Made by a program: the position numbers and the translations under genes. Positions 1 to 64,000 of a DNA stretch of 64,000 nucleotides are shown here, one piece after another (the stretch's first letter is position 1; the number at the start of each line of letters is the position of its first letter). The stretch lies in NCBI GenBank assembly GCA_021787735.1, contig JAJYLL010000010.1:1-64000 (forward strand), read 5' to 3'. The notes beneath the pieces are model-generated. The model was not told where the DNA came from, did no database searches, and saw only the letters and a program-made list of their open reading frames with translations. The DNA is from Acidobacteriota bacterium (GTDB taxonomy: Bacteria; Acidobacteriota; Terriglobia; UBA7540).

Positions 1-575
1 AGCCCCATCACTAGATCGTGAATCAGCACCTTCACCGCGCCCGCGCCGATGCCGAGCAGGCCGGCCAGGATTCCAGCTCCAAACATCAATGGCGCGCCCA
101 GATACGCGCGTCGGGCCTTGTACTCGACGGTCTTCCCTGTGATGAAATCCGGGTAATTGCCTTCAAGTTCCAGCCAGCGAGTAAACGCGTCCTGCTTTTG
201 CACTTTGTGCCAGGAGAGATGCTTGCCCAGTAGCAACACGATCCATGATGACAGCAGCACCACCCCGAAAATAATGTAAAGGGGGCGCGACGACGATGCC
301 AGAGTGATGCGCGCTCCGGCTATCGCGCCGATGATGGTGAACATTTCAAGAAACATTCCCACCTTGAGATTGGTAAGGTGGTCACGGACGTACGCCGAGG
401 CCGACCCGCTGGAGGTGGCAATCACAGAAAGGATGCTGATGGCGATGGCGTGCTTAATGTCCATACCAAGCATGGTGAGCGCGGGAATGAGAATGACCCC
501 GCCCCCCATGCCACTCATTGCGCCAATGAAACCTGCAATAACGGAAAGTGGAAATAACAGTTCAAATGAGACCAT
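1..575 (-). CDS. TauE/SafE-family sulfite/anion exporter, C-terminus cut by window edge
   Basis: Reading the minus strand from the ATG at 575 gives at least 191 codons without a stop before the window ends. The product is a polytopic membrane protein: an N-terminal hydrophobic helix is followed by a Gly-rich loop (GAMSGMGGGV), then alternating hydrophobic helices. After a polar loop comes a second Gly-rich helix (GILAGLLGIGAG). These paired glycine-rich repeats are typical of TauE/SafE (DUF81) permeases, which export sulfite, sulfoacetate or similar anions. The substrate cannot be told from sequence. No strong Shine-Dalgarno precedes the ATG. The upstream side is a gene-free stretch, so this gene probably has its own promoter. 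Confidence 0.8.
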   Translation of the reverse strand, partial: MVSFELLFPLSVIAGFIGAMSGMGGGVILIPALTMLGMDIKHAIAISILSVIATSSGSASAYVRDHLTNLKVGMFLEMFTIIGAIAGARITLASSSRPLYIIFGVVLLSSWIVLLLGKHLSWHKVQKQDAFTRWLELEGNYPDFITGKTVEYKARRAYLGAPLMFGAGILAGLLGIGAGAVKVLIHDLVMG

Positions 576-1260
576 TGATTTTTGAGGCGGCTGACTGGTT
601 CGCGTTCGCGTGTCACATATATGCGCCGCTCCGCGACCCTCCGGGCCGCTCCTTAATTGAATTCTGTATCAAATCAGGGATCAGAACAAAGGCACTAAAG
701 ACAGCCCAAAACGGACGAGAACATAACCTTTCTGCAACTCTTATCCCGCAATATCAACCAGAGACCCCCGGCACATTCAGACAATATTTAATTCGGGCAG
801 TCCTACAAACTAATCTGATGTCTCGAACCGCCGCAGCGTTACTGGCAATTTCTAATTATATCCGGAGTTCGGGGAATCAGGCGAATTCCTGTGCGACTAA
901 TACATTCGGCAGGGCTATTTGTCGGGCTGAAACACGGCGCAACTACGTCAACCGTATTGTTTCAAATTGGCCCGTTCTCTTACCAGTTTTCATTTGACAG
1001 CCAAAGCATGCTTTGATAGCGTCCATCACTGTCTCGATCAGTGAATAATGAAGATTGGCCGCGGGCCGGAGGGTCCGCGCGACACACTTCTTGCCGGCGG
1101 TTCCGGACCATGGGCCTGCCCAATTCGAATTCGATAAGAACGCTTCGCAATCGCAGATGGACTCCTCGCCACAAGGCAGGCAACTGCGGCGCAGTTTTTG
1201 TCCCGCGGGCGTCGATAATGGCAAGGCATCGGAAATGAATCAGGATTAAAGGAGCCTCTG
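576..1260. other. gene-free stretch between divergent genes
   Basis: No open frame here looks like a protein; the frames present are low-complexity shadows. A TTGACA hexamer lies at 994-999 without a convincing -10 at 17 bp. An inverted repeat TCACTG-N7-CAGTGA lies at 1026-1044 and could be an operator for the downstream exported enzyme. Otherwise I see nothing. Confidence 0.4.
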
Positions 1261-2592
1261 ATGGACAGACGAGAATACTTTAAGGTTGGAGTGGCAGGGG
1301 CCGTGGGCGCGGCGTTTTCGGCGCAGCCGCTGGCGGCCAAAGAGCAGGAAGCGCGCGCAACCCGCGGCTTGCCGAATCCTATCATCAAAGATATCCAGGT
1401 GATCGCCACGCAGCCGACCGGTGTGCGCCTGGTGGTTGTGAAGATCATTACCGACCAGGACGGCCTCTACGGTTACGGCTGCGCCACCTTTACGCAGCGC
1501 GCGGATCTGGTGGTGCCCGCGGTGGAAAAATATCTGGAGCCGCTGCTGCTCGGCAAACCCTGCGACCGCATTGAGGACACCTGGCAAGCCTGCTACAACA
1601 GCTCCTACTGGCGCAACGGCCCGGTGCTGAACAACGCCATCAGCGGCGTTGACCAGGCGCTGTGGGACATCAAGGGCCGGCAGGCCAACATGCCCGTCTA
1701 TCAGTTGCTGGGCGGCAAGGCGCGTGAAGCGGCGTTGGTCTATGGCACCACCGGCGGCTCAGAACCATCGCAGGCAGTCGATCGCGTGCGCGGGTTGATG
1801 GCCAACGGCTTCAAGGTGATCAAGGTGATGGTGGGCGTACCCGGCATGTCGTCGTACGGCCCGGCAAGCGGCCCGCCCATGCGCGGGCTGCACTCGGGAC
1901 CGGTGTGGGAGCCGGGGCCATACATGCGCCTGACCCGGCAGGTGCTGGAAGAGTGCCGCAAGCAATTGGGCGAAGAAATTGAGCTGATCCACGACGTGCA
2001 CGAGCGCGTGAGCCCGCACCAGGCCGTGCAGTTCGCCAAGGAACTGGAACCCATCCGTCTGTTCTATCTGGAAGACGCGCTCTCGCCCGAACAGATTGAC
2101 TATTTCCGGCAAATCCGGCAGCAGTGCACGACCTCGCTGGCCATGGGCGAACTGTTCAACAGCCCGCACGAATGGAAACCGCTGATTGAGGGCCGCCTGA
2201 TCGATTACATCCGCGTGCACATCTCGCAGGCAGGAGGGCTGACCCCGGCAAGGAAGATCGCCATCCTAGGAGAAATGTACGGAGTGAAAACCGCCTGGCA
2301 CGGACCGGGAGACGTTTCACCCGTGGGCCACACGGCACAACTGCACCTGGACCTTGCCAGCACCAACTTCGGCATCCAGGAGGGCGGCATCATCACCGGC
2401 CTGGAAGCCGAAATCTTCAAGGGCTGCGCGACGTTCAAGGACGGCTATCTCTACGCCAGCGACGCGCCGGGCTGGGGCATCGAAGTGGATGAGGCGCTCG
2501 CCGCCAAACATCCCTTCCGGGACGGGCCGGACCATCTGAACGGCGGCTGGGGCATCGTGCGGCGGTACGACGGAACGGTGATTAAGCAGTAA
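1261..2592 (+). CDS. Tat-exported enolase-superfamily dehydratase (mannonate dehydratase/RspA-like)
   Basis: A 443-residue mandelate racemase/muconate lactonising-type enzyme. The N-terminus has a twin-arginine signal (RREYFK at residues 3-8, then a hydrophobic Ala/Gly run), so it probably acts outside the cytoplasm. The motif HDVHER (244-249) supplies D245 as first metal ligand and H247 as likely catalytic residue; E271 (LEDAL) and E297 (MGELF) fit the second and third ligands. The stretch WHGPGDVSPVGH (346-357) is typical of the mannonate dehydratase/RspA group, which dehydrates acid sugars such as D-mannonate; substrate is uncertain. An AAAGGAG ribosome site ends 6 nt before the ATG. A Tat signal on this family is unusual outside soil polysaccharide degraders. 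Confidence 0.8.
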   Translation: MDRREYFKVGVAGAVGAAFSAQPLAAKEQEARATRGLPNPIIKDIQVIATQPTGVRLVVVKIITDQDGLYGYGCATFTQRADLVVPAVEKYLEPLLLGKPCDRIEDTWQACYNSSYWRNGPVLNNAISGVDQALWDIKGRQANMPVYQLLGGKAREAALVYGTTGGSEPSQAVDRVRGLMANGFKVIKVMVGVPGMSSYGPASGPPMRGLHSGPVWEPGPYMRLTRQVLEECRKQLGEEIELIHDVHERVSPHQAVQFAKELEPIRLFYLEDALSPEQIDYFRQIRQQCTTSLAMGELFNSPHEWKPLIEGRLIDYIRVHISQAGGLTPARKIAILGEMYGVKTAWHGPGDVSPVGHTAQLHLDLASTNFGIQEGGIITGLEAEIFKGCATFKDGYLYASDAPGWGIEVDEALAAKHPFRDGPDHLNGGWGIVRRYDGTVIKQ

Positions 2593-2841
2593 GGCTAGTG
2601 GAAAAACGTGGCTGGCGAAGGGTCTGGTTTCCGGGCTCTGCGCAGTTGACTGAAAGAACGTTTGCAGGGAAGATGTTGAGGCCTCCCGCTTCGCGAGATC
2701 GCGCACAATACAAAGCAAGCGCCTACGCCATTCCACGTGTATTACTTTGGGCTCAATACGGCTGCCGCAGAGTAGTGCACTGACGCGCACAACTCTTCGC
2801 CACCCGGCTTCGCTCAGAATTTCAATGCGCAGAGGCGCAGA

Positions 2842-5616
2842 TCACGCGGCGGGAACGTGGTTCTTCAAATTGTAAACAGCGCGCACGGTTGAATCGTCGG
2901 TGGTTTCGAGCGTGAAGCCAACTTTTTCTACCATACGCCGCATTTCGGGATTCTCGCGCAGGATTTCCGCCGCCACAAAACCCAACTTCTCGTCGTGGGC
3001 GACCTGAAGCAGCCGGTTCAGCAACTCAGTGCCCAGGCCCTTGCGTTGGAACTCGTCACTGATGACAATGGCAACTTCAGCGCCGCTGGTTTCATGCAGC
3101 TTGCTGAGACGTCCCACTCCGAGGATCTGCTTTTGGCCGCTTGCGGGATCAGTATATTCGGCAACCAGCGCCATCTCGCGGTCGTAATCAATAAAGCAGA
3201 TGCGCGTCAGGCGGTCGTGCTCAATACGCCGGCTGAGCGAAAGAATGTGGAAATAGCGCATGTAGACGCTGCGCTCGGAGAGCGTGTGGTGGAAGTCCAC
3301 CATCAGCGGCTCGTCTTCAGGACGGATGGGCCGGATGACGACCCCCGTGCCGTCCTTCATCGTCCACTTGTAGCTGTATTGCGACGGATAGGCACGGATG
3401 GCGAGCTTGGGAAGCTGATCTTCACTCACCTCGCTGCCGTGCAGAACCACCCGTGCGTCGAGCGCAATCATACCGTCGCCGGAAATCAGCAGCGGATTGA
3501 TGTCAATCTCGCGGATGCGCCGCTGTTCGATGACCAACTGGCTGAAGCGCACCATCAGACGTTCCAGCGCGGCGAGATCAGCGGCCTTCTGGCCGCGCAC
3601 GCCTTTCAGCGCCGTCCAGACGCGGGTGTGCTCCATCATGCGACGGGCCAATGTGGTGTTAAGCGGCGGCAGCGCCAGCGCGCGGTCCTTATAGACCTCG
3701 ACCAGTTGCCCGCCGGATCCAAACAGGAGCACCGGCCCAAACTGCGGATCGAAAGTGCTGCCCAGAATAATTTCGTAGCCGCCAAGCTGAATCATGGGCT
3801 GGACGGTAACGCCGTCGAAATGGCCCGGCCCGGCCTTTTCCAGCACGTTGGCTTCGATGGTGTGAAACGCTTGCCGGACGGCAGCCTCGTCACACAGCCG
3901 CAACTGGACGCCGCCCACGTCGGTCTTGTGCGTGATGGTTTCAGAAAGCAGCTTCAGCACGACGGGATAGCCCGCCTTTTTTGCCAGCTCGACGGCTTCG
4001 TCCTCTGACGCTGCCGCAAAGGTCGGGACTGTCGGGATGCCATAGGCGGCAAGCAGCCGCTTGGATTCATACTCATCAAGAAATGTTCTGCCGGACTCCT
4101 GAACGTGACGGATGATTTCCTGTGCCTCGTCGCGCCGGATTCCGCTTTCCTCGCTGCCTGAAACCAGCATCGGCGTTTCATAAAGACCGCGCAGGTTGTA
4201 ACTGTATTGCCACATGTATTGAAATGTACGGACTGCGGCATCAGGGTAAGGGAAAGTCGGGATATTGGCTCTGTTCAGAATTTCCTGCCCGGCCAGGACT
4301 TCCGCGCCACCCATCCAGCTTGCAAGGATCGGTTTGCCCTTTAGCTTTGAAAAGCGTTTCAGTTTCTCAGCTGTGTCAGAGGGATCCGTCATGGCCTGCG
4401 GTGCCAGGATCACCAGCAAGCCGTCGGCGTTGGGATCCTGAGCCACAATTTCAACCGCCTTTGCGTAGCGGTCGGACCCCGCGTCTCCCAGGATGTCGAC
4501 GGGGTTATTGTGACTCCAGTGCGGCGGCAGAATTCCGTTCAGCGATTCAATCGTTTCGTCCGAAAGCACGGCAAGCTCGCCGCCATGAATGGAAAGGGCG
4601 TCCGTCGCCAACACTCCCGGGCCGCCCGCGTTGGTCAGGATGGCAAGCCGCGGGCCCTTCGGGCGCGGCTGCTTGGCCAGAACCTCCGCCATAGAGAAAA
4701 GGTCGGCAATGCTACCGACGCGCAGGATGCCGGAACGGCGGAACGCGGCTTCCAGAACTTCGTCGCTGCCTGCCAGCGCCCCGGTGTGCGATGCAGCTGC
4801 GCGTGCCGCAGCTTCCGTGCGGCCGGCCTTGATCACGATGATGGGTTTTGAAAGCGCCACTTCTCGCGCGGCGGAGAGAAATGCCCGCGGGTCACCCACC
4901 GACTCCATATAGAGAATAATGCTGTGCGTGTTAGGATCGTCGCCGAGGTGATCGATCAAGTCACCCCAGTCCACATCCAGCATGGAGCCAACGGAAACAA
5001 ACGCGCTGAAGCCCACATGCTCATGCAAACTCCAGTCAAGAATAGCGGTGCACAGCGCGCCGCTCTGGCTGATGAACGCCACGTTGCCCGGCTGAGCGCA
5101 AGTGCGGGCGAAGGTCGCATTCAGGCCCGAAAGAGGGCTCATTACACCCAGACAGTTGGGGCCCACCAGGCGCGTCCTGCCGCGGCGAAGCTGGGCCATG
5201 ATCTCCTTTTCCATCTGGACGCCGGCCTCTCCACATTCCTTGAAGCCAGCCGAAATCACCACTACACCTTTGACTCCGGCGTCAACGCATTCGCCCACGA
5301 TGCCGGGCACCGTGTGCGCCGGCGTGATAATCACCGCGAGGTCCACCTTTTCGGGAATATCCCCAATGGCGGGGTAGGCCTTGATGCCCAGAACCTGGCT
5401 ACGCTTGGGGTTCACGGGATAAACGGTGCCGCCAAACGGGCTGCTGATCAGGTTCCAAAGTAGCGTCCGCCCTACACTGCCCGCGGCTTCCGTCGCGCCT
5501 ATGACCGCGACGCTTTCCGGCGTGAAAAAAACGTCCAGGGGATGGTACGTCTGACGGTAGATGTCGTGCGCACCTTCAATGGCTTGCTTCGCTGATGGTT
5601 TTGATATGTTGGCCAT
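2842..5616 (-). CDS. ADP-forming acyl-CoA synthetase (alpha-beta fusion) with C-terminal GNAT acetyltransferase
   Basis: A protein of about 924 residues. Numbering below is from the upstream in-frame ATG at 5637. Order of domains: CoA-binding Rossmann domain (about 35-130), succinyl-CoA-ligase-like domains (about 155-450) with the phospho-histidine motif SHTGALAG (H284), ATP-grasp domain (about 490-715), and a GNAT domain (about 760-925) with the acetyl-CoA motif RKGLG. This is the architecture of Pat/PatZ-type lysine acetyltransferases. Because the phospho-His is kept, the synthetase half may be active, giving acetate plus ATP from acetyl-CoA. I chose the ATG at 5616 because AGAAAGG lies just upstream of it, whereas 5637 has no ribosome site. 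Neighbouring uspA and acetate kinase genes fit acetyl-CoA overflow or protein acetylation under energy stress. Confidence 0.88.
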
Positions 5617-5833
5617 GATGACCTTTCTATTTTGCATGCTATCGATAAATCAGTTCAAGTGGTTATGCCTTACTGTCGTCTCCCTATCACGACTCGGAGG
5701 CCGCGTTGCGCTGCCACTCCCGCCGCTGCAAACCCCGCCTGCGGCACAGCCTACCCTTCGTGCTCACGAACTCCCTGGCCCCGCGTCATGACCGCGCTCA
5801 CACAGAAGATTTCTTCTCAGAGGAAGTCACTTC

Positions 5834-6715
5834 TCAGATGTGCACAGCCAGGACGGGGCTGCTTCCCAGTTGAATAACACGGTGCGCAGTGGAACCAAAC
5901 AACACCAAGTCCACCGCGTTGCGGCCGCGCACACCCATCACCACAAGGTCCGTTTCATTCTCAAGTTCAACTTGCAGGACCTGCTGGTAAGGCTTTCCGA
6001 TGCGCACGACTGTGAGCACCTTGCACCAGTCGCTCGCTTCCGAAGGCGCCAGTTCCTCAAGCCTTCGGGTGGACTTGGCGATGGCGTCCTGAAGGCCGTC
6101 AACGGGCGGATCTTCGAGAACGTGGAGCAACGTGAGTTCTGCGTTGTACTCCATAGCCAGCGATAGCGCATAGGTGAGGGCGCGGTCTGAATACTCCGAA
6201 AAGTCCGTGCAGTAGAGGATCTTCTTCAATCGCACGGGATCATCAGTGTCTGCAGGATTCACGAAGTCGTGAGTTGGCCTGCGGACCACCAGCACGGGGC
6301 AACGAGCCTTCCTCAGCACCTTTTCCGTGACCGACCCCATCGCAAAGTGGTCAAACCCATGCCGTCCGTGGGTACCCATCACAATCAGATCGGCACCCTC
6401 ACTTTCCGCAAGACCCAGAATGCATTCCGGGGCCGTTCCCTTGTGCACAAACCGCTTGATCTCAAAGCCCCCTTCAGCAAACCTCGCCGTCAGCTCAGAC
6501 AACTTCTGCTCGGCGCTCGTTTCGAGTTGCCAGAAGACTTCGTTGATGGCTTCAGGAAAAGCGTAGTAGGGATACGTAGATGTCAACGGCTGAACAACGT
6601 GCTGGAGGAGCAGTGCAGCGCCGTAATGCTGCGCCAGCGATCGGGCATAATCAAACGCCTTGGCAGAGTACTCAGAAAAATCCACCGGGCAGAGGATTTT
6701 TTCAATTCGGAGCAT
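5834..6715 (-). CDS. tandem universal stress protein, two UspA domains
   Basis: 293 residues with two UspA domains of about 145 each. Both keep the ATP-binding signature G-x2-G-x9-G-S: residues 114-128 (GTHGRHG then MGS) and 261-275 (GVRGRN then FGS). Each domain opens with a conserved VDFSEYS or TDFSEYS strand. It is likely a cytoplasmic ATP-binding stress protein. It lies downstream of, and in the same direction as, nothing obvious: the acyl-CoA synthetase gene follows after 217 bp. A second uspA gene is divergent on the other side. No FNR/CRP-type promoter with the right geometry points leftward to it. Confidence 0.9.
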   Translation of the reverse strand: MLRIEKILCPVDFSEYSAKAFDYARSLAQHYGAALLLQHVVQPLTSTYPYYAFPEAINEVFWQLETSAEQKLSELTARFAEGGFEIKRFVHKGTAPECILGLAESEGADLIVMGTHGRHGFDHFAMGSVTEKVLRKARCPVLVVRRPTHDFVNPADTDDPVRLKKILYCTDFSEYSDRALTYALSLAMEYNAELTLLHVLEDPPVDGLQDAIAKSTRRLEELAPSEASDWCKVLTVVRIGKPYQQVLQVELENETDLVVMGVRGRNAVDLVLFGSTAHRVIQLGSSPVLAVHI

Positions 6716-6738
6716 CTCCGCCCCCTCGCATAAAAATC

Positions 6739-6832
6739 GCTGGGAGGAGCGAGTCCCCGTCTTGCTGGGGCTGGCTGGCTTGCCTCTCCTGCCCAGAAGC
6801 TAACCCGCGCTCCTCGCGGCTTTCCTCCCAGC
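6739..6832. repeat. inverted repeat, 10-bp perfect arms
   Basis: GCTGGGAGGA at 6739-6748 is the exact reverse complement of TCCTCCCAGC at 6823-6832. Inner blocks GGAGCG and CGCTCC can also pair. The arms enclose about 74 bp and are flanked by A-rich sequence. It may be a structured leader of the leftward uspA gene or the remnant of a small palindromic element. Confidence 0.45.
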
Positions 6833-6887
6833 AAAATCAATGTACCAAGCGAAGAATCTCGTCACCGTGACCACCATTACCAGCGGC

Positions 6888-6937
6888 TGTGATCGTGCTC
6901 ACAGATCAGGGTGGATTGGGGTCAGACAATTAAAAAG
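6888..6937 (+). promoter_or_regulatory. CRP/FNR-type class II promoter for the 7063 uspA gene
   Basis: Perfect palindrome TGTGATCGTGCTCACA at 6888-6903 (centre 6895.5). The hexamer GACAAT (6925-6930) starts 29.5 bp after the centre, which places the site at -41.5 for a start near 6937. There is no -35 match, as expected for activator-dependent class II promoters. Confidence 0.7.
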
Positions 6938-7062
6938 GAGGAGCAGGCCCGCTGGGAGAATTTCCAGCCCGGGCATGGCCCTCCTGAAAAGCATCGCCGC
7001 TTGCAGGCTTTCTGGCGCTCACAACAACATTCCGTCGCCTGAAGCGGAGAAAGGAGCGAGCC

Positions 7063-7566
7063 ATGGAAAAACCGAAAGTCATGGTAGCGTTGCGAGACGC
7101 CGAAACGGCGGGAAGCCTCACCAAGCTCGCCTGCCAGATGGCCAGCCTGGCGGGAACCAACGTTATTGCTCTGCATGTGATTGAGGTCCCCCCGGGTCTG
7201 CCCATCGATGTGGAGGACCCGATTTTTGAACGGCCTGGCCAGCAGGTGCTTTCGTTGGCCCGTCAGATTGCCTCCAACAATTTTTCGATGCACATCACAA
7301 CCAAACTGCTGAGGGCACGCAACGCCGACGAAGCGATCGTGGGCGAAGCTGAGGAAGAAGGGGTTGATCTCCTGGTCATCGGATATCACCACGATCATGG
7401 CCTCGCGGAAACGCTGCTGGGGTCAACCGTGCAGCACGTAACTCACCACGCGCCATGCCGCGTTCTGGTACAGGTCCCGGCGCCGGTATCGAAGGCGAAA
7501 CCTCAAGTGGAAGGCAAAGAAAAAGCTGAAGCGGGCGTCGAAGGAAAGAAGCGGGAAGCAGCTTAG
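7063..7566 (+). CDS. single-domain universal stress protein with charged tail
   Basis: 167 residues. Residues 1-140 form one UspA domain: a first strand (KVMVALRD), a late strand (DLLVIGYHHDHG) and a degenerate nucleotide loop GYHHDHG...GST at the place of G-x2-G-x9-GS. The first glycine is kept but the second is displaced, so ATP binding is uncertain. The last 30 residues are a Lys/Glu-rich tail, probably disordered. An AAAGGAG ribosome site precedes the ATG. The 126-nt leader (from a predicted start near 6937) holds a strong hairpin built on GCTGG/CCAGC and AGGAGG/CCTCCT. The upstream activator palindrome suggests induction together with the electron-transfer genes. Confidence 0.85.
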   Translation: MEKPKVMVALRDAETAGSLTKLACQMASLAGTNVIALHVIEVPPGLPIDVEDPIFERPGQQVLSLARQIASNNFSMHITTKLLRARNADEAIVGEAEEEGVDLLVIGYHHDHGLAETLLGSTVQHVTHHAPCRVLVQVPAPVSKAKPQVEGKEKAEAGVEGKKREAA

Positions 7567-7671
7567 GGAAAGGGCGCAAAGCAACCGCTTCTGCAGGACA
7601 GAACGCAAAAAGTGAGATGGTGTGGGGGTACACATTGCAGATAATCCGAATGCGACAGAGGAGGGGTGTCA

Positions 7672-7944
7672 ATGCGTGTATCAGTAAAAGGCACCGCCTT
7701 GGCCACCGGGATCTTGTGGGCGGGATGTATTCTTTTCGCGGGACTCGTTAATCTTGCAGCGCCTTCTTACGGCGCGGCTTTTCTCCAAATGACAAGCTCG
7801 ATCTTTCCCGGCTTTCAAAACTCGCACCACTTCCTGGATGTGCTGGTTGGAACAGGATACGGACTGGTGGACGGCGGAATCGGAGGAGCAATCCTTGGCC
7901 TGCTGTACAACTGTTTTGCGGGCAGCGCCAAGCAGGCATCATGA
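7672..7944 (+). CDS. small two-helix membrane protein, holin-like
   Basis: 90 residues from the ATG at 7672, chosen because GAGGAGGGG ends 5 nt upstream; a GTG two codons earlier overlaps that site. One hydrophobic helix lies near the N-terminus and a second near residues 55-85 (GTGYGLVDGGIGGAILG...LYNCF). Similar small acidobacterial proteins are often labelled bacteriophage holin, but there are no phage genes nearby and I do not infer lysis. It sits between a stress gene and another small membrane protein; function unknown. Confidence 0.65.
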   Translation: MRVSVKGTALATGILWAGCILFAGLVNLAAPSYGAAFLQMTSSIFPGFQNSHHFLDVLVGTGYGLVDGGIGGAILGLLYNCFAGSAKQAS

Positions 7945-8097
7945 CTTGCGCTTCCGCGTCTGAGATCCGGGATCGGCGTTCCGCTCAAGCCCCCCGAATG
8001 GCGGAGGGCGCAGACGAGCGTGGAGGCTTTCCAGTGTGAATTGAGCTTGCGGTAAAGCCTCCGCACGAGTGGGAATTCCGGATGGACGGTTGACCTT

Positions 8098-8376
8098 TTG
8101 ACAAGAACATTCAAGCGTTGGCTGGCCATCCTTGCCGGGTGGGTCTTTATCGCCCTCGGCGTGGCAGGACTATTCCTGCCGCTCTTGCAGGGCGTGCTGT
8201 TTCTTCTGATCGGAATCACAATCCTTTCGACGGAATACGACTGGGCGCGCAAACTCCTCGGGAAGTTACGCACGCAATTCCCTTCCCCCAGTAGCCGGCT
8301 TGATGCCGCCAAAGCGCGGGCGCACGAGCTTTTGAAGCGCATTTTCTGTGCCAGGCCCGACCGCAGCCAAGATTGA
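8098..8376 (+). CDS. PGPGW-family small transmembrane protein
   Basis: About 92 residues, apparently starting at TTG (8098). Two membrane segments are separated by LPLLQG, followed by an LSTEYDWARKLL motif. This matches the PGPGW family layout (hydrophobic helix, LPxPG turn, helix, E-x2-WA), although the turn reads LLQG here rather than PGPG. Function of the family is unknown. The start codon is uncertain because the only purine-rich stretch (GGATGGA) is more than 10 nt away. Confidence 0.6.
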   Translation: MTRTFKRWLAILAGWVFIALGVAGLFLPLLQGVLFLLIGITILSTEYDWARKLLGKLRTQFPSPSSRLDAAKARAHELLKRIFCARPDRSQD

Positions 8377-8454
8377 CACTGTGGCGTTTTCCTCTGCAAT
8401 TCTTCCCCCCCTCTCCTCTGCCGGCGCACTAGACACCTTGCCATCACAGGTCCT

Positions 8455-8504
8455 TGTGATGCGGGTCACGGAAGCACCCATCGTCGTAGGTGATGATGCA
8501 CTTG
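8455..8504 (+). promoter_or_regulatory. CRP/FNR-type class II promoter upstream of structured RNA 1
   Basis: Near-palindrome TGTGATGCGGGTCACG at 8455-8470 (centre 8462.5; one mismatch in the outermost base). GATGAT at 8492-8497 starts 29.5 bp downstream, so the predicted start is 8504, four bases before the first helix of the RNA at 8508. Confidence 0.6.
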
Positions 8505-8507
8505 CAA

Positions 8508-8661
8508 GGAGGGTAGGCGCAGGCAAAAACGAACCACCCAACAAGCGGAGCACTGCGGCGGCAGAAATGGAGCTCCGCAAGGCCAGCGACTTAACGCGGT
8601 CGTTAGGCCTCCTACCCTCCTAAAAGAACGGCAGGCCCGGGAATCCGTCGGGCCTTATTTT
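8508..8661 (+). ncRNA. structured small RNA 1: three-way junction plus terminator
   Basis: Perfect 10-bp closing helix GGAGGGTAGG (8508-8517) with CCTACCCTCC (8611-8620). Inside are P2, GCGGAGC (8545-8551) with GCTCCGC (8572-8578), which holds a nested CTGC-GGCG-GCAG hairpin (8553-8564), and P3, AGGCC (8580-8584) with GGCCT (8606-8610), capped by TAACG-CGGT-CGTTA (8592-8605). P3 abuts the closing helix directly. A 27-nt single strand joins P1 to P2. A terminator follows: GGCCCG (8634-8639) with CGGGCC (8649-8654), then TTATTTTT. The nearest downstream gene begins 368 bp later with its own promoter, so this is probably a free RNA. I do not recognise the family. Confidence 0.65.
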
Positions 8662-8768
8662 TCCCAAATAAAGTCCCTGTTCTGATTATTGCCGAGGGTG
8701 TATGTCGGTACCCGGCAAGGCTTGCTCGCGGCGGAAGCCCCCAAGAAGTTTTCAGGGGGTGCCAACAC

Positions 8769-8804
8769 TTGATAGCCGCAAAGGGCGGTGATATGTTAAA
8801 AGGG
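8769..8804 (+). promoter_or_regulatory. sigma-70-type promoter for the sigma-54 activator gene
   Basis: TTGATA (8769-8774), a 17-bp spacer, then TATGTT (8792-8797). It would give a leader of about 225 nt before the GTG at 9029. Confidence 0.5.
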
Positions 8805-9028
8805 GTAGAATGGCCGTAGAACTCCCCGCAACAGACTGAATCGAATGGCGCTAAGTATGAAGTCCAACCGCTCCCAGGCACAGCAAACAAGAGGAGATGC
8901 GGGGCAAACCCTGTTGGCCAGTTCAAAACAGCCCAGTTCCGTCTTCGCTTCCCGTTGCCCGGCGGGACGACCCGCATGTTCGGTTTGTCACACGCCTTCG
9001 GCGGGCGGCGTATTAAGGGACGACTGAC

Positions 9029-11380
9029 GTGGATAACTCACTCAATCAAGGAGCCTCACTCTTAAAACCCGACGCAGCCGCGCCGATGCGCCTTGCAAAC
9101 GCACAAAGCGAAACGCAAACCCTGCTTGAACAGTTTTTTGAGGCCTCGCCCGACGGCGTTCTTGTGGTGGACACGGCGGGACTGATCAAGCTGGTTAATG
9201 CCCAAACGGAGAAAATGTTCGGGTACAGCCGGTCAGAACTACAGGGCCAGCCGATTGAACTTCTGGTTCCCGACCGCTTCCGAAAAGCGCATGCGCAGGA
9301 CCGCAACAAGTATCAGGGCGCACCCGTCATGCGCCCGATGGGCGGCGCGCTGGAATTGTTTGCCAAGCGCAGCGACGGCAGTGAATTTCCCGTCGAGATC
9401 ATGCTGAGCCCGATCAAATCCACCAGGCAAACGATGGTGCTGACCGTGATTCGCGACATCACGCTGCGCAAGCGGGCAGAAGATGCGCTGCGCACCAGCG
9501 AAGAACAGCTCCAGAGCATCCTGGACAACTCAACCGCCGTCATTTACGTCAAGGACCTCGAAAATCGCTACCTCCGCGTCAACCGCCGCTTCGAGGAACT
9601 CTGCAACATCCCGCATGGCCAGGCTAAAGGGAAAACTGATTACGATCTGTACCCAAAAGAAATTGTAGACAGCCTGCGCGCGAACGATCAGAAGGTCCTG
9701 CGTGCCGCCAGCCCAATGGAATTTGAAGAGGTGGTCACCCACACGGGCGGAGTTCACACCTATATTTCGATCAAGTTCCCTCTGTTTGACCCCTGGCGAC
9801 GTCCTTATGCCGTAGCCGGCATCTCCACTGATATTACGGAACGCAAGAGGGCGGAAGAAGCCCTGCTGCTCGAAATCAGCATGGTACTGCTCTCCCACCT
9901 GGATGTCAGGGAACTTCTCACCGCTATCTCAGCGACTCTTCGTCGAATCATGCCGCACGAGTATGCTTCGCTTGCTCTCCATGGCCCGGAAAGCAGAGAC
10001 CTCCGCCTGCTTTCTCTGGAACACCCCGAGACAGAAGCTGCCTTGGGACGAGAGATGCTCTCCCCTGCTCAAGAGGCCCTGGCGGGCCGTGTAATGAATT
10101 CCCGCGAGCCGCTTGTGCTGAATGACCTCGGGAACAACCCCGACCGATTCCATGCAATCAGCCGCCTGGCGGCTGAGGGCGTCAAGTCCGCCTGCTTCCT
10201 GCCGCTTATGACTCAGGACCGTGTGCTCGGAACGCTGAACCTGGTCAGCCGCCAGAAAGGCGCCTTTGATCAGCAACACGTCGACCTGCTTCAGCAGGTG
10301 TCGAGCCATATCGCTATTGCGCTGGACAACGCGCTGACGTATCGCAAGGTTACGGAGTTGAAGAAGCGGCTGACCGAAGAGAAACTCTACCTTGAAGAAG
10401 AGCTCCGTACTGAATACCATTTTGAGGAGATCATCGGCGAAAGTCCTGCTCTGAAAAGGATCCTGAAGCAGGTAGAATCCGTCGGCCCTACCAACGCCAC
10501 TGTCCTGATTCTGGGTGAAACCGGTACGGGAAAGGAGCTGATCGCTCGCGCAATTCACGATTTGAGCCCCCGGCGCGACTGCACCTTCGTCAAGCTGAAT
10601 TGCGCCGCTATCCCAACCGGCCTGCTGGAAAGCGAACTTTTTGGGCATGAAAAGGGCGCCTTTACCGGAGCAATTTCGCAGAAAATCGGCCGGCTGGAAC
10701 TGGCAAATGAAGGCACTCTCTTCCTGGACGAAGTTGGCGACATTCCACTGGAACTCCAACCCAAACTGCTGCGAGCCCTCCAGGAAAAAGAGTTTGAGCG
10801 GCTTGGCAGCACGAAAACCATTCCTGTGGATGTTCGCCTGCTTGCGGCGACCAATCGCGACTTGGCAAGGATGGTCGCGGACCGTCAGTTCCGAAGCGAC
10901 CTCTATTACCGCCTGAAAGTCTTCCCGATTACAGTCCCTCCGTTGCGCGAACGCGCCGAAGATATCCCCATCCTGGTGCGTTACTTTGCCCAGAAACACG
11001 CAGAAAGAATGCACAGGCGCATCGAGACGATTCCGCCGGAAAGCATGGAAGCCCTCGTGCGATGGCGCTGGCCAGGCAATGTGCGTGAACTCGAGAATAT
11101 TATCGAGCGGGCTGTTATCCTCTCTCCGGGCCCGGTTCTTCGCATCCCGTTGGCAGAACTGGCATCGGTCGAAGAGCGAAGCGCGAACGGCAATGGCTCT
11201 GACACGCTGGAAGACGCAGAACGCGAACTCATTATCCGTGTTCTACGAGAAACGCGCGGCATCATCGCCGGTCCTAACGGGGCAGCTGCCCGCCTGGGTC
11301 TGAAGAGGACCACGCTCAATTCCAAAATGCGAAAGCTGGGAATAAGGCGTGATGATATCATCAGGTCGCCATTTGCGTGA
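9029..11380 (+). CDS. sigma-54-dependent transcriptional activator, PAS-PAS-GAF-AAA+-Fis
   Basis: 783 residues, GTG start with AAGGGA upstream. Domains: PAS 1 (about 30-145), PAS 2 (about 160-275), GAF (about 285-435), AAA+ (about 465-700) and a Fis-type helix-turn-helix near 750-780 ([16 protein letters not shown]). The AAA+ domain has Walker A GETGTGKE (496-503), the sigma-54 contact loop GAFTGA (543-548) and Walker B FLDE (565-568). It is a cytoplasmic enhancer-binding activator that senses small ligands or redox through PAS/GAF domains. There is no receiver domain or partner kinase nearby. A candidate sigma-54 promoter and palindromes directly downstream suggest that the next gene is a target. 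Confidence 0.92.
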
Positions 11381-11415
11381 CGATATATCGTCAACTGGTT
11401 AATCCACGTCACGTG
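11378..11415 (+). promoter_or_regulatory. two palindromes, candidate enhancer sites of the sigma-54 activator
   Basis: Perfect 16-bp palindrome TGACGATATATCGTCA (11378-11393), which includes the stop codon of the activator gene, and CCACGT-C-ACGTGG (11403-11415). They lie about 120-150 bp upstream of a candidate sigma-54 start, a usual distance for enhancer sites. Confidence 0.4.
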
Positions 11416-11505
11416 GTTCTTCCCATCCACCGTTGTCCTGGCCTCAAAAAAAATATCAAGCATTTGATTTAAAAAGAGTTAAAAGAAATACCTCACGGCC
11501 AGCGT

Positions 11506-11522
11506 TTGGAGCGGTTTGTGCT
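11506..11522 (+). promoter_or_regulatory. candidate sigma-54 promoter
   Basis: TTGGAGCG-GTTT-GTGCT matches TTGGCACG-N4-TTGCT at the essential GG and GC, with the correct 10-bp spacing between them. The predicted start is near 11533, giving a leader of about 60 nt for the gene at 11596. Confidence 0.5.
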
Positions 11523-11595
11523 ATTTACAGGTATGGAGACGAGTGCCAGCCTGTCGATGAAACCTTTGAAGTCTGAGGGCTGGAGTTAAGAACCG

Positions 11596-12012
11596 ATGGC
11601 AGAACAGATCAATGCCCTGCTGGTTCACGCTCGGGATGAGACATTCCTGGAGCTGGCACGGACCCTTCGCGCCCTCAACATCAAGGTCATTCATGCCAGA
11701 AATTGCCGGGAAGCTTCTCAGCACATTAAGACGCATGGCGGACTCGATCTCGTGTTTGCGGGAACGAGCCTGCAAGATGGAGTCTGGGCTGATGTGCTGA
11801 AACTGGCACAGCAGTCGAAGAAATATCTGCCCGTAATAGTCGTTTCACGGATGGTTGACGTGGCAGTTTACCTTGATGCGCTGGGAGAAGGCGCGTTTGA
11901 TTTTGTTACTCCCCCATTCCTGGCCTCGGACTTGGCGCACATCGTTCGGTCAGCGATCTACAAGGAACTGGTCAGGGTGAAACAGGACCTTACGGCGCCG
12001 CCAGCCGTTTGA
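11596..12012 (+). CDS. degenerate receiver-domain protein without phospho-acceptor Asp
   Basis: 138 residues with the alternating strand/helix pattern of a CheY-like receiver. The usual acidic pair near the N-terminus is replaced by HARDE. The strand that normally ends in the phosphorylated Asp reads LVFAGTSLQDG, with Gly at the acceptor position. The conserved Lys before Pro-Phe is replaced by Pro (TPPF). It is therefore likely a pseudo-receiver that signals by binding rather than phosphorylation. A GGAG ribosome site precedes the ATG. It follows the sigma-54 activator, has a candidate sigma-54 promoter, and precedes a STAS protein and an FNR/CRP regulator. Confidence 0.7.
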   Translation: MAEQINALLVHARDETFLELARTLRALNIKVIHARNCREASQHIKTHGGLDLVFAGTSLQDGVWADVLKLAQQSKKYLPVIVVSRMVDVAVYLDALGEGAFDFVTPPFLASDLAHIVRSAIYKELVRVKQDLTAPPAV

Positions 12013-12151
12013 GCCGAAGGAGAGCGTTGCGTCGTGCCGACAACGATATTGAGGACCAGAAATAATTTTCCAGCAAAGCGCGTCAGGGCTTTGAAGCACC
12101 AGTGATAAGGTCAAGTTATCTTAATTATTTTTGTACCAAGAATGGTGAAAG

Positions 12152-12448
12152 ATGCTTAAAATAACATTTAAAGATACCCCGGAAAGCACAAAGATCAAAC
12201 TCGAAGGAAAACTTTCCGGACCGTGGGTCGAGGAGTTGGAGCGAAGTTGGAAGGAACACTCGTTTCGGGGTTCTGAAAATGTAATAATAGATTTGTCGGG
12301 TGTCACATTTATCGACCCCGGGGGGAAGAATCTTCTGGCCCGAATGGTCGATAAGGGGGTCTGCTTCGAAGGCACGCAATTAATGACACAATATGTGATC
12401 GACGAGATCATGCGGGCTGGAACACGTGCTGGCAAAGGCGGAGGTTAA
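12152..12448 (+). CDS. STAS-like (anti-sigma factor antagonist-like) protein
   Basis: 98 residues. The segment NVIIDLSGVTFIDPGGKNLL matches the STAS core, where the residue after ID is usually a phosphorylatable Ser; here it is Pro-Gly-Gly, so phospho-switching seems lost. The N-terminal strand-turn (LEGKLSGPWVEELE) also fits STAS. The stop codon (12446-12448) lies just before the ATG of the FNR/CRP-type gene at 12450, and that gene's ribosome site is inside this reading frame. The two are translationally coupled, so this protein may act with the regulator. Confidence 0.7.
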   Translation: MLKITFKDTPESTKIKLEGKLSGPWVEELERSWKEHSFRGSENVIIDLSGVTFIDPGGKNLLARMVDKGVCFEGTQLMTQYVIDEIMRAGTRAGKGGG

Positions 12449-12449
12449 G

Positions 12450-13166
12450 ATGAGATCGCCATACGGATTGGAGCTGGTTGAAGACTGCCAAACCTGCTCA
12501 AACAAGGCCGATGGGTTCTTCTGCGATCTTTCTCCAGAAGGGCTGAAAGCTTTCGAGGCGATTAAGTACACCACCGCATACCCCGCCGGCGCCGTGCTTT
12601 TTGTTGAAGGACAATCCGCCCAGGGCGTTTTTCTGCTCTGCAAGGGACGCGTGAAGCTCTCGATGACGTCAAGCGAAGGCAGGACCCTGATTCTGAGAAT
12701 TGTGAGGCCGGGAGAAATCCTGGGAATGCACGCAACCGTCTCTGACACTGCATTTCAGGCCACCGCCGAAACCCTTGAACCCTGCCAGGTGAACTTTATC
12801 AAACGCGACGATTTTCTGCGCCTTCTCCGTGAACACGGAGACGCCTCCATTCATGCAGCGCAGCAGTTGAGCGGCAGCTATCAGACGGCCTGTGAGCAGG
12901 TCCGGTCACTTGGTCTGTCACAGTCGGCGCCCGAAAAGCTGGCCCGTTTCCTGCTGGAATGGTCGGCCAAAGGACAGCAGTCCAAACAGGGCATCCGCGT
13001 GAAACTGACATTGACCCACGAGGAAATCGGCCAGATTATCGGGACTTCCCGCGAAACTGTCACTCGGACGCTGGGCGAATTCAAAGCCAAGCACCTTGCC
13101 GAACTGAAAGGGTCAACCCTTGTAATCCAAAACAAGGCAGCGCTGGAAGCCTTCCTAGGCGGATAG
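12450..13166 (+). CDS. CRP/FNR-family regulator with four candidate Fe-S cysteines
   Basis: 238 residues from the ATG at 12450, chosen over an upstream in-frame start because GGAGG ends 5 nt before it. The N-terminus has C13-x2-C16-x8-C25, and the cyclic-nucleotide-like barrel (about 40-130) carries C112 in EPCQVNF. This mirrors the three N-terminal cysteines plus one central cysteine that bind the 4Fe-4S cluster of E. coli FNR, so oxygen sensing is likely (inference). The C-terminal helix-turn-helix includes SRETVTRTL (200-208), giving R201, E202 and R206, equivalent to CRP R180, E181 and R185 that read GTGA half sites. GTGA-N6-TCAC palindromes occur at six nearby promoters. C64 is an extra cysteine. 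Confidence 0.85.
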   Translation: MRSPYGLELVEDCQTCSNKADGFFCDLSPEGLKAFEAIKYTTAYPAGAVLFVEGQSAQGVFLLCKGRVKLSMTSSEGRTLILRIVRPGEILGMHATVSDTAFQATAETLEPCQVNFIKRDDFLRLLREHGDASIHAAQQLSGSYQTACEQVRSLGLSQSAPEKLARFLLEWSAKGQQSKQGIRVKLTLTHEEIGQIIGTSRETVTRTLGEFKAKHLAELKGSTLVIQNKAALEAFLGG

Positions 13167-13301
13167 TCGACCCGCAGCCATCTTCTCCGACTCTACTCCA
13201 CAAAAGCAAATGGGGGGGTGCAGGGCCCTGCACACAGGGAGCCTTATCTTTTAGACCGGAAGGCAGCGCCGCCGGGGCCAAACCAAGCCGGCCGCGAGAA
13301 G

Positions 13302-13373
13302 AGTGAGGTACGTCACAAACGTCGGTGACGTAGCTCACTGATGCCCCTAAAACCCTCGTCTAGACTGTATCTA
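13302..13373 (+). promoter_or_regulatory. tandem CRP/FNR-type sites and promoter for structured RNA 2
   Basis: Two 16-mers: AGTGAGGTACGTCACA (13302-13317, centre 13309.5) and GGTGACGTAGCTCACT (13324-13339, centre 13331.5), 22 bp apart. Together they form a nearly perfect 38-bp palindrome. TAGACT (13361-13366) starts 29.5 bp after the second centre, so the predicted start is 13373. Confidence 0.7.
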
Positions 13374-13453
13374 ACATACCGCCCGGGAATCCGCCCCAGC
13401 GGCCGACGATTTGCCCCACACGCGCCGTTCGATTCCCGGGCTTACCTCTTTTT
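13373..13453 (+). ncRNA. structured small RNA 2: long stem with U-rich end
   Basis: GCCCGGGAATC (13381-13391) pairs perfectly over 11 bp with GATTCCCGGGC (13431-13441), enclosing a 39-nt C-rich loop. TTACCTCTTTTT follows, so the stem may double as a terminator. No convincing reading frame is present. The start is predicted from the activator geometry upstream. It shares a 13-mer, GCCCGGGAATCCG, with the terminator stem of structured RNA 1 (8635-8647), and its 3' arm is complementary to that stretch. Confidence 0.5.
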
Positions 13454-13561
13454 AGGCCCTTTTCTCCTCTATTCATTAAACAACCCGCTGGAAGTGTGCG
13501 AGGATCCGGAGATGAATCAATTGTTGTAGAGAGCATCAGGACGCTGCAGCCAGACAGTTTC

Positions 13562-14423
13562 TCAAGGCCCGGGTGTTGAAACTGGCATTGCCCTTTGGCG
13601 CAAGCCGGCGGCTCGGGCAGCAAGAGCGTTCGCCTTGCCAATCTTGCCTAAGTGCCGTTCGACTGCCGAATAAAGGCTCAAGGTCTGGGCAGGTTGGGGA
13701 TTGTCCGTGCCGTAGTCAGCTTCCTGGATTTTGAGCGCGCGCTCGCAAAGCGGCTCAGCATCCGAATATTCACGCTCGTGTAATTCCACGTCCGCAAGCT
13801 GCACGAGCGTGTACGCAACCGGCGCTGCGCGGCTCCGGCTGGGCTTCGCAGATTCGAACCTCCTCGGCCTGCACCTTACTGCCCTCGGCGGCGCGGCGTT
13901 CACAGTGGTAAGCCATCACCACGGCCGAAAGCGCCTTTAAGAGGTAATAGTCTTGTGGCCCGGGGTTCTGGCGTGCGAGGTCCAGTTGTTGCGCGGCGGC
14001 CCGGGCGAACGTCGTGTAGTCACCGCTGAACCTGGCGTAAGCGCCGAGTTCATCGCGGTCCAGAAAGACCCGCGCGGTTGCCTGCGCGCCCAGGGCATGG
14101 TCCGCAGCGACGGCTCGCTTCTCCTCAGCAATTGCCTGCTTGTAATGGTGCAGTCGGTACTCGACGTTCGCCAGGTTGTTAAGCAACGAGCCTAAGCCCG
14201 AGCGTGAAGGCAATTCTCTTTCAGCTTCGGCAATTGCGGTGTTCAGCAACTTTTCTGCGTCAAGCAGCCTGCCTTCCCGCTCTGCTTTGGAAATTTCCTC
14301 CAACGTAGGATCGAGCGCATGCGCGGAGGGGCCCGATTGAAGTTGTTTCGACGGCGCCGCCGCAAGTTTAGAGTCTGAAACAGAAGTCTGGACGATGATG
14401 CAGGAAGGAATGAAAAGCAGAAT
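13562..14423 (-). pseudogene. tetratricopeptide-repeat lipoprotein, frameshifted
   Basis: The minus strand reads a lipoprotein-like leader (LLFIPSC) from about 14423, then TPR-like helices (EKLLNTAIAEAERELP; NLANVEYRLHHYKQA). The frame is lost between about 13870 and 13810. The continuation is in another frame and contains a clear TPR (LADVELHEREYSDAEPLCER) ending at the TGA at 13562-13564. Joining the two frames restores one protein of about 285 residues. The in-frame leader has no ATG, GTG or TTG after the stop at 14424-14426, which suggests a second lesion or an unusual start. Either decay or assembly error. Confidence 0.65.
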
Positions 14424-14645
14424 CTATACAACTGCTGGAATTACGCACCAGCAAACAGGCTTTGACATAGCACACGTCCGGCAGGATTCAGATGCGCCCC
14501 ATTATACGTCCGCAGACTTTGATTCGCGAGACGGGCGATTAAAAAGCCCGCGCCGCGGCTGAAAATCTAATATTTCCCGATGTTTTTTCCGGTGGTTTGC
14601 TCCTGGATGTGGTCACAGGCACATGTGAATAGCCGCACTGCCTTG

Positions 14646-14695
14646 GGTGACTGTCATCACTGCCTGGCATGGCCTCAACGATTAGACTGGACTCA
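14646..14695 (+). promoter_or_regulatory. CRP/FNR-type class II promoter for the cNMP-domain gene
   Basis: GGTGACTGTCATCACT (14646-14661, centre 14653.5). TAGACT (14683-14688), the same hexamer as at 13361, starts 29.5 bp downstream. The predicted start is 14695, giving a 17-nt leader. Confidence 0.65.
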
Positions 14696-14711
14696 GCTTG
14701 AGGGAAGTTCC

Positions 14712-15188
14712 ATGAAACAAAGTCATGCCCAGACAATCGTTGGTCCCACTCCGGGCAGGAGCAGAAATCCATTGCCTCCTTTGACGCTTACAGGTTTAAG
14801 GGCGATTCAGACCACAAAAGTGTACCCCAAGGGCTTTGAGTTTTACCTGGAAGGACAATCGCCGTTGGGGATTTATATTCTTTACAACGGTCGCGCAGAC
14901 CTCTCGGTGACAGACGCCCACGGCCGGCAACTGGTCCTGGGCTCGGCGCTTCCGGGGGATATCCTGGGATTGAGTGCCGTGATATCGGGAAAGTATTACG
15001 AAGAGACTGCAGTCGCGGCAGTCCCCAGCCAGACCGGCTTCGTCAAGAGTCAGGAGTTTCTCGGCTTCCTGCGCCAACATCCGGAAGCTGCTTTCTGGGT
15101 TGTCCAGTTGCTGAGCGACCGGGTAGCCACCACGCTCGATCAGCTTTCGTTCATCAGGCACACTGAGGAACGACTCCTCCACCAATAA
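14712..15188 (+). CDS. cyclic-nucleotide-binding-domain protein without DNA-binding domain
   Basis: 158 residues from the ATG at 14712, preceded by GAGGGAAG; longer in-frame starts upstream have no ribosome site and would overlap the promoter. Residues about 35-145 are a CRP-like cNMP-binding barrel (FEFYLEGQ; LGIYILYNGRADL; LPGDILG) followed by the start of a dimerisation helix (VVQLLSDRVATTLDQL). The protein stops where the hinge would lead into the helix-turn-helix, and the downstream 160 bp encode none in any frame. It may be a decoy or dimerisation partner for the full-length regulator at 12450, whose class of site also controls it. Confidence 0.7.
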   Translation: MKQSHAQTIVGPTPGRSRNPLPPLTLTGLRAIQTTKVYPKGFEFYLEGQSPLGIYILYNGRADLSVTDAHGRQLVLGSALPGDILGLSAVISGKYYEETAVAAVPSQTGFVKSQEFLGFLRQHPEAAFWVVQLLSDRVATTLDQLSFIRHTEERLLHQ

Positions 15189-15350
15189 CTCGGCAGGGAA
15201 AACCCTCTGCGTGCCGGTTGCGGCAATCCGAACGCCGTGTCCTCATTGCGGCTTTCCATTCTCACAAGATGCAGTCCAGGAAGGCTTCCGGGCGGCGCCA
15301 TCCTGCGTAACGACGTCGCTCTGGAGCCTTGCTGAATAGCATCCCCGCTA

Positions 15351-16364
15351 TCAGTAATGCCCTTCCTCCAGTTTCACCTTTCCGTGGAACACGCGATGGA
15401 CGTAAGTGTGGTAGACGGCCACGGCGATCATGCCGAGAGCATTCGCAATCAGCGACACGCGAAGCGCGTGGGGTGATGAGGCGGCATTGTAAATGTTCAG
15501 GCTGTACTGTGGATTGGTGGTTGATGGAAGCAGGTTCGGAAACACCGTCAGCGCGGCCGTCAGCATCAAGGCGACGATCAGAAGCACCGAAGAACGGAAC
15601 GCTGCGGCACTGCGGTCCGCTCCGCGCGAGAGAAACCCCCAAACAAGGCCGACAAGAATGAAGAATGGAATGACCCACGCCACCGGATAAACCCGGAACG
15701 TATGAGGCGTGCCCGAAAGCACAACAAACGTGGCCACCGTAACGACAATCACCATCGCCACGGTGATCCACCAGAGCGTGCGGGACCACCTGACCGCCCG
15801 CTCAAACAGAGCGCCCTCTGTTTTCACTCGAAGGTAATTAGCGCCGTGCCAGGCCAGGACCACCACGGTCAGGATACCCGTCAGAAGTGAATATGGATTC
15901 AACAACAGGGCAAACGTTCCCTGGAAATACCCGTCTGAACCAATGGGCAACCCTCGCACGACGTTCCCCAGCGCCACCCCCAGCAGGAAAGCCAGCAAAA
16001 TGCTGCCGAACCAGAACCCCGCGTCCCACAACGCCCGCCACAAAGGATCCCGGGACTGGTTTCTGAACTCAATGGAAACTCCACGCAGAATCAGCAGCCA
16101 GAGTACCAGCATCAATGCCAGGTAAAAGCCGCTGAAACCCGCAGCATAAACGCGTGGAAACGACACCACGAGCATGCCTCCAGCCGCCAGCAGCCAGACT
16201 TCGTTGCCGTTCCAGACAGGGCCAATGGAATTCAGCGCCAGCCTCCGTTCGTCATCATTTTTTGCGATCCAAAGCGACAGAGACCCAACTCCCAGATCAT
16301 ATCCATCCAGCACAGTGTATGCGGTCAGCATCGCTCCAAGCATAAAAAACCAGGTCACGTTCAT
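15351..16364 (-). CDS. cydB: cytochrome bd-type quinol oxidase subunit II
   Basis: 337 residues, integral membrane. The N-terminal LDGYDLGVG and the stretch IGPVWNGNEVWLL are the signature of CydB. Several further membrane helices follow. With CydA it forms the high-affinity bd oxidase that reduces oxygen with quinol at the cytoplasmic membrane. GGAGGT precedes the ATG by 9 nt. It follows cydA by 99 bp in the same direction and is probably cotranscribed. Confidence 0.93.
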   Translation of the reverse strand: MNVTWFFMLGAMLTAYTVLDGYDLGVGSLSLWIAKNDDERRLALNSIGPVWNGNEVWLLAAGGMLVVSFPRVYAAGFSGFYLALMLVLWLLILRGVSIEFRNQSRDPLWRALWDAGFWFGSILLAFLLGVALGNVVRGLPIGSDGYFQGTFALLLNPYSLLTGILTVVVLAWHGANYLRVKTEGALFERAVRWSRTLWWITVAMVIVVTVATFVVLSGTPHTFRVYPVAWVIPFFILVGLVWGFLSRGADRSAAAFRSSVLLIVALMLTAALTVFPNLLPSTTNPQYSLNIYNAASSPHALRVSLIANALGMIAVAVYHTYVHRVFHGKVKLEEGHY

Positions 16365-16463
16365 CGCTCAGAACCTCCATCGGCAGGAATCACATTTGAC
16401 GCGGCCTCGCAATCACGCCGTTCACAACCGTGGTTGCCTCCCGGCCGCCCGTTTCCAGGCGTG

Positions 16464-17798
16464 CTACGCACGCGCCGACGCATCTTCTTGCGGACCACGA
16501 TTGATAATTCGGGCCACAAGGAACAGGAAAAGGATACTTAGCACGGCATAAATTCCAGCAAAGCCCATCAACGTAAAGATGGTCTCGCCGGCGGCGACGT
16601 TAGCGGAAGTTCCCGCCGGAGTTCTCATCAGACCATACACTAGCCAGGGCTGGCGGCCCACTTCGGAAACCAGCCATCCAGCCTCGTTGGCGATATACGG
16701 AAACGGGATAGCAAACATCAGCGTCCAAAGAAACCAACGGCTTGAGTAAAGCTTGCGTCGCCACAGCAGGAAAAGGCCAATCAGCATCTGGCCGATGAAG
16801 AGAGTCCCCAGCCCAACCATGATGTGATAGCAGTAATAGGTAAGTTCAATTGGCGGCCAGAGGTCTTTGGAATAGCTGTTCAGGCCGGCGACGGTAGCGC
16901 GGAAGTTGCCGTACGCAAGAAAGCTGAGAAAGTCCGGGATGTAAATGGGGTCAATCAGCGTGCCGGTATCAGTGTCCGGCATTCCGACGATCGCCAGCGG
17001 TGCGCCCTGGACGGTATCAAAAAGGCCTTCCATCGCTGCGAGTTTCACGGGCTGGTATCTGACGACGTCGGCACCGTTCAAGTCCCCGGTGGGAAACAAT
17101 TGAGTCAGTGAAAGGATCACGCCGGCCACAACCGCCGTCTTCACTGAAAGCATGCCGAATTCCCTGTGGCGGTCTGAGAGAAGGTAGAAGGCGCCAATAC
17201 CACCAATGACAAAAGCTGCTGTCAGCAGAGCGCCATTAATCGTGTGGGCATATTGCCAGATCGCGTAAGGATTCAGAAGCACAGCCCAGAACGATTTTAA
17301 GTGGATAGCGCCCGAGGGATCCATCTCGTAACCCACGGGGTGTTGCATCCAGGCGTTGGTGGCAACGATGAAGTATCCCGAAAGCAGCGAACCGGCGGCC
17401 ACGCCCAACCCTGAGATCCAGTGCAGTGTCCTGCCCACTCGCTTTTCTCCCGCCAGAAACATGCCCAGAAAACCGGATTCCAGGAAAAACGCATAGACTC
17501 CTTCCAGCGGAAGAGTCTGCCCAAACACGCCGCCCCCGAAACTTGAAAAACGGCTCCAGTTAGTACCGAACTCGAACTCCAGCGGAATGCCCGTGACAAC
17601 GCCCAAGGCAAAATTGACAGCAAAGATCTTGGCCCAGAAGCGGGCCGCATCCGCGTAGCGCTTGTCCTTGGTCAACAGGTGCAAAGTCGAAAAAAGGGCA
17701 ATAAAGAAACCAAGCCCCATGGTGAGAATGGGAAACAGGTAGTGAAACATCACCGTGAAAGCAAATTGAATGCGGTGGGCAAAAACAGCTTCGTTCAT
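16464..17798 (-). CDS. cydA: cytochrome bd-type quinol oxidase subunit I
   Basis: About 444 residues from the ATG at 17798, chosen because GAGGGAGG lies just upstream; the longer frame to 17831 has no ribosome site. HRIQFAFTVMFHYLFP near the N-terminus includes the first haem ligand His. GRQPWLVYGLMRT is the conserved CydA segment after the Q-loop. The Q-loop is short, as in the cyanide-insensitive/bd-II-like forms common outside enterobacteria. It acts in the membrane as a high-affinity oxidase and protects low-oxygen metabolism. I saw no GTGA-N6-TCAC site upstream. Confidence 0.92.
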   Translation of the reverse strand: MNEAVFAHRIQFAFTVMFHYLFPILTMGLGFFIALFSTLHLLTKDKRYADAARFWAKIFAVNFALGVVTGIPLEFEFGTNWSRFSSFGGGVFGQTLPLEGVYAFFLESGFLGMFLAGEKRVGRTLHWISGLGVAAGSLLSGYFIVATNAWMQHPVGYEMDPSGAIHLKSFWAVLLNPYAIWQYAHTINGALLTAAFVIGGIGAFYLLSDRHREFGMLSVKTAVVAGVILSLTQLFPTGDLNGADVVRYQPVKLAAMEGLFDTVQGAPLAIVGMPDTDTGTLIDPIYIPDFLSFLAYGNFRATVAGLNSYSKDLWPPIELTYYCYHIMVGLGTLFIGQMLIGLFLLWRRKLYSSRWFLWTLMFAIPFPYIANEAGWLVSEVGRQPWLVYGLMRTPAGTSANVAAGETIFTLMGFAGIYAVLSILFLFLVARIINRGPQEDASARA

Positions 17799-17972
17799 AG
17801 GCCCTCCCTCAAACAGATGCGGACCGCGCAATTAGAGCACGCGGGTGTGACCTCAGGAAAGGACCGCCGTTCTGTGGGCAGGCCGGATGCGGACTCCTGC
17901 ACGTCCGAAGTGCTCTGAGTGGTGGCTTCCACTCGTCAACTTCTTCATCGCGTCCGTCAAAACAACGTGCGT

Positions 17973-19186
17973 TTATGCTGAGTGAGCAAACCTCCAGCAT
18001 GCCTGTGCAATTGCCCAGTCTTCGCGCGCGGCAACCACCACCACGCGCACTGCAGAATCCGGGCTTGCGATATCGCAATCGACGGGAGATTGAGAATTCT
18101 TCTCCCGATCGACCTTCAGATTGACAAATTCAAAACCGGCACAGGCTTCAGTTCGCACTTCGAGCGAGCCCTCGCCGATTCCACCAGTGAAGGCCAGCGC
18201 ATCCCCCCCGAGCGAAGCAATCATTGCTCCAATGTGCTGCCTCAACCGGTGAATGAAAGTGTCAAAGGCCAGCCGGGCCCGACCGTTTCCATTCGCGATA
18301 GCGGAAAGGATTTGTCGCATATCGCCTGACACGCCTGACACTCCCAACTGGCCGGACTTGCGGTTCAGGAGTTCATCCGACTGGTCAACAGAATACTTTT
18401 CCTCCCGAAGTAGGTGAATGAGAATTCCGGGGTCGATTGAACCGCAGCGGCTGCCCATCATCAATCCTTCAAGCGGCGTGAAGCCCTTCGTCGTGTCAAT
18501 ACGCCGACCTTTACCACGGCAGCCAGCGAACATCCGTGGCCCAGGTGGCAGGTGACGATTCGCAAGGATTCAAGATTTCTCCCAACGATTTGAGAGGTGC
18601 GGGCGGCGCAATACCGATGGCTGATACCGTGGAAACCGTAGCGGCGGATTCCGCGCTCGAACCACGTATATGGACCGGGGTAGATGGTGGCGTGCTTCGG
18701 CATTGTCTGATGAAATGCCGCGTCAAAAACAGCCACTTGCGGCCGGGACTTAAAAATCCGCTGGGCAGTTTCAATCCCGCCGACCCCAGGAGGATTGTGC
18801 TCAGGAGCTAGCACTGACAACCTGTCGATCACCTGCTTCACTTCCGCAGTCACCAGCGTCGGGGCGCAATATTTCTCTCCCCCGTGGACAACGCGGTGGC
18901 CCACAACGTCCACTTCCGCGGGGCTTGCCACGACACGCGCCGGCACCTCCCAGAGCATCCGAAACACGTGTTCGGCGGCCGCAGCCTCGGAGTGGATATC
19001 GAGCCGCTCGTCCATCACCTGCCAGCCCCGGAGCTTTGCCCGGAGTTTCACGTTCCTGAACGGCTCCTCCCATGCAGCGTGTGCTTCCCATGAAGGCACG
19101 GGAGGCGTCTGCGGTAATGGGTCGGTGAATTCGTACAGGCAGCTTTTCAGGCTGCTTGAGCCCGCGTTGAGGATCAGGATTCTCAT
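17973..19186 (-). pseudogene. ackA: acetate kinase, single frameshift
   Basis: The first part (from ATG 19186) has the acetate kinase start ILNAGSSSLK, VVHGGEKY, FDAAFHQTMP and RRYGFHGISHRY, and runs to HLGHGCSLAAV near 18510. The rest is in the -1 frame: RRIDTTKGFTPLEGLMMGSRCGSIDP, GVSGDMR and FTGGIGE, ending at 17973. One missing base around 18505-18515 would restore a normal protein of about 400 residues. The shift site (GTGGTAAAGGTCGG on the coding strand) is not a canonical slippery heptamer, so programmed frameshifting is unlikely. The enzyme converts acetyl-phosphate to acetate plus ATP. It lies between the cytochrome operon and cydAB. Confidence 0.85.
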
Positions 19187-19360
19187 GCGACCTCAAGGCG
19201 TTCCGTTTGGCGGTCCTTCGAGGCTTGACCCGAATAGGGACCGAATCGTTCGAACTACGGTTTAGACAGGAGACTAAAAAGATAAACTAAAACGCAGAAT
19301 ACCACCGGTTGAGAGTATCTGCAAGGCAACGCCTATTCCGAAAAAAGCAACACCCGCAAG

Positions 19361-20821
19361 TTATTGAGACGGCGTTGAGGGCCCGGCCAGACCAAGGTCG
19401 GTCAGAATTTTCGGATTGGCTTCACCCATGGAAAGCAGGTTGTGGCAAACGTTACAATCCTGCGGAACCATTTTGTTGGGATCATTGGCCGCGTGCAGAG
19501 CGCCATGACACCGGAAGCATCCTGGGAAATTCATATGACCAAGGTTGTTGGGATAGGTTCCCCAGTTAACATTCATCTTGGGGAAAACATTCTGCTGATA
19601 CACAGCAACCAACCCCTTTACTGCCCGCGAAACATCTGCGCGCTGCTGGGCAATAACCTGAGGGTATTTCTGGGTGTAAAAAGCAATCAGGCCGGCCGAA
19701 ATCTTCTTGGCGGCCTCCTCCCGGCTGCTGTACTTTTCCTGCAAAAGAACAAGCCCTTCCTTCTTTACATAAGGAAGAGAGGCGGGAATGGAACCATTCG
19801 CCATGGCTTCATCCATAGCATCGCCGGGCAGATGGAAAATATGCGTGGGCTGATTATGACAGTCGATGCAATCCATCACGCGGCCGCTTGCCGGGTTAAC
19901 CGTCTTGGGGTCCGTCTTATCATTTACAAAGAGCGCCTTTTTGCCAGTTTCCGCGTTGCTGTACTCCACCCAGTTCATTTTTTGCCGGGTTGGGTCCGAC
20001 CCATAACGGATGGTGATTCCGGGCCCGACATGCGCGCCATGGATACCACCCTGGCCGTTTCCTCCGCCGATATGCATCAGCAGGACCGTCTTGGTCAAGC
20101 TGTTGGTTTCATCGTCAGCATAATGCGGAATGATAACCAGGCGGTTTCCTTCGAAGCGGGCCGGCCAGTGGCACTGCTCGCAGGTTTGCCGCGCCGGGCG
20201 CAGGTTGGTGACCGGGACGGGAATCGGTCGAGGATAAACGTTGAAGATCGTGGCGAAAACCTGGTAACTTCCAGAGAGCTTGCTCCTGACAAACCATGAC
20301 GCGCCAGGACCGATGTGGCACTCGACGCAGGCAACTCGCGCGTGGGGCGAGTGCTCGTATGCGACATACTCCGGCTGCATGACGGTGTGGCAGGTCTGGC
20401 CGCAGAAAGTCACGCTGTCCATGTAATTGACGCCGGAATAGAGAAGTTGAGCGCCGATAATCAGGTTGACCACAGTCGTCACGCCAACAAAAAACAGAAG
20501 ACGGCGCAACTCAGCATTCTTAAAATCCAGCGGTGGAAAGGTTGAAGGATAGATGCCCTTGTTCCGCTCGCGGCGCGACCGAAGAGAAATACCGACCGGA
20601 ATCAGAATGAGGCCGCCAAAAATGATCGTGGGCAAACCCATGAAGGTCAGGATTCCAGCATATGGATTGTCCGTAAAACCACGCAGGATGATGGGCAGGA
20701 GGGTAATCCAGAGAACGGCGCCCGTAGTAACCAGCACAACTCCAACAAGGCTTATCCAATTCCCGGAAAGATGTACGTAAGGTGAAAGCCATTTCCTCCA
20801 CCCATTAGCTTGATTTGCCAT
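19361..20821 (-). CDS. NapC/NirT-like membrane-anchored multiheme c-type cytochrome
   Basis: About 486 residues from the ATG at 20821, with AAGGAAAC just upstream; the longer frame begins with TTG inside the ribosome site. Three hydrophobic helices near residues 20-130 anchor it. The periplasmic part has one C-x3-C-H site (CGQTCH) and five C-x2-C-H sites (CVECH, CEQCH, CIDCH, CFRCH, CNVCH), six haems in total. HTVMQPE after the first site resembles the NrfH/NapC quinol-oxidation haem, where Met may be a ligand. Its likely role is to oxidise membrane quinol and pass electrons to periplasmic cytochromes. It is the last cytochrome gene in the leftward operon. Confidence 0.88.
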
Positions 20822-20842
20822 CCGTTTCCTTATCCTCCTCAA

Positions 20843-21436
20843 ACTGCTTCGGGCCGCTTCCCCTCAAGCTTCCGTTTTCACGAAGCTGCGATTTCCCTGC
20901 AGCCCCTCAGCACTTCATATAGCGTGATATACCGCAGTTCCAACCAATCACTTTCCACGTTGCATTTGTCAGCCAGGCAAATGCCGTCAAACGTTTATCA
21001 GCGGCGCAAGTGACTATGGCTAGCAGCACCACGCCTAGATCGGGCCGCTCTCAGAACGTGTCCGTCACCTTCCGGCTTGTCCTCGCCCCACTCGCCATCG
21101 GAAGGGGTGACAAGATTGAAAGCCTTGCCACAGGGCGAAGCATCGTTACTGTCGGCGAACCAAGCAGTTCCTGTCTCCTAGAATTGGGAATCCCCGAGCA
21201 AGGCGGCACTGTCGGGAAAAAAGGATCGTACAGTCCCGGCGCGACAAACATTCCGACTGGAAGCCCCGAGCACGGCAACTATTGGGCGGTCGATTTAGGG
21301 ACACGCCGACTCTGCGTTCCAGCGTATTCAAGTTCCATGCCAAATCTGATGACGGGAACCTATTCTTCCCTGCCGACGCTCTGAAACACTGCTACACCGT
21401 GCACGTCCTAAGCTGTCGTTTCCAGGAACTGCAGAC
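20843..21436. other. gap inside the cytochrome operon without a confident gene
   Basis: A plus-strand frame at 21016-21384 contains a stretch faintly like a PilZ domain (VSVTFRLVLAP and GNYWAVDL), but it lacks the RxxxR and DxSxxG motifs and has no ribosome site. The minus frame is no better. I see no terminator or promoter I would defend. It may be the remains of a decayed gene. Confidence 0.25.
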
Positions 21437-21718
21437 TTATCCTGGCAGCTTGGCGCCTTGCTGCCAAATGTAATACAGATACATCGCGCCTATAACCAAC
21501 CCATAAACTATGACGACCGTGGTCAAAATCTTACCCCAGCGCTCCACGGCTTCCAGTCTATGGCTGAGCTTAGCCTGGGCGGCGACCTGTGGTGCATCGC
21601 CGTCCAGTACATGTATTGACTCGTCTTCGTGGCTGGCCATCATGTTGCGGTAGATTGCCAGCACACCGACCAACACTACCAGAGGTATCCACGTTGCAAG
21701 ATACAAAGTCAGGTGCAT
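21437..21718 (-). CDS. small two-helix membrane protein of the cytochrome operon
   Basis: 93 residues from the ATG at 21718, which has GGGAGG 7 nt upstream. One membrane helix is at the N-terminus (YLATWIPLVVLVGVLAIY), followed by a polar, acidic middle and a second helix near the C-terminus (VVIVYGLVIGAMYLYYIW). There are no cysteines or haem motifs. I do not recognise the family. It is located between cytochrome genes, so it may be an assembly factor or membrane partner of the multiheme complex. Confidence 0.7.
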   Translation of the reverse strand: MHLTLYLATWIPLVVLVGVLAIYRNMMASHEDESIHVLDGDAPQVAAQAKLSHRLEAVERWGKILTTVVIVYGLVIGAMYLYYIWQQGAKLPG

Positions 21719-21784
21719 ACCAGCCTCCCATAGCGAATCCTGCGGACTGCAAGGCCGCATCGAATTCAGGGATAGCTGCTTCCC

Positions 21785-22003
21785 TTACTTCTTTTCGGCC
21801 TCACAAGCCTTCAAAGACTTCTTCTTTGAATAGCATTTACCAACGGCGTTCAAGTCCTTCTGGCCCATCTTCACATGGCACGTGGTGCAGGCCACCTTTT
21901 CCTTCTTGGCGATCTGCATATTACCAAAGGAGGAGAGGGAAGCAAGAGAAATAGTAACACCCAGTGCGGTACAGAATACAACTACCTTCATGATTTTGCC
22001 CAT
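21785..22003 (-). CDS. small monoheme c-type cytochrome
   Basis: 72 residues. An N-terminal signal peptide (MGKIMKVVVFCTALGVTISLASL) is followed by one haem-attachment site CTTCH near residues 39-43 and a Lys-rich tail with two further Cys. GGAGGT precedes the ATG. It probably is a periplasmic electron carrier in the decaheme pathway. The downstream cysteines (GKCYS, LKACEA) could form a disulfide. Confidence 0.8.
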   Translation of the reverse strand: MGKIMKVVVFCTALGVTISLASLSSFGNMQIAKKEKVACTTCHVKMGQKDLNAVGKCYSKKKSLKACEAEKK

Positions 22004-22056
22004 ATTCGTTACCTCCAGACTCGTCGGTCACTTTACAGCTTTCAATTTATCTGCTA

Positions 22057-22404
22057 CTACTTCTTTCCACCCAGGTGGCGAATGTACGCAACTAGACCAC
22101 TGATATCTTCCTTGCTGAGTTGGCTGCCATAACCTGGCATCATTCCCTTGCCTTTGGTAATAAATGCGTCAAGCTCAGCGTCGGACTTGGACTGCACAGC
22201 CTTTGAACGCAGATCGGGAACCTTCATGCTCTTCCCCATCGGACTGTCCCCACTCCCATTCTTTGCGTGGCACATCGCACACTTAGCATCGAAAGTGGGT
22301 GCGGCATCCTTTGCCTGGGCTTTGAAGGCTGGCATCATCAGCCATACAGCAGCCAAAAAAGTTGCGCAGACTGCAAGTGCTACAGTGTTAAGGGCCTTGT
22401 TCAT
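22057..22404 (-). CDS. class I c-type cytochrome, single haem
   Basis: 115 residues: signal peptide (ending AQA), then CAMCH and a distal Met in GMMPGYG, followed by a C-terminal amphipathic helix (LSKEDISGLVAYIRHL). This is the standard His/Met cytochrome c fold (cytochrome c6/c555-like). AAGGAGG lies before the ATG. It likely shuttles electrons in the periplasm between the membrane-anchored multiheme protein, the decaheme protein or an oxidase. Confidence 0.88.
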   Translation of the reverse strand: MNKALNTVALAVCATFLAAVWLMMPAFKAQAKDAAPTFDAKCAMCHAKNGSGDSPMGKSMKVPDLRSKAVQSKSDAELDAFITKGKGMMPGYGSQLSKEDISGLVAYIRHLGGKK

Positions 22405-22504
22405 TATAACTTCCTCCTTGTTGTGTATTTTTCTACAAAGTTCCTTATTGAGAATGATCGCTCGTTTCTAGCGGGATTTCAACGAATGCCCACCCTTCAC
22501 CGTG

Positions 22505-24496
22505 CTAGAAGTCACGAGTCCAGCGGATCATTAAAATGTTCGCGCTGAAATTATTGGCGCTGATGGGAAAAAGTTCTTGGGCATAATACGTACGCTGCAG
22601 ATCCACCGACAGCCGACCTGCCCTTGGAATATTGAAATACACTGTGCCGGTCCCTAGCGGCCAAGTCAGCGGTCCGTAAACCGGGGAAATTCCGCCCTCC
22701 TCACCAAGGCCAGTAGTGCGGACAAAATTCCCGGTAAAGCGGATGCCGAAGTATTTGACCGGCTCGGCGGCAAGACCCGCCTGCCACACCCGGTTCAGCG
22801 CCTGGTCACGGAGGGCGAACGATGTCCCTGGCACAGCAACGCCACGCTGGTAGGCGATTATTCCGGTAGCAAGTTCGTTGTCGTAGGTAAAACCTCCAAA
22901 CAGCGAATACTTCGGATTAATCGTGTATGTCAGCATGGTGGAGTTTGACTGCACTTTGCCCTGATACTGGGTCGCCAACAGCCTTTGACTAACTAGAAAC
23001 AGTTCGTCACTCAGCGTGAGCTTATCGCTAATGTGGAAGTTCCCAACCAAACGTCCCGTTGTATTCGTGTGGGGCGTCAAAGCAGTATAGGAAGCCCCAT
23101 TGTTGTAAGTCCGGATCTCGCCGCGGATATCAAACCGCTTTAAGGGCCGGTAGAAGGCGCTCAGAGCCGGCGACACAGCGTGGTTCCTGATACTGCGGGC
23201 AGGATCCGCTTCGCCGTCCTCCAGAACCTCGACATCGGACTTGTAGAAAGTGACACCGGGGCTGATCACCAGGTTGTTGAGGGGCGTAAAGATCATTTTA
23301 AAGGCCCCTTCGTGCAAGCCGAACTTCCAGTCACTGGAGTACTTATCACTGGCGGGCGTTGTTCCGTTGAACAGGCTGCTAAATATTCCCGTGGTGTTCG
23401 TGGTGAACCGGCTGTAACGGTAATCGAGGTCGATATCCCACCAGGGCTTGACGTGAATAGTGAAACCCTGCTCAGCAATGTTGTTGGGCTCACTGACCGT
23501 TGCCCTGCCGGTTTGACTGACAGAATAAGGGTTTGGCGGGTTGACACCGCTGAATGATTGGTCGAAGGCTGCGGGACCACTGTAACGGTAAAAGATGTAG
23601 CTGCCGCGCACATCCAGCCAATCATACGGTTTGCCGTTGTAAGAGAATTCACTGACCGGAGTTGTCAGCCTGCGGTAGTCACTCCACGAGGCAGCATTGA
23701 GAGGTGCGCCTTTAGTCTGGGCAATGGAAAGTTCACCGGGAGAGGCGACGTTAAGAGTAATGTTGTCATCGAAGGTCTGGTAGCCCACATTGTAGTGGAA
23801 GTTCCACTGGCGCCAGGTGTAATCGATGCCGCCTGTAATGCGGTTGGTATTGTCGAAAGTGGGTGCGTACAACGAATAGGCATTTGCACGAGCATAACCA
23901 CCCCAGCTACCCGGCGAGCCCAGAAAGTCCGGCGAGAATGTTGTGAACGTCGGACCTGTGAAAGACGTCCGGTAGTACTGGAAGTTAAAGCGCAAGTTGT
24001 TAGTGGCATGCACGGTAAGGTCAACTGAACCGATCTTGCGTACGGTGGACCAATCATGGTTGTCGGTGAGCCCTGGAACGTTGAGCGTCGGCAGAATGAC
24101 GCCGTCGTTCTGGTTCCAGTAGAAATATGACTGGCTCCAATTCACGCGAAGGTCATAGACCTTGGCCTTGGACAGCGTAAGCTGAGCGCCAGGATATGGA
24201 TCGCCGCCCATGCCGCTCATGGTAAGTGAGAAGTCGTTAGCAAACGCATTGGTATCGTTGTTGTGGCCGAAGATGCTGAAATCCATCAGCCGCGGCCCGC
24301 TCTTGAGGTTATAAAGCTCCTCGAACATGGGCTCATAACCTTTGACATCGGTAAACCGATAGCCCATGCTGGCCGATCCTTGGACCCCGAAACCTCCCCA
24401 TTGCAATGAAGGCTCGCTCTGGTCCTGCGCCTTGAGCGCAGGCAAACTCACCAGGAAAACTACCATCAAGATGAACAGACTACGTGGGATTTTCAC
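22505..24496 (-). CDS. outer-membrane beta-barrel of a porin-cytochrome conduit (MtrB-like)
   Basis: 663 residues from a GTG at 24496 with AGGAGG 7 nt upstream. A cleavable signal peptide (ending LKA) precedes a body of alternating aromatic/hydrophobic strands and ends in the aromatic-rich strand NILMIRWTRDF, with a C-terminal Phe as in outer-membrane proteins. Low similarity is expected for this family; the call relies on length, barrel pattern and the position 10 bp downstream of a decaheme cytochrome gene, as in mtrA-mtrB and pioA-pioB. The N-terminal CxxC of Shewanella MtrB is absent. It is expected to sheath the decaheme protein across the outer membrane. Confidence 0.75.
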   Translation of the reverse strand: MKIPRSLFILMVVFLVSLPALKAQDQSEPSLQWGGFGVQGSASMGYRFTDVKGYEPMFEELYNLKSGPRLMDFSIFGHNNDTNAFANDFSLTMSGMGGDPYPGAQLTLSKAKVYDLRVNWSQSYFYWNQNDGVILPTLNVPGLTDNHDWSTVRKIGSVDLTVHATNNLRFNFQYYRTSFTGPTFTTFSPDFLGSPGSWGGYARANAYSLYAPTFDNTNRITGGIDYTWRQWNFHYNVGYQTFDDNITLNVASPGELSIAQTKGAPLNAASWSDYRRLTTPVSEFSYNGKPYDWLDVRGSYIFYRYSGPAAFDQSFSGVNPPNPYSVSQTGRATVSEPNNIAEQGFTIHVKPWWDIDLDYRYSRFTTNTTGIFSSLFNGTTPASDKYSSDWKFGLHEGAFKMIFTPLNNLVISPGVTFYKSDVEVLEDGEADPARSIRNHAVSPALSAFYRPLKRFDIRGEIRTYNNGASYTALTPHTNTTGRLVGNFHISDKLTLSDELFLVSQRLLATQYQGKVQSNSTMLTYTINPKYSLFGGFTYDNELATGIIAYQRGVAVPGTSFALRDQALNRVWQAGLAAEPVKYFGIRFTGNFVRTTGLGEEGGISPVYGPLTWPLGTGTVYFNIPRAGRLSVDLQRTYYAQELFPISANNFSANILMIRWTRDF

Positions 24497-24506
24497 GCGA
24501 AACCTC

Positions 24507-25580
24507 CTATCTCAAAAGGGTCGGGTCGAAGTTGGATCCATGGATCGCCACATGGCACCGTGTGCAGTCTCCCGAAGTCTGGAACCCCAGTCGGCCATGC
24601 GGCACATTAGCCTGCCCATTGAAACCCGACGTCCCGTGAATGGCGGCATGGCACTGGAGGCACAGCATCCGCTGCTCACGTCGCTTCAACAGGAAATTGT
24701 TCACGCTCCCGTGTGGGGTATGGCACGCGGTGCAGCCTTCCACTCTGACAACGGCGTGTTCATAAACGAATGGTCCGCGCTTTTCAACGTGGCACTTCAC
24801 GCAGCTTTCCCAGTTGGCCTTGGTCAACTGGAAGTGGTTCGATGTGCCGTGAGGGGTGTGGCAGTCCGTACACTTCATAAAACCCTCGGGAACTCGGTGA
24901 TGCTCCGGCAGGGCAAATTGCGCCTGCACGGTGCGATGGCAGCTATAGCAAAGCTCAGGCTGTGGTTTCTTCAACAGCCCGTCCGTCAGCCAGGCGTTCT
25001 CCTCGTTCAGCCGTGGAACTGAGAAAAACTGGCCCTGGGCAGGTTGGAGTTTAGGCTTCCCTGCGTCCGCAACGTCCACCGGGTGGGTAGCATGGCAATC
25101 GATGCAACTGACGCCAGCAGTGGCGTGAACCGAATGGGAGAAAGAGGACTGAGGAGCTCCGGTTTCATGGCATCGCAGGCATCGCTCGGAGTTTTCCTTC
25201 GGACTGCCATCGAACTTAAAAATGAGCTTCATGCCTGCTTCCATCTTTGCAGGGTCGCCGGCGGCTTTCTCTTCAGCCTCCGCATGAGCTTTACCAGGTC
25301 CGTGGCAGCTCTCGCATCCGACACCCACCTTGGCTCCCTGAGGAGCAATATCGGCGTGTGGGGTCTTGTCAAACTGCGCTGCCTCCGCCGAGTGGCAAGC
25401 TTTGCAGGTATCCTCGCCCACGTATTCACCAGGCTGGGCCCCAACGGGAGCCTTCCAGGCAACCGACGGCCCCTTGGGTGGGGCCGGACGCCGCTGAGCG
25501 TGAAGGTATGCCGTTGAGACAAACCCAAACATGCATACGAGGAATGCAGCGCTTACAAAAAAGCCGAGCAGTCGCTTCAT
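24507..25580 (-). CDS. DmsE/MtrA-like decaheme c-type cytochrome
   Basis: About 357 residues from the ATG at 25580 (AGGGGA upstream; the longer frame to 25646 has no ribosome site). A signal peptide precedes ten C-x2-C-H sites in order: CKACH, CESCH, CLRCH, CIDCH, CYSCH, CTDCH, CVKCH, CTACH, CLQCH, CTRCH. Spacing and length match the MtrA/DmsE/PioA family, which forms a haem wire through an outer-membrane barrel. It is the first gene of the leftward operon. Direction of flow (metal reduction or oxidation) cannot be decided. A long leader with tandem CRP/FNR-type sites lies upstream. Confidence 0.92.
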   Translation of the reverse strand: MKRLLGFFVSAAFLVCMFGFVSTAYLHAQRRPAPPKGPSVAWKAPVGAQPGEYVGEDTCKACHSAEAAQFDKTPHADIAPQGAKVGVGCESCHGPGKAHAEAEEKAAGDPAKMEAGMKLIFKFDGSPKENSERCLRCHETGAPQSSFSHSVHATAGVSCIDCHATHPVDVADAGKPKLQPAQGQFFSVPRLNEENAWLTDGLLKKPQPELCYSCHRTVQAQFALPEHHRVPEGFMKCTDCHTPHGTSNHFQLTKANWESCVKCHVEKRGPFVYEHAVVRVEGCTACHTPHGSVNNFLLKRREQRMLCLQCHAAIHGTSGFNGQANVPHGRLGFQTSGDCTRCHVAIHGSNFDPTLLR

Positions 25581-25857
25581 TTCGCTGTCCCCTTTTCCGC
25601 ATTCGTTAACCATAAAACTCCTCTTCCTGCACAAACTGGACTCCACAAATAAGCAACTATACTCTTAACAATTTCGCCGGATCAGCTTCTCGATGTCGTC
25701 GCTCGCCCGCCCGCAAGAACAGGTGGCAACTGCCAGCAGGATGGCATGGCAGCCATCCATTGCCCTTGTGTTGAGTTACATAAAATCTGTTCCTGCCAGC
25801 TTCCGGGAACCCTACCATTTATTCCCTTATTCCCTGCGACATCGGCCTGATGCTCAG

Positions 25858-25929
25858 GTAAATATTTCTACCAGCCCCCGCTCACAGGAGCAGTGAGCTT
25901 GCTCACGCCTGCTTGTGACCATAATCACA
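25858..25929 (-). promoter_or_regulatory. tandem CRP/FNR-type sites and promoter of the electron-conduit operon
   Basis: Perfect TGTGACCATAATCACA (25914-25929, centre 25921.5) and AGTGAGCTTGCTCACG (25892-25907, centre 25899.5), 22 bp apart. Reading leftward, TAGAAA (25870 down to 25865) starts 29.5 bp from the nearer centre, so the predicted start is 25858, with a 278-nt leader before the decaheme gene. Confidence 0.7.
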
Positions 25930-26419
25930 GAGGCAAGTGTCACTTGATAAACGGCCTGTCGCTACAGAAAATTCTGAAGCAATTACACCGATTGAACGCA
26001 AACAATGGTAGGCCGTACAAGCACAGTGGTTCTTGTAGGATAGACGCGCTCAAACCATTTTAGCAGCTGCGATTTCGCGGTCAAAAACACTCCCTTGCCG
26101 GGTCTTGCAGGGAACTTCCAAGGGTTGTTTAAGGAGACATTCCGGTACACCAAATTGGAAGGCTATTGGAAAGTTCTAACAATTCGGACTGACGCAATTC
26201 GCTTAACAGAGTGCTTGCAAAACAGGCAATGTGTTTCGAAACTTCAAGTTTTGTTCCCAGGAAGGGTACCTTGTCCACCCGTGAAATAATCCCAGGGACA
26301 CAATCAGTTTCCAGAATGCCTGATGCGTGCAAACCCAACGTTGATGTGCAAATGGAAGGCTCGCGTAGATAACGATTCAAGGGACGGCCGTAGTCATTCG
26401 CGCCCACGGCAGCGAAGAG
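25930..26419. other. gene-free stretch upstream of the electron-conduit operon
   Basis: No protein-like frame. CAAGTG-T-CACTTG, a short palindrome, lies at 25934-25946 next to the activator sites. I see nothing else. Confidence 0.35.
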
Positions 26420-26791
26420 CTAAGCGGACCGCTGAGATTCGATTCGCCTGATGGTGTTCTGAAGCCAGACCTTAACCACCTCTTGCATGGCGGCCAGGTT
26501 CCCTATTATTTCCATCTCCTCTAAAGTGTGCCCGGCGGAGTCAAGCGGGATGTGGTAGCAGGGCATGGCAGACACGCGATCTCCCTCAGGCACGAATTCC
26601 ATCAAAGGGCATCCGCCGCAGGGATGAACCCTGTACGGATAGCCATAGTTCAGGCAAATGGGAGAATCCGCAAACATCTCTGTCGTCGCTGTCGCCTGCA
26701 CGCCACGCTTGCCCACGGCCCCGTAGCCACCCTTTTCGATGAATTCCAATTCTCCCTTCAGAATTTCCAGAATATCCTGCTCATTCGACAT
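26420..26791 (-). CDS. small Cys-rich protein of unknown function
   Basis: 123 residues from the ATG at 26791; AAGGGGGA lies 7 nt upstream, better placed than for the ATG two codons earlier. The middle holds C-x11-C-G-G-C and a later C-Y-H (residues about 45-85: SPICLNYGYPYRVHPCGGCP, then MPCYHI), enough ligands for a metal or Fe-S site. Flanks are helical. I do not recognise the family. It has its own CRP/FNR-type promoter and lies beside the electron-conduit operon, so a redox or low-oxygen role is plausible but unproven. Confidence 0.7.
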   Translation of the reverse strand: MSNEQDILEILKGELEFIEKGGYGAVGKRGVQATATTEMFADSPICLNYGYPYRVHPCGGCPLMEFVPEGDRVSAMPCYHIPLDSAGHTLEEMEIIGNLAAMQEVVKVWLQNTIRRIESQRSA

Positions 26792-26850
26792 GGCCATTCC
26801 CCCTTGAGGCACTTCTATTGGCAATCCATTTACCCCATTAGTTCCCTCTA

Positions 26851-26900
26851 AATGCGAAGCCTAGGACGCTTTCAAGTCCCAATCTGTGATGCAGGTCACA
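26851..26900 (-). promoter_or_regulatory. CRP/FNR-type class II promoter for the Cys-rich gene
   Basis: Perfect TGTGATGCAGGTCACA (26885-26900, centre 26892.5). Reading leftward, TAGGCT (26863 down to 26858) starts 29.5 bp away. The predicted start is 26851, 60 nt before the ATG at 26791. Confidence 0.7.
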
Positions 26901-27002
26901 TTCGGATGTGATAAGTGAGCGTTTTGGCAGAATGCTAAACAAGAGAGGATTCAACGCCCCATTCATGACTCTGAATCGTACTAAACCCGCCAAGCCTAGC
27001 CG

Positions 27003-27048
27003 AAAAAACAAAAGCTGGGCCACCTCTCATCGTGAGAAACGGCCCAGC
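27003..27048 (-). terminator. Rho-independent terminator
   Basis: On the minus strand GCTGGGCC (27048-27041) pairs with GGCCCAGC (27021-27014) around a 19-nt loop, and TTTTGTTTTTT follows. It ends the remnant reading frame at 27065-27337. Confidence 0.75.
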
Positions 27049-27064
27049 CAATAACCGGCGCTGG

Positions 27065-27337
27065 TCACAGCCACTGCACGACAAGCTGAACAGGTGTCGA
27101 GTGAGTCAGGCTCCCGCCGGTTCCGGTGATGGTGATCGTATAGGTGCTCGGTGCCGTCTTTCGCCACGTTGATAGGCTGAGTGTCGAGTCACCTGAACCC
27201 GTCACCGATGAGGGACTGAAACTTACCGAGGAATGCGGTGGCAATGAACTTGCGCTCAGCGCCACCGTCCCGGTGAAGCCGTTCAGCGCATCAACGGACA
27301 CCGTGTAAGAGGTACCTGCTCTCCGTTCTTGGTCCAA
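27065..27337 (-). pseudogene. C-terminal fragment of a secreted Ig-like repeat protein
   Basis: The 90-residue frame reads TVSVDALNGFTGTVALSAS and VSFSPSSVTGSGDSTLSLST, then YTITITGTGGSLTHSTPV. This is one copy of the BACON/Ig-like repeat found many times over in large acidobacterial surface proteins. Only the last repeat is left, without signal peptide or ribosome site, yet a real terminator follows. The upstream 260 bp have no matching coding sequence. It looks like the tail of a truncated gene. Confidence 0.6.
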
Positions 27338-27601
27338 TCATAATGTGAGTTCCGAGGAAATTGAGCGGTCCCCTTTTTCTGTACCAACCTCAGGCCCCGC
27401 CAATGCTCCGCTGAATTCCACAAACGAGAAAAGGAATAAGCAGGACTTATAGCACGCTTTATTGCCGCTTCGCGTCATGGCCCGGACCCCAAGTCATCTT
27501 CTTTCCGGAAATCTTCTCTCCCTGATGAAAGATTCATATCCTGCAGCAAGACACCGGAACCTGACCTCTGTACCGGCTTCCATTGGAAGGAAGTCCTACG
27601 T

Positions 27602-28933
27602 TCACGATCCCCCGCCTCGGGCAGTCTTCAATGCTGGAAGCGCGTTCAAGGCCTCCTGGATTACATCGTAAACGTAGTGAAGTTCCGAGGCCGTAATCAC
27701 GTAAGGCGGGAGCACATAGATAATGTTTCCCAGCGGACGCAGCAGCACGCCCCTTTCCAGAAAAAATCCGTACAGGAACGACCGCAGTTTCGACAGGTAA
27801 CCTGCGTCTTCAGTTTCGATTTCAATAGCCGCGACGGTGCCGATCGAGCGCACGTCGCCAACAGCAGGGTGGTTCCTTAATGCGGGCAGACGCTCGGCAT
27901 GAATCTTTTCAATGGCAGCGATGCGTTCAAACACCGGCTCCGATTCAAAAATCTTCAAGCTGGCGATCCCGGCCGCACAGGCCAACGGGCTTCCAGTGTA
28001 GGAATGCCCGTGGAAAAAGGTCCGCATGCGGTCTTCCGAGCGAAAGACCCGGCGAATGGTGTCCGTGCACACCGTGGCGCCAAGCGGCAGGAACCCTCCC
28101 GTGATGCCTTTGGAAAGGCACATGATGTCGGGAACCACTTCCGCGTGTTCGCAGGCAAACATGCGGCCGGTGCGCCCGAACCCGGTGAGCACTTCATCGG
28201 CGATCAGCAGCACGTTGTGCCGCGTGCAAAGTTCGCGAATGCGCTGGAGGAATTCCACCGGGTGAACAATCATTCCGCCGGCAGCCTGCAACAGCGGCTC
28301 AACAATCACCGCCGCAATTTCTCCGTGACGATGTTCCAGCAACTGCTCCAGTGGTTCTACGCAATCGATTTTGCACGTGGCCCTTGTTTTGCCTACCGGG
28401 CATCGGAAGCAATACGCGGAAGGGACGCGGTGGACGGCGAAGCGCATGCTGTCAAACGCTGCCACAAAGGACGAATCTTCGCCCACGGACATTGCACCCG
28501 CCGTGTCACCGTGATAGGCGTGCTCAAGCGCCACGAACTTTCGCTTGTTGCGATTGCCCTGGTTCCACCAGAATTGCACAGCCATCTTCAACGCCACTTC
28601 CACGGCGGTGGACCCGTCATCGGAGAAGAAGATGTGTCCCAGCGGCGCGGGCAGGACCTTGCGCAGGCCCGCTGCAAGCTCTTCGGCGGGCGCGTGCGTG
28701 AAGCCGGCAAAGATCACCTGCTCCAGTTTCCGCGCCTGGTCCGCAATGGCGCCGGCGATCAGCGGATGCGCGTGGCCGTGCAGGTTGACCCACCAGGAGG
28801 AAATCGCATCAATCAGGCGGCGCCCTTCAGCCGTGTAAAGATAAACGCCTTCGGCACGCTCCACAAAGACGGGCGCCGGCTCCAACGCGTCCTGAGTGAA
28901 AGGGTGCCAGATGGAAAGTGGAATTTCAGACAT
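27602..28933 (-). CDS. bioA: adenosylmethionine-8-amino-7-oxononanoate aminotransferase
   Basis: 443 residues, class III PLP aminotransferase. It opens with WHPFTQ, typical of BioA, then ISSWWVNLHGH, the DDGSTAVEVALK phosphate-binding loop, IADEVLTGFGRTG with the PLP-contacting Asp, and LSKGITGGFLP with the PLP lysine. It makes 7,8-diaminopelargonate for biotin. The ATG follows the bioD stop codon directly (TAG-ATG), so the two are coupled. Cytoplasmic. Confidence 0.96.
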   Translation of the reverse strand: MSEIPLSIWHPFTQDALEPAPVFVERAEGVYLYTAEGRRLIDAISSWWVNLHGHAHPLIAGAIADQARKLEQVIFAGFTHAPAEELAAGLRKVLPAPLGHIFFSDDGSTAVEVALKMAVQFWWNQGNRNKRKFVALEHAYHGDTAGAMSVGEDSSFVAAFDSMRFAVHRVPSAYCFRCPVGKTRATCKIDCVEPLEQLLEHRHGEIAAVIVEPLLQAAGGMIVHPVEFLQRIRELCTRHNVLLIADEVLTGFGRTGRMFACEHAEVVPDIMCLSKGITGGFLPLGATVCTDTIRRVFRSEDRMRTFFHGHSYTGSPLACAAGIASLKIFESEPVFERIAAIEKIHAERLPALRNHPAVGDVRSIGTVAAIEIETEDAGYLSKLRSFLYGFFLERGVLLRPLGNIIYVLPPYVITASELHYVYDVIQEALNALPALKTARGGGS

Positions 28934-29566
28934 CTAGTCGAACTTGCCTTTGTCGAATTCGCGGTTGAAAACTTCCAGCAGAATGTCGCGGTTAATCACT
29001 TCCAGCAGCGGCACGCGGCCGATGATCGGCGCGCCGCCGTACCGCTCAATGGCGCGCTCATTGTCCGCGTTGGGCGGTCCCACCGCCACCACGCCTTTCA
29101 CCGTCAATCCCGCTCCCTGGATTGCGCGCAGCGTCAGCACCGTGTGGTTGATGGTTCCAAGCGCGCTTCGGGCCACTACAACCACAGGAAGATCGAGCCG
29201 CCGCATCAGGTCCAGCATGAACTCGCTCTGGTTTAAAGGCACCATCACGCCGCCCGCTCCTTCCGCAATCAGCGGCCCCGGCAGTTTGCCGTCAGGCCGG
29301 CGAATTGAGGCGAGGTCGATGGTCGCACCGGCCCGCTCAGCAGCAAGGTGCGGAGAAACCGGCGGATCAAAGACGTAACGTTCCCGCAATGCCCGCTCCG
29401 GCGGCAGCAAAGCCAGTTCCATCACCGTGCGCCGGTCACTGTCTTCGCTGGCGCCGGTCTGGATGGGCTTCCAGTAAATGCCCTCCAGCGCCGCGCACAA
29501 CATCGCCGAAACCAGCGTCTTGCCAACGCCTGTGTCTGTTCCAGTTACAAAAAGGTCCGTGCTCAT
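28934..29566 (-). CDS. bioD: dethiobiotin synthetase
   Basis: 210 residues. The P-loop GTDTGVGKT starts at residue 8; PPVSPHLAA and AEGAGGVMVPL are family motifs for substrate and carbamate handling. It closes the ureido ring of dethiobiotin using ATP and CO2. It precedes bioA without a gap. Upstream lies a 245-bp region and then a repeat-rich stretch rather than bioF, so the biotin operon is interrupted here. Confidence 0.95.
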   Translation of the reverse strand: MSTDLFVTGTDTGVGKTLVSAMLCAALEGIYWKPIQTGASEDSDRRTVMELALLPPERALRERYVFDPPVSPHLAAERAGATIDLASIRRPDGKLPGPLIAEGAGGVMVPLNQSEFMLDLMRRLDLPVVVVARSALGTINHTVLTLRAIQGAGLTVKGVVAVGPPNADNERAIERYGGAPIIGRVPLLEVINRDILLEVFNREFDKGKFD

Positions 29567-29811
29567 GACGTTTGCCTAATATAACCCGACAGCGGCCACA
29601 TGGCACCCGATTTGTTAAAAGAGGGCGGGACCGCAGACTCCGTACCGGCATTGTGCCGCGCGTGCAGCTGTGCAGACGGAATGACGGGTTCGCCAGTTCT
29701 TCAACCGGCAGCCGCTCTAGCCACCCTGCCGAAGAGTCGCACAGAGGCGACATGCGAGGATTGAATTCGCTTGCGGGTTAGCCTTGGAGAGGCCCATGGC
29801 TGGCGACACTT

Positions 29812-30081
29812 TCATGGCATTGGCGGCGAGAACAAGCTCCGGTTCGCTTTTTGGCCATCGTTTATTTTCAACAAGATCGGTAGGTTCGTTTTCCGGTTCG
29901 TTTTCGGTTCGTTTTTTCCACAGCTACGTGTTTTCAACAACTTCTCCGCTTCGTTTTTCGGTTCGTTCCGGTTCGTTTTTTGGCCATTTCTTAGTATTTT
30001 CAATAACTTCTCCGGTTCGTTTTTCAAAAAAGGTATTCTTTTTTTATTTTTTTCCCTAAAAACCGGTGACAAACGAACCAT
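29812..30081 (-). repeat. low-complexity repeat stretch encoding KNEPEKLLK-like units
   Basis: The minus strand is dominated by AACGAACC blocks (nine or so) separated by GAGAAGTTATTGAAAA-type blocks and two copies of GATGGCCAAAAA/AATGGCCAAAAA. It is A-rich, unlike its neighbours. The frame from ATG 30081 would encode 89 residues rich in Lys, Asn, Glu and Leu with KNEPEKLLK and KNEAEKLLK repeats. No good ribosome site is present. Similar NEPEKLLK stretches occur in many acidobacterial genomes to my memory, annotated as hypothetical proteins. Whether it is translated is unknown; the constant reading frame in the repeat may only reflect its length. Confidence 0.55.
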
Positions 30082-30195
30082 CTTGCCGCCGCAACGGCAG
30101 GATCCGAGCGCTGCGGACGTTGCCCGCCATAAATAAAGACTACCACGCTAGCCCACATTTGTCAAGCAAATTCGGCCCGAAAGGCCCGTGGAGGC

Positions 30196-30381
30196 TTAAG
30201 GTTCAGGAATGCCAGGATCGCGACAAATCTTGCGAATCAAAAAGTCGTTGATCTCGTTGTGTCGCGGCACGGAAGAATGTTTTCGATTGGCGGGATTGAC
30301 ATATTGAGTGTGCTTGCTGCCTTCTCTCAGCAAACGGCAGCCATGGGCTTCGAGGTGGCGGAGCAGGTCGCGCAGCTTCAC
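30196..30381 (-). CDS. hicA: HicA-family mRNA interferase toxin
   Basis: 61 residues with the HicA double-stranded-RNA-binding-like fold: N-terminal KLRDLLRHLEAHGCRLLREGSKHTQYVNP includes the catalytic His in GSKH, then SVPRHNEI. Toxins of this family cleave mRNA in the cytoplasm. The ATG overlaps the hicB stop by 4 nt, so antitoxin is made first. No complete promoter was identified between. Confidence 0.85.
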   Translation of the reverse strand: MKLRDLLRHLEAHGCRLLREGSKHTQYVNPANRKHSSVPRHNEINDFLIRKICRDPGIPEP

Positions 30382-30596
30382 GCGGCCACCAAAGAGATTT
30401 TCTCTTTCAGCGAAAATTCCTCAGGCACCGGAGTCCCGGACAGATCATGATTTGCCCGAAATGTCATCTCAATAGCTTCGACGAGGTTTTCGCGAGCTTC
30501 GGACAGGGTTGCGCCTTGCGTATTGGCTCCTGGCAGTTCCTCAACCCAGGCGATATAACCTTCCGGCACCTTCTTGAAAACCGCAGTCAGTTCCAT
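30378..30596 (-). CDS. hicB: HicB-family antitoxin
   Basis: 72 residues with the HicB partial RNase-H-like fold: FKKVPEGYIAWVEELPGANTQG, then TLSEARENLVEAIEM. It lacks a C-terminal DNA-binding domain, as many short HicB proteins do. It neutralises HicA by binding. The antitoxin-first order is the less common hicBA arrangement. It lies between the restriction-modification pair and bioD. Confidence 0.85.
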   Translation of the reverse strand: MELTAVFKKVPEGYIAWVEELPGANTQGATLSEARENLVEAIEMTFRANHDLSGTPVPEEFSLKEKISLVAA

Positions 30597-30822
30597 GCCT
30601 GAAATGATCTCTCAGTTGCCTTGGTTGCGCCGGGTTGTCGGCGCTCAGATTACGTCCAGATTATGCCGTCCGTTCGTTCGCATTGTCAAACATGCTGATG
30701 CGATCTCCCAAAGTGAGGGGTTCTTTCTGCCTGAACCCAGCCCCTTCGGGGAATCGCAGACCCCCGGAACAGGGGCCTGCGCCACCCAAGGGCCAGGAAC
30801 GCACCCGTCGCGGCTCCAGTCG

Positions 30823-31539
30823 TCATGAATGTTGCCGCAGGTAAGCCTCCCGTATGGCTCGCAGAAGCTCAGTGGAGCGTGTTTCATAATGCACGAACTC
30901 CCTGAGGTTGTCACGCCTCAGATGCAACTGACCCTCGCCAACATTGCCTCGGTGCTGTCCCGCCGAATAATACCTGTTTTCTGACACCTCCTTCGACGCC
31001 AGCACCCAATAACGAATTTTGTCTCGCCAGACACCCAACCACACAAACACATCACAACAAGCAGGCTTCACCTGCTGGAAATTCATGTCAAAGTCTTTCA
31101 GTGAATCTGTAGCTAGCGCTTTAACGTAAAGAGGTTCAGTGGTGTCGAAATCGACGGCACGGGAAGCCTTGACTTCAATCTTGATTTTGGCGTCTAGAAA
31201 AAAATCGTACTGCCCCGAATAATCCTTATCCAGCTTTTTGGACGGTTTCACCAGGTCCGGGACCAACTCTGACAGATGACCCTGCGCCCATGCTTCACCG
31301 AAGCCGCGGGGTGCACTAATTTCGAAGATATAGAGGAAGCGATTCCTAGAAATGTAGTCGTCTCTCAGTTCAACATACTCGTCAAACGTCAGCTTATCAG
31401 CACCAAGCAGCGCTGAGATGATGTATTCGTACTCGTTGAAGGGGTAAACCGAGAAGAGGTCTTCCAGTTTGCGGCGGAAATCGGCCTCGTTAGGCAGCGT
31501 GGCGATGAGACGGTCCAATTCTTGTTTAAGTTTTTCCAT
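30823..31539 (-). CDS. type II restriction endonuclease, PD-(D/E)xK type
   Basis: 238 residues. QYDFFLDAKIKIEVKAS supplies D112 and E122-x-K124, the PD-(D/E)xK catalytic core. The rest is not similar to any endonuclease I can name, and the recognition sequence is unknown. It starts 5 bp after the methyltransferase stop, in the usual order of M before R. It would cut unmodified DNA. A 226-bp gap separates it from hicB. Confidence 0.75.
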   Translation of the reverse strand: MEKLKQELDRLIATLPNEADFRRKLEDLFSVYPFNEYEYIISALLGADKLTFDEYVELRDDYISRNRFLYIFEISAPRGFGEAWAQGHLSELVPDLVKPSKKLDKDYSGQYDFFLDAKIKIEVKASRAVDFDTTEPLYVKALATDSLKDFDMNFQQVKPACCDVFVWLGVWRDKIRYWVLASKEVSENRYYSAGQHRGNVGEGQLHLRRDNLREFVHYETRSTELLRAIREAYLRQHS

Positions 31540-31544
31540 GTAGG

Positions 31545-32627
31545 TCAGAAGAGAGTGGTCTGGGAGCTTTGAATGACATTGGGATTCACTTTCGGGGGCC
31601 TTCCACGTCGCCGGGATAGCTTGTTGTTCACTGGCTTATCCCCGTAAGTCGCTAACGGTTCCACGCTGACAGGCTCTTCTGGACGTGGTTCAAACTGTAC
31701 GTGGATTTCGTCCTCGAAGGGGTGGCCGTTCTGCCAACCCAGCTGACCGGTCCTGCGGTGATGTTCCAGCCGTCGAATCGCGATCTCGCAGAAAAGGGGG
31801 TCAGTGTCTATAGTGAAACATCGCCGTTGCAAAATCTCGCAAGCCAAGAGGGTAGTTCCTGCGTGAGCAAAAAAGTCAACGACGAGGTGGCCAACGTTTG
31901 ACGATGCCCTCACAATCCGCTCAATGCATTTCAAAGGCTTTTGTGCGTAGCATCCATTGACGTTCTCTTCCATTCGGTAGAACACTTGCTGAATGTCCAC
32001 CCAGACATTACCCGCTCGAATATTCTCAGAGTTACTCCGCTCCATGTTTTCAGTGAGCATGCCGTTTACCCTCTTGTAGTAGCCGCGAAGGATTTTCGGG
32101 ATATCTGTGTATTCGGCCTCCACATTGAAAACGGGGTTGCCCCTTGTGTAGTAAAGAAGTTCCTGACGGACTGCCATCCAGTTTTTCTGCGTGCCGTAGC
32201 CCCGTTGGTTCCGCATAGTGATAAAGCTGCGGGTTGTCACTGGAAGCGACCGCATCATGATCATGAAGTCGGGCAGCGGCTGGAAGCCATCTTTCTGATC
32301 CGCGCCAAGCCAGACGTATAACGAAGCGTTAGTATCCATCCGGTCCAACGTGTTCCGAACCCACCGCTTACACCACTCGGTGAATTCGCCGATCGTTCTT
32401 TCTTTGAAAGCGACAAGATTATAGGGCGGATCGTGGATAGCCAGTGCTGCGCTATTGCCACCCATGAGCTTTGAGATGTCATTAGGATTGGCCGCGTCGA
32501 GACAACCTACCCTGTGACCTGAAATCGGGTCGGTCCAAAGATCACCGGGACCAAGCCGACAGTGTGGTAGGAGCAACTCGCGGATGTCGGGGCGTTCATC
32601 TAATCGCGGCAAAGGATTATTCTTCAT
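31545..32627 (-). CDS. DNA methyltransferase of a type II restriction-modification system
   Basis: 360 residues. The catalytic motif IV DPPYN (66-70) comes before the SAM-binding motif I (DFFAHAGTT, near 245), which is the beta-class order for N6-adenine or N4-cytosine enzymes. DPPY favours N6-adenine, though not strictly. The C-terminal tail is Arg/Lys-rich (SRRRGRPPK, AT-hook-like). It protects DNA from the endonuclease encoded next. The target sequence cannot be read from the protein. Confidence 0.88.
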   Translation of the reverse strand: MKNNPLPRLDERPDIRELLLPHCRLGPGDLWTDPISGHRVGCLDAANPNDISKLMGGNSAALAIHDPPYNLVAFKERTIGEFTEWCKRWVRNTLDRMDTNASLYVWLGADQKDGFQPLPDFMIMMRSLPVTTRSFITMRNQRGYGTQKNWMAVRQELLYYTRGNPVFNVEAEYTDIPKILRGYYKRVNGMLTENMERSNSENIRAGNVWVDIQQVFYRMEENVNGCYAQKPLKCIERIVRASSNVGHLVVDFFAHAGTTLLACEILQRRCFTIDTDPLFCEIAIRRLEHHRRTGQLGWQNGHPFEDEIHVQFEPRPEEPVSVEPLATYGDKPVNNKLSRRRGRPPKVNPNVIQSSQTTLF

Positions 32628-32840
32628 TTTGGCCTTTAGTTAGAGGTCTGCACCAGTTCCGCCAACCCAGCGGCGTTTGAATCCCAATCGACCTCACTTT
32701 CCTAACGCTCAAGCTAATACGTCACGCCAAATCATTGTACCGTCTTCTAGCTCCTGCTTCTATAAAATAGACTGCATGATCCCGGAGCCGGCTGCGTTGA
32801 ATTTCAAGCTGCCCCAACACCCGCGCACAACCACGCGCCC

Positions 32841-33992
32841 CTATGGGTCCGCGTCCCGCGCGGCAACCAAGGCTTTAATCAGTCGGTCCAGGACTTCTTC
32901 TGAGAGCTTGGTGGTCACGGAGAGGCGGAGGCGCGATTGTCCTTCGGGGACGGTGGGCGGGCGGATGGGGCGGACGGCAAAGCCGGCGCGCTGGAGCGTA
33001 TCGGCGTAGCGGACGGCGGTGTCGTTGCCGCCCAGCAGCACGGGCACGATCTGCGAATCGCTTGTGCCGATGTTGAACCCGGCATCGCGCAAATGCGTGC
33101 GCAGAAAACCGGCAAGGGCCAGAAGCTTGCCGCGTTCGCCATCAGCTTCGGCGACAATCTCAACTGCCTTCCCAATTTGCGCGGCGAAGTAAGGCGGCAG
33201 GGCCGTCGAGAAGATAAAGGTCCGCGCGCGGTTCACAAGATATTGCTTCAGGACTTCGGAGCCGCAGACAAACGCTCCGGCGGAAGCCAGCGCTTTGCCG
33301 CAGGTGTGGACGGTTGCGAGCACTCGCGCGTTGCCGCCGGCAGCAGCCACCAGGCCACGGCCTTGCGGGCCGAAGACGCCCGTTGCGTGGGCCTCATCCA
33401 CAATCAATTCCGCGCCAAAGCGGTCGGCCAGAGAGAGCAATTCTGCCACCGGCGCGCGGTCGCCCTCCATGCTGAAGAGACTTTCGACCACAATGAACTT
33501 GCGACCCGCAGAATCGCTGCGCCGCAACGCGTCTTCAAGAAAATTCAAATCGAGATGCGGAAAGATCACCTTGCGGGCGCGAGAGAGGCGTATGCCGTCA
33601 ATCAGGCTGGCATGGTTTGATTCGTCAGAAAAAACAACATCGTCGGGGCGAAGGATGGCGCCGAGCAGGCCCAGGTTGGCCGCGTAGCCGGAACTGAAAA
33701 AGAGCGCGGCTTCTGTTCCGATGAAGCACGCGAAGGCCGTTTCCAGTTCTTCCCATTCAGCCGCATTGCCGCTGAGCAGGCGCGAACCGGTGGAGGCCAC
33801 AGGGCTGCCTGCCTCAAGCGCGTCCGCAACCGCACGGGCGAGCCGGGGGTCCGTCGAAAGGCCGAGATAATCGTTCGACGAAAGGTTGACGCCTTCCATT
33901 TGGGCGAGCCGCCGAAGTTGCGACTTCTCCTCGAGCGCAGTCAGTTCCGCACGCAGGCCGTCGATTGTGGATATTGTGTCCGGTTTTTTCAT
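32841..33992 (-). CDS. bioF: 8-amino-7-oxononanoate synthase
   Basis: 383 residues from the ATG at 33992 (MKKPDTIST), the normal length for BioF. The open frame extends upstream through a palindromic repeat and would give an unlikely N-terminus, and ribosome-site support for any start is weak. Motifs: LSSNDYLGLS, STGSRLLSGN, DESNHASL, VDEAHATGVFG with the PLP-contacting Asp and His, and HTCGKALASAGAF with the PLP lysine. It condenses pimeloyl-ACP or -CoA with alanine in biotin synthesis. It follows bioB. Confidence 0.94.
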   Translation of the reverse strand: MKKPDTISTIDGLRAELTALEEKSQLRRLAQMEGVNLSSNDYLGLSTDPRLARAVADALEAGSPVASTGSRLLSGNAAEWEELETAFACFIGTEAALFFSSGYAANLGLLGAILRPDDVVFSDESNHASLIDGIRLSRARKVIFPHLDLNFLEDALRRSDSAGRKFIVVESLFSMEGDRAPVAELLSLADRFGAELIVDEAHATGVFGPQGRGLVAAAGGNARVLATVHTCGKALASAGAFVCGSEVLKQYLVNRARTFIFSTALPPYFAAQIGKAVEIVAEADGERGKLLALAGFLRTHLRDAGFNIGTSDSQIVPVLLGGNDTAVRYADTLQRAGFAVRPIRPPTVPEGQSRLRLSVTTKLSEEVLDRLIKALVAARDADP

Positions 33993-34009
33993 ATGACAGA
34001 TTAGAACTT

Positions 34010-34057
34010 GTAGCGGCGAGTTTATCTCGCCACGTGGCGGCTTAAAGCCGCCGCTAC
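34010..34057. repeat. REP-like cruciform repeat at the bioB-bioF junction
   Basis: Outer arms GTAGCGGCG (34010-34018) and CGCCGCTAC (34049-34057) enclose two smaller hairpins: GGCGAG/CTCGCC and GGCGGCTT/AAGCCGCC. The arms supply the TAG stop of bioB (34054-34056). Such GTAGCGGCG palindromes are dispersed in acidobacterial genomes to my knowledge; only this copy is intergenic here. Confidence 0.6.
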
Positions 34058-35040
34058 TCAAACGCCATGGGCCGCAGGCCGAGATCGCGGAACAGTTGCT
34101 CGTCTTCGTCAACCTCGGGATTGGGCGTGGTCAGCAACTTCTCGCCGGTGAAGATGGAATTGGCTCCGGCCAGGAAACAGAGCGCCGCAGCCTCGCGCGT
34201 AAGCGACCGGCGGCCGGCGCTCAGCCGCACCATCGAGGCCGGCATCAGCAAGCGCGCCGTGGCGATGCAGCGCACCAGAGCAAGAGGATCGGCCGGTTGG
34301 GCGTTTGCCATCGGAGTGCCTTCCACAGCCACCAGCATGTTGATGGGCACGCTTTCGGGATGCGAATCGAGTGACGCAAGCTGGTGCAGCAGGCCGATGC
34401 GGTCATCGTCGCTCTCGCCCATGCCGATGATGCCTCCACAGCAGACGGTGATGCCCGCGCGGCGGACGTTCTGGAGCGTGCGAAGGCGGTCTTCATATCG
34501 GCGCGTGGTGATGATGCTGTCGTAAAACTCGGGTGAGGTATCCAGGTTGTGGTTGTAGGCGGTGAGGCCGGCTTCGGCCAGGCGCTGCGCCTGCTCCGGG
34601 GTCAGCATGCCGAGCGTGCAACAGACTTCCATGCCGAGCGACGAGACGCCGCGCACCATTTCAAGCACGGCGTCAAAATCCCTGCCGTCGCGCACCTCGC
34701 GCCACGCCGCGCCCATGCAGAACCGCGTGGAGCCCTCGCTTTTGGCCTCTCGCGCGCGGGCCAGAACGTCATCCACATCCATCAGGCTGGCGCGCTCCAC
34801 GCCGGTTTCGTAATGCGCGCTCTGCGGGCAGTAGCCGCAGTCTTCCGGGCAGCCTCCCGTCTTGATTGAAAGCAGCCGGCAACACTGCACTTCCTGCGGA
34901 TTGTGGTGCTGCCGATGTACCTGCTGCGCCTGAAACACCAGCTCCAGCAGCGGCTGATGGTAAATGGAGCGGACTTCGTCGCGCGTCCAGTCGTGCCGCA
35001 GGGTCTGGTTGGGTGCTGATAATGTTAGAGCGGATTTCAA
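34054..35040 (-). CDS. bioB: biotin synthase
   Basis: 328 residues from a TTG at 35040, chosen because AGGAAG lies 5-6 nt upstream; the longer frame to a GTG at 35097 would add a Cys-rich stretch unlike BioB. The radical-SAM cluster motif is [33 protein letters not shown] and the late RLSAGR motif (Arg ligand of the 2Fe-2S cluster) are all present. It inserts sulfur into dethiobiotin. It heads the biotin genes; its stop codon lies in a palindromic repeat. Confidence 0.93.
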
Positions 35041-35116
35041 AAGATTCTTCCTTTCATGCTCACAGTCGCACGCATTGCAAAAGCAGCAATGTGCCACCCG
35101 GGTAACGATAAATGCC

Positions 35117-35144
35117 GGGGTCCTTCGCTCCGCTCAGGATGACG
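35117..35144. repeat. dispersed intergenic repeat
   Basis: GGGGTCCTTCGCTCCGCTCA followed by GGATGACG lies between bioB and the GH2 gene. Its reverse complement is the GTCATCCTGAGCG-type repeat that I recall as common in acidobacterial intergenic DNA. Confidence 0.45.
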
Positions 35145-35209
35145 TTTGCGAGAGGAGTATGGTTCAACCCACAATGCTGTGTGCCGCCCGAGGGCCCACA
35201 AGGATCAGC

Positions 35210-37708
35210 TTACGCCACGGCGGGGCGGGGTGTCACCTGCTCGGCATCGATGGTGGCCGTGGCGGATTCGAGCCCGGGCGATGACGCCTGCACGGTGATC
35301 TGGCCCGCCTGCTTTGTTCCCTGCACGATGGCCGCGCAGAGGCCGTTGAATGCGTGGCGCTCGCTCGCCTTGTCGGCTTCGTGGCTTGAGGGATCGCCAT
35401 TGCCCACGCCAATCAGCTTTCCGCTGCCCGAAACCTGGAAGCTGATCAGGTTGTCGGCCTCGGGAACCACGCGGCCCTGCGAGTCCACCACGCTTACGGC
35501 GACAACGGAAACGTCTTCGCCATCGGCGCCGATTTTCGCACGATCAGGCTGGAGCACGATTTTTGCCGGCTTGCCGGTGGTTTCCCTTTTGTCGGTCATC
35601 ACTTGCTTGCCACCCTTGTAACCACGGGCTTCGATCACTCCCGGCATGTAGTTCACTTTCCAGGCCGCGTGCGAATTCTTTTCCACCGTTTTGGCACCCA
35701 GGCTTTTGCCGTTCAGGAACAGCTCCACCTTGTCCAGATTGGTGAAGCACCAGACGTCAATGGGCTTGCCTTCCTGGTCCCATGTCCAGTGCGGGAACAG
35801 ATGCAGTACGGGCTTATCGCCCCACCACGCTTTGTAGTAATAACCGAGGTCTTTGAAAAAGCCGCAGGTGTCGAGCACGCCGAAGTGCGAACTGATGCAC
35901 GGCCAGCCGTAGGGCGTGGGCTCGCCGCGATAGTCAAAGCCGGTCCAGACAAAGCCGCCGGAAAGCCACGGGCGCTCATCGTAAATCTGCCACCACTCTT
36001 CCGCGGACGTGGCCCAGGGCGGATAGTTCTCGTCGTAAGAGCTGACGTAACCGCTCTCCGGGTCGTTGAAATAAATCCCGCGCGTAGAAACGGTGCTGGC
36101 CACCTCCGTGCCCACAGCGGGCTGGTTGGGAAACTTCCGGCGATATGCGTCAATCTCAGGCGCGTGCTTGTAATTAAATCCCATCACATCAAGCACGGTG
36201 GAAATGCCTTCGCCCCAGCCGCCGTTCATGGCCTGGGTGATGGGGCGCGTGGGATCGAGGCGATGGACCAGCCGCTTCATGGTGCGGCAGATGCGCGCGC
36301 CGCGTGCGGTGCCCTGTTCCTGCTCTTCGTTGCCGGTGGACCAGAAGACCACGCTGGGATGGTTGCGGTCGCGCCGGACCAGGCGGCTCAACTGGCTGAG
36401 TCCTTCCGGAACGGATGAGAACATACGGGTTTCATCCAGCACGACAATGCCGAGCCGGTCGCAGGCATCCATCAGCTCGGGAGTCGGCGGATTGTGCGAT
36501 GTGCGCAGGCCGTTTGAGCCCAACTCCTTCAGCCTTGCAATGCGGTAATATTGCAGGCGGTCCGGCAGCGCGATGCCCACGCCGGCATGGTCCTGATGGT
36601 TGCAGGTCCCCTTGATCTTTACCGGCTTGCCGTTCAGGAAGAAGCCGTTGTCCTTGTCAAAGTGAATGGTGCGAATACCAAAAGGAGTCTCATACGTGTC
36701 CGCTGCCGTTCCGCCGGCCTCAACGGTGGTTTCCAGGCGGTACATGTGTGGCGTTTCAATCGACCAGAGCTGCGGGTTGCTGACCTTGACCTTCTGGGTG
36801 ATTTTTCGCCGCTGCCAGGCCGGAATTTGAACGGGCTCCGAGCGGTGCGTGGCCACTACGTTGCCCTTGCCGTCCACAATCCTTGAGACGACCCTGCAGG
36901 AGGCATCAGCATCCTGATCGTTGCCGACCTCGGTGGCGATGGTGAGCGTGGCCGAGTTGTTCGCGACTTCCGAAGTCACAAAAGTGCCCCATTGCGGCAC
37001 ATGCACGGGATTTGTCTTTACCAGCCAGACGTGCCGGTAGATTCCCGCGCCTTCGTACCACCATCCTTCATGCTCCGTTGCATCCACGCGGACCACCAGG
37101 ATGTTTTTGCGGCCGTAGTAGGCCTGGTCCGTAATGTTGTAGGAAAAGGGCGCGTAACCGCTCAGATTGCGCCCGAGATAGTTTCCGTTCAACGCCACCA
37201 TCGAGTCACGAAAGACGCCGTCAAATTCCAGGCTGAGCCGGCTCCCCCGGTCGCTTTCAGCAATCTCAAACACGCGCCGGTACCAGCCAACGCTGGTTTG
37301 CGGGTAAGGCCTGCCGAGCGGCTTGGAACCGTGGGCGGTGAGCCATTTGTCATTGTGGAAAGGCAACGCGACGCCCCAGTCATGGGGAACGTCAACGGCT
37401 TCCCAATCGCTGTCATCAAAATCGGGCCGCGAGGGTTTGAAGAAGTCGCCGGTCTTCTGATAAGCGCGGCCGAGGCCGTAATCAAAATCCTTTGAGGGAT
37501 CAGCGGCGTTTCCCAGATGAAAGTGCCAGCCGAAATCCAGCAGAAGTCGCTCGCGCGATGAGCCGGACGAAGCGGGCTGATTTACCTCTGCCGCAAGCGC
37601 CCTGCCGGGCGTCGCCAGCAGCTCGCTGGTCCCCTGCCCCAGAGAGGCTGCACCGGCTGATACGACGATACCGTTCTTCAAAAAATCACGTCTTGTCCAG
37701 TTTGGCAT
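35210..37708 (-). CDS. Tat-exported glycoside hydrolase family 2 (beta-galactosidase-like)
   Basis: 832 residues. The twin-arginine signal RRDFLK is at residues 5-10. Then follow a GH2 sugar-binding domain (about 60-230), an Ig-like domain (about 240-340), the catalytic barrel (about 345-640) and two C-terminal Ig-like domains. Acid/base Glu lies in STGNEE and the nucleophile Glu in AVGTEVAS. SHNPPTPELMDACDRLG is the usual GH2 barrel motif. It probably hydrolyses beta-galactosides or other plant beta-linked sugars outside the cytoplasm. AGGAG precedes the ATG. It is not in an obvious operon. Confidence 0.92.
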   Translation of the reverse strand: MPNWTRRDFLKNGIVVSAGAASLGQGTSELLATPGRALAAEVNQPASSGSSRERLLLDFGWHFHLGNAADPSKDFDYGLGRAYQKTGDFFKPSRPDFDDSDWEAVDVPHDWGVALPFHNDKWLTAHGSKPLGRPYPQTSVGWYRRVFEIAESDRGSRLSLEFDGVFRDSMVALNGNYLGRNLSGYAPFSYNITDQAYYGRKNILVVRVDATEHEGWWYEGAGIYRHVWLVKTNPVHVPQWGTFVTSEVANNSATLTIATEVGNDQDADASCRVVSRIVDGKGNVVATHRSEPVQIPAWQRRKITQKVKVSNPQLWSIETPHMYRLETTVEAGGTAADTYETPFGIRTIHFDKDNGFFLNGKPVKIKGTCNHQDHAGVGIALPDRLQYYRIARLKELGSNGLRTSHNPPTPELMDACDRLGIVVLDETRMFSSVPEGLSQLSRLVRRDRNHPSVVFWSTGNEEQEQGTARGARICRTMKRLVHRLDPTRPITQAMNGGWGEGISTVLDVMGFNYKHAPEIDAYRRKFPNQPAVGTEVASTVSTRGIYFNDPESGYVSSYDENYPPWATSAEEWWQIYDERPWLSGGFVWTGFDYRGEPTPYGWPCISSHFGVLDTCGFFKDLGYYYKAWWGDKPVLHLFPHWTWDQEGKPIDVWCFTNLDKVELFLNGKSLGAKTVEKNSHAAWKVNYMPGVIEARGYKGGKQVMTDKRETTGKPAKIVLQPDRAKIGADGEDVSVVAVSVVDSQGRVVPEADNLISFQVSGSGKLIGVGNGDPSSHEADKASERHAFNGLCAAIVQGTKQAGQITVQASSPGLESATATIDAEQVTPRPAVA

Positions 37709-38081
37709 TTTTCACTCCTGTGTTGATGACGTGCGAATTGGGTCGTGCAAGCCAACTTCGGATTCAAGTGGCGGTTTGCCATGATTGGAAACCCAAGATT
37801 ATATCTCTGGATAAGGTCTAAATCGCCACGAATATGGAGGAAAGTGCTGGTCGTGTGCCATGGAGCCATTCGACAGACTTAAACTGGGATATCGGTCCGC
37901 GATCAATTTCTTAGGACAAGTTAACACTGCAGGCCGGTGGGCGGCACCCCAGGGGCAACGTGCAGCGCCCGCAGGCACAAGGAAGGGCGCTGATCGGGAT
38001 TGCGCGATAACCCTTGGAAATGCATTAATATATAGCAATTTCGCGCCTCGTAATATAAAGAAACCGGCAAATTGCATTGAC

Positions 38082-38106
38082 TAGAATTGTGCGAAAGTGC
38101 ACAATT
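38082..38106 (+). promoter_or_regulatory. -10 hexamer overlapped by a 22-bp palindrome upstream of ccmE
   Basis: TAGAAT (38082-38087, five of six matches to a -10) overlaps the palindrome AATTGTGC-GAAAGT-GCACAATT (38085-38106). The palindrome has the same half-site spacing as the CRP/FNR sites elsewhere but the half site is TGTGC. Its place over the start region suggests repression of the ccm operon. Confidence 0.5.
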
Positions 38107-38172
38107 AAGGGTTAAAAGCCCAAAGAACCTTGCAGGCGGGAAGTGTAATTGCCAGAGAGGAAGGTTAGGCTC

Positions 38173-38616
38173 GTGGCGAACAAGAATAAGAAGCTTAAAT
38201 TTGGAATTGGGATTGCGATCATCCTTGTTGCTGTGGGGTGGGAGGCCGTTTCCGGTTTTCAAGAATCCAAGACATACTATGTCACCGTGAAGGAACTGAC
38301 CTCTGGGAAAGTCAGCCATGAGCATGTGCGTGTGGGGGGAGTCATCGTTCCAGGGTCCATTCACCGAAGTGGTCAGAGCCTAACGTTCCGCATCTCTCAA
38401 GATGACATATCAATTCCTGTAACCTACGTCGGCAATGAAACCCTGCCCGATGACTTCAAGGGTGGCGCCAATGCGATTGTAGAGGGCGATTACACGGCCG
38501 ACGGCACTTTCCGCGCCCAGCAGGTCCAGGCAAAATGCGCCTCCAAGTATAAGGCCGTACCTGTCGCTCCCACGGGAACCAATGTTGCTTCCAAAGTGGC
38601 ATCGTACGGCGAGTGA
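38173..38616 (+). CDS. ccmE: cytochrome c maturation haem chaperone, Cys-type CcmE
   Basis: 147 residues from the GTG at 38173 (AGGAAGG upstream). One N-terminal membrane helix is followed by a beta-barrel with VRVGGVIVPGSI and FKGGANAIVEGDY, matching CcmE. The haem-binding residue is normally His in H-x3-Y; here the motif is CASKY, i.e. C-x3-Y. Cys-type CcmE is known from some archaea and sulfate reducers. It covalently holds haem in the periplasm and hands it to apocytochromes. First gene of the ccm operon. Confidence 0.9.
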   Translation: MANKNKKLKFGIGIAIILVAVGWEAVSGFQESKTYYVTVKELTSGKVSHEHVRVGGVIVPGSIHRSGQSLTFRISQDDISIPVTYVGNETLPDDFKGGANAIVEGDYTADGTFRAQQVQAKCASKYKAVPVAPTGTNVASKVASYGE

Positions 38617-38712
38617 AGATTGAAATTGGTCGCAGCCTTTTCCATCATGCTCAACTTTCCTGATAAGGCCAAAATGCTGGACGCAGATCCAAACAGGGGG
38701 ATCTAAGCCACT

Positions 38713-40737
38713 ATGAATCAAGTCGGAGCCGTAGGTCTCATCGCCGCCTTGGTGTTTGCTGTTTATGGGATGATCACTGGCGCTGCAGCAGGAAAGTTGC
38801 GCAGCCCGAGGATGCTGAAAAGCGCGCAACGCGCCGTCCTGGGCTTTTTCGCCATGACGACACTGGCGGTTGTGTCGCTTGAATACCTGGTTCTCACAAA
38901 CAATTTCCACAGCGCCTACGTAGCTGAATATTCCAGCCGTGCGCTTCCGGTGCTCTACAAGATCCCCGTCTTGTGGGCAGGGCAACAAGGCTCGCTGCTG
39001 TTCTGGACCTGGCTGTTGTCAATTTATGTGGCGGCGGCCGTCCTGCTCAATCGGAAGAAGAACCGGCAGTTGATGCCTTATATCATTGCGATCTCCATGG
39101 GCGTGGGCACGTTTTTCTCCATGGTGACTTTCTCCGTGGCCAATCCTTTCAATGAGCTCAACCTCGCCAGCGCCAGCGGAGTCACGCCATACGCGCCTCC
39201 TGATGGAAACGGCCTCAATCCTGCCTTGCAATTCCATTCAATGGTGGCCCATCCTCCGATGCTTTACCTCGGCTATGTCGGAATGGCCATCCCATTTGCG
39301 TTTGCCATGTCGGCCTTGATGACGCGCCAGTTGGGCGATAATTGGATTCGCGTAACCCGCCGATGGGTCATGGTGCCCTGGATGTTTCTGGGCATCGGCA
39401 TCGTGCTGGGCGGACAATGGGCCTATCATGTCCTTGGCTGGGGCGGGTACTGGGCATGGGACCCGGTGGAGAACGCCTCTCTGCTGCCGTGGCTTGCGGG
39501 CACGGCCTTCCTCCATTCGGTCATGATCCAGGAAAAGCGCGGCATGCTGAAAGTCTGGAACATGGTTCTGGTTATTCTGACTTTCTTCCTGTCCATTTTT
39601 GGAACGTTCCTGACGCGCAGTGGCATCATCTCCTCCGTTCACGCGTTTGCAAAGTCTGATATCGGGCCCTGGTTCTCGGTGTTTCTTGCCATCATCGCGG
39701 CATTTTCGCTGACAGTGCTCTTCCTGCGCCTTGATTTCCTGAAATCGGAGAACCGACTTGATTCCATCGCGTCGCGCGAAAGCGGGTTCCTGTTTAACAA
39801 CTGGATCCTGTTAGCTGCCGTGCTGGCAGTGCTTTGGGGCACCATTTTCCCGGTCATCTCCAAGGCCATAGAAAACGTCACCGTCACCGTGGGTCCGCCG
39901 TTTTTTAACAAGGTGATGATCCCTATCGGCTTGCTTCTGCTTTTCCTGACGGGTGCAGGGCCAATGCTGGCGTGGCGGAAGACCTCTTTTCAGAGCATTA
40001 AACGCAATTTCACGTTTCCTCTGATTTTTGCTGCAGTGGTCGGCGGAGTGATCTTTTATGCGGGTGTTCACCGCCTTTACACGTGGATGTCGCTATTCCT
40101 GTGCGCGTTTGTCGCCGCGAGCATTGTTGCGGAGTTTTACAAAGGCGCCCGCACACGAATGAAGTCAAGTAAGGAGAATTTTTTCGCGGCGCTTTACAAC
40201 CTGACCATGCGGAACACGCGCCGTTACGGCGGCTACGTTGTCCACTTTGGCATTGTTTTGCTCTTTGTAGGGTTTGCCGGGCAGGCTTTCCGGTATGAAA
40301 CCCAGGGATTGATGGGGCCGGGCGACCTTTTGCGGGCCAAGAATTACCTGTTCCGGTGTGAGGGCATCTCTACAGGCCAGAAGGCGAACTACCAGTATGA
40401 GACGGTGGATTTGAGCGTGACCAAAGACGGGCACGCGCTGACCGTTATGCATCCGGAAAGGCGATTTTATATGGCGGAGCAGCAACCTATCAGCCATATT
40501 GCTCTGCGTTCCAACCTGGCCCAGGACCTTTACGTCGTAACGGAGGGTACAGATCCGAATTCCGGCAAGGCCATCATTCATGTGATTATCAATCCGCTGG
40601 TGCAGTGGGTATGGATTGGCGGGATGGTCATCCTACTGGGAACGATCCTGGCGCTGATTCCCAGCAGCATCGAGCGGCAGATGGGAAAACTCCACAAGGA
40701 TCAGGAGGAAGCCGTTGCGGCGCACCATGTCGGCTAG
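38713..40737 (+). CDS. ccmF: haem lyase subunit CcmF
   Basis: 674 residues with about 14-15 membrane helices. The tryptophan-rich haem-handling motif WGGYWAWDPVEN and the flanking His residues (FHSMVAHPPMLYLGY) are diagnostic. The C-terminal periplasmic domain has RRYGGYVVHFGI then a soluble stretch and a last helix. It transfers haem from CcmE to apocytochrome c. It lies 96 bp after ccmE and overlaps the ccmH start. Confidence 0.95.
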   Translation: MNQVGAVGLIAALVFAVYGMITGAAAGKLRSPRMLKSAQRAVLGFFAMTTLAVVSLEYLVLTNNFHSAYVAEYSSRALPVLYKIPVLWAGQQGSLLFWTWLLSIYVAAAVLLNRKKNRQLMPYIIAISMGVGTFFSMVTFSVANPFNELNLASASGVTPYAPPDGNGLNPALQFHSMVAHPPMLYLGYVGMAIPFAFAMSALMTRQLGDNWIRVTRRWVMVPWMFLGIGIVLGGQWAYHVLGWGGYWAWDPVENASLLPWLAGTAFLHSVMIQEKRGMLKVWNMVLVILTFFLSIFGTFLTRSGIISSVHAFAKSDIGPWFSVFLAIIAAFSLTVLFLRLDFLKSENRLDSIASRESGFLFNNWILLAAVLAVLWGTIFPVISKAIENVTVTVGPPFFNKVMIPIGLLLLFLTGAGPMLAWRKTSFQSIKRNFTFPLIFAAVVGGVIFYAGVHRLYTWMSLFLCAFVAASIVAEFYKGARTRMKSSKENFFAALYNLTMRNTRRYGGYVVHFGIVLLFVGFAGQAFRYETQGLMGPGDLLRAKNYLFRCEGISTGQKANYQYETVDLSVTKDGHALTVMHPERRFYMAEQQPISHIALRSNLAQDLYVVTEGTDPNSGKAIIHVIINPLVQWVWIGGMVILLGTILALIPSSIERQMGKLHKDQEEAVAAHHVG

Positions 40738-41200
40738 CAGGCTGCTGAAGATTGTAGTGCTGGGCCTCGCTCTGGCCAGCGCGGCCATGGCAGCGCAAAC
40801 GCCTGCTCAGATCGGGAAGGACATTGGCAACAAGGTCATCTGCCTTTGCGGGTGCCAGACGAGCCTGAACGATTGCCCTATGCCGCATTGCGACGAGAAA
40901 GCGGCTGAGCGGCACTTGATTAGCATGGACCTTGCAGAAGGCAAGGCCGAACCCGTCATCCTTCAGGATCTTGTAAACAAGTACGGCGAAAGAGTTCTTG
41001 CCGCCCCGCCCGCGCATGGTTTTAACCTGACGGCATGGTTTCTTCCGGGCGTCGGATTGCTCATCGGATTGTTTCTGGCAATCACAATTGTCCGCAGGTG
41101 GCATCGGCCGGCCGTGCAAGCGGCAGCAACCCCAGCCGTTCCCCTGGACGGCAACCTCCGCAGCGCCGTGGAAAACGAAATGAAGAAGTACATTGACTGA
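40715..41200 (+). CDS. ccmH: CcmH-like apocytochrome thioreductase with extra cysteines
   Basis: 161 residues from a TTG at 40715, 6 nt after GGAGG; the ATG at 40727 is too far from it. Signal peptide, then the periplasmic domain VICLCGCQTSLNDCPMPHC, a membrane helix and a short tail. Ordinary CcmH has one C-x2-C pair; here the cysteines are spaced C-x-C-x-C-x6-C-x4-C, so metal binding or an altered thiol relay is possible. It overlaps the end of ccmF and is coupled to it. Confidence 0.82.
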   Translation: MRRTMSASRLLKIVVLGLALASAAMAAQTPAQIGKDIGNKVICLCGCQTSLNDCPMPHCDEKAAERHLISMDLAEGKAEPVILQDLVNKYGERVLAAPPAHGFNLTAWFLPGVGLLIGLFLAITIVRRWHRPAVQAAATPAVPLDGNLRSAVENEMKKYID

Positions 41201-41241
41201 TGTGACGCATTCGGTAGGTCGTGTGAAGCTAAGGTAAAAAG

Positions 41242-41694
41242 ATGGAACTGGGAATTGCAATTCTTTTGGTAATCGGGCTGGCCGTATTTACGATCACTCC
41301 CCTGCTGGCTCCCGAGGGCTCCGCGGAAGACGCTTTGCCCATTGATGTGACGCCGTTGACTGACTTGAAGCGGCGTAGAATGGTTGTCTACGAAAACCTC
41401 AAGGACCTTGAGTTCGAGTATGAAGCGGGAAAAGTAGCCAAAGACGACTATCAGTCCCTGAGGGAGAATCATCTGGCGGAAGCTGCCCAGTTGATGCTGG
41501 CGTCCCAGGAACAGGAGGAAATTACCGAAAACGACCTGCTGATCGAGAAACAAGTTGCCGAGCGGCGCGCGCAAAGGAAATCGAAGCGTCCGGACCCCTT
41601 CGTCTGCCCCGAATGTGAGTTCGAAAACCCGCTATCAGTAAAATATTGCGGCAATTGCGGCAAGGAATTGCCTCAACGCAGCCGCAAGAAATAA
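41242..41694 (+). CDS. CcmI-like membrane protein with C-terminal zinc ribbon
   Basis: 150 residues. N-terminal helix, then RRRMVVYENLKDLEFEYEAGKVAKDDYQ, which is the CcmI-like coiled-coil pattern. Instead of the TPR part there is a charged helix and a zinc ribbon (CPECEFENPLSVKYCGNCG). The ribbon would be cytoplasmic if the N-terminal helix is oriented as in CcmI. It probably assists cytochrome c assembly; the zinc-ribbon fusion is not part of classical CcmI. Confidence 0.65.
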   Translation: MELGIAILLVIGLAVFTITPLLAPEGSAEDALPIDVTPLTDLKRRRMVVYENLKDLEFEYEAGKVAKDDYQSLRENHLAEAAQLMLASQEQEEITENDLLIEKQVAERRAQRKSKRPDPFVCPECEFENPLSVKYCGNCGKELPQRSRKK

Positions 41695-41750
41695 ACCAGG
41701 TGAAGTTCCGCCGTGCGGCGGTGCCTTGCAGAGTTGAATCCTTGTACCAA

Positions 41751-43004
41751 GTGAAAAGAAAAACTACATTTGCTATCCTGACGGCCATTGCATTTTTTGC
41801 CGTCTTTTTTGGAACCCCACGCCGCGCCCTCGCGGCCCAGATTCAGGGGCAGGTTTCCAATGGTACAACCCAGCAACCGCTGGCCAACCAGAAAATAGAC
41901 ATCGTCAGCCCGCAGGGCGGCATGTCAGTTGTCGGCCGAGCCACCACCGACGCGAGCGGCCATTTTGTCGTCGACAGTAGCCAGATCGACACCAATGGTT
42001 TTTTCCTGCTGCAGACAACTTATCAGGGCGTGGATTACTACGCGCCGGTTAAATTCGACCCTAGCGGAAATGCTGCCGTCAACATTACGGTTTACGAATC
42101 CACCACCAAAGAGCCCGCGCTTCAGATAAGCTCCGCCCGGGTGATTGTGCGTGCGGAAGGAACGCAGGCGCACGTGCAGGAGCTGTTTGCAGTCGAGAAC
42201 GGGACACAGAAGGCCTACCGGAGTTCCAAGGGAACGTTCGGGTTCCACGTTCCTCCCGACGTAAGCAACCCCACTGTGGCCGCCATCGGACTGATGAACA
42301 TGCCTTTGCCTCAAACTGCGGGAAAGGGCAAAAAGCCGGGCGACTTTTACATCACATACCCGTTGAAGCCCGGGATGAACGTGATGATGGTGTCGTACGA
42401 TACGGATTACGGTTCTCGGCAACTGAACCTGGACAACAGCGTTGCTTATCCGATTGGGCGTATACAGCTTTTTGTGATTCCGCCAAGCCTCACGGTCAAA
42501 TCGAAATTGTTTTCTCCCGCCGGCCAGGACTCCGATAGCGGCGCGCAAGTCTATGAGGCAAGCGGGCTGAAAGCCGGCGCCGCATTCGCGGCCCAGATCT
42601 CCGGAGAACCAGCCTCGGCTAGCGAACAGGCAAACAACGCCGGCCAGCAACAGGAAGGCGACCAGGTCAAGATTGTCCCGGACTCGATTACTTCCGTCGG
42701 CGTTCCCTTCATGCTCTGTTTTCTGCTCTTTTTATTGTGGGCGCTGGGTATTCGAGTAGCCAAGGAATGGCCCCGCTGGAAGGCCAAGCAGCAGGGCAGT
42801 CCGGTCCAGAAACAGTTTCGGGACAAAATGGAAACTCTGATAAACTCCATTGCGGACATCGATGAGCTGTTTGCCTCCGGCAAAATCGCTGAAAAACAAT
42901 ATTGGAAGGAACGCTTGGAACTGAAGGCGAAGGCCGTAGCCATTTTGAAGGCTGGGCCTTCCACAAAATCCAAGCCTTATGGCTCCCCAAGATCGCAACG
43001 CTAA
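41751..43004 (+). CDS. secreted/membrane protein of the ccm operon with carboxypeptidase-regulatory-like domain
   Basis: About 417 residues from a GTG at 41751 (a TTG at 41742 is possible; neither has a strong ribosome site). Signal peptide, then an Ig-like carboxypeptidase-regulatory domain (QIQGQVSNGTTQQPLANQKI), beta-rich middle, and a C-terminal membrane helix (VPFMLCFLLFLLWALGI). The tail repeats the coiled-coil pattern IADIDELFASGKIAEKQYW seen in the previous gene. No catalytic motif recognised. The end overlaps ccmA by 26 nt, so it belongs to the operon. Confidence 0.7.
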   Translation: MKRKTTFAILTAIAFFAVFFGTPRRALAAQIQGQVSNGTTQQPLANQKIDIVSPQGGMSVVGRATTDASGHFVVDSSQIDTNGFFLLQTTYQGVDYYAPVKFDPSGNAAVNITVYESTTKEPALQISSARVIVRAEGTQAHVQELFAVENGTQKAYRSSKGTFGFHVPPDVSNPTVAAIGLMNMPLPQTAGKGKKPGDFYITYPLKPGMNVMMVSYDTDYGSRQLNLDNSVAYPIGRIQLFVIPPSLTVKSKLFSPAGQDSDSGAQVYEASGLKAGAAFAAQISGEPASASEQANNAGQQQEGDQVKIVPDSITSVGVPFMLCFLLFLLWALGIRVAKEWPRWKAKQQGSPVQKQFRDKMETLINSIADIDELFASGKIAEKQYWKERLELKAKAVAILKAGPSTKSKPYGSPRSQR

Positions 43005-43713
43005 GCCGGTGCTGGAAGTCCGGAACGTGACCAAGTTCTTCGGCGACCTTGCAGCGCTGAAGGAGGTTTCGCTCGGCATCCGATGCGGCGAAACAGCGCT
43101 TCTTTACGGCCCGAATGGCGCGGGCAAGACAACGCTCTTGAGGATGCTTGCCTCACTGGCGCGGCCGAGTTGCGGCGAAATCCTCTTTGATGGCAAGAAC
43201 ATCGAGCATGACGGAGCGCGCGCCAAGGCGGCCATCGGCTTTGTTTCACATGCGACCTTCCTGTACGGAGAATTGACCGTCCGCGAGAATCTCAAGTTTT
43301 TCGGGAGCCTTTTCGGGCTGAGCCAGCTTGAAAAAAAGATTGACGGCGCACTTGAGATGTTTGATATGAGTTCGCGTCAGGACGTTTTCGCACGCGACCT
43401 TTCGCGAGGCTTGCAGCAACGCGCCTCTCTGGCCCGGGCCTTTCTGCACGACCCGGACTTCGTGATCCTCGACGAGCCCTTCACGGGGCTGGACCATCAG
43501 TCAGTGGAAAAGCTGGAAAACCTTTTGCACCGGTTGCCGGATCAGGGAAAAGCGCTGCTGTTCTCTACTCATGATTTCGAGCAGGGCGCCGCTCTGGCGA
43601 AACGCCTGATCGCGCTGAAGGCAGGACGGGTTCGTTACAACGGCCCCCTGGATATCGCGCCGTTTGAAAGCCTGGGCATCGTGCGGAGCAACGGGCAGGA
43701 TAGTAATGAGTAG
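42979..43713 (+). CDS. ccmA: haem/cytochrome c biogenesis ABC transporter ATPase
   Basis: 244 residues. Walker A GPNGAGKTT (48-56), signature LSRGLQQR, Walker B FVILDEPFTGLD and an H-loop STHD. It energises release of haem-loaded CcmE from CcmC via CcmB. The start codon is inside the previous gene and the end overlaps ccmB by 8 nt. Confidence 0.93.
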   Translation: MAPQDRNAKPVLEVRNVTKFFGDLAALKEVSLGIRCGETALLYGPNGAGKTTLLRMLASLARPSCGEILFDGKNIEHDGARAKAAIGFVSHATFLYGELTVRENLKFFGSLFGLSQLEKKIDGALEMFDMSSRQDVFARDLSRGLQQRASLARAFLHDPDFVILDEPFTGLDHQSVEKLENLLHRLPDQGKALLFSTHDFEQGAALAKRLIALKAGRVRYNGPLDIAPFESLGIVRSNGQDSNE

Positions 43714-44383
43714 CCTCAGAATCATCTGGAACATTCTGATCAAAGACCTTCGCGTCGAATGGCGAAACCGGGAAACGCTGGCCTCGATGTGTGTTTTTGG
43801 TCTGTTGATCGTGTTCCTCTTTAACTTTGCTTTTGAGACTGCCCGCGAAGAGACGTTGCGCCTGCTTCCGTCCGTCCTGTGGGTGGCGATTGCATTTGCG
43901 GGAGTTCTGGGCTTTAACCGCTCGTTCGCATCCGAGCGCGAAAATGCCTGCCTGGAGGGCATGACGCTGGCACCCGTGGATCCCAGCACGATCTTCGTGG
44001 GAAAGATGCTGGCAAACCTGATTTTTCTTGGAATCGCCGAAGTCGTGATGGTGTTTGCGGCCACGCTTTGGTTCAATGTTTCTTTTCTGCCGGCCCTTGG
44101 CCAGTTGCTGCTGATCGCCTTTTTCGGCACCCTGGGCTACGCCGCACTGGGTACAATTTTCGGTGCGATTGCCGCCAACACTCGCATGCGCGAGGTGATG
44201 TTGACGGTCCTGCAATTCCCCATCGCATTCTGGATTCTGATGCTTTCCATCGATTCCACGGGCAATGCCTTGCGCGGAAACCCGCAGGGCAACTGGATCG
44301 GAGGTATTGCACGAGTGGCAGGCATCAGCGTGGTTTTTACGGTTGCATCATACCTGCTTTTCGAATACGTCTTGGAAGAGTAA
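43706..44383 (+). CDS. ccmB: haem exporter membrane subunit CcmB
   Basis: 225 residues from the ATG at 43706; the longer frame begins inside ccmA. Six membrane helices with FNRSFASERENACLEGMTLAP, the CcmB signature. Forms the ABC complex with CcmA and CcmC. Confidence 0.93.
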   Translation: MSSLRIIWNILIKDLRVEWRNRETLASMCVFGLLIVFLFNFAFETAREETLRLLPSVLWVAIAFAGVLGFNRSFASERENACLEGMTLAPVDPSTIFVGKMLANLIFLGIAEVVMVFAATLWFNVSFLPALGQLLLIAFFGTLGYAALGTIFGAIAANTRMREVMLTVLQFPIAFWILMLSIDSTGNALRGNPQGNWIGGIARVAGISVVFTVASYLLFEYVLEE

Positions 44384-44470
44384 TCTGTTGATTTGCCGCA
44401 GGACCTGTGGGTCCAGGAACAGCAAGTTGATATCCTGGCCTTCCGTGGTTGCCAACAACAGGGGCATTGA

Positions 44471-45169
44471 ATGAACAAGAAGTTTCCGATTTCGCTTCAC
44501 TTTGTACTGACCTTTATAGGTCTGGCTGTAATGCTCTACATGATCTTCCTCTACGCGCCGGAAGAGATGACCATGGGTGAAGTACAACGGATCTTTTACG
44601 TTCACGTTGCATGCGCCTGGCCCGCGCTGATGGGATTCATCATTATCTTCTTCTCAAGCATCGTCTACTTGTGGAAGCGAACTCAGTATGCAGACGAATT
44701 GGCGCACACCACGGCCGAGGTTGGTTTCATCTTTTGCACCTGCGTGCTGGTTACGGGACCGCTATGGGCCAAACCGGCCTGGGGCGTGTGGTGGGCCTGG
44801 GATGCGCGTCTGACGCTGACGTTCCTGTTGTGGCTGCTTTACATCGCCTACCTGATGCTGAGAAGTTATCTGGTTAACCCGGGACGTGCGGCAAACCTCT
44901 GCGCGGTGGTCGGCATTATTGGATTCGTGGATGTGCTTATCGATTACATGGCCATCCGCTGGTGGCGGACCCAGCACCCGCAACCTGTCGTGCTCGGCGG
45001 CCCTGATTCCGGGCTCGACCCGCGCATGCTGGCCACGCTCCTGGTCAGTGTGTGCGTCTTTACGATTCTCTTCTTCCTGCTGGTCCGGATCCGATTGCGG
45101 CTGGCAGGCATACGGAGGGAACTAAGCGAAATTCGTCACGTTCTGGCGTTCAAGCATTCGGAGGATTAA
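44471..45169 (+). CDS. ccmC: haem-delivery protein CcmC
   Basis: 232 residues, six membrane helices. The tryptophan-rich motif is WAKPAWGVWWAWDARLT; VHVACAW and the later IDYMAIRWWRTQH supply the haem-ligand histidines. It attaches haem to CcmE. An 87-bp gap separates it from ccmB; the ccmD ribosome site lies at its 3' end. Confidence 0.95.
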   Translation: MNKKFPISLHFVLTFIGLAVMLYMIFLYAPEEMTMGEVQRIFYVHVACAWPALMGFIIIFFSSIVYLWKRTQYADELAHTTAEVGFIFCTCVLVTGPLWAKPAWGVWWAWDARLTLTFLLWLLYIAYLMLRSYLVNPGRAANLCAVVGIIGFVDVLIDYMAIRWWRTQHPQPVVLGGPDSGLDPRMLATLLVSVCVFTILFFLLVRIRLRLAGIRRELSEIRHVLAFKHSED

Positions 45170-45170
45170 A

Positions 45171-45341
45171 GTGGTCAACAAATATCTTTTTCTCGCTTAC
45201 GCGTTTGTCTGGCTGATTTTCATTTTGTATACGTGGAACATCAGCCGCCGCCAGGCGAGTCTGAAGAAAGAACTCGACGAACTAAAACACAGGGTCGGGG
45301 AATCCGTTTCCGCGCCGACGCAGGGCAAGTCCGGTTATTAA
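45171..45341 (+). CDS. ccmD: CcmD-like small membrane protein
   Basis: 56 residues from the GTG at 45171; GGAGG (45160-45164) overlaps the ccmC end. One helix (YLFLAYAFVWLIFILYTW) and a charged tail (RRQASLKKELDELKHR) match CcmD, which stabilises CcmC and CcmE. Last gene of the ccm operon. Confidence 0.85.
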   Translation: MVNKYLFLAYAFVWLIFILYTWNISRRQASLKKELDELKHRVGESVSAPTQGKSGY

Positions 45342-45519
45342 AACGCCGGCTGAACCTTTATAATTATCCATGCGGCCCATTCGAATTAGCCCCTGAGTCC
45401 CTGAGCCTCCGCCCAGAGTCAAATGCAAAGGGCACCAAACAGATCCATCCTGACTTCCCATGAGTCGTGCGGGGCACAAGAGCTTGTACCCCGCCGAATC
45501 TCGTCTCTTATGTTCCCCC

Positions 45520-46257
45520 TTATTGGACGGTAAACGATGCCGGCGCGCTCAGCCGGAACGTTATAAGGGTTTCTGCAGGGAGGACAATCTCTTTCTTCCC
45601 GGTAGCGTACGCAGCTCCCGCGCCGCCTGCCGCACCAACCAGACCTCCAATGGCAGCTCCCTTGCCGCCACCAGCAACCGCCCCAACAAGCGCTCCCAAT
45701 CCGGCCCCGCCACCGGTCATTAGAATATTGCGCTTTTTGTGAGAGGCGCCGGATTCACCCCAAGTCTCAGTCGAAATGGCAGTCCGCTGGCCTCCGGGCT
45801 GAGTGATAGACGTCAGCATCAGCGAAATTTCCGCGGGCCGCTTGAGCCGGCCCGAACTGACTACGTCCGTCACGCGGCCGCTAACCGAGCTTCCCTGGGG
45901 CGCCACGGTAACACCTTGGACCACCAATGGATCGGCCAACGTTCCTTCAAACGCGCTACCAGGAGCGGTTGTGCCCGTGTTGAGCTCGGTGGAGAGGCGG
46001 ACGTGAACAGAAGTGCCTGCTGGTGCTGTAAATGTCTGCGGCGCTGGGGCTGATGCCACTGACGACGCAGACTCGCGCGACCGGGAACCTTCTCTCCGGT
46101 GGGTCAAAGGCGCAGGTTGCCCCGGCTGTGCTGATGAAGCCGCAGTCGGAGATGACGCGTCTGTATTATCGGGTTGATTAGCCGCCGACTGGCAGCCGAT
46201 CATGACAGCAAGGGTGAACGCAAGGGCTAAGGCTTGGATCGCTCTCTTCGTATTCAA
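45520..46257 (-). CDS. lipoprotein with glycine-zipper segment
   Basis: 245 residues from a TTG at 46257 with GGAGG 7 nt upstream. Lipobox LAVMIGCQ, then a Ser/Pro/Gln-rich linker, a beta-rich domain (about 75-165; APAGTSVHVRLSTELNTGTT) and a glycine zipper (GAGLGALVGAVAGGGKGAAIGG). It is likely anchored in the outer membrane or periplasmic face. Similar glycine-zipper proteins are common in acidobacteria; role unknown. Confidence 0.75.
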   Translation of the reverse strand: MNTKRAIQALALAFTLAVMIGCQSAANQPDNTDASSPTAASSAQPGQPAPLTHRREGSRSRESASSVASAPAPQTFTAPAGTSVHVRLSTELNTGTTAPGSAFEGTLADPLVVQGVTVAPQGSSVSGRVTDVVSSGRLKRPAEISLMLTSITQPGGQRTAISTETWGESGASHKKRNILMTGGGAGLGALVGAVAGGGKGAAIGGLVGAAGGAGAAYATGKKEIVLPAETLITFRLSAPASFTVQ

Positions 46258-46583
46258 TGGAAACCTCCAACACAGGCTTAAAGCCTGCTTTGATTGTCAT
46301 TAGGCGTCCCCCCCATGGGGCCAAAAGCCCCATACACTCCGGGATACTTCATCGAAGCGTAAACAAATAGCCCCAAAAAATCAAGTGCCAAGTGGACTGC
46401 GCTAGCGTCTGTCAGCGGCGACGGGGCTGGCTGATTCGCACGCGAGTGTCGCAAAACGCCTTTCAAGTTAACGTCCCTTGTCTCATGGGTAGGGCAAATC
46501 CATCGACGGAAACCGGGCCTGCGTGATAGGCTTAATGAGTTACGAATTCCGCTTCGAATCCGAACAAGCGGTTTCATGACGTG
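46258..46583. other. gene-free stretch before the SRP RNA
   Basis: One minus-strand frame spans most of it but has no ribosome site, no domain and biased Arg/Ser/Pro composition, so I do not call it. No clear promoter seen for the RNA. Confidence 0.35.
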
Positions 46584-46688
46584 TCAGACTTCGGGTCCTG
46601 TGCAACGGATGTTCGTGAACCCCGCCAGGTCCGGAAGGAAGCAACGGTAGCGAGCCGCTCTGTGTGCCGCAGTTAACCCGAAGTCTGA
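46584..46688 (+). ncRNA. ffs: signal recognition particle RNA, small bacterial type
   Basis: The conserved apical motif CAGGTCCGGAAGGAAGCA is at 46626-46643. TCAGACTTCGGGT (46584-46596) pairs perfectly over 13 bp with ACCCGAAGTCTGA (46676-46688), giving the single long hairpin of a 4.5S-like RNA. It binds Ffh for co-translational membrane targeting. Location before dnaX is common in bacteria. Confidence 0.95.
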
Positions 46689-46778
46689 TCAATTCTCTGG
46701 ATTAGGGACTCAGGGTTTATCAGCGTGAACCAGACTTCGCGTCCAGTCCCTCGACCCTGACCTCTGACCTCTGCGCTT

Positions 46779-48533
46779 ATGTCTTATCAGGTTATTGCCC
46801 GCAAATACCGGCCTCAGGTTTTTGACGACGTGGCCGGGCAGAGGATGATCACCGACACGCTGAAAAACGCGGTGGTCAAACAACGGGTTGCACACGGATA
46901 CATCTTTTCCGGCGCTCGCGGTGTGGGCAAGACCACCACTGCGCGAATTCTGGCCAAGTCCCTCAACTGCATCAAGGGACCAACGGTAACTCCCTGTGGG
47001 GAATGCCCTTCCTGCCAGGAAATCGCTCAGGGAAATTCAGTTGATGTATATGAAATCGATGCGGCGTCCAACCGTGGCATCGACGAAATCCGCGAATTGC
47101 GGGAAACCGTCCGATACCTTCCCGCCCGCGATCTCTACAAAGTCTTCATCATCGACGAAGCGCACATGCTGACTACCGAGGCATTCAATGCGCTCCTGAA
47201 AACGCTGGAAGAGCCGCCTCCGCGATCGCTTTTTGTCCTCTGCACCACGGAAGCGCACAAACTCCCGACCACAATCCAGTCGCGCTGCCAGCATTTCTCT
47301 TTCCGTCTGCTGGACTACTCGGAAATTCTCAGCCGCCTGGAATGGGTGATAAAGCAGGAAAAGTTTGATGCCGACGAAGGCGCGCTGAGCGCGATTGCTG
47401 AGGCCGCTGAAGGCAGCCTGCGCGACGCTCTTTCACTTCTGGACCAGGCTATCGCCTCCAGCGGTGACCGACTGGAAGAGGGGCACGTTCGCCGGTTGCT
47501 GGGCGTCGTCCCCAGCCAGGTCCTGGCGGAACTGGCGGAGGCCATCGGAGCAGGCGACACGGCAAAGGTCCTTCAGATTGTCGAACGGGTTGCGACGGAA
47601 GGCTACGAACTGAATCATTTTTGCGGCGAGTTCACACGCTACATTCGCAATCTGACCGTCGCCAAGAGTTGCGGGGCAGAAAGTCCATTGCTTCAACTGC
47701 CCCCCAGCGGGCGCGGACTGTTGAGCAGACTCTGCGAGCAATTCAGCGAAGAAGACCTCGCTCGCTTCTTTCAGATCCTGGTGCGAACCGAAAGCGAAAT
47801 GCGATACGCGTTGAACCCGCGTTTCCATCTGGAGCTTGGCCTGATTAGAATGGTGCATGCAGGCAAGCTGGCCTCGCTTGAAAGCCTGCTGGCCGAACTG
47901 CGTGGCTCACTCCCAGTGGGGGCCGGTAAACAGGTGTCGAGGTCTTCAGGAAATCAGCCGTTATCCGGTCCTGTGCCCGAGAAAAGACCGCAATACGCCC
48001 CTCGCTCCGCTCCGCCGGCACTTGTTCAACAACCTGAGCGACCCCGCAGTCCGGTAAAATCCGCCGAACGACCTGAAGGCACCCCGTCCAAAGCGGACAG
48101 TGCGCCGGCTTCGCCAGCGCCTCCCGCATCATCAGCGGCAAGGCCGGTCACTGTGGAAACATCCGGGGACCCACGGTTAAGCAAGATCAAAACCCTGGCG
48201 TTTGGCCAGTCCAAACTGTTGAGCAGTTGTCTCGAACCGGTTTCAGGATGGCGTTTTGAGGACGGTGAAGTCCGCTTTATTTTTCCGAAAAGCGACTCGT
48301 GGGCAGTTGATTTCCTGAGTGCCAGCGAGCAGCAGGAAAAGCTGCAGGCGCTTTGCGCGGAGGTGCTGGGGCAGCCAGTCAGGATTTGTGTTACACTCGA
48401 TAGCGAGGAGAAGTCGGGGCTCAAGAATCGTCGTAGCGTTCGCGAACGCGCCGAAGACGACGAAGGGGTTGAAGCACTGGTTAAGAAATTCCGATGCACC
48501 CTGGTTGATGTGGTCGATTTGAGCCGGGAGTGA
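46779..48533 (+). CDS. dnaX: DNA polymerase III subunit gamma/tau
   Basis: 584 residues. Walker A GARGVGKTT (45-53), a zinc-binding set CIKGPTVTPCGECPSC, Walker B/DEAH FIIDEAHML and sensor-1 LCTTEAHKLP. After about residue 370 a Pro/Ser/Ala-rich linker leads to a tau-like domain. The clamp loader opens the sliding clamp at the replication fork. I saw no slippery A-run for a programmed gamma frameshift. It heads dnaX-ybaB-recR. Confidence 0.96.
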   Translation: MSYQVIARKYRPQVFDDVAGQRMITDTLKNAVVKQRVAHGYIFSGARGVGKTTTARILAKSLNCIKGPTVTPCGECPSCQEIAQGNSVDVYEIDAASNRGIDEIRELRETVRYLPARDLYKVFIIDEAHMLTTEAFNALLKTLEEPPPRSLFVLCTTEAHKLPTTIQSRCQHFSFRLLDYSEILSRLEWVIKQEKFDADEGALSAIAEAAEGSLRDALSLLDQAIASSGDRLEEGHVRRLLGVVPSQVLAELAEAIGAGDTAKVLQIVERVATEGYELNHFCGEFTRYIRNLTVAKSCGAESPLLQLPPSGRGLLSRLCEQFSEEDLARFFQILVRTESEMRYALNPRFHLELGLIRMVHAGKLASLESLLAELRGSLPVGAGKQVSRSSGNQPLSGPVPEKRPQYAPRSAPPALVQQPERPRSPVKSAERPEGTPSKADSAPASPAPPASSAARPVTVETSGDPRLSKIKTLAFGQSKLLSSCLEPVSGWRFEDGEVRFIFPKSDSWAVDFLSASEQQEKLQALCAEVLGQPVRICVTLDSEEKSGLKNRRSVRERAEDDEGVEALVKKFRCTLVDVVDLSRE

Positions 48534-48536
48534 CCC

Positions 48537-48851
48537 ATGAAAAATCTGCAACAGGTACAGCAAATGCTTAAGCAGGTCCAGCAATTCCAGGAGCAGCTCC
48601 AGAAACAACTTGATGATCTGGTAGTGGAGTCTTCCACTGGCGGTGGGATGGTAACCGTCAGGATGAACGGCCAGAAGCATCTGGTCTCTGTTCATATCGA
48701 TCCGGAAGTTTATAAGTCCGGCGACATTGAGATGCTCCAGGACCTTTTGCTGGCCGCCGTCAATGAATCCGCTAGAAAAGTCGACGAGCAGGTTGCCAAC
48801 CAAATGGGTTCGCTGGCGGGCGGTCTGAATCTTCCCGGCCTCAATTTTTAG
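48537..48851 (+). CDS. YbaB/EbfC nucleoid-associated protein
   Basis: 104 residues: N-terminal coiled coil ([21 protein letters not shown]) then the beta-strand core ([21 protein letters not shown]) and the helix [10 protein letters not shown]. It forms DNA-binding dimers. Starts 3 bp after the dnaX stop; classical neighbour of dnaX and recR. Confidence 0.94.
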
Positions 48852-48889
48852 CAGGATCCTTCCGCGCAACAACTCAGGACTTCCACAAA

Positions 48890-49489
48890 ATGAGCGAATA
48901 CGCAGCGCCGCTTGCGCGCCTGATTGAAGAACTGAAGCACTTGCCGGGCATTGGACAGAAGTCTGCCCAGCGCATTGCTTTCCACCTGGAGCGCGCGCCG
49001 AGGGAAGACGTTCAGCGGCTGGCTGAGGCCCTTCTCGACGCCAAGGACAAAATCCGGCTTTGCAGCGTCTGCAACAATCTCACGGAGTCCGACCCGTGCG
49101 AGTACTGCTCGGACCCCAGGCGCGATCCGGAATTGCTGTGTGTGGTGGAAACTCCCTTCAACGTGATTTCCGTGGAGAAAGCGCATGAGTTTCGCGGCCG
49201 TTATCACGTGCTACACGGCGCTCTTTCGCCGCTGCAGGGGATCGGCCCGGAGCAACTCAAGCTGAAGAGCCTGATTGACCGCCTAAAAGACGGTACGGTG
49301 CGTGAAATGATCGTAGCTACCAGCCCCACCGTCGAAGGTGAAGCCACTGCTGTTTACCTGGCCCGGCTGGTCAAGCCGCTGGGCGTCAAGGTCAGCCGGA
49401 TCGCCATGGGAATACCTGTGGGCTCTGATTTGGAGTTCGCGGATGAAGTCACGATGCTCCGCGCACTTGAAGGCCGCCGCGAGATGTAG
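48890..49489 (+). CDS. recR: recombination mediator protein RecR
   Basis: 199 residues: helix-hairpin-helix ([16 protein letters not shown]), zinc finger C-x2-C...C-x2-C ([16 protein letters not shown]), Toprim segment ([22 protein letters not shown]) and the Walker-like C-terminal [13 protein letters not shown]. It loads RecA with RecO/RecF on gapped DNA. Last of the dnaX cluster. Confidence 0.96.
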
Positions 49490-49605
49490 CCCTGCCTTGC
49501 ACTCTGCAGATCTTATTCTTAATGAAACTCAGACCCCGGAAGGTTCCCGGGCAGGCGGCGTAGCTTCTTCGAATCCTCAGCAAAAGCGATGTGCTTCCCA
49601 ACTCC

Positions 49606-50655
49606 CTATTTCAGCGCGTCCATCACTTCGTCAAGGACCTTCTTTGGCGGGCGCACAACGGACTGCGGGAGCGTCGCCAGCGGTTGATCAACAACATTCA
49701 GCATGTCGATGAAGCTTGGCTTCTGCGTATCCAGGTAGAACAAACCGGTCACGATCTCTCCCTTGTCGTGTGCTTCGGTCAGAACTCTCAACGCTTCCGT
49801 CCTGTTTGTAGGATCGTAGTCGGAATTCAGTTTTTTAAGCAGCAGATGGGAGCCATCATGAAGCGCAATTTCAGTGGTTGTTCCAGGATCATAGTCTGCG
49901 GTGATTTCTTCGAAGGACGGGATATAGCTGACTTCTTCAAGCGGGGAATCGTGATCCCGGACGTAGCTGTAGCTTTTGGTTGATCCGATGTGGTCGTTGA
50001 AGGTGACGCACGGCGAAATCACGTCCAGCATCACCGTGCCCTTATGGCCAAGGGCGCCTTCCAGCAGCGCCAGCAATTGCTTCTTGTCACCGGAAAACGA
50101 GCGGCCCACGTAGGTGGCACCCAGCATAATCGCAAGCGCGCACGTGTCGATGGGCGGCAGGTCGTTGACGACTCCGTTTTTCAGTTTGGAGCCAAGATCC
50201 GCCGTTGCTGAAAACTGGCCCTTCGTCAGTCCGTAAACCCCGTTGTCTTCGATAATGTAAACCATCGGGAGGTTACGGCGCATGAGGTGGACAAACTGAC
50301 CGATGCCGATCGAAGCGGTATCACCGTCACCGCTGACACCAATGGAAATCAGGTTGTGATTCGCAAGCATGGTACCGGTGGCAATCGAAGGCATGCGGCC
50401 GTGAACAGAATTAAATCCATGAGAGGTGGCAAGAAAATAGGCGGGACTCTTTGATGAGCAGCCGATTCCAGAAAGCTTGGCTACGCGGTATGGCTCAATG
50501 CCCACTTCGTAACACGCCTCGATAATGCGTTCGGATATGGCGTTATGGCCGCAACCCGCGCAGAGCGTGCTCTTCTTTCCTTTGTAGTCGGATAGTTCCA
50601 GCCCTACACGGTTCACTTTCCTGGCTGGAGATGAGGGAACAGCAGTCGTCGACAT
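49606..50655 (-). CDS. korB: 2-oxoacid:ferredoxin oxidoreductase beta subunit
   Basis: 349 residues from the ATG at 50655; GGAGGG lies in the korA end, and only 1 nt separates the korA stop from this ATG. LCAGCGHN is the cluster/TPP region, GDGDTASIGIGQFVHLMRRN the TPP-magnesium motif, and NGVYGLTKGQ follows. With the alpha subunit it oxidises 2-oxoglutarate (or a related 2-oxoacid) and reduces ferredoxin, either in the TCA cycle or in reverse. Confidence 0.92.
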   Translation of the reverse strand: MSTTAVPSSPARKVNRVGLELSDYKGKKSTLCAGCGHNAISERIIEACYEVGIEPYRVAKLSGIGCSSKSPAYFLATSHGFNSVHGRMPSIATGTMLANHNLISIGVSGDGDTASIGIGQFVHLMRRNLPMVYIIEDNGVYGLTKGQFSATADLGSKLKNGVVNDLPPIDTCALAIMLGATYVGRSFSGDKKQLLALLEGALGHKGTVMLDVISPCVTFNDHIGSTKSYSYVRDHDSPLEEVSYIPSFEEITADYDPGTTTEIALHDGSHLLLKKLNSDYDPTNRTEALRVLTEAHDKGEIVTGLFYLDTQKPSFIDMLNVVDQPLATLPQSVVRPPKKVLDEVMDALK

Positions 50656-50656
50656 T

Positions 50657-52501
50657 TTATTTCTTGCCCTCCTGGGAAACAATCTCGTCCGTGACACTTC
50701 GAGCGTCGATAGGAATTCCTTTGTAGTTGCGGATGCTGCGGAGTTTCGAAACATCTGCCGCATCAACCTCCATCCGGAGCAGTTCGTACATCTGCCCGTC
50801 GCGATTCTGTTCAACGACATAAACGCGCTGATGCCGCCGGATAAAATCAAACACCTGCTCGGAGAAGGGGAACGCTCGAAGCCTGCAATAACTGGCCGGC
50901 AATTCGTATTCCTGCTTCATCTGGTCCAGAGATTCCACAATGGCCCAGTGCGTAGTGCCGTAGGCAATCACACCGACCTCTGCGCCGCCAGTTTCCTGCA
51001 GCACCGGAGCGGGCACTCGCTTGCGCGCCGTATTGAATTTCCTGGTCAGCCGATCCATGTTATTCACATAGTCTTCCGGCCTCTCGCTGTAAACTGCCCG
51101 CTCGTTGTGTCCACTGCCCCGCGTAAAATAGGCGGCCTTCGGATGGTTCGTTCCGGGAAGAGTACGATAGCCAATCCCATCGCCGTCCACATCCTTGTAA
51201 CGCTCAAATCCACCCAGGCGTTCAAGGTCTTCTGCGCTCAGGACCTTGCCCCGGTTCATCGGTTTTTCGGGGTAAGGGAACGGATCAGACATCCAGTTGT
51301 TCATGCCCAGATCCAAGTCGCTCATTACGAAGACGGGAGTCTGAAACTCCTCTGCCACGTCGAAGGCCTCGATGGCCATGGTGAAGCACTCTTCAACTGA
51401 GCACGGAATCAGCATCAAGTGCTTGGTGTCTCCGTGCGACAGCAGAGCATTCTTAATGATATCGCCTTGCTGCGTACGCGTAGGCAGCCCGGTAGACGGG
51501 CCGGTGCGCTGAACATCAAAAATCACGGCTGGAATTTCCGTGTAGTACCCAAGGCCCATAAATTCCGCCATCAGTGAAATGCCGGGACCGGAGGTGGCCG
51601 TCATAGCACGCGCGCCTGCCCAGCCCGCGCCCATTGCCATTCCGATGGCCGCCAGTTCATCTTCTGCCTGGACGATGGCAAACGTCGCTTTGCCGGTTGC
51701 CGGGTCAAGGCGATAGCGCTTCATGTAGGTCATCAGCGTTTCAGCCACTGACGATGACGGCGTAATGGGATACCATGTGCATACGGTCACTCCTGCAAAC
51801 AGCGCGCCGAGCGCCGTGGCCGAGTTCCCGTCAATGATAATCTTCCCGCGAGTCTCATCCATCCGCTCCAGGTAAAAGCGGCCCCGCTTGGGAAGGTTTT
51901 TCTCCGTATACTCGTAACCCACCTGTGCGGCAGCAAAATTCAAGTCCACGGAGCTCGGCTTCTTCTTGAACTGTTTCTTCAGCGCCTCGCGGACCTCTTC
52001 CATCGGAATGCCCAGCAGTTTGGCGAGCACTCCATCGTAAACCATGTTCCGAACCAGTTTTCGCAATTTCGCGTTCGGACAGACCGGGGCCACAAGCTCG
52101 TCAAAGGGCACCGGGTAAAAGATCACGTCGTCGCGCAGGCGTTGAAGGTTCAGCTTTTGGTCATAAACAACGCTCGCGCCGGCGCCGAGCGACACCACAT
52201 CCTCCTCCGCAGTCTCGGGATTCATCGCAACCAGGAAATCGATCTCTTTGCGCCGCGCGATATAACCATATCGGGATGCGCGGATCGTATACCAGGTCGG
52301 TAGCCCTGAGATGTTGGAGGGGAAAAGGTTCTTTCCCGAAACCGGGATACCCATTTGGAAAATGGACCGCAGCAGAACGGAGTTGGCGCTCTGGCTGCCG
52401 GAACCATTGATAGTGGCAACTTGAATACTCAGATCATTAACAACTTTCTCCTGTGTGGAGTAAGTGCCCGCTTCTTTTACAGCAAAGTCAGTCATTCCCA
52501 T
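50657..52501 (-). CDS. korA: 2-oxoacid:ferredoxin oxidoreductase alpha subunit (gamma-alpha fusion)
   Basis: 614 residues. The first 190 are the gamma domain (GSGSQSANSVLLRSIFQMG), and the rest is the alpha domain (WYPITPSSSVAET; MTATSGPGISLMAE; YGTTHWAIVE). GAGGAATCTG precedes the ATG. Fusion and length match KorA rather than PorA. No separate ferredoxin (delta) subunit is encoded next to it. Confidence 0.92.
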   Translation of the reverse strand: MGMTDFAVKEAGTYSTQEKVVNDLSIQVATINGSGSQSANSVLLRSIFQMGIPVSGKNLFPSNISGLPTWYTIRASRYGYIARRKEIDFLVAMNPETAEEDVVSLGAGASVVYDQKLNLQRLRDDVIFYPVPFDELVAPVCPNAKLRKLVRNMVYDGVLAKLLGIPMEEVREALKKQFKKKPSSVDLNFAAAQVGYEYTEKNLPKRGRFYLERMDETRGKIIIDGNSATALGALFAGVTVCTWYPITPSSSVAETLMTYMKRYRLDPATGKATFAIVQAEDELAAIGMAMGAGWAGARAMTATSGPGISLMAEFMGLGYYTEIPAVIFDVQRTGPSTGLPTRTQQGDIIKNALLSHGDTKHLMLIPCSVEECFTMAIEAFDVAEEFQTPVFVMSDLDLGMNNWMSDPFPYPEKPMNRGKVLSAEDLERLGGFERYKDVDGDGIGYRTLPGTNHPKAAYFTRGSGHNERAVYSERPEDYVNNMDRLTRKFNTARKRVPAPVLQETGGAEVGVIAYGTTHWAIVESLDQMKQEYELPASYCRLRAFPFSEQVFDFIRRHQRVYVVEQNRDGQMYELLRMEVDAADVSKLRSIRNYKGIPIDARSVTDEIVSQEGKK

Positions 52502-53285
52502 CAGATTCCTCGAAAAATGTGACTGGAGAAATAATAACGCTCAATTGATTCGCCTTCTACGACCTAAGTCGGGTCATCGACGACGCCATATTTTGCCTTG
52601 AGCTTTTCCAAGAGGGCTGGGGATGTAAGGCGTCGAATCGTGGCGGGTCCTCTACCTGGTTTCCGTCCGGCTCTCTCGGCCGACGCGCGGCTCTTCTAAG
52701 GCAATCATTGCCATCATAGCACAAATGTGCAGGGTGTAAACCCCACCCACAACAGGCTCGGATCATTCGCTGCAGCGCCAACTTCACCACACATTCATTC
52801 AGATGTGGTGGAAGATTGAGATACAGGATGCATGCGCGCCAGCTCTTTTACAATGCCTGAACCATTGATTGATCGCCATAGAAAAGCGATACCTGAGGAG
52901 AAAACCTGGCAATCTTCCGGTCTCAGTCGAAACAGTATACTTGCGCCACGAATAGTGCTCGATTACGCCCACGGGGTAGTCCTGTAAACGTCCGGATAGA
53001 TCGCACCTCACCCGGGGAGGTGTTTAAGTGAGGCACATCCAAGGGGCATTCCTTGAACGCAACCACGCCGTATTAACTTCATACTGCGAATATTTTGACG
53101 GCTGACTGCGCTGCCGTACGGACGTTCAAACCGGAACGTTGCCTGGGTCATGGCCTTTAATTTCGCAAGAGTTCTCTGTCAACAAAATGGCCAGCCTCAA
53201 ATACCAAGGGGTGAGAATTGCCAGTCTTAGAGTCGTCGGATGTTTTGCTAATAACCTGATACTGGAGTTAATTCAATCACACATA
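52502..53285. other. gene-free stretch
   Basis: Several short frames on both strands lack ribosome sites and recognisable domains. I see no RNA gene or repeat. It may hold leader sequence for korA on the left and a decaying upstream part of the next locus on the right. Confidence 0.4.
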
Positions 53286-54407
53286 ATGATTATCCCACTG
53301 GTTATGCCGTACTCGGATTTGGTTTTAGTCTTTACATTTTCTATAAGGGGTTTCGCCAGTTCCGAGATTACCTCCTGATTGCAGGCACGTCTGAAATCCT
53401 GATCCGGAGCGTTCCCATAGGTTTCGTGCAGATTCAGGGCAAAGCCGGGGGAGAAAAGTCTGTTCAATCCCCTGTCAGCCACACATCGTGCTTTGTTTAC
53501 AAGGTTGTCATCGAACGATGGAAAACCGATTCGGACGGACGTGGCGGCCATTGGAGTCACCATCGAATTGATATGGACGGCGTAGGTTTCAACCTTACTG
53601 ACCCAACCGGAAAAGTGCTGGTTGACGCTCATGGAGCAGAATTCGATTTGCCCCGCTCCGCGCAATGCGAAGCCAGGCCGGGAGCAACCGCAGCTACGGG
53701 CTTCGCAGCCACGCAGGGAGAATTGTTGGAATACGTTAACCATGCAGACGCTCATTGGGCTGGAGGACTGGTCGAGCATGGGTTGAAATACGTGGGGCCG
53801 CAGGCTGAATCAGCCAGGGAACAAAAACGGCAGAATTTGATGGAGATATTCCAGCACACTCCGGGGTCGCCGGATTTTGTGAGCAGAATGGTAACGATGA
53901 TGGCACCAAGGATCAGCCAGCAACTGGAAGGGATGGGTCCGCAATGCGACCTCCAAGCACGAAGAAGCCCGGCAAACCGCCCTCCAGCACCCTCCAGGGA
54001 GTCCGGAATTCATGGAGGGTCTGATGCGCGCACAACAGACCGCTGGAATGACAGGCGGGAGTGCTCCATTTCCCATCCTAACCAAGGCTCTGGGTAGAGG
54101 TCCGGAATCAACTCCCGGCACGTTTGGCGCTGCCAGTGGACGCTATCGTTTTACTGAATACTGTCTGGTTCCCGGCGGGCAGTATGACATCAGCGGGACG
54201 TGCGTCGAGAACCCACATCCGAAGGACGCGAACGACCACAATATGATCGTCAAAGGATCTACCGAGGAGGAGTTCCTTATCTCAGGCAAAACGGAAAAGG
54301 AGCTGGAAAAGGGCTTGCGAAAAAAGGCGGTGTTAATGATCCTGGGTGGCGCGGCCCTTTCGGTGGTTTGCATGGCAATATTACTTGCCAAGTTCGGCTT
54401 GCTCTAG
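53286..54407 (+). pseudogene. GIDE-domain (E3-ligase-like) membrane protein, two frameshifts
   Basis: Three frames in series give one protein. Frame 1 starts at the ATG at 53286 (MIIPLV) and should continue as YAVLGFGFSLYIFYKGFRQF in another frame by about 53310. Frame 2 runs through IRSVPIGFVQIQGKAGGEK, SCFVYKVVIERW and FNLTDPTGKVLVDAHGAEF to about 53940. Frame 3 then carries GRYRFTEYCLVPGGQYDISGT and a C-terminal helix to 54407. These are the features of the GIDE domain of mitochondrial MULAN-like ligases, also found in bacteria; no RING is present. Either decayed or misassembled. Confidence 0.6.
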
Positions 54408-54477
54408 TCCCTGATTTCTTCCATCATTATTATTCGTCAGAATCTTGGTAAGAATTTCACACCCGCAGGACGAGTGA

Positions 54478-54493
54478 TGCTATAATGTGTTGA
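54478..54493 (+). promoter_or_regulatory. extended -10 promoter of the helicase gene
   Basis: TGC-TATAAT: TATAAT at 54481-54486 with TG one base upstream. TTCACA at 54456-54461 may be a -35 with a long 19-bp spacer. Predicted leader about 190 nt, typical of cold-induced helicase messages. Confidence 0.6.
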
Positions 54494-54682
54494 CGCTTAA
54501 TACCGCGGTTGTGTGGTGCGGTTGCTCCGATTGATTACGAATCTGATCTGAGAAGTCCCACCTTCAGTTTCCTCCGTATGTTTTTAGCGTAAATCAATGA
54601 ACTCTGGCTCCGCCAGCTCTGCGCCCGGTTGCCCCGGTGTGCGCGACCATGGCATTCGCCAGAAAGAGAGAAAATTAGACTA

Positions 54683-55903
54683 GTGCAAAATTTTTCAGAA
54701 CTTTCGATTTCAGCCTTCACCAAAGAGCGGCTGTCCCAGGCAGGCTTTTCTACGCCCACGCCAGTGCAGGCTGCTGCCATCCCGCATGCGTTGGAAGGCA
54801 AAGATGTACTTGCCACCGCGCAGACCGGCACGGGCAAAACGCTGGCGTTCCTGGTTCCCATCATCGAGGACCTGCTGAAACAACGAACCCCGGGAGTGGC
54901 CGCGCTCATTCTGGTCCCCACTCGCGAACTCGCCATCCAGGTTGCAGAACAGTATGATCGGCTGCGGGGCAAGCAACTTCCCGTTGCGGCTATTGTGGTG
55001 GGTGGCCTGTCCGAAAACCAGCAGCTCAGTGCTCTCCGCAAGGGAGCACGGCTGGTGGTCGCCACGCCGGGCCGACTGGAGGACTTTCTTGACCGTAAGT
55101 TGATCGACTTCCGCGCGTTGCGGATGCTGGTGCTTGATGAAGCCGACCGCATGCTGGACATGGGATTTCTTCCGGCCATTCGCAGGATTGCGGCTGCCCT
55201 TCCCGGCAACCGCCAGACGCTCTTCTTTTCCGCAACGCTTGAAGCTTCAGCTGCCCGCCTGGTCGATAACTATCTGAAGGACCCGGTGAGGCTCGCCTTC
55301 GGATCTGTCCTAAAACCTTCGGAAAACGTGCGCGTCCAGGCGCTGGAAGTTTCCCACCATCGCAAACAGGACGTGCTGCAGCAGTTGCTCGCCAAGGAAA
55401 GCGGCCGCTGCCTGGTTTTTGCGCGTACCAAGCGCGGCGCCGAGCGGCTCGCCAAGAACCTCAACCGCAACGGATTCACAGCCACCGCGATCCACGGCGA
55501 CCGTTCGCAATCCCAGCGGAATACAGCCCTCGCAGGATTTCAGCAGGGGAGATATCGCGTTATGGTCGCCACAGATTTGGCTTCTCGTGGTATTCATGTA
55601 CAGGACATCGCACACGTCATCAACTATGACCTGCCCGATATCGCTGAAAGCTTTATCCACCGAGTGGGTCGTACCGGGCGCGCCGGACAACAAGGCATCG
55701 CTTCCACGCTCTTCTCAAGCGATCAGCGGGCTGACTTGTTTCTGCTGGAACGATCACTGGGCATCCAGATGGAGCGTGTCCAAGCCGACGGCATGCCGCC
55801 CCAGACGCGGACGCGTAAGACCTCTGATTCTGATCACACAACACCATGCCAGAAATTTAGTATTTCTCCACTGCCAGGCGAATTCCTGCAAGCCCAGATG
55901 TAG
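54683..55903 (+). CDS. DEAD-box ATP-dependent RNA helicase
   Basis: 406 residues from the GTG at 54683; the earlier in-frame start would add an unlikely N-terminus. All helicase motifs are present: Q motif (TPTPVQAAAIP), AQTGTGKT, PTRELAIQ, GG, TPGR, DEAD, SAT, then ATDLASRGIHV and HRVGRTGRAG. It belongs to the RhlE/DeaD group; the short C-terminal tail lacks an RNA-binding domain. It unwinds RNA in ribosome assembly or decay, commonly cold-regulated. Confidence 0.92.
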   Translation: MQNFSELSISAFTKERLSQAGFSTPTPVQAAAIPHALEGKDVLATAQTGTGKTLAFLVPIIEDLLKQRTPGVAALILVPTRELAIQVAEQYDRLRGKQLPVAAIVVGGLSENQQLSALRKGARLVVATPGRLEDFLDRKLIDFRALRMLVLDEADRMLDMGFLPAIRRIAAALPGNRQTLFFSATLEASAARLVDNYLKDPVRLAFGSVLKPSENVRVQALEVSHHRKQDVLQQLLAKESGRCLVFARTKRGAERLAKNLNRNGFTATAIHGDRSQSQRNTALAGFQQGRYRVMVATDLASRGIHVQDIAHVINYDLPDIAESFIHRVGRTGRAGQQGIASTLFSSDQRADLFLLERSLGIQMERVQADGMPPQTRTRKTSDSDHTTPCQKFSISPLPGEFLQAQM

Positions 55904-56090
55904 CCTGCAAGTCACGGCGCCGGGCTCCGGCCCGGCGCTCCGGACATAAGCGCTCCCACCCAGAAGTAAACCGAATCCAAGGCGGGGCCGTCAGGTACTA
56001 TCCCCCAGACTCCTCATGAATTCTGTCTGGGATGCACATCCAATCTTGAGCCGCTTGAATTCATCGACCTCGGAAGTGTAGCTTAAATAA

Positions 56091-57398
<1,308 letters not shown>

Positions 57399-57454
57399 CC
57401 GCAGTCCATCGATGCTCCCAAATTACCAGGAAGGCTGTATTGCAGAGTAATCAG

Positions 57455-58372
57455 CTACTCGTTGCGGGCTGCACGCGCCGGCTCCGGCATATACTTGTGG
57501 AACTTGCCCGGCTCGTGCTGGTGTTCAAACTGGATGGTGGTATGAGTTATCCCGAATTCGCTTGCCAAGGCTTTCCGAATCTGGTGAGCAATCTTTTCGC
57601 TTTCCGATGTGGACATGTCCAGAATGTGGACATGGCATGACATGGCATGAGATTCCGAGCCAATGCTCCAAACATGGATGTCATGCACTTCGCGGACATC
57701 GGGAACCTGCAAGACCGTGTTCGCTATACCATCCAGGCTCATTCCTTTGGGGAGGCTCTCCAACAGGATATTGGAAGACTCCACGATAATGCCCAGGGCT
57801 CCCCAGAAAATCATCCCTGAAATCAGGAAAGCCAGCAGCGGGTCAATCAATGGCTGGCCCGTGTAGCGGATGAGAAAAGCTCCCGCAACGATGCCGACGT
57901 TGGAAAGCGCATCACCAAGGTAATGGACAAAAACCGCCCGAAGGTTCAGGCTGCTGCGCGCCCGGGCCAGACCCAGAGTTACCCCCGCATTGATGATGAG
58001 CGCCACGATTCCCACAACCAGCATCTTGCCGGCAGCGACCATTCTTGGATTAACAATTCGTTCGTAGCCCTCAATGCAAATAAAAAGACCAACGCCCACT
58101 AGAATGATTCCGTTGACAAACGCCGCCAGCACTCCGGCACGCTCGTAACCATAAGTTTTGCGGCGATCAGGAGGTTTCCGTTCAAAGTAGATTGCAAGCC
58201 AGGAAAAGAGCAGGGTGGGAAGGTCCGTCAGGTTATGCCAGGCGTCGCTGATCAGCGCTAAACTGTACCCCAGATGTCCTACCACGAACTCAGTGACCAC
58301 CAGGCCGAGTGTCAGCACTACAGCCGCTTTGACGACCCAGCCACCCAATGCTTCGTGCTTATGGACGTGCAT
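57455..58372 (-). CDS. cation diffusion facilitator, CzcD/ZitB-like
   Basis: 305 residues from the ATG at 58372, for which AAGGGG has the better spacing (a GTG lies one codon upstream). Six membrane helices with the transport-site motifs SDAWHNLTD and HYLGDALSN (H-x3-D twice). The C-terminal cytoplasmic domain (from about 205) has VHDIHVWSIGSESHAMSCHV, a metal-binding fold. It exports Zn2+, Co2+ or Cd2+ in exchange for protons. Convergent with serS. Confidence 0.93.
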   Translation of the reverse strand: MHVHKHEALGGWVVKAAVVLTLGLVVTEFVVGHLGYSLALISDAWHNLTDLPTLLFSWLAIYFERKPPDRRKTYGYERAGVLAAFVNGIILVGVGLFICIEGYERIVNPRMVAAGKMLVVGIVALIINAGVTLGLARARSSLNLRAVFVHYLGDALSNVGIVAGAFLIRYTGQPLIDPLLAFLISGMIFWGALGIIVESSNILLESLPKGMSLDGIANTVLQVPDVREVHDIHVWSIGSESHAMSCHVHILDMSTSESEKIAHQIRKALASEFGITHTTIQFEHQHEPGKFHKYMPEPARAARNE

Positions 58373-58375
58373 CAC

Positions 58376-58795
58376 GAGGCCCCTTGTTGGATTCTATTCT
58401 ATGACCTTGCGCCCCGCAATGGGCAGAGATGGAATGGCCGGGTTCGTCCGGGAAACAGTAGGGGATCGTTTCCCGACGCTTCAAAGAATAGCTACGCCTG
58501 CCCGACTTTTTCGTGAAAGCACAAAACCAATTTAGGGTTTCAGCACTCCAACTTGCTGGTGAAGTTTTGACGGTGATTTCGACTGTGGTGATTTACACGT
58601 CCCCATAAGAGCCGGAACAGCAGGCCGGAAGAGGAATTCGTCACCTCGGGGGAGTTCCCCGCGCACGAAAGGGGAACGCCTTTGAGAACGACCTTTTCCT
58701 CCAAAGGGCCAGCGAATAATATTATAATTTTTGAGGGGGAAACCTTGACCCACCTCAGGCAGAAGCAGCGGGCGATGGGCGCGGGGTGCAAAAAA
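58376..58795 (+). promoter_or_regulatory. leader and promoter region of the VWFA gene
   Basis: A perfect 7-bp inverted repeat GTTCCCC (58654-58660) and GGGGAAC (58671-58677) lies upstream of TATAAT (58723-58728) in an A/T-rich context; I see no convincing -35. The palindrome could be an operator. The rest of the stretch holds nothing else I can support. Confidence 0.45.
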
Positions 58796-59953
58796 ATGGC
58801 TAATTTAAAAAGTCTTCGAATCCGGGCGGATGCACTTTCTGCCGCCCTCCTGACGCTGGCGTGTTCGGGACTATTGTTCGTTACAACATCTGCCATGCAA
58901 GGCCGGCAAAGCGCCTCGGGGTCAACTGGAACCACATCATCCGCCCGGCAGGGTGGCGCGGCGAGCCCCCAATCTTCAAGCCCGAACTCCGCCGCTGAAA
59001 GCAACAGTATCAAAGTACACGTGGAGGTCGTCAATGTTCCCGTGACCGTCCTGGACAAACGAGGGATGCCGGTTATCGACCTTACGAAAAACGACTTCAG
59101 AGTCTTTGAGGACGGCAAGCGCCAGAACATTCGATATTTTAGCAGCGAATTAATGCCACCCCTACGCATTGGCCTGCTGGTGGACACCAGCAACAGCGCG
59201 CGCTTCGAACTGAAGTTCGAAAAGGACGCGGCGAGTGAATTTGCTTACACGATGCTGAGGGGGCTCAACAGCAGGAACCAGATTTTTCTTGAAACGTTCG
59301 ACGCCTCCAGTTCCATTATTCAGGACTTCACCAACAATCCCGATAAGATCAATGAGAAGCTTCGAAAACTGAAGGCTGGCGGAGGCAAGTCAGTCTATGA
59401 CGCCGTGTATGAGGCTTGCCAGCATGAAATCGAGAAGGCCGGGCCCCGAGAGCAGACCCGAAGGGTGCTGGTCCTTATCAGCGACGGGATTGACGTCCAA
59501 AGCAAACACTCGCTGGAAGATGCGATCTCCATGGCGCACAGGGCAGAAACAGCCATCTACACCATTGGAAATACTCAATATGGGTTCGCCAACCCGGGAG
59601 CAAAGTACCTTGAACAGATGGCGGATGATACCGGGGGCGCTTCATTTTTCCCCGCACGTAAGACCCCGGGTACGGATTACTTGACAGGGTACCTCTCCCA
59701 CGGACAATTTGATTCAATGGACCAGAACAAGGGGCTCGACGCAGAAACGGGCATTTATTCCGCGCAAAAGATGATTGCGCTCGCCGACTCGCTGGATTCT
59801 ATCAGGCGCGAACTGACAAACCAATATCTGCTTGGATACATTCCAACGGATAGCAAGCTTGACGGGACCTACCGAAAAATCCGAGTCGTTGCCGAACGGA
59901 AAGGCGTTGTTGTCCGCTATAAGCCCGGGTATTTTGCGACAGCCGAGCAATAA
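58796..59953 (+). CDS. secreted VWFA-related domain protein
   Basis: 385 residues from the ATG at 58796 (GGGGTGC upstream); earlier in-frame starts at 58682 and 58775 remain possible. Signal-anchor helix, Ser/Gly-rich linker, then VEVVNVPVTVLDKRGMPV (acidobacterial VWFA-related N-terminal motif) and FEDGKRQNI. The VWA domain has a modified MIDAS, LVDTSNS rather than DxSxS, then GGGKSVYDAV and LISDGID. Such proteins are abundant in acidobacteria; function is unknown, likely periplasmic or surface protein-protein contact. Confidence 0.85.
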   Translation: MANLKSLRIRADALSAALLTLACSGLLFVTTSAMQGRQSASGSTGTTSSARQGGAASPQSSSPNSAAESNSIKVHVEVVNVPVTVLDKRGMPVIDLTKNDFRVFEDGKRQNIRYFSSELMPPLRIGLLVDTSNSARFELKFEKDAASEFAYTMLRGLNSRNQIFLETFDASSSIIQDFTNNPDKINEKLRKLKAGGGKSVYDAVYEACQHEIEKAGPREQTRRVLVLISDGIDVQSKHSLEDAISMAHRAETAIYTIGNTQYGFANPGAKYLEQMADDTGGASFFPARKTPGTDYLTGYLSHGQFDSMDQNKGLDAETGIYSAQKMIALADSLDSIRRELTNQYLLGYIPTDSKLDGTYRKIRVVAERKGVVVRYKPGYFATAEQ

Positions 59954-60185
59954 ATTATTCTCAGTGGCCGGGTTGAAGAGACATGCGATAGATGATACTG
60001 ATCCGGCACCAGCCGATCTTTCGCGTCATACCCTAAGAACACTCGTACCTGCAAGATAACGCGTTGCAGTACTCCCGGGGGACTGCCCGGCGGGCTATCG
60101 CCGGAGCTATGGGTTGGAAGAGTTTAGAGGATTGTGCAAGACTAAGCCGTATCAACGATAATCGCGGTTGGTGCGGAGTTGATAA

Positions 60186-61289
60186 ATGAGACTTCTGTTT
60201 GAGGACGGCTTCTCGATTGACAAAGGTACTGGTGTCGGACGGTACACGGAAAACCTTGCGGCCGAAATCGGGAGACAGCCGGGCATTGCGGTTCTCCCTG
60301 GTCTTTCGAGCGAAATGATCACCAGGATTCGCCCTGCCGGCGCCCGGCGCATTGCTTATGCCGCCTGGCTGGAAACCGGGTTTCAACGTCAACTTGCAGC
60401 ACTGTCCCCTGATGTAGCCCATTTCACAAATTACCTTGTTCCCCACACCCGCAAATCTAAAACCCGGTATGCAGTAACCATTCACGATCTGACTGCCTGG
60501 AACCTGCCCGAAGCTCTCCCGCGAATGTACAGAATGTATCTCCGCTCGGCCATCGGCCAAGCCGTAAGATCGGCGGATATCGTCCTCTGCCCATCGAATG
60601 TGATCAGAAGCGAGGTCATGGAGCGATTCGGCCTGAAAGAAGAGCGTGTACGGACCGCGTGGAACGCAGATTCAAACCTGCCTAGACTTTCGATTGAAGC
60701 TCAGGAGCGGTTGTCCAGCGGATTCCGTAAGAGGTTCGTCCTCCATAAGCCTTTCATCCTCTTCGTTGGAACTTTGGAGCGGCGCAAGAACCTCACAACC
60801 CTGATTGAAGCCTTTGCCCGAGTGGCACAAACGACTGACTTGCAACTCGTCATGGTGGGAAGACCGGGTTACGGATTTTCAGAGATTGAAACCGCCATCC
60901 AGCGCCGAACAAGCCAGGGCCAATGCATTTTGACCGGGTACGTCGGTGACAAAGAGCTCTCCCTGCTGTACACTCTGGCCGATCTGTTTGCTTATCCTTC
61001 CCGCTATGAAGGATTTGGAATTCCGTTGGTTGAAGCAATGAGTTTTGGGCTGCCGATAGTGGCTTCGCGGATTCCAGCCAGTGAGGAAGTGGCTGGGGAA
61101 GCCGCCCTCTATTACGATGATCCGCTGGATGCCACAGGTTTGGAGGAAAAGATTATTGAGGCGCTCGGCGATTCCGCCCTCAGAGGCGAACTCGGCTCGC
61201 GGGGCCAAAAACGAGCAGCCCAATTCAGTTGGGAATACGTCATTCAGATGTATCTCGACGCCTACCAAAGTGCCTTGAAGTCCAGCTAA
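60186..61289 (+). CDS. glycosyltransferase family 4
   Basis: 367 residues, GT-B fold. The C-terminal nucleotide-sugar half has GTLERRKNLTTLIEAF and SRYEGFGIPLVEAMSFGLPIVAS with the E-x7-E pair. GGAG lies before the ATG. It transfers a sugar, probably mannose or similar, from a nucleotide donor in polysaccharide assembly. First gene of the polysaccharide cluster that runs off the window. Confidence 0.9.
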   Translation: MRLLFEDGFSIDKGTGVGRYTENLAAEIGRQPGIAVLPGLSSEMITRIRPAGARRIAYAAWLETGFQRQLAALSPDVAHFTNYLVPHTRKSKTRYAVTIHDLTAWNLPEALPRMYRMYLRSAIGQAVRSADIVLCPSNVIRSEVMERFGLKEERVRTAWNADSNLPRLSIEAQERLSSGFRKRFVLHKPFILFVGTLERRKNLTTLIEAFARVAQTTDLQLVMVGRPGYGFSEIETAIQRRTSQGQCILTGYVGDKELSLLYTLADLFAYPSRYEGFGIPLVEAMSFGLPIVASRIPASEEVAGEAALYYDDPLDATGLEEKIIEALGDSALRGELGSRGQKRAAQFSWEYVIQMYLDAYQSALKSS

Positions 61290-61639
61290 TGGGTACAACC
61301 ACTTGAAATATAAGGGGATTCAGAGGAAGGCGGGCCTGACGACAAGAGGGGTCGCATAACCGCATCGGGAGGTTCCCTGTTCCCGTTGTTTTCCGTCGTT
61401 ATCTGGCCCATAATCGAGTTCTTGATGTTGATTAAGCGGTTCTAATGAACGGGACTTCGAACCCGCAGAGTACATCCGTTGGCAACTGAGCTTCGAGCAA
61501 GAGTGGGTTCCCAAAGAGGGGTCTTGCCAGTCAGTCAGCCTTCTTTGGATTCAAAGTAGGTTTCATTTACCTTAGCGATGGGGCCGGGCAGACCCTTACA
61601 GATCACTGCTTGCCGGCGTGCGAAATCATTCCCCAGACG
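61290..61639. other. gene-free stretch between two glycosyltransferase genes
   Basis: A tRNA-like T-arm string occurs near 61440 on the minus strand (GGGTTCGAAGTCCC) but no acceptor or anticodon arm fits. I see no promoter, repeat or gene. Confidence 0.4.
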
Positions 61640-62869
61640 ATGCGGATTGCTTATCTAACTTCTCGTCTTCCCTACCCGCCAATTGGTGGGGACCGAGTGC
61701 GTTCATATCATTTCCTGCTGCACCTGCTCCGCTCTCACCAGGTCACGATGTATGCGATCGCCTCGCCACTAGCAAATAAAACGCCAGATGGTAATTGGCA
61801 GTTGCCGGGCCTGAAGCAAAATCTGTTCCGGATCCCGATGCTCGGCTACGTGCGCAACGCATGTGAAGCCGTGTTCAGCGGACTCCCTTTACAGGTGAAA
61901 CTGTACAAATCCAATGAACTCTTGCGCAGCTTGGCACAGGACGTCAAACAGGGAAACATCGATGTAATTCTCACGCATCTGGTGCGAATGGCCGAGTATG
62001 CCCGGCCATTCAAGGAACTTCCCCGAATACTGGACATGACGGATTCAATCCATCTCCATTATGCCCGGATGCCCACCATCACTTTTCAGCCTCACGGGTT
62101 GGCAACACGGGTTGAACGCAGCAGGTTACAAAAATACGAATCTGCTGTTTGTTCATGGTTTGACAACGTGTTGCTGACTTCCCCCCTGGATATTGACTGG
62201 CTCCGGCGCTGGCATCCCGGTTCAAATCTAACGCTGATTCCGACCGGAATCGAAACAAGCGACTTCCCTTTCCATGAAGGGCCTTACGATCCCAATCGCA
62301 TTACTTTTGTTGGTAAACTCGATTATCTACCGAATACAGATGCAGCAACCTATTTCGCACGGGAAATCCTGCCACGGGTGAAACAGGCAGTTCCCAAAGC
62401 GGAGTTCGTTGTGGTGGGGTGGAACCCGCCACTGCCCGTCCGAAGACTGGCCAGGATTCCTTCTGTGAGGGTACTGGCTAATGTTCCGGATGTCCGGCCA
62501 GAGCTTGCGAAATCAGCGGTGAGCGTGGCGCCCATGCGGTTTGGCGCAGGGATTCAGGTGAAGGTCTTGGAGTCCCTTGCCTTGGGCACCCCAACCGTCG
62601 TTACAGAAAACGTCTTTGGGGCATTCGGTGAAGAAGGAAGAGAAGCAATCCTGGTGGGGCGCGATCCCGATGAATTTGCCAGAAAGGTTGCAAACATTCT
62701 CGGGGATGCGGCTTACCGTGAGCGGCTACGGAGGGCTGGCCGGAGGCTTATCGAAACTCGCTTCCAATGGAGTCAGGTTCTGGCTCCCCTGGATAGGGTT
62801 CTGGATGATATTGCGGAGATGCGGCCTGAGAAGAATCCGGCGCCATCATTGAGAATCGAAGCGTCTTAG
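61640..62869 (+). CDS. glycosyltransferase family 4 (sugar transferase of exopolysaccharide type)
   Basis: 409 residues from the ATG at 61640 (MRIAYLTSRLPYPP); ribosome-site support is weak and a start at 61610 is possible. N-terminal acceptor half (GGDRVRSYHFLLHLLRSHQV), later FVGKLDYLPNTDAATYFAREILP and VAPMRFGAGIQVKVLESLALGTP. The pattern resembles the exosortase-linked Stp1-type family. Second glycosyltransferase of the cluster. Confidence 0.88.
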   Translation: MRIAYLTSRLPYPPIGGDRVRSYHFLLHLLRSHQVTMYAIASPLANKTPDGNWQLPGLKQNLFRIPMLGYVRNACEAVFSGLPLQVKLYKSNELLRSLAQDVKQGNIDVILTHLVRMAEYARPFKELPRILDMTDSIHLHYARMPTITFQPHGLATRVERSRLQKYESAVCSWFDNVLLTSPLDIDWLRRWHPGSNLTLIPTGIETSDFPFHEGPYDPNRITFVGKLDYLPNTDAATYFAREILPRVKQAVPKAEFVVVGWNPPLPVRRLARIPSVRVLANVPDVRPELAKSAVSVAPMRFGAGIQVKVLESLALGTPTVVTENVFGAFGEEGREAILVGRDPDEFARKVANILGDAAYRERLRRAGRRLIETRFQWSQVLAPLDRVLDDIAEMRPEKNPAPSLRIEAS

Positions 62870-63048
62870 TAGTGCAATGCCTGCCGAAAGGACACGAGCA
62901 ACTGCCTTAGGTTGAATGATTCTGAGGTAGCAACTGGGCGATGCGAGGGACAGCAATGCGCGGAATGAATATTTGTTGATTCGACAGCAGGGTTTTTAAA
63001 GGACTGAGAGTACACTGTTCTGTGTGCGCTGAACCGCATTGAATCAAG

Positions 63049-64000
63049 ATGTTAAAAAGACATATTCGAAACTCGCAGTTAATGCTGTGGGCAAGCGATG
63101 CGATCGCGATTCTGCTTTCTATTCAGGTCGCTATCGCATTAGGAACAGGGCACCACATGCTGCTGACACACGGCTTCAAGAGCGTAACTATTGGTTACTG
63201 TTTCTTTCTGACACTGCTTTTTTACATCACTGACCTTTACAATTTGCGTCGTGACCAACATAGTGATGAGACCGCCGCGCTTGTGGTCCTGGACGCGGCG
63301 ATCGCCGCTGCTTTTCTCACCCTCAGTTTCTATTTTTATCCGCGGTGGAGCTTCGGAAGAAGCTTTTTCGTAAGCCTCTTTCTCGGGACACCGGGACTCG
63401 TAATGATGGGGCGAATTCTATGGTCTCACCTTCAGGGAGCGCTTACGCACCCTTCCACGGTGGCAGTTCTGGGCGATGGGCCTGGAATGAACGAATTGAG
63501 TAAAGTCGCAAGTGAACATAAACTCCGGATAGTCAAACTGCCGATGGCGACGGAAAACGGCTTGCCCATTGTTGCTGAAGACCGCCTCATTCCGGTTCAA
63601 GGCGTGTCGGGTAAACTTCAGGAAGCCATGACGAGCTTGCAACCGGATATCATCGTCCTTGAACCTTTGGCTTCTCTCGATTCCAACACGGCCCGAACAT
63701 TGATCGACGCCCGGTTCTCAGGCGTGACAGTCCTCGATTTTCCAACTGCATTCCAGATGCTCAGCGGAAAACTGCCGCTGAACCATATGGATGGGCAATG
63801 GTTTTTGAGCGCCCACGGGTTCCAGTTCTTCGAAAGCAATATGGCTGTCAGGATGAAACGCTTGCTTGACCTGGGCATGGCATTCGCACTCCTCCTTGTA
63901 ACCTCTCCCCTGCTGCCGTTCATTGCGCTCGGCATCAAGCTCTCATCAAAAGGTCCTGTCCTGTACATCCAGGAACGGGTAGGCCTGAACGGGCGGAATT
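63049..64000 (+). CDS. polyprenyl-phosphate sugar-1-phosphate transferase, start of gene
   Basis: Reading from the ATG at 63049 gives 317 codons open to the window end. Four N-terminal membrane helices (about 10-120), a Rossmann-like middle, then helix LLDLGMAFALLLVTSPLLP and the catalytic-domain start KLSSKGPVLYIQERVGLNGR. It matches WbaP/CpsE-type initiating transferases, which load the first sugar phosphate on undecaprenyl phosphate. The active-site Asp-Glu pair lies beyond the window. No strong ribosome site seen. Confidence 0.88.
   Translation, partial: MLKRHIRNSQLMLWASDAIAILLSIQVAIALGTGHHMLLTHGFKSVTIGYCFFLTLLFYITDLYNLRRDQHSDETAALVVLDAAIAAAFLTLSFYFYPRWSFGRSFFVSLFLGTPGLVMMGRILWSHLQGALTHPSTVAVLGDGPGMNELSKVASEHKLRIVKLPMATENGLPIVAEDRLIPVQGVSGKLQEAMTSLQPDIIVLEPLASLDSNTARTLIDARFSGVTVLDFPTAFQMLSGKLPLNHMDGQWFLSAHGFQFFESNMAVRMKRLLDLGMAFALLLVTSPLLPFIALGIKLSSKGPVLYIQERVGLNGRN

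Follow-up and report, generated by a model that had tools for sequence, protein, structure and literature searches.

The window analysed here is a 64,000-nucleotide stretch of contig JAJYLL010000010.1 from an Acidobacteriota bacterium. It contains an intergenic segment at 8508-8620 that encodes an evolutionarily conserved folded RNA. The segment is flanked by a PGPGW/DUF454 gene (8098-8376) and by a gene for a PAS-PAS-GAF-sigma-54 activator-Fis protein (9029-11380), and all three have the same orientation on the forward strand. Downstream of the activator gene, also on the forward strand, are genes for a response-regulator receiver domain protein (11596-12012), a STAS-domain protein (12152-12448) and a Crp/Fnr-family regulator (12426-13166). 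The RNA stands upstream of this one operon in all three genomes that carry it, namely the window's own, a relative of the same genus (G002, 78% identity) and an Acidobacteria MAG from another genus of the same family (G014). Further upstream, at 7666-7944 (+), a 92-residue protein with no Pfam match is encoded at the same position in G002.

The first-pass annotation had described this segment as an unrecognised structured RNA with a closing helix, two inner hairpins and a terminator. Its sequence and coordinates were correct, and all of these elements were found on folding: a 10-bp helix formed between 8508-8517 and 8611-8620, enclosing the two inner hairpins and followed by a terminator-like hairpin at 8633-8655. 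The predicted transcript from 8504 to 8670 (167 nt) had a minimum free energy of -69.7 kcal/mol, as against -54.1 ± 4.2 kcal/mol for shuffled sequences (z = -3.7), and none of the 200 shuffles folded as well.

The two homologs were found by DNA searches of relatives, and a covariance model was built from the three sequences. Searching 399 genomes of the class, all 39 genomes of the family with relaxed filters, 40 of the order and 396 of the phylum with this model recovered only the same three carriers, each with one match, and the RNA is single-copy in its own genome. A fourth match (L068 in G092) was discarded as a palindromic hairpin that matched on both strands. A pattern scan of 84,980 GTDB species returned one record, contig JAJYHU010000242.1 of an Acidobacteria MAG, which matches the G014 genome, and a scan of viral contigs returned no match. 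Patterns with one or two mismatches gave further loci (L004-L025), which were rejected since they occurred at about the frequency of the reversed control and were located in unrelated sequence. Another genome of the same genus (G001) lacked the RNA and also lacked an activator match at the threshold used. The RNA family is thus narrow and lies within the Acidobacteria, with three genomes so far.

The three sequences share the closing helix GGAGGGT...ACCCTCC, a hairpin GCGGAG...CTCCGC and a near-invariant hairpin, AAGGCCAGCGACTTAACGCGGYC. The consensus fold of the plain MAFFT alignment had a z-score of -9.8 and was better than all 300 column shuffles, and the homolog cores folded singly gave z-scores of -4.5 to -5.2 each. 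In the closing helix P1, the 5' strand GGAGGGTAGG (8508-8517) pairs with the 3' strand CCTACCCTCC (8611-8620). The GGAGGGT/ACCCTCC portion is invariant, and the next pair changes from A-U to G-C in a compensatory manner. Two base pairs towards the end of P1 are each broken in a single sequence. P2 is formed by GCGGAGC (8545-8551) and GCTCCGC (8572-8578). It is followed by an invariant AA and the P3 hairpin GGCC-A-GCG-ACTTAA-CGC-GGTC (8579-8601), which is identical in the three genomes save for one U/C difference in the stem. A further helix, P1b, had been overlooked in the first reading. It joins the strand after P1 (GGCAAAAAC, 8522-8530) to the strand after P3 (GTTAGGCC, 8602-8609) and carries a compensatory change from C-G to G-C. 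P1b is strong in G002 and G014. In the window it is weak, and folding that sequence alone gives an extended P3 in its place. The description of the 3' part needed revision: a longer P3 is the window's own minimum, while the conserved fold is GGCC-A-GCG-ACTTAA-CGC-GGYC plus P1b. Likewise, the inner hairpins are present in the window, but the nested CTGC-GGCG-GCAG (8553-8564) is not kept in the homologs. With only three sequences the compensatory changes are few, and the set is too small for a formal covariation claim.

A short word within the unpaired junction (8526-8535), AAAACGAASC, also belongs to a dispersed intergenic repeat (AAAACGAACCGAAAACGAAGC...). The window contains a copy of this repeat at 29883-30023 (-), and other copies were found at loci L046-L065. 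There were about 7 matches in the window's own genome, 26 in G001, 25 in G002 and 47 in G014, and none in two further genomes that are considered below (G022 and G006).

Upstream of the RNA lies a Crp/Fnr-type dyad, TGTGATGCGGGTCACG (8455-8470, +), which the first-pass annotation had taken to be an activator site. Two observations agreed with that assignment. First, the window contains more such dyads than expected: seven TGTGA-N6-TCACA sites at up to one mismatch against an expectation of 1.2, a count reached by none of 100 shuffles. Second, the first position of the TGTGA-N6-TCAC-type dyad precedes GGAGGG by exactly 53 nt in each of the three genomes. The spacer between the dyad and the RNA has diverged, with only 11 to 16 of 32 positions identical, yet a GANNNT motif is kept in register at -12 to -7 in all three (GATGAT at 8492-8497 in the window, GACCCT in G002 and GAGGAT in G014) and is the predicted -10 element. 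The centre of the dyad (8462.5) places the predicted transcription start at 8504 when an offset of 41.5 nt is applied. A position of -41.5 is an activating one for Crp/Fnr proteins, and this predicted geometry is conserved in the three genomes. Thus, the homologs keep both the fold and the exact dyad-RNA spacing, in line with the proposal that this RNA has its own activator-type promoter.

The 3' boundary is clear in the window but less so in the two homologs. In the window, terminator scanning identified an intrinsic-terminator-like hairpin with a T-rich tail, TATTTTT (8633-8663, stem 8633-8655). A strong terminator was seen in the window alone; in G014 a GC hairpin is followed by TATTTCT, which is weak, and in G002 the terminator scans detected no U-run after the RNA. 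A second promoter-like block, TTGATA-17-TATGTT (8769-8797, +), lies between the RNA and the operon. Similar blocks occur in G002 and G014, so that all three genomes have one 63 to 147 nt past the RNA. This block is probably the operon's own promoter. The terminator-like site and the conserved second block together favour a separate transcript.

A covariance search against Rfam 15, at gathering and at relaxed thresholds, matched the RNA to no family. Acido-1 (RF01686) and Acido-Lenti-1 (RF01687), two motifs described from acidobacteria (PMC2864571), gave no match at the gathering score, nor at E-values up to 1, in the window locus, G002 or G014. Both are, like the present RNA, acidobacterial candidate non-coding RNAs without a tie to an mRNA, but their models do not match it. 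An sX5 match in G014 (E = 0.82, 20 bits against a cut-off of 50) was put down to chance. Across the whole window, Rfam matched nothing but a bacterial small SRP RNA at 46589-46686 (+).

It had also been suggested that the 3' strand of the closing helix, with its CCTCC and CCCTCC stretches, could pair with ribosome sites. This proposal was not supported. In the predicted transcript the strand is paired with a probability of about 0.97 (mean unpaired probability 0.03 over 8610-8620), and the neighbouring translation-start regions have no conserved complementarity to it. The CCUCC element is buried, which rules out an anti-Shine-Dalgarno action for the free fold. More generally, nine neighbouring translation starts compared in two genomes showed no conserved pairing with the RNA, and a search within the window for seeds complementary to the P3 loop gave 16 matches against 16 expected.

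The last gene of the operon offers a plausible activator for the RNA. Besides its family matches, the Crp/Fnr regulator has a Crp-type recognition helix, SRETVTR, within its helix-turn-helix, which closely resembles the helix with which Crp recognises TGTGA. Its N-terminus carries CX2CX8C plus one further cysteine, an arrangement read from the sequences that is reminiscent of iron-sulphur Fnr. Because of this helix and the Fnr-like cysteines, the regulator is a candidate for the protein that binds the dyad. Hfq was detected above the Pfam cut-off in G000, G002, G014, G022 and G006, and is encoded in every carrier of the RNA.

Perfect TGTGA-N6-TCACA dyads occur in the window at 6888-6903, 25914-25929 and 26885-26900. 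The first of these is flanked by two universal stress protein genes in divergent orientation, which suggests a local Crp/Fnr regulon. An ADP-forming acyl-CoA synthetase fused to a GNAT acetyltransferase domain is encoded at 2842-5637 (-), beside universal stress protein genes. These neighbours would fit a regulon for energy or oxygen stress, and a possible low-oxygen link of the RNA is drawn solely from the type of the regulator, a class whose members often sense oxygen, and from the neighbouring genes.

Our preferred reading, to which we assign a probability of about 0.6, is that the segment from 8504 to about 8660 encodes a small RNA, roughly 120-157 nt long, that is transcribed independently under Crp/Fnr activation and acts in trans. 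A Crp/Fnr-family protein, plausibly the product of the operon's fourth gene, would bind the dyad at -41.5 and activate transcription. The RNA would fold into a closed multibranch structure composed of P1, P1b, P2 and the invariant P3, and would end at the 8633-8655 terminator. It would then most likely act in trans by offering the A-rich junction strand, the P3 hairpin or both to mRNAs or to a protein, with Hfq available, while the operon behind it would use its own promoter.

The main alternative, which we consider possible but clearly less probable, treats the RNA as a 5' leader belonging to the sigma-54 activator operon. One long Crp/Fnr-driven transcript would then cover both, and the RNA with the 8633-8655 hairpin would serve as an attenuator, an mRNA stabiliser or a protein-binding leader that tunes read-through. 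The arrangement is compatible with this, since the RNA is always directly upstream of the operon in the same direction, and the two co-occur. Moreover, several relatives without the RNA have a similar dyad immediately in front of the activator gene. Driving this gene may have been the dyad's original function, which would favour a leader. However, the second promoter-like block separates the RNA from the operon in all three genomes, although both promoters may be used. The RNA lies about 85 nt from the gene at the closest and over 400 nt at the farthest, and in G006 the gene and the analogous RNA, described below, have a repeat-like stretch between them. No alternative antiterminator pairing was seen.

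Still less probable is that the RNA acts mainly by binding a protein through the invariant P3 hairpin, for example to sequester an RNA-binding regulator or to bind a protein encoded in the neighbouring operon. Conservation does peak in a short hairpin, which has an A-bulge and an invariant ACTTAA loop and would be well suited to protein binding, and no pairing with an mRNA stood out, but a conserved loop is equally expected of a loop-loop seed and just three sequences are available. Least likely is a chance fold or another DNA element, such as a repeat, a recombination site or a small protein gene. In favour of such a reading are the GC-richness of the closing helix, a KASDLTR reading frame across the invariant hairpin in all three genomes and the resemblance of part of the junction to the AAAACGAASC word, but the z-score of the alignment fold, the single copy per genome and the fixed promoter geometry all speak against it, as does the lack of codon-position bias or a shared start codon. 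The small protein was rejected as a candidate in its own right: the window and G002 have only one frame in common, in which the substitutions are distributed 9/6/9 over the three codon positions, and G014 is out of frame.

In a third genus of the same family (g5), the homologous PAS/PAS sigma-54 activator gene is also preceded by an RNA, although a different one. Both G022 (L102) and G006 (L103) contain a strongly folded segment (GTGTRACGGCGGAG...CTCCGCCGTYRC; z = -3.8 and -4.0, respectively) after a Crp-type dyad and before the activator gene. We refer to it as type B, and to the window RNA as type A. By direct count, the distance from the dyad to the closing helix is 65 nt in both genomes. 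The two sequences are 75% identical, and their closing helix contains a compensatory change. Type B matched neither Rfam nor the model of the window RNA. The two types have in common the dyad, a closed RNA, the same activator family and a C/U-rich 3' arm of the closing helix. They differ in the dyad distance (65 versus 53 nt) and in the absence from type B of the invariant P3 hairpin, and there is no detectable sequence match between them. That they agree in place, promoter and shape is a notable coincidence, and homology is unproven. Other structured windows before activator orthologs were set aside: the hairpin of L101 lies in an inverted repeat, GTAGCGGCGGG, with the look of a dispersed element, and there was no dyad at L080 or L088. 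Two further matches to the type B query (L104 and L105) had neither dyad nor fold and look like chance.

These observations raise the tentative and rather doubtful idea that, within one acidobacterial family, the Crp/Fnr regulator and its sigma-54 activator operon have a resident RNA gene associated with them. This RNA gene would keep its place, promoter and closed shape but undergo turnover of its sequence from one genus to the next, with type A in g1 and g13 and type B in g5.

Oxygen-regulated small RNAs are already known from other bacteria. In Pseudomonas aeruginosa, the oxygen regulator Anr upregulates PhrS (PMC9308961). Like FnrS of Escherichia coli and PhrS, the window RNA is an intergenic small RNA behind a Crp/Fnr-family dyad in a host that has Hfq. 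It differs from them in having a far more closed multibranch fold and in adjoining an operon that encodes a Crp/Fnr regulator, and there is no sequence or covariance match to either. DrrS (MTS1338) of Mycobacterium tuberculosis is a DosR-regulated structured small RNA that is processed from a longer precursor (PMC5360333). It resembles the candidate in being structured and under a hypoxia/NO-type regulator, but it comes from a different phylum, its regulator is a response regulator rather than a Crp/Fnr protein, and the Rfam search linked the two RNAs by no match. DosR and universal stress proteins are linked in the setting of dormancy, and the window neighbourhood is likewise rich in universal stress proteins. 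With PhrS and DrrS known, the window RNA is new as a sequence family, not in kind.

A survey from 2022 lists four annotated small-RNA families for the Acidobacteria (PMC9029176, Table 1), and the present RNA is a well-supported further candidate for this phylum, which is abundant in soils. Since its start, promoter, end and regulator are all predicted, a single RNA experiment could test it. Control at the RNA level, which is almost undescribed in Acidobacteria, would through this RNA be linked to a sigma-54 activator and to a regulator of the Crp/Fnr type. If a resident RNA with sequence turnover does exist in this family, it would give a redox or stress circuit an RNA arm that evolves fast and is under autogenous control.
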